NCBI GenBank assembly: GCA_026995555.1
Contig: JALWOJ010000139.1
Coordinates: forward strand, 18,098 to 55,558
Direction: 5' to 3'
From: Acidilobaceae archaeon
GTDB taxonomy: Archaea > Thermoproteota > Thermoprotei_A > Sulfolobales > Acidilobaceae
DNA: 37,461 nt
This document shows positions 1 to 37,461 of this stretch, in pieces. The notes beneath the pieces are model-generated. The model ran no database searches. It worked only from the letters and a program-made list of their open reading frames with translations, and was not told where the DNA came from. The first letter of the stretch is position 1. Each line of letters opens with the position of its first letter. Made by a program: the position numbers and the translations under genes.

Positions 1-475
1 CTGACATCTTCGCTGCAACTTCGGAGGCTTCGTCCCTGGTTTCGGTCTCTATAAGCTCGGCACCAAGCGATCTCAAAAGCATCTTCTTGCCCCTTCCAGC
101 CCCTTTAGGGACGATGATATGTGCCTTTAGTCCAAGGTAAGTCGAGTACATAGCTACAGACAGCCCTGTATTCCCGCTTGAGTCCTCAACAACGCATCTA
201 TATCCCAACCTTTTAGCTAGCCACACACTGAGTGCTGAACCTCTGTCCTTGAAGCTACCGCTAGGGTTGAGGTACTCTAGCTTGAAAACAACTTTGCTAT
301 CTTCAAAGCTTCTCTCAACCAGCGGCGTCTTCCCTTCACCTAAAAGGGGACCCTTAGGCTTAGGTATTTCGCCCTCGAGCTCAAGAGGCCTTTTGCATTT
401 AGGACAAAAGGGTTTGTATGAGTTTTCGATTGAGTATCCACATTTTGGACAATAGAGTCTCCATCCTTCTTTCAT
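1..475 (-). CDS. Threonine synthase-like PLP enzyme, N-terminal part (runs off the window)
   Basis: Reverse-strand translation reads MKEGWRLYCPKCGYSIENSYKPFCPKCKRPLELEG...GKTPLVER...FKLEYLNPSGSFKDRGSALSVWLAKRLGYRCVVEDSSGNTGLSVAMYSTYLGLKAHIIVPKGAGKGKK. It has an N-terminal zinc ribbon, the SFKDRG PLP-lysine motif and SSGNTG. Confidence 0.85.
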   Translation of the reverse strand, partial: MKEGWRLYCPKCGYSIENSYKPFCPKCKRPLELEGEIPKPKGPLLGEGKTPLVERSFEDSKVVFKLEYLNPSGSFKDRGSALSVWLAKRLGYRCVVEDSSGNTGLSVAMYSTYLGLKAHIIVPKGAGRGKKMLLRSLGAELIETETRDEASEVAAKMS

Positions 476-547
476 TAATTATCCCTCAGGAAATTAACGA
501 GTACTTTGATTAGGACTAAAAACATTTTTGGGCTTAGCCTATGTCAG

Positions 548-814
548 TCAGCTCCCCTTCTCACTTTCCTGGAAGCTCAATACATTCTTTATCATGGCTG
601 CAAGGTGGGGAGGCTTAGTATACCATTTATCATAAGTATATTTTTTGCTCTTGTATGATAACTCTACAACATCCCCAGCATCTCTAACAGTCATAACTAT
701 TTCTGAGCCTCTTATAAGGCTGAAACTGTTCTTGCCCCTTGGCAAAACCTTTAAATTGTACTTCGGCAATATGGGTCTAATCTCCTCCAAGACCTCTTGT
801 ATGTAGTCGCTCAC
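548..814 (-). CDS. Small hypothetical protein (88 aa)
   Basis: Clean ORF MSDYIQEVLEEIRPILPKYNLKVLPRGKNSFSLIRGSEIVMTVRDAGDVVELSYKSKKYTYDKWYTKPPHLAAMIKNVLSFQESEKGS. It has protein-like amphipathic composition and no recognised family. Confidence 0.6.
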   Translation of the reverse strand: MSDYIQEVLEEIRPILPKYNLKVLPRGKNSFSLIRGSEIVMTVRDAGDVVELSYKSKKYTYDKWYTKPPHLAAMIKNVLSFQESEKGS

Positions 815-949
815 TTTATGCCACCACTTTCTCGAAACTTGGCAGGGCTTAATAAAAGTGTCTTGAACCCAAAATGAGGAACTTGCGTGGGCTTAATATT
901 TAATTTCTTTATACATAAACTAGACAATAGTGAAAAGGGTGAGTGTTTA

Positions 950-2968
950 ATGGTTTCTGTGGAAGATATAAAGACTATAACTGTTGTTGGAGCGGGCACA
1001 ATGGGCCATGGTATTGCTGAAGTTGCCGCTATGAGCGGATTTAAAGTGTATCTGGCTGATATCTCAGACGACATATTGAACAACGCTTTAGGTAAGATAA
1101 AGTGGAGCCTTAGCAAGCTAAGCGAAAAGGGACAGCTGAGAGAAAGCGTTGAAACCATTATGTCCAGAATAACACCTGTGGTCAACCTTAAAGACGGAAA
1201 CTATACAGAGGAGTTCGCTAAGGTGATCTCCCAGAGTGACTTTATCATAGAAGCTATACCGGAGAGGATAGACCTTAAGCAGCAGCTCTTCAAGTTCCTG
1301 GATCAACATGCTCCCAAGCATGCGATATTAGCCACAAACACCAGCAGCTTACCTATAAGTGAGATAGCTGCCGCGACTGGAAGACCCGAAAAGGTTGTCG
1401 GCATGCACTTCTTCAACCCTCCGCCACTCATGCCACTAGTTGAGATAATAAAAGGAGATAAGACGAGTGACGAGACCGTCAGCGTAGTTTACGATTTAGC
1501 TAAAAAGTTTGGAAAGCAACCTGTGGTTGTCAAGAAGGACGTGCCAGGCTTCATAGTGAATAGGATACTTGGCAGGTTCCTAAATGAGGCCTGCTGGATG
1601 GTCGCTAGAGGCAAGGCCAGCATAATAGAAGTTGACAGTGCTGTGAGGTACAAGTTAGGATTCCCAATGGGAGCCTTCGAGCTCGCAGACTACAGCGGTA
1701 TAGACGTGTTCTACCTGGTCTTCACAGCAATGGTGCAGAGAGGCATGAAGATGACTGGATGCCCACTCTTTAAAGAAAAGTTCGACAAGAAGGAGTATGG
1801 TATGAAGACAGGAAAAGGTTTCTATGAGTATCCTGCTCCCGGAAAGTATGTTAGACCAAATATACCTAAGGACGCTGGTGAAAAAGTAGATGTTGTAATG
1901 CTAATGGCCCCGGCTATCAATGAGGCAGCGTGGTTACTAGAAAACGACGTGGCTACCATGGATGATATTGATAAGGCTGTCATGCTTGGACTTGGCTGGC
2001 CAAAGGGAGTGTTTGAGTATGCAGATGAGTTTGGGATAGACACGGTTGTAAACGCTTTAAAGAAGCTCAAGGAGGAGACCGGTTTCGAGGAGTATGAACC
2101 GAACAAGCTTCTTGTCAAGATGGTTCAGGAGGGAAGGCTTGGCAGAAAGGCGGGAAAGGGCTTTAGGGAGTATAGGCCCGTTGAGGAGATAGCTAAGGAA
2201 ACGTTGCTCATAAGGTTGGAAAAGCCAATCGCCTGGATAATATTTAACAGACCCGACAAGCTTAACGCTATTAACGACAAGCTTCTTAAGGAGCTTAGTG
2301 AGACCTTGGATGAGCTTGAGCTAAATGACGAGATAAGAGTAGTTGTGCTGACGGGCGCAGGAAGGGCCTTTAGTGCTGGAGCTGATGTCAGCTCCTTCGT
2401 TGGGATAACGCCAATAAAGGCGGCCATATTCTCCAGAAAGTTCCAGGAGGTAAACCTCAAGATAGAGTATTATACTAAGCCCGTGATCGCGGCCCTTAAC
2501 GGATATACACTTGGAGGAGGACTAGAAATAGCTATGAGCGCAGACTTCAGGATAGCCTCTGAGACGGCTGTCCTCGGGCAGCCGGAGATAAAGCTAGGAA
2601 TAATTCCTGGAGCTGGAGGTACTCAGAGACTAGCTAGACTGATAGGTAGAAGCAAGGCTAAAGAGCTAATCTTCACCGGCGATTACATACCTGCAAGTGA
2701 AGCTCTAAAGCTTGGTCTTGTAGACAAAGTTGTTCCACCAGAGAAACTGGAGGACGAGGTCAGGTCATTCGCATTAAAGCTTGCTGAGATGCCACCTTTA
2801 GCGGTCATGCTAGCGAAGTATGCAATTAACTATGGACTGGAGACTAACATATGGGCTGGACTGGCAATAGAATCCTCTGGCTTTGGACTCTTATTTAGTA
2901 CTGAGGACATGGCTGAGGGCGTTACGGCATTTCTCGAAAAGAGGAAGCCAAAGTTTAAGGGTAAGTAA
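950..2968 (+). CDS. Bifunctional 3-hydroxyacyl-CoA dehydrogenase / enoyl-CoA hydratase (crotonyl-CoA hydratase type fusion)
   Basis: N-terminal Rossmann motif VVGAGTMGHGIAEVAAMSG, then NTSSLPISEIA and GMHFFNPPPLMPLVEI. C-terminal crotonase fold with GAGRAFSAGADVSSF, NGYTLGGGLEIAMSADFRIAS and GQPEIKLGIIPGAGGTQRL. The ORF track starts at 887, but ATG 950 (MVSVEDIKTITVVGAG), preceded by a G-rich SD-like AGGGTGAG, is the more likely start. Confidence 0.93.
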   Translation: MVSVEDIKTITVVGAGTMGHGIAEVAAMSGFKVYLADISDDILNNALGKIKWSLSKLSEKGQLRESVETIMSRITPVVNLKDGNYTEEFAKVISQSDFIIEAIPERIDLKQQLFKFLDQHAPKHAILATNTSSLPISEIAAATGRPEKVVGMHFFNPPPLMPLVEIIKGDKTSDETVSVVYDLAKKFGKQPVVVKKDVPGFIVNRILGRFLNEACWMVARGKASIIEVDSAVRYKLGFPMGAFELADYSGIDVFYLVFTAMVQRGMKMTGCPLFKEKFDKKEYGMKTGKGFYEYPAPGKYVRPNIPKDAGEKVDVVMLMAPAINEAAWLLENDVATMDDIDKAVMLGLGWPKGVFEYADEFGIDTVVNALKKLKEETGFEEYEPNKLLVKMVQEGRLGRKAGKGFREYRPVEEIAKETLLIRLEKPIAWIIFNRPDKLNAINDKLLKELSETLDELELNDEIRVVVLTGAGRAFSAGADVSSFVGITPIKAAIFSRKFQEVNLKIEYYTKPVIAALNGYTLGGGLEIAMSADFRIASETAVLGQPEIKLGIIPGAGGTQRLARLIGRSKAKELIFTGDYIPASEALKLGLVDKVVPPEKLEDEVRSFALKLAEMPPLAVMLAKYAINYGLETNIWAGLAIESSGFGLLFSTEDMAEGVTAFLEKRKPKFKGK

Positions 2969-2997
2969 ACTTTAAACCTTATTGTTAATATATCATT

Positions 2998-5502
2998 CTA
3001 ATCAAAATTGTTGATTTTTTCTAAATTCACTCCAACGCTCGATGTCTCATCCAAATTAAAGTAATGTTTTGCCATTTTTCTTATGACTTCCTTCAGTCTT
3101 GCCATAACTCTATATGAGTGCCATCCTAGCTCCTCAGCTACAGAGTCCCAACTTTTACCCTGAAGGACTTTCGAAACTAAGATCCACTCCTCCTCCTTTG
3201 AAATCTTAGGCCTCTCTTTGGGATCTTGCAACCAATACATCCTTGCCAAACTTCTTATCAGGTCCGTCGCGGCCTCATAGGTCATCGGTCCCCAGCAATA
3301 TACCCAAAGCCTGTCCTTCTGTATTTCGTCAAATTGTGGAGCCTTGGCTTTAATTATTCCCTCTGATCCCTGACTTAGTAACATTATTGCCACTTCAGTC
3401 TCTAAATCCCTATATGTGTCGTAGAGGCTATCTATTAACTTTAACTTAAATTCCTTAAGGGCTATATTTATAGCCCTCCTGGCACTCTCGCTTATAGGCT
3501 TCATAACCAGCGTTGTGAACTCTCCACTAACAGGGTTTCTATCAGGGCTTAGGTGAAGGGCTACGAACCCGTTCTTTAACCAGAACCTAAGAAGCTGTTC
3601 ATTGACTCCAAAGCCACTGCCTAACCAATCATATCCCCTTTCAATGCTCTCTTTGTAAAGGTGTTCGAGGAGCTTGCTTCCTATACCCCTGTTCTGAACC
3701 TCTGGATGGGTCGCTATTCTGACTATTCTCCAACCTTTCATTTTTCCAAACTCCTTTATTCTGGCATGTTTAAGCATTCTGTCCGGTATTATGTTGCCTG
3801 GAGTCTTTTCGCCCCTTAGAAGCTTCTCTATAACGTCGTCGTTAAGCCCGCCCTCCTCTGCAACTTGAGCAGCTGCAACGATCTTGCCCTGAGAAGTTCT
3901 CATAGCTCTGATGCGGTGATGAGGAGCATCTGCCAGCATCCCCAGGTCGTCAGGCTCATTTCTGTAGTGAGCCATAACGTATATGCCAAAAAGCTCTCTT
4001 AGCGTCTTCTCTCCCTCTTCGCTAAACAGCCATTCAGGATCCAGCTTCACATACTCAAGATTGAGGTTCTTTATGTCTTCCAGATCCTTCTCATCAAGCT
4101 CAGCAGGCTCGGCATCTAATAACAAGACGTCGAACAACCACCTCTCTATAGGATCATCTCTAGCATACCTTATTGGCTCATTCATATCGATAAGTTTGAG
4201 AATAGTGTTCTTATCCTCCTTTATTTTCTTGAGAAACCTTATGTTGAAACCTCTTCCCGCACCTTCATAGCCATGAATGGTTGCTGCAAAGACTATTCTT
4301 CTGTGAGCCCTCCATATTTTATGAAGTAGAGGAACGTGTATTCCGCTCGCCTCGTCAACCGCTACGATGTCGCCCTGGAGCTTAGGTATTGTTGCAGGCT
4401 CCCAGTATTCTAGGCTAAAGCCATTTCCTTGAATCTCAATTATCTTCCCTCCTCTCTTTATGGGCTTAGGAGAAAGGCCCAGCTTTTCAGCAGCCTTGAA
4501 GGCAAGCTCCATTAAGCTTTGAACGTTAGAAAGGCTCGGAGCCGTTACTAGTATTCGTACCCTATGCTTAACATTCTTAAGCAGGTATGCAAGTCCTATA
4601 ACCCCTATACCTACGGCACAACTCTTGCCTCTGCCTCTGTCAGCCGTTACAACTATAACCTTCTTTTTGTTTTTGGGCGGTTTATCGTAGAACCATTCAA
4701 GTTCCTTGATTACTTTGACTTGATCATTCGTTAATGCAAGCTCGTAGAGTTCTCTGGGGAACAGCCTCTGCGAAGGTATGGTTATTTCTTCCTTTGGTCT
4801 AGCACCAACCTCTAAAACATTGCTGTATATCATCTTGTTCTTATCTGAGTCATAGATGAAGATGTTGTTATGAGACATGAGCTTTCTCTTGAACCACCTT
4901 ATAAATATGTGTCTGGGTTCAGTAAATCCTTCTATTAGTAGCTTTTGTTTGAAAATGGTGAGAAAAGTATCCCATGAATCCCAAGAAGGCGTTTGAACGA
5001 CGATAAACCCTCCTCCTTCAACAACTCCTATAAGCCTTCCAACGTCATTAGGCTTTAGATCGTTGGTCAAATCGAGGACCAGGGCTTGAAAGGTCGTCCC
5101 CAAGTACTTTTCGCTCTCCTCATAGCGGGCGGTAGTTTGATGTAAAAGTGAAGCCTTTTCCTTTATTGCTCGCTTAACTATTTCCTTCCTCAACTTTGCA
5201 TCCTCAAACTCATCATGGAAGACATAGAGAAGCTCTAAGGGCCTTTTGCCAGCTATCTTTTTGTAGGCATCCTCATAGTAAAGTAGGGCTTTGGCAGTTA
5301 TTGAGCCGACCTTAACAGGATCGCTTCCAGCTACAACTAACAGAAGTCTATGTCTTGCAGGTATTGTTATCTTAAACGCTTTTTTGACCTTCTGTAGTGC
5401 CCTAAGAGCCTTGCTGGTAGCATGCCTATTGAGGTCCCTCACAACTTCAGTAGCATCTCTTATTATCTCAGCCCTGCTTCGTGCCACGTCATTAGTCACC
5501 AT
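2998..5502 (-). CDS. tmcA: tRNA(Met) elongator anticodon cytidine acetyltransferase TmcA
   Basis: 834 aa with an N-terminal DUF1726-like region, Walker A-like TADRGRGKSCAVGIG, GDIVAVDEASGI, then a GNAT region RIVRIATHPEVQNRGIGSKLLEHL, and a C-terminal tRNA-binding region. Confidence 0.9.
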   Translation of the reverse strand: MVTNDVARSRAEIIRDATEVVRDLNRHATSKALRALQKVKKAFKITIPARHRLLLVVAGSDPVKVGSITAKALLYYEDAYKKIAGKRPLELLYVFHDEFEDAKLRKEIVKRAIKEKASLLHQTTARYEESEKYLGTTFQALVLDLTNDLKPNDVGRLIGVVEGGGFIVVQTPSWDSWDTFLTIFKQKLLIEGFTEPRHIFIRWFKRKLMSHNNIFIYDSDKNKMIYSNVLEVGARPKEEITIPSQRLFPRELYELALTNDQVKVIKELEWFYDKPPKNKKKVIVVTADRGRGKSCAVGIGVIGLAYLLKNVKHRVRILVTAPSLSNVQSLMELAFKAAEKLGLSPKPIKRGGKIIEIQGNGFSLEYWEPATIPKLQGDIVAVDEASGIHVPLLHKIWRAHRRIVFAATIHGYEGAGRGFNIRFLKKIKEDKNTILKLIDMNEPIRYARDDPIERWLFDVLLLDAEPAELDEKDLEDIKNLNLEYVKLDPEWLFSEEGEKTLRELFGIYVMAHYRNEPDDLGMLADAPHHRIRAMRTSQGKIVAAAQVAEEGGLNDDVIEKLLRGEKTPGNIIPDRMLKHARIKEFGKMKGWRIVRIATHPEVQNRGIGSKLLEHLYKESIERGYDWLGSGFGVNEQLLRFWLKNGFVALHLSPDRNPVSGEFTTLVMKPISESARRAINIALKEFKLKLIDSLYDTYRDLETEVAIMLLSQGSEGIIKAKAPQFDEIQKDRLWVYCWGPMTYEAATDLIRSLARMYWLQDPKERPKISKEEEWILVSKVLQGKSWDSVAEELGWHSYRVMARLKEVIRKMAKHYFNLDETSSVGVNLEKINNFD

Positions 5503-5581
5503 GGAGCCATCGTATAAGGTACTCGGGCTGGCTCTTAATAAAGAATATCTTCTAAGCTATTATATTTTAGTTGGCATTTAG

Positions 5582-6388
5582 GTGGCAAAAACACTTCGGG
5601 GAGCAGGGGTGAAGGTTAAGGAGAACGATCACGTTTTTCTTATAGTTGAGAGCAGAGGTAGGAGAAAGGAGCATCTTTTCAAGGCTACTCGAGGCAACGT
5701 CTATTCCACAATAGCAGGGACTCTTAGAGGTGACGATTTGATAGGAGTCGAGTGGGGCTCCGTTCTAGAGCTTCAGGCTGGAAAAGTCTACGTTCTTCCT
5801 CCCACTAGATATGAAATAATGATGAGGTTATTCGAAAGAGCAGGTCAGGTCATATACCCTAAGGATCTTGGATACATAGTAGAGGTCTCCGGAATTATGC
5901 CTGGAATGACCGTTCTTGAGGCTGGAGTAGGTTCAGGGTTCTTAACGGCAACTCTTGCAATGATTGTTGGCAAAGATGGTAAGGTTATAGGGTATGATGT
6001 TAGGAAGGAAGCTATCGAATTGACTCGAAGAAATTTAGAAAGGTTAGGTTTACTGGATAGGGTAGAGCTCAGGCTTGGAGACGTAAAAGAGGGCGTTGAA
6101 GAGAGGAATATTGATGCAATATTTTTGGATATGCCCGATCCTTGGGAGGCGTTGAAGGTTCTCCATAAGAACATCAGAGGTGGGGCTCCCGCAGTCGCTT
6201 TCGTCCCAACGTTTGATCAGCTGGAGAAGATATATGTGCAGCTCGTCGATAGAGGTCTTTATATAATTCAAGAGGCTGTTGAGATACTAAGGAGGGAAAT
6301 AGAGGTAAAGCCAGGGGCTACCAGACCCTCCACCCAAATGGTCGGTCATACTGGCTATATAGTTCTTCTAAGAAAAATCATTCGGTGA
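5582..6388 (+). CDS. trmI: tRNA (adenine-58/57-N1)-methyltransferase TrmI
   Basis: PPTRYEIMMRLFERAGQVIYPKDLGYIVEVSGIMPGMTVLEAGVGSGFLTATLA...DAIFLDMPDPWEALKVLHKNIRGG is typical of archaeal TrmI. Uses a GTG start. Confidence 0.9.
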   Translation: MAKTLRGAGVKVKENDHVFLIVESRGRRKEHLFKATRGNVYSTIAGTLRGDDLIGVEWGSVLELQAGKVYVLPPTRYEIMMRLFERAGQVIYPKDLGYIVEVSGIMPGMTVLEAGVGSGFLTATLAMIVGKDGKVIGYDVRKEAIELTRRNLERLGLLDRVELRLGDVKEGVEERNIDAIFLDMPDPWEALKVLHKNIRGGAPAVAFVPTFDQLEKIYVQLVDRGLYIIQEAVEILRREIEVKPGATRPSTQMVGHTGYIVLLRKIIR

Positions 6389-7196
6389 CCTCAACATCAG
6401 TTCCTTGACTTTCCTCTTCTGCACTCTTGATCTCCTCCCTCTCCCTGAGCTCTCTCATCTTCTGTGTCGTAACGGCGAACTCATGTTCAACATCTCCTAA
6501 GGGCCCCTTAAGCCTTTCCGGAAGAGTCTCTAGAGTGTCTTCCGGTCCATAACAAATTAATCTGTCCCCTGCCCTTAAAATCAGATCTCCTTTAGGAGCT
6601 CCTATGTATATTTCTCTGTCCTTACTCTTTCTAAAAACCCCGAGGATGAGGACACCTTCTTCATCAAGTTTTAGCTCCCTTAACGATCTCCCCTCTAGCC
6701 AGCTACCTGGCCTGACTCTAAGTATGGAGATCGAATATCCCCTGCTGAGCCCCAGCACCTGTTCATAGTCGAGAACCTTAATGCTAGTCCACTTGTTTAG
6801 AGCCCATGCTATGATTCTGCTCATAATTCTATCTATGAACTTTGATCTTGAGAAGGCATAGAGGCCTGCGAGACCAACAGCTATCCATACCGTGTTCCAT
6901 AGCATTTGCCTCGAGGTCTGACCGATATACGTTAATATCAAAGAGGCCATAGCTGATGTTATCCCAGCGCTGCCGAGCAACATTAACAACCTTATTATTC
7001 TGCGTCTAACAGGATGCGAAACAACGTATTCCGATTCAGATGTTGTAAATCCTACGCCTGAAAAGGCGGACTGGGCTTGAAAGGCAGCAACTTCTCTGGA
7101 AAGGCCAGTCATTTGAAGCGCTATGGTACCTATCCTTATTATTATTATCGAGGAGAAGATGACCAATAGAAACGTTATCAGAGCCGCTGGCACCAA
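6378..7196 (-). CDS. Membrane protein with C-terminal TrkA-C (RCK_C) domain
   Basis: Several N-terminal hydrophobic segments, followed by RSLRELKLDEEGVLILGVFRKSKDREIYIGAPKGDLILRAGDRLICYGPEDTLETL, a TrkA-C signature. Confidence 0.75.
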   Translation of the reverse strand: MVPAALITFLLVIFSSIIIIRIGTIALQMTGLSREVAAFQAQSAFSGVGFTTSESEYVVSHPVRRRIIRLLMLLGSAGITSAMASLILTYIGQTSRQMLWNTVWIAVGLAGLYAFSRSKFIDRIMSRIIAWALNKWTSIKVLDYEQVLGLSRGYSISILRVRPGSWLEGRSLRELKLDEEGVLILGVFRKSKDREIYIGAPKGDLILRAGDRLICYGPEDTLETLPERLKGPLGDVEHEFAVTTQKMRELREREEIKSAEEESQGTDVEVTE

Positions 7197-7245
7197 GTTC
7201 CACAGACCCGCTTGCTTTTGGAACCTGAAACCTAATTACTATTTC

Positions 7246-8250
7246 TCAAGCTCTCCTTAGGGTCCATATTTTTAGGCTCCCCCTCTGTCTCTGTTCAACA
7301 AGTCCCTCTCTTTCAAGTTTTCTTAGATGGGCTAAGGCCTCTCCCATAGCGAAGAACCGTTCTGGGTAGGGATATTCATCCCAGGTCCTGTATCTGACCC
7401 TCCACTTTATCCTCTTCGCTATTTCATAGCCCGTCAAAGGTCCAAATCTTTTCAGTATTTCAACCACCTCATTTAGCCTATTTTCATGATGCTCTAAGAG
7501 CTCCTTAGCTCTCTTAACGGGATCCTTGATTATATCTCTATGACCTGGGTAGGCCACTTTAGGCTTTAACTCTATGATCTTCCTAAGACTGTTCATATAG
7601 TCGCCTAAAGGATCGGTCTCCCAATAGTGTATTGTCACATGAGGTGTTATCTCCAATAGCATCGTATCTCCAACAAACATTATTCCGCTCTTCTCATCCC
7701 AAAGCACTATATGTCCCGGAGTATGTCCAGGAGTCCACACTACCTTGAGGTTTAGTTCGCCTATTTTCAACGTATCACCATCATCTAAGGGAACCATTTC
7801 AACGGTATCTAAGTCTTTATATGCATCAAGAAGTTTAATAGCTGGGTGGCTTTCTCTGATCATTTTGGCCTCCTCTTTAGGCATTCCATGCTCAAGGAAA
7901 AGGCTTATTGCCGCGTCAACAAACTCATCCACTTTACCCTTGGCTATTTCCATATCGACCCTTCCTATGAACACCTTGGGATTCGAGGTCTCAGAAAGGA
8001 GGACAGTCATAGTTGAATGATCCACGTGGAAGTGTGTTAGGATCACGTTATCTATGCTACATAAGTCTTTCCCTACCTCCCTAAGTCCTTTCGCTAAACT
8101 TAGGATGCTCTTTGAGGAGAGCATACCAGAGTCTATAAGCCAAGAGTTGGCATCTTCATTTATAAGATATACGTTTACATAAGCCAACGACCTTATCGGC
8201 AGCCACACTTTCAATCTATGAATGTCAGCCAATGCTATTATCCCATTCAC
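7246..8250 (-). CDS. MBL-fold metallo-hydrolase with C-terminal winged-helix-like region
   Basis: VILTHFHVDHSTM (HxHxDH), VVWTPGHTPGHIVLWDEKSGIMFVGDTML and YPGHRDII. C-terminal GYEIAKRIKW...ALAHLRKLEREGLVEQRQRG. Confidence 0.88.
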   Translation of the reverse strand: MNGIIALADIHRLKVWLPIRSLAYVNVYLINEDANSWLIDSGMLSSKSILSLAKGLREVGKDLCSIDNVILTHFHVDHSTMTVLLSETSNPKVFIGRVDMEIAKGKVDEFVDAAISLFLEHGMPKEEAKMIRESHPAIKLLDAYKDLDTVEMVPLDDGDTLKIGELNLKVVWTPGHTPGHIVLWDEKSGIMFVGDTMLLEITPHVTIHYWETDPLGDYMNSLRKIIELKPKVAYPGHRDIIKDPVKRAKELLEHHENRLNEVVEILKRFGPLTGYEIAKRIKWRVRYRTWDEYPYPERFFAMGEALAHLRKLEREGLVEQRQRGSLKIWTLRRA

Positions 8251-8387
8251 AAGCCAAGGAGATTCTAGTATTAAAAGTTGTCATCTGATGTTTTTGAGAT
8301 TAAAAACTTATATAGTTAGCAGCTACCAACTTTTGTTATTTAAGGAAATTTAGGTGGGGATATAATTCTTTTTAAAGGTGTTTAATT

Positions 8388-9860
8388 ATGGGTCTTAGAA
8401 CTCCTGAGGAGTACATTGAAAGTTTGAGGGATGGGAGAGAAATATATTATAGGGGTGAAAGAGTTTCCGATGTAACAAGACATGAGATCCTCAGTGCGGC
8501 GATCAGACATGCATCAGATCTCTTTAAGCTACAGTTTGACCCTAGGTATAAAAACATGTTAGTTTATAATGATCCTGAATACGGAGAGATCAGCTCATTC
8601 TATAAGATCCCCAGAGGCCCTTCGGATTTAAAAGAAAGGTTCAAACTAATATATGAGACAACAAGATATGGAAGGGGCATGTTCAACATCATAAAGGCCA
8701 TAGGATCTGATGCCCTCTTTGCCCTAATGATAGTGACTAAAAGGATGGATAAGCAGCTGGGGACAGACTATTACAGAAGGGTAATGGAATATTACAAATA
8801 CGTCGTCAAAAACGACCTTGGCCTGGCCGTGGCACAGACCGACGTAAAAGGGGACAGATCTCTTAGACCTCATCAGCAACATGATCCAGATCTTTATCTA
8901 AGGATCGTGAAGACAAATGAGAAGGGAATAGTGGTTAGAGGAGCAAAGGTTCACACAACTCAGGCCATAGCCGCTAACGAGCTAATAGTTCTTCCCACAA
9001 GGGCCATGACTGAAAAGGACAAGAGCTATGCCGTTGCCTTCGCCATTCCTGTCAACACCAAGGGCTTAAAGTTAATATCAAGGCCGATGAAGGCTGTTGA
9101 GGAGGCGTTGAGAGATCCTAGCTTCGTGATGGGCAAAATGAACGTTGAGAACGAGACGCTTACAGTTTTTGATGACGTATTTGTGCCCTGGGAAAGGGTC
9201 TTCATGGCCGGGGAGTGGCAGTTCGCAGGATCCTTGGCAGTAACGTTTCCCATATTTCATAGATTTACTGCCATATCCTATAGGGCGGCAATGGCAGACC
9301 TTCTCCTAGGCATTGCAAAGTTGCTGGCAGAGTATAACGGTGTTGACAACAAGTCTCACATAAGGAGGGACATTGTTGAGGTCATAAAATATAAGGAGCT
9401 CTTAATTTCAACAGCTTTGGCTTCGAGCGATCTGTGTATGATAGATGAACTCACAAAAATAGCCATACCAAACATAATAATAACTAACGTCGGAAAGCTG
9501 CTTGCAAATGAAGGATATCTGGATGTGGTAAAGCGTGTGATAGACGTTGCTGGAGGTCTTGCTGCAACAGCTCCAAGCCTAAAGGACTTTGAAAGCCCGG
9601 AGATTTCTCACTATTTAGAAAAGTACTTGGTTGGAAAGAAGGGAGTTAATGCCAAGGATAGAGTTGCTCTCTTCAACTTACTGAGAAGCCTGATATCATC
9701 GTTTGGAGCTCTCTTCGGCGTCGCGATGATGCATGCAGAAGGTTCTATAGAGGCCAGCGTTATAGAGCTCTACAGATCGTACAATTATAACTCAAGCAAA
9801 GAATTGGCCCTCTATGCGGCTGGGATCAAGGATAGTATTAAACTATTTGACAAATCGTAA
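8388..9860 (+). CDS. 4-hydroxybutyryl-CoA dehydratase / 4-hydroxyphenylacetate 3-hydroxylase (HpaB) family flavoprotein, cysteine-poor
   Basis: Family motifs LRTPEEYIESLRDGREIYYRGERV, AQTDVKGDRSLRPHQQHDPDLYLRIVKTNEKGIVVRGAKVHTTQA, VFDDVFVPWERVFMAGEW and FHRFTAISYRAAMADLLLG. Confidence 0.88.
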   Translation: MGLRTPEEYIESLRDGREIYYRGERVSDVTRHEILSAAIRHASDLFKLQFDPRYKNMLVYNDPEYGEISSFYKIPRGPSDLKERFKLIYETTRYGRGMFNIIKAIGSDALFALMIVTKRMDKQLGTDYYRRVMEYYKYVVKNDLGLAVAQTDVKGDRSLRPHQQHDPDLYLRIVKTNEKGIVVRGAKVHTTQAIAANELIVLPTRAMTEKDKSYAVAFAIPVNTKGLKLISRPMKAVEEALRDPSFVMGKMNVENETLTVFDDVFVPWERVFMAGEWQFAGSLAVTFPIFHRFTAISYRAAMADLLLGIAKLLAEYNGVDNKSHIRRDIVEVIKYKELLISTALASSDLCMIDELTKIAIPNIIITNVGKLLANEGYLDVVKRVIDVAGGLAATAPSLKDFESPEISHYLEKYLVGKKGVNAKDRVALFNLLRSLISSFGALFGVAMMHAEGSIEASVIELYRSYNYNSSKELALYAAGIKDSIKLFDKS

Positions 9861-10004
9861 TTTAAGCAGGAAAGTAAAAATAGTTCTTTTTTAAGTTCTA
9901 GCAAGTGTGCTGCTGAAAGTCAATACAGAACCTTTTCTAAAGTAATGAAATTTCAGAGGTCAACCTCTTAGCTCATGTAAATGGATTAGGGAGGTAGGAA
10001 GTAA

Positions 10005-10095
10005 GAGATCATCGGGGATGATGAGCGGCTTGGCAGGCCATAGGGCCCGGAGGGCCCTATGGGCTGAGTCCGGTAGGCTGGCCTTTTCCCTCATC
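10005..10095 (-). ncRNA. Candidate structured non-coding RNA in a gene-free interval
   Basis: GC-rich island in AT-rich intergenic DNA. Perfect 11-bp hairpin CCATAGGGCCC-GGA-GGGCCCTATGG at 10038-10062, with enclosing complementarity GATGAG (10020-10025)/CTCATC (10090-10095). A TATA-like stretch (about 10118-10132) lies about 25-30 nt upstream on the minus strand. Confidence 0.5.
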
Positions 10096-10348
10096 TTAAG
10101 TGTATTATTATGCGTGGTATATAATTTTTATACTAAGAAGGTACAGACTCTCTGATTTATGTTATGTCTCCACAGGAAAAGTCTATTGCTGATGCTCCTG
10201 TCACTGCTATAAGTAGCGGTAGTATCATTATGATCTAGAAAACTTTAGTTTATACCGATTGTTACAAGTTCGACCAGCTGAAGCTCTTAAAGAGCCCTCA
10301 AGAAAATCCTAGAACATTTTAAGGATGAAATGAATGATAAGGTCTTTA

Positions 10349-10436
10349 TGGTGCGGGGGGTGGGATTTGAACCCACGCAGGCCTACGCCATCGGGTCCTA
10401 AGCCCGACCCCTTTGACCAGGCTCGGGCACCCCCGC
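10349..10436 (-). tRNA. tRNA-Leu (anticodon UAG), CCA encoded
   Basis: Minus strand GCGGGGGTGCCCGAGCCTGGTCAAAGGGGTCGGGCTTAGGACCCGATGGCGTAGGCCTGCGTGGGTTCAAATCCCACCCCCCGCACCA. 7-bp acceptor, anticodon loop CTTAGGA, long variable arm, TTCAAAT T-loop. Confidence 0.95.
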
Positions 10437-10501
10437 ACCAAAATCAAGTTATTATAAAAGGAGCTTTAAGTTTTAAGAAGAAAAGGGATTTAGAGAGGAG
10501 G

Positions 10502-10816
10502 TTACTGCTTTCCTAACATTCTCTTGAGCTCATTTATTCTTTCTTCAACGCTCTTTAGTTCCTCTTCGAGCTCCCTCTTGTACTCCTCCAGAGCCCTAAG
10601 TTCGTCCTCTGGACTCAGGGGCGGCGGAGGTGGCGGCATGTATGGAGTTGCTGGCGGATAAGGGTAGTAGTAAGGGTATGGCGGAGGTGGCGGTGGGTAA
10701 TACCATCCCCAGGCTTGTTGTGATCCCCTTTTCTGTTGGCCCTCCTCTTCACTCTCCTGCTGGGCCCACCAGGGCCCTCTGCCTCCTCTGTACCTCCAAG
10801 GCCACCAGGCTGTCAT
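10502..10816 (-). CDS. Proline/tyrosine-rich protein with C-terminal coiled coil (DUF5320-like)
   Basis: MTAWWPWRYRGGRGPWW...GWYYPPPPPPYPYYYPYPPATPYMPPPPPPLSPEDELRALEEYKRELEEELKSVEERINELKRMLGKQ. The C-terminal E/L/K heptads and G/W/P-rich N-terminus resemble DUF5320. Likely start is ATG 10816 rather than 10846. Confidence 0.65.
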   Translation of the reverse strand: MTAWWPWRYRGGRGPWWAQQESEEEGQQKRGSQQAWGWYYPPPPPPYPYYYPYPPATPYMPPPPPPLSPEDELRALEEYKRELEEELKSVEERINELKRMLGKQ

Positions 10817-10821
10817 TTTTG

Positions 10822-11070
10822 TCACCAGGGATACCAGTACCACCAAGGTAGTCTAGGTACGTTCCAGTAGTAATATATTGGTGGGACCCGACCATAGTAC
10901 CTAAGGTACCATCCAGCTCCGGGTCCATAAAGGTACCTGCAGTAACCTCTTCCTAGGTACCATCCAGGCCTCAGCCATGGGGGCAAGAAGCTCCAAGGTC
11001 CATTCCCGGGCCAGGGACCGCTCCAGCCCCATCTCCAGCCTCCTTTCCACCAGGCCATGTTTCCTCTCAC
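10822..11070 (-). CDS. Extremely W/Y/G/P-rich small protein
   Basis: MRGNMAWWKGGWRWGWSGPWPGNGPWSFLPPWLRPGWYLGRGYCRYLYGPGAGWYLRYYGRVPPIYYYWNVPRLPWWYWYPW. It is tandem with the preceding DUF5320-like gene and downstream of the DUF134 gene. Confidence 0.6.
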   Translation of the reverse strand: MRGNMAWWKGGWRWGWSGPWPGNGPWSFLPPWLRPGWYLGRGYCRYLYGPGAGWYLRYYGRVPPIYYYWNVPRLPWWYWYPW

Positions 11071-11130
11071 CTCTCAGTTCTCTCTATTTTGTGCTATAGC
11101 ACAAAATGAGTTTATAAATTTTTCCTCTTG

Positions 11131-11457
11131 TTAGTACGTCTCAGAACTTATAATAATGGGCCTTCCCTCAACAACAGCCAAAACTATTTTCTTCCTTGCG
11201 CTGTTAACCGTTCTCCATAACGTCCCTCTTGAGATCCCCATTCTTTTAGCGGCCTCCTCTTGGGTAAGTTCCTCAATGTATACAAGCCTAAGTGCTTCTA
11301 CCTCATCAGGGGTTAGGACTATAGGCTCCTTTGGTGGAAGAGGGGTTCCATCACTAGAATGAGGAATAAAAACTATCTCTCTAGGTCTAAAGGATAAAAA
11401 CCTTGGCTTGGGGGGCCTTCCAGGTCCCCTTCTCCACTTCCAGCCCCAGCCCTTCAA
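11131..11457 (-). CDS. DUF134 family predicted DNA-binding protein
   Basis: GPGRPPKPRFLSFRPREIVFIPHS...PIVLTPDEVEALRLVYIEELTQEEAAKRMGISRGTLWRTVNSARKKIVLAVVEGRPI is a typical DUF134 helix-turn-helix. Confidence 0.88.
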   Translation of the reverse strand: MKGWGWKWRRGPGRPPKPRFLSFRPREIVFIPHSSDGTPLPPKEPIVLTPDEVEALRLVYIEELTQEEAAKRMGISRGTLWRTVNSARKKIVLAVVEGRPIIISSETY

Positions 11458-11471
11458 TACAGGCTACACCA

Positions 11472-12251
11472 CTACCTGCCCTTTAGGTCATTAACTATCA
11501 CTTCAGCAACCTTCCTGCCTGAGAGAAGCATTCCAGTAAATGTCGGTCCCATTCTGGGAAGACCATAAAGAGCTGCGACGGCCATTCCTGTAGCATAGAG
11601 CCCCGGAAGAACCCTTCCAGTTTTCTCAACAACAATCTTATCTCCGACCTCACTGTATACAGGCTTGTCTCCTGGAACTTTAATTCTTGACTCAGGAAGC
11701 TTCTTCTCAACAACCCTCAGCACATAGGCGTCATGACCTGTAGCATCCACCACAGCTCTCGAGTAGAAGAAGAGGGGGTCTACATGAAGTCCAGAGAGCT
11801 CTATTGCAGACCATATTGCTGCAACACCGCAAATTCTTAAAGGATTATCCCTAAATATGACATCCTCAACATGAATGCCATTTATTATCTTTGCTCCAGC
11901 ATCTATTGCTCCAGTCGCAAGCTTCGCCATGAACTCAGCAGGATCTACAACGATAAGATCTTCAACAATCCTGTAATGCATATTGAAGTCCTTAACTATA
12001 TCCTCGGCCTCTCTTGAAGCAACTATCTTTGGGAAGAGCATACCTCCTCCTCCTATTCCTCCCCCAAAGGAGAGCCTCCTCTCAAGAACGTAGACCTTCA
12101 GCCCGTTTTCAGCTAGATATTTTGCAGCTGTTAGGCCTGAAGGGCCAGCACCAACAATTATGACGTCGCTATGGGAGGCTGAAGAAAGCTCCTTTGATGC
12201 CTCAGAAATGATCACTTTAGTTATCTTAGCCTCAAAAGGCTCCTCTTCCAA
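11472..12251 (-). CDS. thi4: Thiazole biosynthesis enzyme Thi4 (archaeal, probably sulfide-dependent)
   Basis: SDVIIVGAGPSGLTAAKYLAENGLKVYVLERRLSFGGGIGGGGMLFPKIV...GLHVDPLFFYSRAVVDATGHDAYV...GLPRMGPTFTGMLLSGRKVAEVI. Confidence 0.92.
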   Translation of the reverse strand: MEEEPFEAKITKVIISEASKELSSASHSDVIIVGAGPSGLTAAKYLAENGLKVYVLERRLSFGGGIGGGGMLFPKIVASREAEDIVKDFNMHYRIVEDLIVVDPAEFMAKLATGAIDAGAKIINGIHVEDVIFRDNPLRICGVAAIWSAIELSGLHVDPLFFYSRAVVDATGHDAYVLRVVEKKLPESRIKVPGDKPVYSEVGDKIVVEKTGRVLPGLYATGMAVAALYGLPRMGPTFTGMLLSGRKVAEVIVNDLKGR

Positions 12252-12419
12252 TCTTAAAGCACCCTGCTAAGAAAGAGAAATTTAAGGTATTTAAGATATG
12301 AGTATTTACAATGGTTAGCAAGTGGGTTATCTTAAAAGAGAAGGTAGGTAGTGTAACAAGTTATTGAACTCATTGGACTGCTCTTGGACGCGAGTTTTGC
12401 AGTATTTACCTTGTTTAAC

Positions 12420-12809
12420 TCATACAAGACCAGGAATGCTAAAGAGTTCAGCAAAGTCCGCATGAATGTCCTGAAACCCTATGAACACCTTTATGGGAAG
12501 CTTAGTTATCGACTCTGCGAGAGTCAGCATTTTGTATGAAAAGGGATCTGGCTTTTCTGGAGTGAATATTAAGATTAACCTCAGTTCATAGTAAGCTCCG
12601 TAGAGTCTCTCCTCTGCTATCTTTTTTAGCAGCCACTCCCTCAAATCCCTCACAAGCTTAATTATATTGATGAACGTTCTCCAGCTGACTTTAGGAGCTC
12701 TCACGGCTAGGGTAGACATTCCCTTACATACAACAAGCATGAATGTGTCATCTCTAAGACTTTCTGGCTCCTCCCCTATAAGAAACTCGAAGCAGGTCAT
12801 CCTTAGCAA
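12420..12809 (-). CDS. Hypothetical protein (129 aa), translationally coupled to the upstream ATPase-like gene
   Basis: Clean ORF overlapping the end of the 12803-13990 ORF by 7 nt on the same strand. No recognised family. Confidence 0.6.
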   Translation of the reverse strand: MLRMTCFEFLIGEEPESLRDDTFMLVVCKGMSTLAVRAPKVSWRTFINIIKLVRDLREWLLKKIAEERLYGAYYELRLILIFTPEKPDPFSYKMLTLAESITKLPIKVFIGFQDIHADFAELFSIPGLV

Positions 12810-13990
12810 AACCTCTGGGGGCCGAGCTCTATCTCTCTTAAGATCTGAGTCCTTTCAAGGTATATTTCCTCTGAGGGGGCTAAAAACTCGTCCTCGTTAA
12901 AGCCTCTAGCAAACTGAACTGAGTTCAAGGAGCCATCTTCCTTAAGCCTGTAGACGGATATGATGTTTGGATCTAGAGCCAGTGACTCCTCCTCGCGACT
13001 CACATAATTGCCTCTCAAGTATAGGAGGGCCAGATTATTTATCTTGTATAGGAAGTAATCGCTATCCGTGGAAATGAGTAGGAACTTGTTATGCTCCTTA
13101 ACTTTAGCGGCAATAAGCTGTGCAAGCCTCAAGATCCGTTCTGGATGCAGACACAGCTCAGGGTTTTCAATAACGATAGTCTTTGGGCTGGGAAGTAAAA
13201 GGGGCAAGGCGATTGGAAGGACGGAGGCTATTGGACAATAGGTCTTGCTTAGATCAATGTTTTCTTCCTCATCTGTAACTACTCCTTCCTCCCATAATGA
13301 TCTCAACTCTAGAGATTCCATCAATCTTTTCAGCCAGTAGTCTTCGACTTTTGAAGCTCTTCGCAGTGCCGTCTCGATAACACGTCTTTGCTCGTTTACT
13401 ATCATCATGAATCTCGGCAACAGCTCTGGAACTTTGAGTAGTCTGCCCAAGAGAACCCTTTCATAGCCTAAAAGAAGGGGATCGAATATCTCAAGGGCTT
13501 TCGCCTTAATCCCAACCTTAGACCTGAGGTTTTCTTCACTAGTCTTGATAAACATTTTTAGACCTTCGTCTGAGATGTTAATTCTTATGCCGATACCTTC
13601 AGGATCCAGCACTATCTCTGAATAGGCAGTTGAGGTTTCGACCATAATTTTTGCCGCCAAAGAACCTTTGTCTATAAGCGAACTTGGAAAGTCACTTATG
13701 ACCTCGGGGCCGAGTGTTTCAACCATCCTTTCAGCAGATTTAACGTAATCCTCCTCATCCCTAGCCCTTTCTGTGCTGAAGAGAGAGACGTAAAGAGGGT
13801 TGAGAGTTCTAAGAGTTAGCCAAAAACTTCTAAGGATAAGTGATTTTCTTTTCCAGCTTCTCCCAAGGAGCAGAGTTAACGGTTTTACAATCATCTCAAA
13901 ATTATTAATACCCTTTAGTCCCTTTGCCCTAAAGATGTAATACAAAGGCCCCTTCCTCCTAGGGCATTTATTTCTATACATGATCTTCAT
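12803..13990 (-). CDS. ABC/AAA_21-like (OLD/RecF-type) ATPase with degenerate P-loop
   Basis: LKGINNFEMIVKPLTLLLGRSWKRKSLILRSFW (degenerate Walker A), KTIVIENPELCLHPERILRLAQLIA (Walker B/D-loop like IEEPELHLHP), NKFLLISTDSDYFLYKINNL (switch region like ITTHSEYLL). Confidence 0.7.
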   Translation of the reverse strand: MKIMYRNKCPRRKGPLYYIFRAKGLKGINNFEMIVKPLTLLLGRSWKRKSLILRSFWLTLRTLNPLYVSLFSTERARDEEDYVKSAERMVETLGPEVISDFPSSLIDKGSLAAKIMVETSTAYSEIVLDPEGIGIRINISDEGLKMFIKTSEENLRSKVGIKAKALEIFDPLLLGYERVLLGRLLKVPELLPRFMMIVNEQRRVIETALRRASKVEDYWLKRLMESLELRSLWEEGVVTDEEENIDLSKTYCPIASVLPIALPLLLPSPKTIVIENPELCLHPERILRLAQLIAAKVKEHNKFLLISTDSDYFLYKINNLALLYLRGNYVSREEESLALDPNIISVYRLKEDGSLNSVQFARGFNEDEFLAPSEEIYLERTQILREIELGPQRFC

Positions 13991-14047
13991 TGGTACACAC
14001 CTTTAAAGGTCTTGATCTTAAAAAATTCTCACTGAGGCTGAGGAGGC

Positions 14048-14596
14048 TTGCCTTTGGAAGTAGAGATGAAAATACCTGTAGACTGTTCAAAGTTTGAATA
14101 CCTTCTAGAACAAATAAGTTACAAGAAGCCTAGGATAGGTAGACAGGTCGTCGAGGAGGATCATTATTTTGCCCACCCGTGCAGGGACTTCTCTATAACA
14201 GACGAAGTTCTTAGAGTGAGATATTCAGATAATGGTATAACATTGACTTACAAAGGCCCTAGGATCGAGGTTGGTGATGCTTTCAAAACCAGAGAGGAGA
14301 TAGAGGTTAAGCTAAAGGAGGGCGATATAAAGTCTCTCCTCGAAAAGCTTGGCTTCAAGGAAATAGCCGTCATAAGGAAGAGAAGGACTTACATTGAGGT
14401 TGAAGATTTTATCGTGACATTTGATGATGTCGAAGATCTTGGTTGCTTCGTTGAAATAGAGTCTACAGGACAGCCAGACCCCACCTTCTTAGCAGATCTA
14501 ATGTTTGAGAGAAGAGAGTACACTCCGATTAAAGAGACGTATCTCGAATTGTACCTAAAGAAGAAAAAGGCTGAGGAGATCTTTAAGGATGTCTAA
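14048..14596 (+). CDS. CYTH-domain protein (class IV adenylate cyclase CyaB / thiamine-triphosphatase-like)
   Basis: Begins MPLEVEMKIPVD (ExExK motif). Also QVVEEDHYFAHPCRDF, LRVRYSDNGITLTYKGP, TREEIEVKL, KRRTYIEVEDFIVTFDDVEDLGCFVEIE. TTG start. Confidence 0.85.
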   Translation: MPLEVEMKIPVDCSKFEYLLEQISYKKPRIGRQVVEEDHYFAHPCRDFSITDEVLRVRYSDNGITLTYKGPRIEVGDAFKTREEIEVKLKEGDIKSLLEKLGFKEIAVIRKRRTYIEVEDFIVTFDDVEDLGCFVEIESTGQPDPTFLADLMFERREYTPIKETYLELYLKKKKAEEIFKDV

Positions 14597-14694
14597 GATA
14601 CGGAGGTAGATCTTTTGGAATAGGAAGGCTAGAAGAGGCTAGAATAACTATAGTTGAGAACTTCGATCATGCGGTTCTAGTTGTTAAAGATGTC

Positions 14695-15237
14695 ATGGGG
14701 GAATATCACGCATATTATGCCAATGCCTCTAGGGTACTAGGAGCAAAGGGGCTTATAGCTAAAATAAACGGGCGCGTTGCGGGATCAACGATCTTTTACA
14801 GGATAGAAGGTCCTCTGTCTTTAGGCGTAATCTACTACGTTGCGGTCTATCCAGAGTTTCAAGGGAATAGTATCGGCAAGGTCCTTGTCCTTAGTGCTGA
14901 GGAGGTTCTAGGCGATGTTGATGTATACCTCGCTACTATAGAGAAGGAAAACGTTGTAAGCCAAAGGCTATTTTCGTCATTAGGTTATATTTTGGTAGAC
15001 ATGAACTCCCTCTATTTAAGGGACTCATCACTAACTAAAGCTTTGAAGATGGCCGCTTGTGCATATGAAGATGATGTAGCAGCTTTAAAGTCTGTAAAGG
15101 TGGATGTTAACAGCACCATTAATATGTTGAAAATAAAGGACATGATAAGGGTAATTAAAAAAGTATGGAAGAAAGGATGTTATAAACCGTGGTTAAGGTT
15201 GCTCTCTTCTAGAGATCCTTATAAGAGTCTCGAGTAG
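14695..15237 (+). CDS. GNAT family N-acetyltransferase (true N-terminus probably upstream of ATG 14695)
   Basis: GLIAKINGRVAGSTIFYRI...VIYYVAVYPEFQGNSIGKVLVLSAEEVLG...IEKENVVSQRLFSSLGYILVDM. Confidence 0.75.
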   Translation: MGEYHAYYANASRVLGAKGLIAKINGRVAGSTIFYRIEGPLSLGVIYYVAVYPEFQGNSIGKVLVLSAEEVLGDVDVYLATIEKENVVSQRLFSSLGYILVDMNSLYLRDSSLTKALKMAACAYEDDVAALKSVKVDVNSTINMLKIKDMIRVIKKVWKKGCYKPWLRLLSSRDPYKSLE

Positions 15238-15930
15238 AGCTTCAGCCGCTAATTTAACCTTATCTTCAAGCTCCTCATGGCTTCTTAATTTTTCCTTTCC
15301 AGGAACTACTAAGTTGTCCGAGGCGATCAAAATGGCAGCAGACCTGTACCTCCTTGCCCAGGAAAGGCTAAAGAGGGTTGCTACCTCCATCTCTATCGCT
15401 ATAACTCCCATCTCTGACAGTCTCTTGGCCATGTTTGGATTTTCGGTATAGAAGGCATCGCTACTATATACTGGTCCTATGAAAGTCCTTCCTCTTTTTC
15501 TGGCCTCCTCGGCAAGTAGAGCTGTTATGAAGGGATCTGGGGAGGCTGGTGGTAATATCTCGCCGAAGTATTGCCCTAAGGTACCTCCAGGGTTATGAGC
15601 AGCTCCTGTGGCAACAACAAAGTCTCCTATATCTATTTCCTTTATTAAGCCTCCACAGGTTCCAAGCCTTATCATAACCTCAGCTCCCAGAGCTCTAAGC
15701 TCTTCAAAGACAATAGCGGCGCTGGGGGCTCCTATGCCATGAACGGCCACGCTAACTTTCAAATCCTTATATGTTCCTGTATATATCAGAAAGCCTCTAG
15801 CTTCATTAACTAACTCGCTTTCCTTTAGAAAGTTCTCAGCTATGAACTTAGCTCTGGCAGGGTCTCCAACAACTACAACATACTTCGATACATCCTCTGG
15901 AGAAGCCTTAATGTGTTGGGGAGTTATCAA
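15193..15930 (-). CDS. Purine-nucleoside/uridine phosphorylase
   Basis: MITPQHIKASPEDVSKYVVVVGDPARAKFIAENFL...VAVHGIGAPSAAIVFEELRALGAEVMIRLGTCGGL...YSSDAFYTENP...AIEMEVATLFSLSWARRYRSAAILIASDNL. Confidence 0.92.
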   Translation of the reverse strand: MITPQHIKASPEDVSKYVVVVGDPARAKFIAENFLKESELVNEARGFLIYTGTYKDLKVSVAVHGIGAPSAAIVFEELRALGAEVMIRLGTCGGLIKEIDIGDFVVATGAAHNPGGTLGQYFGEILPPASPDPFITALLAEEARKRGRTFIGPVYSSDAFYTENPNMAKRLSEMGVIAIEMEVATLFSLSWARRYRSAAILIASDNLVVPGKEKLRSHEELEDKVKLAAEALLETLIRISRREQP

Positions 15931-16190
15931 GATATCGACCTCCTGGCTGAAAAGTTTATCTCCCTTTAATAAAAAGAGCTTCCCTCCAAGTAATTCATAA
16001 ATATAGATGTCCGTAAATGCTATATTTGTGGATGTCTGAAGACTCCAATACTGAATGACTTAGATGATGACCTCTACCCCTTGAGGAACTCTTATTCTAA
16101 ATTAAGTTCATTGATAACGAATATTAAGAGTAGAAGGAAAGACTAGAGAATAGGCGGGGGGTGTAGGAACTGAAAATTTTTGACAGTAAT

Positions 16191-17003
16191 GTGGGCTTTC
16201 GCTTGGCGTTCTCAATGACTGCCACCCTTGTCACAGCTCTTCCTCTAACATTTGTTATCTTCTATTCAATCAGAAATCCTCTCGTATTTCTCTCCTTGCC
16301 CCTCGCTTTTATTATCTATTATTTTGTTGCAGAGAGGATCTTGGAGGGTGCAGCAAGCTTTGTTGTGAGATTTTTGGAATTAGGTGATAAGCTCTTGGAT
16401 TTTACTGAGGGTTTTGATGACTTTAATCCTGATCAGGATCTTGAAGATTCTTCTTTGGACTTTCCAGATGAGTACTTATTGTATGTTTGGGGGCTTGTTG
16501 GTAGTCTTCAGAACGAGATCATTTCCAATAGAAAATATAACATATATGTGATAGTTGTCGATGATGGTTATCCAGTTGAAATGTACCCCTATCCTTCAAA
16601 CGAGCAAAGTTCTATAGATCTCGACGATGAGACTTTCTCTGAGGGAAAGGCGTTCAAGGCTGAAATAAGGGATGAGAGAACTCTCTTCGTTTACATACCT
16701 TTAGATGTTTTTGAGAAGTTGGGCAAGGCCTGCGAAAAGGGTGATGGGGAGAAGATAAGAATTAATGATGAGAAAGAGGCGCTAAGCCTCTTTATGCTAG
16801 CCAAGGTACTAGCCTCTGCTCTAGGTAATGAAGATGAAAGGTTGAACTCCTATATAGCCTATAAAACGATTTTAAAGCTTAAGAGAAAAGGACTTCTAAT
16901 TGTTGATGAAAACCTTCTTGAGAACCTTCCCCTGGGTGACTCAAGGACAAAGCTACTCATAAAAAGGCAGGTCAGTGAAGAGCTTGGGTTAAAGAACATT
17001 TAA
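16191..17003 (+). CDS. Hypothetical protein with two N-terminal transmembrane segments
   Basis: 270-aa ORF with a hydrophobic hairpin (LAFSMTATLVTALPLTFVIFYSI / PLVFLSLPLAFIIYYFVA) and an acidic soluble part. The start codon is uncertain. No recognised family. Confidence 0.65.
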   Translation: MGFRLAFSMTATLVTALPLTFVIFYSIRNPLVFLSLPLAFIIYYFVAERILEGAASFVVRFLELGDKLLDFTEGFDDFNPDQDLEDSSLDFPDEYLLYVWGLVGSLQNEIISNRKYNIYVIVVDDGYPVEMYPYPSNEQSSIDLDDETFSEGKAFKAEIRDERTLFVYIPLDVFEKLGKACEKGDGEKIRINDEKEALSLFMLAKVLASALGNEDERLNSYIAYKTILKLKRKGLLIVDENLLENLPLGDSRTKLLIKRQVSEELGLKNI

Positions 17004-17064
17004 CTTGTACTTTTAAGGTTATTGCGATTAAAATTAAAAACTTCAAATAAATTTTCTAGGCTGG

Positions 17065-17141
17065 GGGCCCGTAGCTCAGCCCGGTAGAGCGCCCGGCTGA
17101 TAACCGGGCGGTCGGGGGTTCGAATCCCCCCGGGCCCACCA
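17065..17141 (+). tRNA. tRNA-Ile (anticodon GAU), CCA encoded
   Basis: GGGCCCGTAGCTCAGCCCGGTAGAGCGCCCGGCTGATAACCGGGCGGTCGGGGGTTCGAATCCCCCCGGGCCCACCA. Full cloverleaf with anticodon loop CTGATAA. Confidence 0.96.
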
Positions 17142-17398
17142 GATCATTGCCTCTATCGATGTAATTTCTGTATGACAATAGATACAGTCAGACATAAGGG
17201 TATTCTGAGATGTCAATGCTGATGGCATCTAAAAAATTTAGAAGGGTCATGGTTCCATTTATATACTTACATTTTCTTTCTCAATGGTCATAATTGCCTC
17301 TATTAACAGTTAGTAGCTGGCGAAGTTTCATATTGCCAGAAGTTCCCTTAAATTTAAATCTCATTATAGTTGTTAAAATATTTTAGGAGGGTACTAAA

Positions 17399-18445
17399 AT
17401 GCCTGAACCTCTCAGCATGGAATTAGAGCTGGCTGCCTTTAAGCTTGTAAAAGATGTAATGAAGGTAAAGAAAAACGAAGAAGTAGTCATTACCATAGAT
17501 ACTGGAGGTGACTGGCAAGTAGCCGAAGCTATCGCTAGAGCTTCCTCTGTTCTAGGTGCTAAACCTCTAGTGGCTTGGTATCAGATGCCTCCAGGAGTCG
17601 GAAAAGCTTCCGATCCATACATCCCACTGAATGCACTAAAGGCCCTTCTGTCGAATGCAGATGTTTGGATAGAGCTAAACAAATCCTGGCTTCTCTATTC
17701 TACCCCTTATGAAGAAGCTCTGAAAAAAGGCAAGGTGCGTTATATGTGCTTAGTTGGTATGGATGCTGAAATGGCCGTTAGAACTATTGGTAAGGTTGAT
17801 GTGAAGCTTCTTTATGAGTTCCAAAGGAAGCTTGCGGAAATTACAAGGAGAGCTAAACACATGAGAATAACCTCGCCTGCTGGTATGGATGTAGAGTTTG
17901 AAAATGATCCTCAAAGACCAATATTTGTTGAAGGAGAAGTTTCTGGTCCTGGAGAATACATGTTGTTTGGCCAGGTTGATTGGGCACCTATCGAGGATAG
18001 CATAAATGGAATTATAGTATTTGATGGTTCAGTATGGCCTCCTCAAGAGTTAGGTTTGCTTAAAAATCCTATTAAGCTGTATGTAAAGGAAGGGACAGTT
18101 GTTAAAATAGAGGGCGGTCCCGAGGCTAAGATATTTGAAAGTTGGCTCAAGTCCTTTAAAGATCCGAACATGTTTAAGATAGCGCATATATCTTATGGTT
18201 GTAATCCAGGTGCTAGACTCACAGGCAACATTCTTGAAGATGAGAGAGTCTGGGGAGCAGTTGAGTGGGGACTAGGATTTCAATCAGCAGGATTTAAGGG
18301 AAAGGTAGGTCCAGCGGCCTCTCATACAGATGGAATATGTCTATCTCCTACTGTTTGGGCGGATGGAGAAAAAATTATAGAGGATGGAGAGTTTGTTCAC
18401 CCAGAACTAATTGACTTAGCTAAAAAACTTAGGTATGGTAAATAA
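17399..18445 (+). CDS. M29-like aminopeptidase / NicX (2,5-dihydroxypyridine dioxygenase)-related metalloenzyme
   Basis: KNEEVVITIDTGGDWQVAEAIARASSVLGAKPLVAWY...GVGKASDPYIPLNALKALLSNADVWIELNKSWLLYS...FKIAHISYGCNPGARLTGNILEDERVWGAVEWGLG...AASHTDGICLSPTVWADGEKIIEDGEF. Confidence 0.75.
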   Translation: MPEPLSMELELAAFKLVKDVMKVKKNEEVVITIDTGGDWQVAEAIARASSVLGAKPLVAWYQMPPGVGKASDPYIPLNALKALLSNADVWIELNKSWLLYSTPYEEALKKGKVRYMCLVGMDAEMAVRTIGKVDVKLLYEFQRKLAEITRRAKHMRITSPAGMDVEFENDPQRPIFVEGEVSGPGEYMLFGQVDWAPIEDSINGIIVFDGSVWPPQELGLLKNPIKLYVKEGTVVKIEGGPEAKIFESWLKSFKDPNMFKIAHISYGCNPGARLTGNILEDERVWGAVEWGLGFQSAGFKGKVGPAASHTDGICLSPTVWADGEKIIEDGEFVHPELIDLAKKLRYGK

Positions 18446-18455
18446 AGTCAATAAG

Positions 18456-19115
18456 CTAATAAAATTCTAATTTTAGTTTAATCAATGACTCCAACATTTT
18501 TATCGACGCACCTGCAGGATCTATAACTGGGATCTTAGCTTTTTCCTGTACGGTTTCAGCCAGTCCTGCAAGACCTGTACATCCTAGAATTACGACTTCA
18601 GCCCCCATATCCTTTAGTTCCTTGGCCTTTGCAGTCAATTCACTTATTGTTCTTTCCCTGTCCTCATCGATTCCCAGAACTCCAAAACTCGTTCCCTTTA
18701 TATCAACCAAATATTTACCGTAACCTAAACCTTCTACACATTCTTTTATCATCCAAAGCCCCTCATTACCAACTGTCACTATGCCAATGTTTTTAGTCAT
18801 GTAAGAGGCGATGGTAAGTGAGGCCCTACAAGGTCCTACAACAGGCTTTTTGGTTATAGCTTTAGCTAAATTCACACCAGGATCTAAGAAGCAATTGGAA
18901 ATGAAGCCTTCATACTCGTTCTTATATCTTTCTATCATTTCCAGAACTAGAGGCACAACCTCTGCATAGGCCTTTGCGGTCTCTACGCTCTTAGGCCCTT
19001 TAGGTAATGACTTGACTTCTATTTGTACGTCAGGAGATGCGAAGGATTCATAAATTTTCTTATCCTGTTCATCCCAAGTGGAGTGCCCAACAGGGTTTAT
19101 AACTAACACCTTCAT
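18456..19115 (-). CDS. Asp/Glu/hydantoin racemase family protein (copy 1)
   Basis: KVLVINPVGHSTWDEQDKKIYE...GFISNCFLDPGVNLAKAITKKPVVGPCRASLTIAS...EVVILGCTGLAGLAE. Both catalytic-type cysteines are present (SNCFLDPG and ILGCTG). Confidence 0.88.
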   Translation of the reverse strand: MKVLVINPVGHSTWDEQDKKIYESFASPDVQIEVKSLPKGPKSVETAKAYAEVVPLVLEMIERYKNEYEGFISNCFLDPGVNLAKAITKKPVVGPCRASLTIASYMTKNIGIVTVGNEGLWMIKECVEGLGYGKYLVDIKGTSFGVLGIDEDRERTISELTAKAKELKDMGAEVVILGCTGLAGLAETVQEKAKIPVIDPAGASIKMLESLIKLKLEFY

Positions 19116-19117
19116 GG

Positions 19118-20230
19118 TTATATACCCCTCTCTCTAACCAGCTTCTCCACGGGGACGTAGTCATAGTCAAACCCGAAGTGCCTTGGTCCGAAGAGTTCAA
19201 GACCCTTAGGCGTTCTCCAGACCTCAGGGGCCTTTGATGCAATAGCTATTATTTCCATGCCCTCTTTAAGCTCAGTATTCGTTATTGGAGTGCCATTACT
19301 CCTTAAAAACATTAAGAGATCAGGGGCCATGACTATAGGTTTGTCATCAAGCCAGGCAAGTATGTGCTCGTTCTTTATCCAGGATTTGAGTTCATGGCCT
19401 TTCCACTTTCCAGTCCCTTCAACCTTAACTGTTCCCCAGAGGAACCCCTCTCTATTTTCCCACTTGTATTCACTAACGATTCCTTCAAATATTCTCCAGC
19501 CATCAAGAACTTTAACTGCAGCATTTACAGGATCTTCACCTTTTTCTCTGGCCTCTCTCACAGCCCTTCCTAGTTTTAAGCATAATGTTAATGATCCTTT
19601 TACAAGCGCTTTATCAGCATCATTTTTCGTCATAGGAGTATCTACAACCGCCGCAGACTTCCCGTCGAGTACAGACAGGTATCTAGCTATCGATTCATAA
19701 TCATCTATGTCACTATAACTTTTTACAATAACTATATTTCCTGTACTAGTCACGATAGTTGATGGATACATGGGTATGTTAAAAATGTGTGCAGTACATT
19801 GATGAAGTTCTGGTGCAGCTCTACCTAATAGATCTCCGTCGACCGCTGGTAGACCTAGAAGAGAGCCTATGTATAGGGCAACGGAGGTGTTCCCACCTCC
19901 TATCTCGCTGGCAGCCACAGCAACTATCTTCTTACCTAGAAACTTTTCCATCTCACTAAAAGATACCCTTATGGGCTCCTCATACTTAATTTCTTTTCTT
20001 GGTTTGGCGTCGGGAGCTATGGTGCCGACGAAATAAGGAACAACAATAATACCGTCCTCTATTTCATTTAAACTCCTTATTTCTACATAACCTCTCTTTC
20101 TTAAAGCTTCCTTAAGTAACTTTTTCCCCTCCTCAGGGCTTCCGCCACCTCCAGTACCTAGTATGGTAGCTCCAAGCACGAAGTCCTCGATGTCTCTCTC
20201 ACTTTCTAGTCTAATCATAAAAACTCTCAC
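19118..20230 (-). CDS. DUF917 / S-methyl-thiohydantoin desulfurase-domain protein
   Basis: ERDIEDFVLGATILGTGGGGSPEEGKKLLKEAL...VAASEIGGGNTSVALYIGSLLGLPAVDGDLLGRAAPELHQCTAHI...GKWKGHELKSWIKNEHILAWLDDKPIVMAPDLL. Confidence 0.88.
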   Translation of the reverse strand: MRVFMIRLESERDIEDFVLGATILGTGGGGSPEEGKKLLKEALRKRGYVEIRSLNEIEDGIIVVPYFVGTIAPDAKPRKEIKYEEPIRVSFSEMEKFLGKKIVAVAASEIGGGNTSVALYIGSLLGLPAVDGDLLGRAAPELHQCTAHIFNIPMYPSTIVTSTGNIVIVKSYSDIDDYESIARYLSVLDGKSAAVVDTPMTKNDADKALVKGSLTLCLKLGRAVREAREKGEDPVNAAVKVLDGWRIFEGIVSEYKWENREGFLWGTVKVEGTGKWKGHELKSWIKNEHILAWLDDKPIVMAPDLLMFLRSNGTPITNTELKEGMEIIAIASKAPEVWRTPKGLELFGPRHFGFDYDYVPVEKLVRERGI

Positions 20231-20325
20231 CTCATCTCTTTTTTGGAACCCTCGCTACAGTAGGTAATTCTTAAAGATGTGGAAATATTTTAATTTTTGT
20301 CCCATGAGGACATTATATTAAGAGG

Positions 20326-21075
20326 GTGATTTATGTGGGACAGATTAAAATATTGGTTCTTAATCCAGTTGCCACCGATCGTTGGAACGATCTAACTCTT
20401 TCCACTATTAGTAAGATAGCTTCTCCCAATACGTACTATGAAGTTAAGAGTTTGAGCAAAGGACCTAAGTCCATAGAAACCTACTATGATAAGGAGCTTG
20501 TTGTAGATCAGGTTGTTAAAGAAGCTTACGAGGCTGAGAAAAAAGGTTACGATGCAATGATAATAAACTGTTTTGATGATCCGGGGCTTCATGCATCTAG
20601 AGAGGTTGTAAACGATATGCTCGTTTTGGGAATAGGAGAGACTTCAATAATATCCTCACTACTTCTAGGAAACTCGATAGCAATAATATCTACAGGAAGG
20701 AACACAAAAGGTATTTATAGAAGAAGAGTATTAGAACTCGGAATAAAAGATAGAGTTGTTTATATAGGTGCCATAGAAGTCCCAGTACTTGATTTAAGAG
20801 ATGATGAAGAAATAAAAAAGCTATTGTCATTAGAGATAAATAACGCTCTTGACAGAGGTGCTGAAGTCATAATACTAGGTTGTAGTGGGTTTACAGGTCT
20901 TGGTAAAGAACTCTCAAAAGCTTTCAAAGTTCCTGTTATAGATCCTTTTATTTTAACTTTCAAGATTGCAGAGGCTCTCTCAGCTATAGGGATCAAACAT
21001 AGCAAGTTCCTTTCATATTCTCCTCCTCCACATAAGATGACTGACTTTGAAGAATATTTACGAGTTGATGGTTAG
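20326..21075 (+). CDS. Asp/Glu/hydantoin racemase family protein (copy 2)
   Basis: KILVLNPVATDRWNDLTLSTISKIASP...YEVKSLSKGPKSIETYYDKE...MIINCFDDPGLHASREV...EVIILGCSGFTGLGKEL. Clear paralogue of 18456-19115. Confidence 0.87.
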   Translation: MIYVGQIKILVLNPVATDRWNDLTLSTISKIASPNTYYEVKSLSKGPKSIETYYDKELVVDQVVKEAYEAEKKGYDAMIINCFDDPGLHASREVVNDMLVLGIGETSIISSLLLGNSIAIISTGRNTKGIYRRRVLELGIKDRVVYIGAIEVPVLDLRDDEEIKKLLSLEINNALDRGAEVIILGCSGFTGLGKELSKAFKVPVIDPFILTFKIAEALSAIGIKHSKFLSYSPPPHKMTDFEEYLRVDG

Positions 21076-21205
21076 TTTCATCTAAATAAAATCTTAGTAT
21101 TGAGTTTCTGTTAAAAAATTAACAATAATGTTTCATGAAAAAAGTTTTTAAAACTCTTTTAAGGAAGCTTATAGTGAATAATTGTAACACCAAGGGGTGT
21201 ATTAT

Positions 21206-22948
21206 TTGAGGGAATCTTCAGGGCTTTCCAAGGCAGCTTCTGTCACTATAATAATCATAATAATTGCAGCAATAATAGGCGGAGCCTACGCGGCATATAG
21301 ATCAAGATCAGGAGGAGCTCTCACAACATCAACAAGTAGCTTTACTACAAGCACTACACAATCCTCATCAACATCTTCATCGACAATTGTATCAACACAA
21401 ACCTCCTCGAAGAAAACAACAGTTGTTATTTATGCTTCTTTGTCTGAGATGACAACAGCAGATCCTAGCACTGAATTCTCTAACTCGATAATGTGGATGT
21501 GTCTCGTTTATGAGCCTCTATTATGGTATGATCCCTTGCATAACAAGTTCATACCTGCCTTGGCAACAAGCTGGGAAAAGAGTAAGAATGGTACAGTTTG
21601 GATATTTCATCTTAGGAAAGACGCTTACTTCCACGATGGAACTCCTGTGACCGCTGAAGCCGTCAAATTTAGCATAGAGAGAACTATTAAGTTGGGCAAG
21701 GGCGCAGCATTTATATGGGCTCCAGTGAAAGAAATCAAGGTTTTAGACAAATATACAGTAGAATTTATATTGAAGTATCCAGCACCTTTGGATGCAATAG
21801 CCGCTTCATCATATGGCGCGTGGATATTTAGTCCTAAGGTCGTTCAGCTTGCTGGCGCAAAGAATGCTACTGATCCCAAGGTTGCTCAATGGTTTAACAG
21901 CGGCCATGACGACGGAAGCGGACCTTATATTCTTGTAAAGTGGGATCCTGAAAGCGAGGTTGTTTTAAAGAAGAATCCAAACTGGTGGGGCTGGAAGACC
22001 CCAGGATACCCATTAGCCTCTCCAAACGCACCTGATATTTTCATAATTAAAATAGTTAAGGATGCAGTAACTCAGGAGAGAATGCTTCTCTCAGGTGCAA
22101 TACAAATAGCAGAATATGTGCCTTTAGAGGACTTATCGTCCTTAAAACAGAATCCTAACCTACAGGTTGTAATTAAGCCTAGTTTCCAGAACTTGCTTAT
22201 GTTGATAAACACTAGAAAACCTCCTTTGAATAATGTGCTTGTTAGAAGAGCCATAGCTCATGCAATACCATATAAGGATATAGTCAAGATCGCGAGAAAT
22301 GGGCTTGCCCAAGTGGCTAGCGGTCCTATACCTCATGGCATGTGGGGACACTTCGATAGCTTCTACTATACTTATAACCTCACATTAGCTAAGGAGTTGT
22401 TGGCAAAGGCTGGATATCCCCACGGAATAAACAGGACACTAGTTCTTACATATACAGCTGGTGACATTTATGAGAAGAGGACTGCCGAACTGATAGCCGA
22501 TAGTCTTGCCAAGATAGGTATAAAGGTTAGTATAAAGCCTATGAGTTGGGAGGAGCAATGGGCCTTAGCTCAGAGCGGCTGGAGTAATCCTAACGCGGCA
22601 CAGGACTTATTCATATTTTATTGGTGGCCTACGTACATAACACCTTTTGACTTCTTGTACAACATGTTTGACAATGAAAGCAAAGCTTTCGACCTATGCT
22701 ACTATGCTAATCCGGAATTCAACAAGCTAATAGAGGAAGCTCATATGTACGAGGGAATAAACAGAACTAAGGCCTTAGAACTTTACTATAAGGCCCAAGA
22801 GATACTCTACAAGGATGTTCCAGCAATACCTTTGTGGGATATGGAGACCGTAATTGTAGCGCTTAAGTCAGTAGGCAACTTAGCTAATGCAATAAACCCT
22901 GCATATCCCACAGTAGTGTTTGCGCAAGTACTTTCTGTTAAGGGTTAG
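21206..22948 (+). CDS. ABC transporter substrate-binding protein, SBP_bac_5 (peptide/nickel) family
   Basis: N-terminal hydrophobic anchor, S/T-rich linker (TTSTSSFTTSTTQSSSTSSSTIVSTQTSS), then EPLLWYDPLHNKFIPALATSWEKSKNGTVWIFHLRKDAYFHDGTPVTAEAVKFSIERT. TTG 21206 preceded by AAGGGGTG is a plausible start. The ORF track uses GTG 21197. Confidence 0.92.
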   Translation: MRESSGLSKAASVTIIIIIIAAIIGGAYAAYRSRSGGALTTSTSSFTTSTTQSSSTSSSTIVSTQTSSKKTTVVIYASLSEMTTADPSTEFSNSIMWMCLVYEPLLWYDPLHNKFIPALATSWEKSKNGTVWIFHLRKDAYFHDGTPVTAEAVKFSIERTIKLGKGAAFIWAPVKEIKVLDKYTVEFILKYPAPLDAIAASSYGAWIFSPKVVQLAGAKNATDPKVAQWFNSGHDDGSGPYILVKWDPESEVVLKKNPNWWGWKTPGYPLASPNAPDIFIIKIVKDAVTQERMLLSGAIQIAEYVPLEDLSSLKQNPNLQVVIKPSFQNLLMLINTRKPPLNNVLVRRAIAHAIPYKDIVKIARNGLAQVASGPIPHGMWGHFDSFYYTYNLTLAKELLAKAGYPHGINRTLVLTYTAGDIYEKRTAELIADSLAKIGIKVSIKPMSWEEQWALAQSGWSNPNAAQDLFIFYWWPTYITPFDFLYNMFDNESKAFDLCYYANPEFNKLIEEAHMYEGINRTKALELYYKAQEILYKDVPAIPLWDMETVIVALKSVGNLANAINPAYPTVVFAQVLSVKG

Positions 22949-23024
22949 AAAACCCCCAAAGCTTTTTTCCCTCTTTTCTTTTATTTAACAATATAGAACA
23001 AAGGTTAAACGGAGGTATAATTAA

Positions 23025-24047
23025 GTGGGAGTCAGCAGGGAGTACTTGATTCAGAGAACTCTGCTACTCTTCGCCGTTGTCCTTGGAGTTGTCATAATTG
23101 TTTTTATAATAACTAGAATAATACCAGCTCATCCCGAGCTTCTTTGGGCAGGCCCTCATGCTACATTAAAACAGATCGAGGAAGCTAGGAAGGAGTTGAT
23201 GTTAGATAAGCCCATATATGTGCAGCTATACTATTATCTAATAAACTTCTTCAAAGGAAACTGGGGAGTTTCTTGGAGAACTCATAGACCTGTCTTTGAT
23301 GATATAATAAATTATCTTCCAGCTACTTTAGAGCTAGTAACAGTAGCCTTTATCATAGCTATAGTTGTAGGAATCCCATTAGGTGTTTTGGCTGCTATAA
23401 AAAGAGGAAGTTGGATAGATGCCGTTATAAGGGTTTTATCCGTAACTGGTGCTTCAGTTCCAGTATTTTGGCTTGCTATGATCGCTCAACTGATATTTAG
23501 TTCTAAACTTGGTTGGCTTCCTGGATTTAAGAGAGTCGATGAAATTGTTGTCCTGGAAACGGGCTTTAGAAAGATAACCGGCTTTATATTGTTAGACAGT
23601 CTTATTGAGAGAAACTGGGCCGTGTTCATTGATGCGCTTAAACATATAATTCTACCCTCATTAGTATTATCAGTATATCCTATGGGCCTTAGTGCCAGAA
23701 TGACGAGGGCTTTAATGATAGAGGTACTTAATGAGCAACACTTTAGAGCCTCTATAGCATGGGGCATTCCTAAAAGAACGGCCTTATTCAAATATGCGTT
23801 GAAAAACGTCATTGCACCAGTCATAGCTTCACTGGGTCTATCATTTGGATACACCTTAGTGGGCGCCTATCTTGTTGAGCTCATATTCAATTGGCCAGGT
23901 TTAGGGTATTATACAGCGATGGCGCTGCTTAGCTACGATTATCCCGCAATCATCGGAAGCATCACATTTGTTGCAATATTCTATACCGTCATAAACATGA
24001 TTGTAGATATAATTCATGCTGCAATTGATCCCAGGGTGAAGTTATGA
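23025..24047 (+). CDS. Peptide-type ABC transporter permease (DppB/OppB family)
   Basis: YLIQRTLLLFAVVLGVVIIVFIITRIIPAHPE...LMLDKPIYVQLYYYLINFFKGNWGVSW...SARMTRALMIEVL...GLSFGYTLVGAYLVELIFNWPGLGYYTAMALLSYDYPAIIGS. Confidence 0.94.
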   Translation: MGVSREYLIQRTLLLFAVVLGVVIIVFIITRIIPAHPELLWAGPHATLKQIEEARKELMLDKPIYVQLYYYLINFFKGNWGVSWRTHRPVFDDIINYLPATLELVTVAFIIAIVVGIPLGVLAAIKRGSWIDAVIRVLSVTGASVPVFWLAMIAQLIFSSKLGWLPGFKRVDEIVVLETGFRKITGFILLDSLIERNWAVFIDALKHIILPSLVLSVYPMGLSARMTRALMIEVLNEQHFRASIAWGIPKRTALFKYALKNVIAPVIASLGLSFGYTLVGAYLVELIFNWPGLGYYTAMALLSYDYPAIIGSITFVAIFYTVINMIVDIIHAAIDPRVKL

Positions 24048-24931
24048 TGGTAAGTAGTGAAGTTAAGCTCATGATGAAGCTTCTAATTAAAAATAAAGTT
24101 TCCTTTGCAGGATTTATTATAGTCTTAACCTTTATATTTGTCGGAATCCTGGCACCCTTCATAACACCTTATCCTGCGGATGCTAGAGGCTGGGTCTTTC
24201 ATATGAACCAGAGGCTTTTGCCACCATCCTGGAAACATCCTTTTGGGACGGATGAGTTTGGAAGGGATATGCTAAGTAGGGTAATTCTTGGAAGTAGGTA
24301 TTCTTTAATAATATCAGTAAGTGTTATTGGTCTTGCACTTTTGATAGGTGTGCCTATCGGCCTAGTGGCCGGATATCTTGGCGGTAAGGTCGGTTCTGCA
24401 CTAATGAGGATTGCTGATATGTTTCTAGCTTTTCCACCTCTTCTTCTAGCAGTAGCTATGGCAGCAACCTTAGGAAGGGGCTTGCGCAATGTCATAATAT
24501 CTCTAGCAATAAGCTGGTGGCCCTGGTACACGAGATTAATGTATGTACAGACGAATTCTATAAAGACCATGCCTTATATTGATGCAGCGAAGGTTTTAGG
24601 GTTAAGAACTCCAACTATACTTTTCAAGCATATACTTCCTAACGCCATAACTCCTGTTATGGTTCAAGCAGCCCTTGATATGGGATCTGCAATATTAGAA
24701 GCCGCAGGGCTTAGCTTCCTCGGAGTAGGAGTTAAGCCCCCCACACCTGAATGGGGCTTACTAGTAACTGAAGGGTGGGCTTCAATAAACAGAGCTTGGT
24801 GGATAAGCCTCTTCCCCGGTCTTGCAATTTTGATAACTGTTCTAGGGTTTAACTTGATGGCCGATGGTCTCAGAGAAATAACTGATCCTAGATTAAGAAG
24901 ACTGTTAATTTCAAGAGGTGGTAGGATATGA
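24044..24931 (+). CDS. Peptide-type ABC transporter permease (DppC/OppC family)
   Basis: HPFGTDEFGRDMLSRVILGSRYSLIISV...LPNAITPVMVQAALDMGSAILEAAGLSFLGVGVKPPTPEWGLLVTEG. ATGA overlap with the upstream gene. Confidence 0.94.
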   Translation: MMVSSEVKLMMKLLIKNKVSFAGFIIVLTFIFVGILAPFITPYPADARGWVFHMNQRLLPPSWKHPFGTDEFGRDMLSRVILGSRYSLIISVSVIGLALLIGVPIGLVAGYLGGKVGSALMRIADMFLAFPPLLLAVAMAATLGRGLRNVIISLAISWWPWYTRLMYVQTNSIKTMPYIDAAKVLGLRTPTILFKHILPNAITPVMVQAALDMGSAILEAAGLSFLGVGVKPPTPEWGLLVTEGWASINRAWWISLFPGLAILITVLGFNLMADGLREITDPRLRRLLISRGGRI

Positions 24932-25911
24932 AGCATAAAGTACTGGAAGTCAACGATCTTACAATCATATACAGGACCCTAGAGGGAAACGTGCATGCCG
25001 TCGATGACGTCAGTTTTTCTATCGAAAAGGGAGAATCTTTATGTCTTGTTGGCGAGTCTGGTAGTGGAAAGTCCACTATAGCCTTAGCTATAATGAGGGC
25101 ATTACCTCCTAATGCAAAAATACTAAGAGGCGAGATAATTCTTAATGGAAAAGATTTACTTAGAATGGATGAAAAGGAGTTCTCAAAAATAAGAGGTAAG
25201 GAACTTTCAATAATATTTCAGGATCCTGCTGCCTCCTTTAATCCGCTGTTTACAGTAGGTGAGACTATAAGCGATGTTCTAAAATATAAGCTAGGAATTA
25301 ATGATAAAAAGAAAATAAAAGAAATAGCGCTAAGGGCCTTAAAGGAGGCTGGCCTTCCCGATGTGGAGAGAGTATACAATTCCTATCCGCATGAGCTCTC
25401 AGGCGGAATGCTCCAGAGAGCATCTATAGCTATAGCCATTTCAGTAAATCCAAGCCTTCTTATAGCTGATGAGCCTACAACTATGCTTGATGTAACCTTG
25501 CAAGCCCAAATATTAGAAACTCTTAAGGATCTTAAGGATAGGCTAGGCCTCTCAATACTTTTCGTAACTCATAATTTGGGCGTTGCAGCTTTTATATGTG
25601 ACAAAACGTTAATAGTCTATGCAGGTAGGGCTTTAGAATACGGTTCTACAGAGGAGATTCTAAAAAGACCTCTTCATCCATATACAAGAAAATTGTTAAA
25701 AAGTGTTCCCAGAATTGGCGCGAAAAGAGAGAAGTTACCTTTCATACCGGGCTCTTTACCAGATCTCAGAAATCCACCGAGAGGATGTATATTTGCTCCA
25801 AGATGTGAAGAAGCTAGAGAGATATGTTTCAAAGTAAGGCCCAAGATGCTAGAATATCACCCAGGTCATTATGTGGCTTGTCATAAGTATAGTGAAGGGA
25901 ATTGGGGATGA
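24928..25911 (+). CDS. Peptide-type ABC transporter ATPase (DppD/OppD family)
   Basis: Walker A GESGSGKSTI, signature LSGGMLQRASIAIA, Walker B LLIADEPTTMLD, C-terminal oligo_HPY domain with cysteines (PRGCIFAPRCEEAREICF). Confidence 0.94.
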   Translation: MKHKVLEVNDLTIIYRTLEGNVHAVDDVSFSIEKGESLCLVGESGSGKSTIALAIMRALPPNAKILRGEIILNGKDLLRMDEKEFSKIRGKELSIIFQDPAASFNPLFTVGETISDVLKYKLGINDKKKIKEIALRALKEAGLPDVERVYNSYPHELSGGMLQRASIAIAISVNPSLLIADEPTTMLDVTLQAQILETLKDLKDRLGLSILFVTHNLGVAAFICDKTLIVYAGRALEYGSTEEILKRPLHPYTRKLLKSVPRIGAKREKLPFIPGSLPDLRNPPRGCIFAPRCEEAREICFKVRPKMLEYHPGHYVACHKYSEGNWG

Positions 25912-26897
25912 TGATCATGCCTTTACTTGAAGTTAAGAACTTGGTCAAATATTTTCCTATTAGAAAGGGACTTACAGGTAAGGTGATAGGATATATAAAA
26001 GCTGTGGATGGAGTTTCGTTTAAGATAAATGAAAATGAGGTTCTGGGCCTAGTTGGAGAATCAGGTAGTGGGAAAACCACAATTGCTAGATGCATACTCT
26101 TACTTTACAGACCTACAAAGGGTGATATAATCTTTGAAGGTAGGAGTGTGCTGACGTTAAGGGGTAACCTTTTAAGGTGGTATAGAACAAGAGTTCAGGC
26201 TGTTTTCCAAAATCCATTCTTATCACTAAATCCAATGATGAAGGTTAAGGACATAATAGCTGAGCCTCTGAAGACCCACAGAAAGGATCTCAATAAAGAG
26301 GAAATATATAGGATGGTTTATGATATAATGGAAAAAGTCACCTTACCTAAGGACCTAGCTGATAGGTATCCTTATGATCTAAGTGGAGGTCAGGCACAAA
26401 GGGTTGCAATAGCAAGGGCCTTGATACTCAAACCTAGGCTATTGATACTAGATGAGCCGACAAGCGCGTTAGACGTCTCAGTACAGGCTCAAATTCTTAA
26501 CTTGCTTGATGATCTTAAAAAAGAATTTAGGCTATCCTACTTAATAATTTCTCATGACCTATCAGTAGTCAGATATATAAGTGATAAGATAGCAGTTATG
26601 TATTTGGGAAAAATCGTTGAGATGGCTGATTCTGAGGAACTTTTTGAAAAGCCGCTACATCCATATACCCAGGCACTAATCTCAGCTGTTCCTGAACCAG
26701 ACCCAGATTTCTTCAAGTCTAGAAAGAGAATTAAACTTCCAGGCGAAATACCAAGCGCTTTAAATCCACCTCCAGGCTGTAGGTTACATCCTAGATGCCC
26801 GCTAAAGGTTGATGAAAGGTGTAAAGTTCAAGAACCTCCTCTTATTGAGGTTGAGAAGGGTCATTACGTCGCTTGCTGGAAGTACTATAGAAGGTAG
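25902..26897 (+). CDS. Peptide-type ABC transporter ATPase (DppF/OppF family)
   Basis: Walker A GESGSGKTTI, signature LSGGQAQRVAIARAL, Walker B LLILDEPTSALD, oligo_HPY tail (PPPGCRLHPRCPLKVDERC). Confidence 0.94.
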   Translation: MGMMIMPLLEVKNLVKYFPIRKGLTGKVIGYIKAVDGVSFKINENEVLGLVGESGSGKTTIARCILLLYRPTKGDIIFEGRSVLTLRGNLLRWYRTRVQAVFQNPFLSLNPMMKVKDIIAEPLKTHRKDLNKEEIYRMVYDIMEKVTLPKDLADRYPYDLSGGQAQRVAIARALILKPRLLILDEPTSALDVSVQAQILNLLDDLKKEFRLSYLIISHDLSVVRYISDKIAVMYLGKIVEMADSEELFEKPLHPYTQALISAVPEPDPDFFKSRKRIKLPGEIPSALNPPPGCRLHPRCPLKVDERCKVQEPPLIEVEKGHYVACWKYYRR

Positions 26898-26962
26898 CGA
26901 GAATTAATAGTTTTTTATCTTCAAAATCAGTCCAGTTTTATAATTCTATCTTTAACTCTAGA

Positions 26963-27742
26963 TTGAAGAAGGTGATCACCTTGAAACCCAGAACAGCTGT
27001 AGTGCTCGCAGCGGGCATGGGAAGAAGACTAGGTTTCCTCTATCCTCCCAAGCCTATAGTAATGCTCTCCAAGCCTCTCTTGTACTACTCTTTGAGCTCC
27101 CTCGCATCAATCGGTATAAAGAGAGTCTATGTTGTCACAAATCCGTGGTCTCGAAAGCTTATCGAAGATGTTTTGAAGAAAGTAGATCTGTTTTCATTAA
27201 CCGAGACGGAGGTCCTTTGGAGGTACTGGGAAGAGAACGGTTCTAGCTTGCTAACAGGACTTAAGAGGGCCTTCACCTTAGAAAGTGAAGGCGTTATTCT
27301 TGTCATGAGTGATCACGTCTTTGAGCCTCTCATTCCATTAAAGTCTTTCGAAGAGCTAGAAGAGTGTCCCATAGCTGTAGGAGGAGATAGAAGTCCTAGG
27401 TGGGTAGATGTCAATGAGGCTACGAAGATTAGATCTTTCGGAGACAGCTATGCGAAGATCTTTAGTAAAAAGCTTAGAGAGTTTGACTTCATTGATACGG
27501 GCGTCTTTGCCTTTAGAAGGGATTCCTTAGAAATGATCGAGGAAGCTTATAAAAATGGTGCATTGAGCGTTTCAGAGATAATGAATTACCTTGCTCAGAG
27601 GATAAGGATTTGTATAGCTGATGTCACGGGCTCTAGCTGGATAGATGTAGATACTTTTTCTGAGCTCATGTTTGATGTACCTAAAGTTAATGAGGAATTG
27701 AATAAAAAGCTTTTCATAAAGCTTTTCCAAAGAGTAGCGTGA
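26963..27742 (+). CDS. Sugar/inositol-phosphate nucleotidyltransferase (IPCT-like)
   Basis: TAVVLAAGMGRRLGFLYPPKPIVMLSKPLLYYSLSSLASIGIKRVYVVTN is an NTP-transferase signature. Followed 12 nt later by a CDP-alcohol phosphatidyltransferase. Confidence 0.82.
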   Translation: MKKVITLKPRTAVVLAAGMGRRLGFLYPPKPIVMLSKPLLYYSLSSLASIGIKRVYVVTNPWSRKLIEDVLKKVDLFSLTETEVLWRYWEENGSSLLTGLKRAFTLESEGVILVMSDHVFEPLIPLKSFEELEECPIAVGGDRSPRWVDVNEATKIRSFGDSYAKIFSKKLREFDFIDTGVFAFRRDSLEMIEEAYKNGALSVSEIMNYLAQRIRICIADVTGSSWIDVDTFSELMFDVPKVNEELNKKLFIKLFQRVA

Positions 27743-27754
27743 GGAGGCCCAAAA

Positions 27755-28390
27755 GTGACAGGAGGCGTTGCTAGGGGAAAGAGGACCGACGGACCTGTCT
27801 CGAGGTACATTAACAGAAGGATCTCGACCAGAATTACAAATTTCATATTAAGACATGAAATTCCATTAACGCCAAATCAGGTCTCAATAATATCATTTGT
27901 CATAGGAATTCTTGCCGCCCTCCTGTACTCTCAAGAACATCTAATATGGGGGGCAGTGCTGCTTGAGACGAGCTCCATAGTTGATGGTGTCGATGGGGAG
28001 CTTGCCAGGGCCAAGGGCATGAGCTCTCCCAGAGGAGGGTATTTGGATACAATGCTAGATAGGTTTGTGGACATAAGTGTTTACCTGGGGCTTCTCTGGC
28101 CTTTTCTCTGGAGGGAGAAAGGTTCTTTGCCATTAGTTGCCTTTCTGACCTTTCTGGCTGCCACAGGTGATCTCTTAGTTACATACTTCCATGGAATTTC
28201 TGAGCTTAAGTTGGGCAAGCATCCAGCCCTTATAGGCGTGATTCCTCCCCTGGCTTCGAGGGATGTTAGGCTCTTTATCCTGTTTTTGGGCACGTTGTTG
28301 GGTTTCGTGGCTCCAACGTTAGCTATCATAGCCATAGTCTCGTATACATATGTTGTAATAAAGTTTATAGAGATCATGCTTTCTACCTGA
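27755..28390 (+). CDS. CDP-alcohol phosphatidyltransferase (DIPP synthase-like)
   Basis: CDP-OH-P motif SIVDGVDGELARAKGMSSPRGGYLDTMLDRFVD, with multiple TM segments. GTG start. Confidence 0.87.
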   Translation: MTGGVARGKRTDGPVSRYINRRISTRITNFILRHEIPLTPNQVSIISFVIGILAALLYSQEHLIWGAVLLETSSIVDGVDGELARAKGMSSPRGGYLDTMLDRFVDISVYLGLLWPFLWREKGSLPLVAFLTFLAATGDLLVTYFHGISELKLGKHPALIGVIPPLASRDVRLFILFLGTLLGFVAPTLAIIAIVSYTYVVIKFIEIMLST

Positions 28391-28583
28391 CATTTTTAGC
28401 TATTTCTGCACCTGAGGTTAAGGCAGCAAAGCCAGCTGCCAAGGCAACGAGGCTGGCCGCCAAAAGATTTCTTACAGCCAGGTACACGCTAGTTCCAAAA
28501 AGGGCTATTCCAGCTGAAATGAGAACTATTGCGACAAGACCAGGAAGTCTAGAGCCCTTTCTCTCCCCGTCTTCTCTGCTCAA
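28383..28583 (-). CDS. Small two-TM hypothetical membrane protein
   Basis: MSREDGERKGSRLPGLVAIVLISAGIALFGTSVYLAVRNLLAASLVALAAGFAALTSGAEIAKNVR. Two clear hydrophobic helices. Confidence 0.55.
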   Translation of the reverse strand: MSREDGERKGSRLPGLVAIVLISAGIALFGTSVYLAVRNLLAASLVALAAGFAALTSGAEIAKNVR

Positions 28584-28624
28584 ATCCCATATCTCCTGTA
28601 CAAATATATCCTTGAGGGAATAAT

Positions 28625-29848
28625 TTAAAGTTCCTCTTCAGCAAGAACGTTCTTACCAACTGTCAGCCCAGATATAAGTGTAGCGATGATTGCTGAGAGC
28701 ATGATGCCTCCAGACACGCTGGGAGAAAGGAGGCCACTTGTAAGTCCAGCATACGCTATTATTGTTGACATTGTCAGCCTAGCGGCGAAGACGTTTGACA
28801 GCTTGAAAAGCCCCCTGCTTATACCCTTACAGAATGTTCTCAAACCTAGATAGCTTGCCAAAATCTTGGCTGGGTAGCTTATTCCCAAGAGGATAAGTGT
28901 TATATAGATATATGAAATGGGACTTCCACTGGCTATCTCTATGCCTGCTGAGGTGAAGAACATAGGGGCTAGAAAGCCAAAAACTATTCCTTCAAGCTTT
29001 CTTAGGGCCTCTTTCCTTAAGGATCCCATGCCTGAAAAGGCTAAGCCCAGCATGAAGGAGTATAGAACTGCATGTATTCCTACGACCTCTGAGAAGAGTA
29101 TTATGGACAGGAGTATAGTAATGATCAGCTTAACTTCGGCCTCATGAGCGAGTTCCGGCATCCTCTTAAATGCTTTACCGAGCAGCGGAGGGACTATTAT
29201 AATTGATAGTATATAAATTATCAACAGATAGCTAACACTCATCATCAAAACACTAAAGGTTACTATGCTCAATATATCTGCAACCATGGTAGCCGCTAAA
29301 AGGGACTGACCAGCCTCACTTCTTAGTATGTTGGTCTTTCTAAATATTGAATAAACTACTGCCACGCTAGTCGTAGAAACCCCGGTAGCTATTATAAGGG
29401 ATATCTTCGGCGTGTAGCCTATTAGAAGCAGGAGGACAGTTGTTGCCATAAGAGGTACGACAAAGCTTAAGGTTCCCATAGCCAGGCTTCTTTTAAATGT
29501 CTTCGACAAACTTTCTAGATCTATCTCTAGCCCAGCAAAAAACATGAGAGAAGCGCTCCCCATGAGTCCCAATATCTCTAATGCCTCTGAACCCTTAACT
29601 CCAGTCAGGCCTATGATGAAGCCCAGAAGTACCTCAAATACAGCAGGAGCTACACCAAAGGCTTCTGCCAAGAGGACGCTGGAAAAAATGGCGCCTGAGG
29701 CAACAGCTACTGGATACATTTTCGAATGGTCCGTTAGAAAACCTTTGGGAAGAATAAGGTTAATGACTATTAGGATTAGGGCTAGGAGAAGGCCTGTACC
29801 ACCTATTAACCTTTTTATCTTCCTCTCATCAGAATCAGAATTTATCAA
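28625..29848 (-). CDS. CPA2-type cation:proton antiporter (KefB-like membrane domain)
   Basis: About 12 TM protein with LLGFIIGLTGVKGSEALEILGLMGSASLMFFAGLEIDLESLSKTFKRS and ATGVSTTSVAVVYSIFRK. Confidence 0.88.
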   Translation of the reverse strand: MINSDSDERKIKRLIGGTGLLLALILIVINLILPKGFLTDHSKMYPVAVASGAIFSSVLLAEAFGVAPAVFEVLLGFIIGLTGVKGSEALEILGLMGSASLMFFAGLEIDLESLSKTFKRSLAMGTLSFVVPLMATTVLLLLIGYTPKISLIIATGVSTTSVAVVYSIFRKTNILRSEAGQSLLAATMVADILSIVTFSVLMMSVSYLLIIYILSIIIVPPLLGKAFKRMPELAHEAEVKLIITILLSIILFSEVVGIHAVLYSFMLGLAFSGMGSLRKEALRKLEGIVFGFLAPMFFTSAGIEIASGSPISYIYITLILLGISYPAKILASYLGLRTFCKGISRGLFKLSNVFAARLTMSTIIAYAGLTSGLLSPSVSGGIMLSAIIATLISGLTVGKNVLAEEEL

Positions 29849-29893
29849 CGACCTCCCTCAAAGTAGTGAGACCTTAAGTACATTAAAGAAGGG

Positions 29894-31354
29894 CTATCCC
29901 TTTGTCACTCCGAGGGGCCTAAGTCTTACAACGAGCCTTCCTATGCCAACAGCGTGTGCCACCTGGGCAACCTTATCCACATCCTTATAAGCCTCTGGCA
30001 TCTCCTCGACAACTGTCGCTCTGTTGCTTGCTCTCAAGTAAATGCCCTTTCTCTCCATCTCCTCGACAACCTCGCTATACCTCTTAGTTCTCTTAGCTTG
30101 GGCTCTGCTCATCCACCTGCCAGCTCCATGAGGTGCAGTAAACCAGCTCTTCGCCCCTTCAGGAGACCCTACAAGGACATAGCTGGCGGTTCCCATGCTT
30201 CCCGGGATCAGGACTGGCTGACCGACGTCTCTATATGCCTTTGGTATATCGGGATGTCCTGGTGGGAAGGCTCTGGTGGCTCCCTTTCTGTGGACAATGA
30301 GCTTCCTCCTCTTTCCATCAACTTCATGCTCCTCAAACTTAGCAATGTTGTGAGCAACGTCATACACTATTCTCATTCCAAGCTGGTCTGGATCTTTATG
30401 GAACACGGCCCTAAAGCTCTCTCTGGTCCAGTGGGTTATCAACTGCCTGTTTGTCCATGCGAAGTTTGCAGCTGACGCCATAGCTTTTATGTAGTTTTGA
30501 GCCTCCTTTGTTGAATACGGAACGCTAGCTAGCTCTCTGTCTGGAGGCCTTATGCCATACTTCCTCATGGCCCTCTCCATCACAATTAGATAGTCGCTTG
30601 CAACTTGATGCCCCAGTCCTCTGCTCCCCGTGTGAACCATGACAACTACCTGTCCCTCCTCTATTCCAAAAGCTTTGGCCACCTTTTCGTCGAAGATCTT
30701 GTCAACTACCTGAACCTCAAGGAAGTGATTTCCACTTCCCAACGTTCCCAGCTGTTCCGATCCTCTCCTCTTCGCAGTTTGACTCACAAATGAAGGATCT
30801 GCTAGACTCCAACTTCCTCTCTCCTCTATGTATTCTGGATCGTCTGCCCATGCATAGCCTTTATTAACTGCCCACATGACTCCCTCGGAAAGAACCTTGT
30901 CAAGCTCTGAGGTCGTTAACTTCAGTTTTCCTCCTCTTCCAAGCCCACTGGGAACGTTTCTGTAAATGGTGTCTATCAGCTCCTTTATCTTAGGTTTTAC
31001 CTCCTCAACCCTCAGGTCAGTTCTTATCAATCTAACTCCACAGTTAATATCGTAGCCAACGCCTCCAGGACTTATCACTCCGTCCTCGTCTATCGCCATA
31101 GCGGCTACTCCTCCTATAGGGAAGCCGTATCCCTGATGCCCATCTGGCATGACTAAGCTATACTTCTGTATTCCCTGAAGGCAGGCGACGTTGGCGGATT
31201 GAACTAGAGTCATGTCACCCTTCATTTTTTCTAAGAGAAAGTCATCGGCATAAATTATGCTCGGAACCCTCATACAACTCTTAGCTCCCTTAGGTATCAT
31301 CCATACGTACTTATCTACTCTTCTAAGTTCTACGTGATGGCTCATGTTCCACAC
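29894..31354 (-). CDS. rtcB: RNA-splicing ligase RtcB (no intein)
   Basis: MPDGHQGYGFPIGGVAAMAIDEDGVISPGGVGYDINCGVRLIRT, GTLGSGNHFLEVQVV, MVHTGSRGLGHQV, RKGATRAFPPGHPD, GQPVLIPGSMGTASYVLVG, WFTAPHGAGRWMSRAQAKR. Confidence 0.97.
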   Translation of the reverse strand: MWNMSHHVELRRVDKYVWMIPKGAKSCMRVPSIIYADDFLLEKMKGDMTLVQSANVACLQGIQKYSLVMPDGHQGYGFPIGGVAAMAIDEDGVISPGGVGYDINCGVRLIRTDLRVEEVKPKIKELIDTIYRNVPSGLGRGGKLKLTTSELDKVLSEGVMWAVNKGYAWADDPEYIEERGSWSLADPSFVSQTAKRRGSEQLGTLGSGNHFLEVQVVDKIFDEKVAKAFGIEEGQVVVMVHTGSRGLGHQVASDYLIVMERAMRKYGIRPPDRELASVPYSTKEAQNYIKAMASAANFAWTNRQLITHWTRESFRAVFHKDPDQLGMRIVYDVAHNIAKFEEHEVDGKRRKLIVHRKGATRAFPPGHPDIPKAYRDVGQPVLIPGSMGTASYVLVGSPEGAKSWFTAPHGAGRWMSRAQAKRTKRYSEVVEEMERKGIYLRASNRATVVEEMPEAYKDVDKVAQVAHAVGIGRLVVRLRPLGVTKG

Positions 31355-31557
31355 CCCCTCTTAGGGAAAGTGAGGAAGGGGGATAATATTTGAAATTATG
31401 AAACAAGGTGTTCGTTACTTGTTGAAACCGAGTCTTCTTTTCGTCATAGTTTGAATAGTACCTTGTTGAGCAAATGGAAATTTAAATGATGTATAATCAA
31501 GAACTTTAATTTAAAGGAGAGTAGTATAATATAAACATAGTTTAAGTAGGCCGTGAA

Positions 31558-32955
31558 TTAGAGTGAGACCTTCTCGACTGGGGCAAGCTTGGCTAAGAAA
31601 TGTCTAACACCTTTCACCTTTGGTTCCCACACTATCTTTAGTCCTTTGATCTTTTCTTTCTTCTCCAGCAGGCTGGCAAGGCTTCTCGCGACATATTCTA
31701 GCTGGGAGCTTGTGTATGTCCTTCTGGGAACGGCAAGTCTCAGCAGCTCGAAGTCCGGATATATTATTTTGCCGTTCTCCTCCCTGGCAAAGGCTAAAGC
31801 CCCTAGACCTACTGCCCTGACGCCTGACTCTAAATATAGGAATGCAGCTAAAGCGTCGGCTGGGAACTGCTCCCTCGGTATGTGAGGAACAGCCTCTAGA
31901 GCATCAACATAGACGGCATGTCCACCAATAGGCTTTATCACAGGAACTCCAAGCTCCTCCATGAGCTCTCCAAAGTACTTCACTTGTTCAATTCTATGTT
32001 TAAGATAGTCCTCATCCACAACCTCTCTCAATCCTTGAGCAATAGCCTCCAGATCCCTCCCAGCAAGCCCGCCGTAAGTTATGAAGCCCTCCTCAAGCAC
32101 AACCCTCCCAGCAAGCTCTTCGTAAAGTTCTCTGCTTCTCGTCCCTATGAAGCCTCCTATGTTTGCTAGACCATCCTTTTTTGCGCTCATTATGAAGTGA
32201 TCTCCGTAGGAGAGCATCTCCTTTACTATTTCACCCACGCTTTTGTTTCTGTACCTCTCATCTCTTATTTTTATGAAGTAGGCGTTTTCGGCAAACCTGC
32301 ATATGTCCATAACTAAAGGAATGTTGTACTCCTCAGAAATCTCCTTCACAGCTTTGATGTTATCCATGGAAACTGGTTGACCTCCTATAGTGTTGTTGGT
32401 AAGTACCAGAAGTATGAAGGCTATCTTGTCGGCTCCCTCCTTCTCTATAAGTTTCTTAAGGGCTGAGGTGTCCATATCGCCCTTAAACGGAGCCTCAAGC
32501 TTAGGGTTCTTTGCCTCAGGAACGGGAAGGTCTAAGGGTTTCCCTCCATGGTTTAATATTACAGCTCTTCCCGTGTCAAAATGCGTGTTTGCAGGGACTA
32601 TCTTAGCGTTTCTCTTGTCCATGAGGGTAGTGTAAAGTATTCTTTCTGCGGCTCTCCCTTGGTGAACTGGAAGTACATACTCTATCCCTAATACATCTCT
32701 TACGGCCTCCTCAAATTTGAACCAACTCCTAGCCCCAGCATAGGCCTCGTCTCCCATCATCAGCGCTGCCCATTGGTAGATGCTCATGGCACCCGTTCCG
32801 CTGTCAGTCAGAAGATCTATGAAGATATCCTCAGATCTTAACCTGAAGACGTTCCACGAAGCCTCATTTAACCTCTTAAGCCTCTCCTCCTTTGGAAGAA
32901 GCCTTACAGGTTCAACCATTCTAATTCTATAAGGCTCGACTGGAGGCATTTTCAA
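31558..32955 (-). CDS. Beta-eliminating lyase, tryptophanase/tyrosine phenol-lyase family
   Basis: EPYRIRMVEPVRLLPKEERLKRLNEASWNVFRL, DLLTDSGTGAMS, LPVHQGRAAERIL, PLP-lysine region MSAKKDGLANIGGFIGTR, FELLRLAVPRRTYTSSQLEYVA. Confidence 0.93.
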   Translation of the reverse strand: MKMPPVEPYRIRMVEPVRLLPKEERLKRLNEASWNVFRLRSEDIFIDLLTDSGTGAMSIYQWAALMMGDEAYAGARSWFKFEEAVRDVLGIEYVLPVHQGRAAERILYTTLMDKRNAKIVPANTHFDTGRAVILNHGGKPLDLPVPEAKNPKLEAPFKGDMDTSALKKLIEKEGADKIAFILLVLTNNTIGGQPVSMDNIKAVKEISEEYNIPLVMDICRFAENAYFIKIRDERYRNKSVGEIVKEMLSYGDHFIMSAKKDGLANIGGFIGTRSRELYEELAGRVVLEEGFITYGGLAGRDLEAIAQGLREVVDEDYLKHRIEQVKYFGELMEELGVPVIKPIGGHAVYVDALEAVPHIPREQFPADALAAFLYLESGVRAVGLGALAFAREENGKIIYPDFELLRLAVPRRTYTSSQLEYVARSLASLLEKKEKIKGLKIVWEPKVKGVRHFLAKLAPVEKVSL

Positions 32956-33038
32956 AGCTTGATCACCTTCTGTTTACTATAAATTTAAGACTTGAAAAAT
33001 TTACTTACGCCTAGTAAATTGAGACCTGTTTACTTCAT

Positions 33039-33539
33039 TTAGAGGAGGTGTTTTCCAAAGTAAAGGCTACAACATATGATGATGTTTGAGGAAAGCCCGC
33101 CCAGAAGGAGTGGGTAAGTGAGCTTTCTTCCCTTTATGCCTAAAAGTAGTCCTAAAAGGCTTCCAGTCCACATTCCTGTTGCTGGGAGAGGAAGGGCTAC
33201 AAATAGCATAAGACCTAGAAGGCCGTATCTTTCGATGAGCTTTCTCCTACCCTCTAATCTGTTTAGGTAAGAAACGTAGGTTTCTCCTATTTTCCTTAAG
33301 AAGAAGTTATTACTTTCATTAAAGCCTCTTCCTATCTTATCAACAACATTTACAAGTGTTGGCAGAAGAATCGAAAGCGTAAAAGTCCCTAATGAGGCTA
33401 TCAGGGTTGCTTTAAGTGGGTTGATTCCTGTTGTGGTGGCATAGATGATCGAGTATCTGCCCTCAATTAATGGCATCAAAGATAGCAGGTAAATGTAAAT
33501 GCTTATTGTGACTTGATTCATATCATAGCAACCTCTCAT
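33039..33539 (-). CDS. Putative small multidrug export protein (COG2426-like)
   Basis: LLSLMPLIEGRYSIIYATTTGINPLKATLIASLGT...RYGLLGLMLFVALPLPATGMWTGSLLGLLLGI. Confidence 0.8.
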   Translation of the reverse strand: MRGCYDMNQVTISIYIYLLSLMPLIEGRYSIIYATTTGINPLKATLIASLGTFTLSILLPTLVNVVDKIGRGFNESNNFFLRKIGETYVSYLNRLEGRRKLIERYGLLGLMLFVALPLPATGMWTGSLLGLLLGIKGRKLTYPLLLGGLSSNIIICCSLYFGKHLL

Positions 33540-33609
33540 CTCAGAATCTAGGGGGCCGCTGAGTTAGCTAAAAATATAGGGTTTTTGGAGAGTCCTTCGA
33601 AAGACTTGG

Positions 33610-34461
33610 TTGCAAGAGGGATATAACATGACCAGGAGCGAGGAGATAAAAAATGCGATATATGCGCTAATGTTCAGCGCGCTAGGAGCATTATTTAAAG
33701 TATATGGAGGGATGAGGTATAGTTCTGAGGCTGTGTTTGTTGATGGCCTCACATGTATAGCTGGCCTCTTCGCTGGTCTCTCGGTGATTTGGTGGCTTAG
33801 AAAGGCATCAATGCCACCAGACGAAGATCACCCTTATGGCCATGAGAGGCTACTTTTTGGAGGTGTAGTTCATACAATAGTAATTTATAGCTTAGTGGCT
33901 GGCTATATCTTCTTTATGCTCCTGCACCCTAAGAGTTACGAGGTGTCCCCAGAAGCCTCAATCTATGCAGCCATAGGGGTTGCATTTTATGCCATCGCCA
34001 TAGCCCTTTACAGAAGGGTGACCGTAGCTGGCTCTCCAATAGCTATTTTTACGTTCTCCGAAATCCTAGAAGGAGTTATATCTATAACTTCCTCCTTGCT
34101 TGGAAGCATGTGGGGATATATGATAGATTACATAGGTGCTTGGATCATAGAAGCATATTTGTTCGTTGAAATTGGACAGCAAAGCATTGAACTCATTAAC
34201 ATGATCTCAGATAGGGTCTCTCCAAAGGTTAAGAAGTATGTTGAAAACGAGTTTAGGAAGAGAGGGTTCAGCATCGTAAACTTTAGACTAAGATGTGTGG
34301 TTCCTGGCAAGTATCAGGGAGATATAAGCATAGTACCAGAAAACGACATGAGCGATGATAGGGCCTATGAGATTGCTAAGGAGATCCAAGAGAGGCTCTT
34401 AGAGTCAAATATAGACTTAATAGTTCACGTAAAAAGGAAGAATAAGTATGAAGGTAAATGA
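33610..34461 (+). CDS. Cation diffusion facilitator family transporter
   Basis: YSSEAVFVDGLTCIAGLFAGLSVIWWLRKASMPPDEDHPYGHERL is a CDF motif. TM segments followed by a C-terminal cytoplasmic domain. Confidence 0.85.
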   Translation: MQEGYNMTRSEEIKNAIYALMFSALGALFKVYGGMRYSSEAVFVDGLTCIAGLFAGLSVIWWLRKASMPPDEDHPYGHERLLFGGVVHTIVIYSLVAGYIFFMLLHPKSYEVSPEASIYAAIGVAFYAIAIALYRRVTVAGSPIAIFTFSEILEGVISITSSLLGSMWGYMIDYIGAWIIEAYLFVEIGQQSIELINMISDRVSPKVKKYVENEFRKRGFSIVNFRLRCVVPGKYQGDISIVPENDMSDDRAYEIAKEIQERLLESNIDLIVHVKRKNKYEGK

Positions 34462-34480
34462 TGAGAAAGAACCCCCGATT

Positions 34481-35698
34481 TCATGAGGAGGGCGTCCTAG
34501 ACTGAAGCTCATCAATTAACTCTCTAATCCTCCTTATGCCCTCCTCTATCCTCTCAGGACTCTCCGCAGCGAAGCTCAGCCTTACCGTGTACTTCTGTGT
34601 AGGGCCGAAATAGGACCCTGGCACGCTCGCAACATATTTCTTCTCAAGAAGAAGTTTTGAGAACTCCTCTGAGTCCATCCTTAACTTCTTAAGGTAGCTT
34701 TCCAGGTCGACAAATGAGAACATGCCACCCCTAGGCTTAACTACCTTAGCTTCAGGAAGGTACCTTTCTATCGATTCTATAGTTTTATTCCTTCTAACCC
34801 TCAGTTCTTCTAGAAGTCTTCTTCTAGTTAGTTCTTTAAGCTTCCTGTCCTTCAAATATATTATGACGAAGTGCTGAGCTATCGAAGGAGGGCAATACAC
34901 TATCTCCTGTAGCACGAGTTTGGCCCTCCTTATCAGCTCTTCCTTCGAATAGACAAAGCCTAGCCTCCAGCCTGGAATTCCGGGATCTTTGCTGAAGACG
35001 TCTATGGCAATGACGTTCTCAGGAGCATATTTGTAGAGCCAATAATGTTCTCCTTCAAAGATTAAAGTCTTATAGGCCTCATCCACTATGAGCCATAAAT
35101 CATGATCTATTGCCAGATCGGCTAAAGCCTTGGCGTGTTTTTCATCTATGATTCTTCCTGTGGGATTATCGGGGGTGACAAGTATTATTGCCTTGATCTT
35201 CTCCCTTTCTAACGCCTCCTTTAACTTTTCTATGTTAGGTTGATATTCGCTATCTGTAGGAATCCAAAGAACTTTTCCTCCCAAGTACTCAATGAGGGGT
35301 TGATATCCGAAGTATGTAGGGTCGAAGTGAATCACTTTATCCCCAGGCTTTAATATGCTTGATAGTACTGAGAACATAGCCGCCTGTCCTCCAGCCGTGA
35401 CAAGTATTTGATCTGGAGTAAGGCTCGGCCCTCCAAGTTCTTTTATGTCATTAGCTATCAGCTCTCTCAGCTCAGCAAGTCCAGAGGTTGGAGTGTACCC
35501 ATAGAGCCTCATGGTGTCGTCTTCTATGAGCTCCTTTGCTAGCCTTTCTCGAAGCTCCCTTGGTGGTGGGAAGCCTGGTTGGCCTGCAGAGAGCAATATG
35601 ATATCCTTTCCCTCCTTTACAAGCCTTTCTTTAATAGAATCTATTTTCCTCGTTGGACTCTCCCTGATCCTAAGAACGTTTGGATTAAAGTCTGGCAA
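34481..35698 (-). CDS. Pyridoxal-phosphate aminotransferase class I/II
   Basis: DIILLSAGQPGFPPPRELRERL, YGYTPTSGLAELRELIANDI, VTPDNPTGRIIDEKHAKALADLA, VDEAYKTLIF, FSKDPGIPGWRLGFVYS. Confidence 0.92.
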   Translation of the reverse strand: MPDFNPNVLRIRESPTRKIDSIKERLVKEGKDIILLSAGQPGFPPPRELRERLAKELIEDDTMRLYGYTPTSGLAELRELIANDIKELGGPSLTPDQILVTAGGQAAMFSVLSSILKPGDKVIHFDPTYFGYQPLIEYLGGKVLWIPTDSEYQPNIEKLKEALEREKIKAIILVTPDNPTGRIIDEKHAKALADLAIDHDLWLIVDEAYKTLIFEGEHYWLYKYAPENVIAIDVFSKDPGIPGWRLGFVYSKEELIRRAKLVLQEIVYCPPSIAQHFVIIYLKDRKLKELTRRRLLEELRVRRNKTIESIERYLPEAKVVKPRGGMFSFVDLESYLKKLRMDSEEFSKLLLEKKYVASVPGSYFGPTQKYTVRLSFAAESPERIEEGIRRIRELIDELQSRTPSS

Positions 35699-35723
35699 GA
35701 AAACTTCACCTCAATCTCTTACT

Positions 35724-36254
35724 TTAAATGACCTTGTTTATTTTAAGTTTAGCATATAGGAGTAAAATTATTGTCTTCGCATCAATAATTTTACCTTCCT
35801 TAATCATATTAAGCGCTTCATTGAGGTCAAACTCCTTAACATTTATTATTTCATGTTCTTCAGGGTGCGGCTTTCCAGGCTTGGGGTTCCAGGCGAGAAA
35901 GTAGTGCATGTACTCAGTTGTATATCCTGGCGACACATAAGCCTCTGCAACCTTTTCAAGCCTCTCTGGATCCCTAAAGCCCGTCTCCTCCTCAAGCTCC
36001 CTTAGCGCAGTCTTAACAGGATCTTCCCCTGTATCCCCGGTGCCAGCTGGGGCCTCAAGGATCCATTTCTTAATAGCCGGTCTATATTGCTCGAGAAGCC
36101 ACACCTTACCGTTGTTTGCTAGGGGAAGCACAGCAACTGTATGAGGCTTAAACCTTAACCTGAAGACCTTCATTTCCTTCTGATTTGGAAGGATCATGTC
36201 TTCCAGCTCGACAAAAATTCTGTCCTTAAAGTTAAAGATCTCCTTGACAGACAT
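35724..36254 (-). CDS. NUDIX hydrolase (ADP-ribose pyrophosphatase-like)
   Basis: LEAPAGTGDTGEDPVKTALRELEEETGFRDPERLEKVAEAYVSPGYTTEYMHYFLA. The NUDIX box GX5EX7REUXEEXGU is satisfied. Confidence 0.92.
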   Translation of the reverse strand: MSVKEIFNFKDRIFVELEDMILPNQKEMKVFRLRFKPHTVAVLPLANNGKVWLLEQYRPAIKKWILEAPAGTGDTGEDPVKTALRELEEETGFRDPERLEKVAEAYVSPGYTTEYMHYFLAWNPKPGKPHPEEHEIINVKEFDLNEALNMIKEGKIIDAKTIILLLYAKLKINKVI

Positions 36255-36331
36255 ATCATATCAACCATAATTTAAAGTCTTCCAAGAAAATATTTAGCAT
36301 TTTGTATATTCCATATGTAGCTAGAAGGATA

Positions 36332-36384
36332 GTGATGAATACTTCCCAGGTGGACGAAAGGATGACAGGAATTCCTTTAACTGA
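36332..36384 (+). ncRNA. Candidate C/D-box guide sRNA
   Basis: Box C GTGATGA (36332-36338), C'-like AGGATGA (36359-36365, one mismatch to RUGAUGA), box D CTGA (36381-36384). Total 53 nt, in an intergenic region. The D' box is poor. Confidence 0.35.
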
Positions 36385-36392
36385 AGTATAAT

Positions 36393-36465
36393 GTGTCCTT
36401 GGGGGGAGCCTGGCCACCTCATTCTAGGCCTTACGGCCCTGTTGGTGGCCCGGAGGACCCGATAT
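36393..36465 (-). ncRNA. Candidate structured non-coding RNA (second GC-rich intergenic element)
   Basis: Minus strand ...GGGTCCTCCGGGCCACCAACAGGGCCGTAAGGCCTAGAATGAGGTGGCCAGGCTCCCCCCAAGGACACA. Nested helices GTCCT/AGGAC, GGCCACC/GGTGGCC and GGGCC-GTAA-GGCCT. AT-rich surroundings, with a TATA-like TTTTAAAA (36482-36490) upstream. Confidence 0.45.
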
Positions 36466-36605
36466 ACAAATAACCTTTAAAGTTTTAAAATGTTTGGCCC
36501 ACATGAAGCCCAGCGAAGTTCTCGTATACAATTCCTACTTAAATGGAAAATAAGCTTTATTACTTCTCAGTCTCCAGGCCAGTTCCCAGTTGCCTGTGAA
36601 GGAGG

Positions 36606-37091
36606 ATGGAAGAAGGTTTGAAGTTCGGACCCTCTCGCATAAGGTCATGCTTAGAAAGTAAATGCGTGTTCCCCCGTAAATACCTGATTAATACCAAGGG
36701 GTTGCTTTCTAAAGAGGGTTCATCTGCCAAGAAGATTCTAAGGGATAAGCCTATGGAACTGGGAGTGACGTTCTCCGTTATGGCAGAGGAGATCTCGGTT
36801 ATGTACAGAAAGATGGCTGAGAGACAGGAAAGTCCAAGAAAAGCGGGCCTTCTGAGATTAGTTTCAGAGGTCTTAGAGGATCTCGCTGTGGAGGCGATCA
36901 AAGGTTCAATAAGTGAAGCTACTTTAGAGAGGCTAATGGTGCTGGGAAAAATATTGAGAATGAGCGGTCTTCCAAGTGTTAGAATAGAAAGGCTTGTAAG
37001 GTCTGTAAAAAGGTATATGGTTCCTGCTGTCGAAAATTATGTGAACTACGTGCCTCCGCAGCTTGAGACATCGAATAGTATACTTTCATAA
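36606..37091 (+). CDS. Hypothetical protein (161 aa; start uncertain)
   Basis: Helical C-terminal part VMAEEISVMYRKMAERQESPRKAGLLRLVSEVLEDLAVEAIKGSISEATLERLMVLGKILRMSGLPSVRIERLVRSVKRYM looks protein-like. The first ~45 residues are less convincing. Confidence 0.55.
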   Translation: MEEGLKFGPSRIRSCLESKCVFPRKYLINTKGLLSKEGSSAKKILRDKPMELGVTFSVMAEEISVMYRKMAERQESPRKAGLLRLVSEVLEDLAVEAIKGSISEATLERLMVLGKILRMSGLPSVRIERLVRSVKRYMVPAVENYVNYVPPQLETSNSILS

Positions 37092-37461
37092 TCCGAGGTC
37101 TTGGCGCCCTTCCTAACTCTGATTTCTAGGTGTCCAGGTTTTAGTACAGTAGATCCTGCTATTGTGTAGTCCAAAACCTTTACACATTCAGGAAATATCC
37201 AGTGGACAGTATAATCATATTCAGCCACCTCTTCTTCGTAATAATCTTCATAGAGAATTTTGTCTCCACTGGGAGGCTCAAAGGGTATTTGTATTAAGAA
37301 AATCACAGAAGGTCTCCTAGGTTCTCCTCTAATTTCGATCCAAACGTCTTTTACTCTAGGTCTTACCCTCTTTCCGTTTATCAGCATCTTTTCTTCGTCG
37401 AGAAAGCTTTGCATGTTGTTTCTAAGATTTCTCACTTCGCTTTCAATAAGCTCTCTCTTCC
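37046..37461 (-). CDS. Hypothetical protein (frame open to window edge, N-terminus probably outside)
   Basis: Reading frame continues upstream of GTG 37435 to the window edge (KRELIESEVRNLRNNMQSFLDEEKMLINGKRVRPRVKDVWIEIRGEPRRPSVIFLIQIPFEPPSGDKILYEDYYEEEVAEYDY...). No recognised family. Confidence 0.6.
   Translation of the reverse strand, partial: KRELIESEVRNLRNNMQSFLDEEKMLINGKRVRPRVKDVWIEIRGEPRRPSVIFLIQIPFEPPSGDKILYEDYYEEEVAEYDYTVHWIFPECVKVLDYTIAGSTVLKPGHLEIRVRKGAKTSDYESILFDVSSCGGT

Follow-up and report, generated by a model that had tools for sequence, protein, structure and literature searches.

Does an OLD/ABC-type ATPase gene with a broken Walker A motif belong to a decaying module, or has its product been retained for a task other than ATP hydrolysis? 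This question is raised by a two-gene unit in the window, i.e. the whole 37,461-nucleotide stretch of DNA from an Acidilobaceae archaeon analysed here, the source assembly of which is a MAG (1.5 Mb, 221 contigs). WonAB and PD-T4-4 have been described as pairs of an ATPase sensor and a nuclease effector (PMC12137116; PMC10952713). For defence ATPases an ATP cycle is usually taken to be essential, and single motif mutations in WonAB abolish protection, WonA K34A, R182A, E300A and H333A each doing so (PMC12137116). Our analysis suggests, with a probability of about 0.6, that the window pair is genus-specific and joins a small partner to an OLD/ABC-type pseudo-ATPase that does not hydrolyse ATP, having a scaffold or regulatory role and stemming from a defence-type ATPase sensor. 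If true, the selection of such a relative, devoid of the motifs yet accompanied by a conserved partner, would mean that the scaffold is valuable by itself, and the pair would provide a natural case to separate sensing and scaffolding from catalysis in this ATPase family.

Gene boundaries and genomic context

The minus strand of the window contains an ATPase-like open reading frame at 12803-13990, in which we found all the motifs reported in the preliminary description (GRSWKRKS, IENPELCLHPE, STDSDY), and directly downstream of it a small partner frame listed at 12420-12809. Both were compared to one separately assembled genome of the same genus, here called the congener, both assemblies being fragmented. 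The congener ATPase begins at a TTG equivalent to window position 13945, a GGAGG-type site being located approximately 8 nt upstream of this TTG in both genomes, and the congener partner is a 126-aa open reading frame beginning at an ATG equivalent to window position 12800. Because of these matching congener starts and the GGAGG-type site we prefer the downstream starts; the true starts of both window genes are thus probably further downstream than listed, resulting in a pseudo-ATPase of 380 aa from TTG (12803..13945, minus strand; a longer frame from the ATG at 13990 is possible) and a small partner of 126 aa from ATG (12420..12800, minus strand; the alternative start is the TTG at 12809). 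The partner had originally been described as a 129-aa protein with a 7-nt overlap; the small downstream frame exists, but the overlap depends on choosing the TTG and turns into a 2-nt gap from the ATG. With the revised starts, the two genes are separated by these 2 nt in the window, and in the congener they share the 4 nt ATGA. Translational coupling is therefore still plausible, and they are probably co-transcribed.

The neighbours of the pair are housekeeping genes, i.e. Thi4, CYTH, GNAT and PNP. The CYTH gene (14048-14596) has moved in this genus; in numerous other family members its neighbour is the orthologue of window 29894-31354. This differing gene context leaves no syntenic empty site from which the insertion could be dated. 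Two sizeable open reading frames at 16191-17003 and 17399-18445 show no Pfam match. Beside the congener partner gene, a small frame and a PIN-domain-like frame (L002:143-856) resemble, read by eye, a VapBC-type toxin-antitoxin pair.

Conservation and purifying selection

Both genes recur in the congener with their order unchanged, adjoining the same CYTH and PNP genes, and the pair was found in these two genomes only, both of one genus. Between the two species the ATPase shows 59% and the partner 75% identity compared to 75-84% for the neighbouring genes, the ATPase evolving faster than these and the partner being as conserved as the neighbouring PNP gene. The differences at the three codon positions amount to.318/.200/.597 for the ATPase and.206/.103/.532 for the partner, and to.204/.096/.542 for PNP and.132/.044/.555 for CYTH. 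Four-fold sites differ by 58-64% and are saturated; binomial tests of the second positions against this neutral level, treating sites as independent and resting on one species pair, yielded 6e-69 for the ATPase and 4e-29 for the partner. Maximum-likelihood dN/dS is approximately 0.12 for the ATPase and 0.07 for the partner, with dS being saturated. Neither gene carries a frameshift or stop in either species. Judged from these substitution patterns, both genes are under strong purifying selection. Second positions differ at 20% of codons in the ATPase and at 10% in the partner, well under the neutral level, which together with the intact frames argues against the decay that the preliminary description had kept as an option. 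Within the ATPase, a C-terminal segment (GFNEDEF..SEEI..ER) is conserved between window and congener and parallels GI.EDEF.KVAEEL of intact relatives.

Four motifs of the ATPase are degenerate in both species

We tabulated the motifs of 26 ATPases, i.e. those of window, congener and 24 others. GxxxxGKS and the switch His are intact in 24/24 of the others, and their Walker B reads EEPE in 23 and EDPE in one. The Walker A motif, GRSWKRKS in the window (13841..13864, minus strand) and GKSWKSKS in the congener, keeps the first Gly and the Lys-Ser, the sixth-position Gly being replaced by Arg (codon AGA) or Ser, respectively. Preceding Walker B, the ABC-signature-like motif is degenerate as well (YCPIASVLP, 13214..13240, minus strand; congener SCPVASILS), showing CPIAS/CPVAS compared to PSGIRE, SSGQQE or SSMVSE in most relatives. 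Walker B (IVIENPELCLHPE, 13139..13177, minus strand) keeps its first acid, and the position of the catalytic Glu is occupied by Asn in the window and Ser in the congener, resulting in ENPE and ESPE instead of EEPE. In the switch (H-loop) region LISTDSDY (13055..13078, minus strand) the His is replaced by Asp (TDS), in the congener by Asn (TNS).

The loss of the P-loop Gly via an AGA codon and the absence of an obvious switch His had been noticed before, and both hold; the original list of defects was incomplete, as the catalytic Glu and the signature-like motif are lost too. The P-loop change extends to the orthologue, the congener also lacking the sixth Gly. We considered an assembly or sequencing error as the origin of the motif defects and ruled it out, since all four recur in the congener, which was assembled separately; the same finding rules out a recent hit. 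At three degenerate motif positions the residues of window and congener differ from each other, the adjoining residues being common to both, as is expected where catalysis no longer constrains a site.

Loss of the sixth Walker A Gly in P-loop proteins usually cripples nucleotide binding. With this Gly, the catalytic Glu, the switch His and the signature all being gone, the window ATPase has probably lost ATP hydrolysis, and probably nucleotide binding too, although the remaining Walker A Lys and Ser and first Walker B acid may still allow binding of ATP.

Relationship to intact archaeal ATPase-partner pairs

The window ATPase reaches no Pfam or NCBIfam cut-off. Its Walker B region matches the PADLOC models NsnB (9.5e-11) and PD-T4-4_A (5.9e-9), which are the two nearest models, and hhalign of the window-type ATPase against nine intact archaeal ATPases yields a full-length match (probability 99.4%, E 6.8e-22), suggesting that it is a very divergent relative of this intact family. 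The AF2 model, of modest confidence (pLDDT 63.5), matches SMC/Rad50 heads, OLD, Septu PtuA, Gabija GajA and retron ATPases, Foldseek E-values being approximately 1e-6 to 1e-5 to chains of retron Eco8, SMC, Rad50 and OLD. Profile and fold similarity both place the protein in the OLD/ABC-type superfamily. The proposed OLD/AAA_21-type ATPase with a conserved small partner is borne out by the pair being common to the congener and by the profile match to the intact family, and the PADLOC and hhalign matches support an ancestry in a defence-type family. In the tree, window and congener ATPases form a clade on a long stem (2.27), precluding a firm placement.

Relatives of the ATPase, searched with a two-sequence profile, occur in 31 of the 214 genomes of the order, window genome and congener among them. 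Intact relatives usually have a gene of approximately 120-145 aa directly downstream, and the alignment of these intact archaeal partners reads HAD..EET..K..D..H..C. Starting from the intact partners, an ATPase-like frame is found directly upstream at 23 of the 28 loci inspected, some of which are the same as those from the ATPase search; 22 of these frames have an intact Walker A, and the one at L158 is short with no Walker A found. The other five loci are truncated, fragmented, poorly matched or unpaired by the distance rule, among them L185, in which an intact ATPase frame overlaps the partner. Of 398 genomes sampled from the whole phylum, the intact-partner profile detects this family in 20, and the partners tested match no Pfam or PADLOC model. 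The comparison thereby revealed pairs of an ATPase and a partner of approximately 125 aa across Thermoproteota (L018-L031, L152-L163, L172-L183), which seem to form an archaeal branch of the WonAB/PD-T4-4 kind that has not been catalogued. These intact pairs (L018-L031, L152-L183) share with the window the gene order, the full-length ATPase family and the C-terminal EDEF motif, but they keep GxxxxGKS, EEPEAHLHP, THS and the HAD..EET..K..D..H..C partner, none of which is present in the window pair.

The locus L164:99-1797 is a fragmented copy of an intact-type module with ATPase pieces in several frames, which keep GRNSAGKS and EEPEAHLHP, the last piece being in one frame with the partner; its broken frame with preserved motifs contrasts with the intact frames and dead motifs of the window pair. 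We found no copy of the pair in viral contigs and none of the ATPase in phage records, and a plasmid search using the partner of an intact relative as query gave no match.

The small partner

As described initially, the partner belongs to no recognised family, staying below Pfam and NCBIfam cut-offs, and comparison to PDB sequences, PHROGs, NCBIfam and PADLOC gave nothing convincing, as did comparison of the window region to Rfam. Its position directly downstream of the ATPase is that of the WonAB/PD-T4-4 modules in both species. Membership of the window partner in the archaeal HAD..EET family gained no support beyond background: hhalign against the intact partner family gave a probability of 1.2, in hmmsearch it had a background score and ranked among 749 decoy ORFs, a larger 25-sequence partner profile scored it no better than background, and in a permutation test its score was within the range of unrelated control chunks, that of the congener being only just above. 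Membership of this nuclease-type family is hence not demonstrable by sequence, and searches outside the genus found no relatives, the window partner being seen in this genus only. A two-sequence AF2 model, likewise of modest confidence (pLDDT 60.6), shows a b-b-b-a-b-a-b-a order; weak fold matches in the PDB include Mus81-Eme1, the nickase Nt.BspD6I and Kpn2I, none below E 0.001, and one match in a viral library (5e-4) is a phage HTH_XRE-domain protein. Gene position and fold order make homology to the nuclease partners possible. The window partner does not have the conserved catalytic-type residues of the intact partners and, if it is homologous to them, these residues would have been lost in the partner as well.

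Discussion

OLD/ABC-type ATPases function as dimers whose ATP sites are composite. The predicted docking site of WonB is formed by the dimerised C-terminal extensions of WonA (PMC12137116). By analogy, the pseudo-ATPase would still dimerise and hold the partner via its conserved C-terminal part. With this segment well kept and the Glu, the His, the signature and the Walker A Gly lost, the protein would not cycle ATP and would be nucleotide-independent or at most nucleotide-binding. The complex would then serve constitutively as a scaffold, binding or regulatory unit and not as a nuclease triggered by ATP. The pair probably derives from, or shares an ancestor with, an archaeal version of the WonAB/PD-T4-4 modules of ATPase sensor and small nuclease. 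More tentatively, and with the odds somewhat against it, a defence-type ATPase-nuclease pair may have turned fully non-enzymatic, with a dead ATPase and a dead or replaced nuclease, and been selected in one genus for a novel role in binding or regulation.

The kept Walker A Lys-Ser and first Gly, the defence ATPases being the two nearest PADLOC models and the patchy distribution of relatives in order (ATPase profile) and phylum (intact-partner profile) would also fit a nucleotide-dependent defence switch, in which a small effector is controlled during virus infection, either by ATP that is bound but not classically hydrolysed or through an unusual active site. We regard this as unlikely, since residue kinds essential in WonA, i.e. 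the Walker B Glu and the H-loop His, are gone in both species (PMC12137116), the partner is without the conserved residues of intact partners and the neighbours are housekeeping genes. The pair might instead have been adopted for housekeeping, such as the chromosome or cell-cycle role reported for Cran1, a class 5 OLD protein of Sulfolobales which is, like the window protein, an archaeal OLD-type ATPase and sets a precedent for a non-defence role (PMC12796447). Strong purifying selection and a partner as conserved as PNP would agree with this; however, restriction to one genus is unlike a core function, and Cran1 differs, by its description, in needing its active ATPase, in a fused TOPRIM domain, absent in the window, and in a membrane-protein neighbour (PMC12796447), making such an adoption rather improbable. 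A module on its way to a pseudogene could account for the faster evolution of the ATPase and its four lost motifs, but is very hard to reconcile with the intact frames in both species, with second positions far below neutral (6e-69 for the ATPase) and with the truly broken copy L164, which keeps its motifs in a fragmented frame. The scaffold or regulatory pair thus remains our preferred reading.

Among known systems, WonAB of Vibrio cholerae resembles the window pair in being a two-gene unit of an OLD-type ABC ATPase followed by a small protein, but WonA has, and requires, intact motifs, its partner WonB is a PD-(D/E)xK nuclease and block of phage has been shown (PMC12137116). The PADLOC model PD-T4-4_A matches the intact archaeal L003, L004 and L006 at 1e-33 to 5e-37 compared to 6e-9 for the window, and unlike the window pair PD-T4-4 has active-site motifs and a nuclease partner (PMC9519451, PMC10952713). 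OLD, Gabija GajA, Septu PtuA and PARIS AriA share the ATPase superfamily and predicted fold, whereas the window pair has no TOPRIM, HNH or helicase part and has lost the catalysis motifs. In bacterial prophage contigs (L047-L062), genes for ATPases similar to those of the archaeal pairs precede genes for small proteins that have an ELKG-type PD-(D/E)xK core, three of the four bacterial partners scanned matching PADLOC PDC-M29B; between the archaeal intact and the bacterial partners there is a weak core match (hhalign probability 27, E 7e-4).
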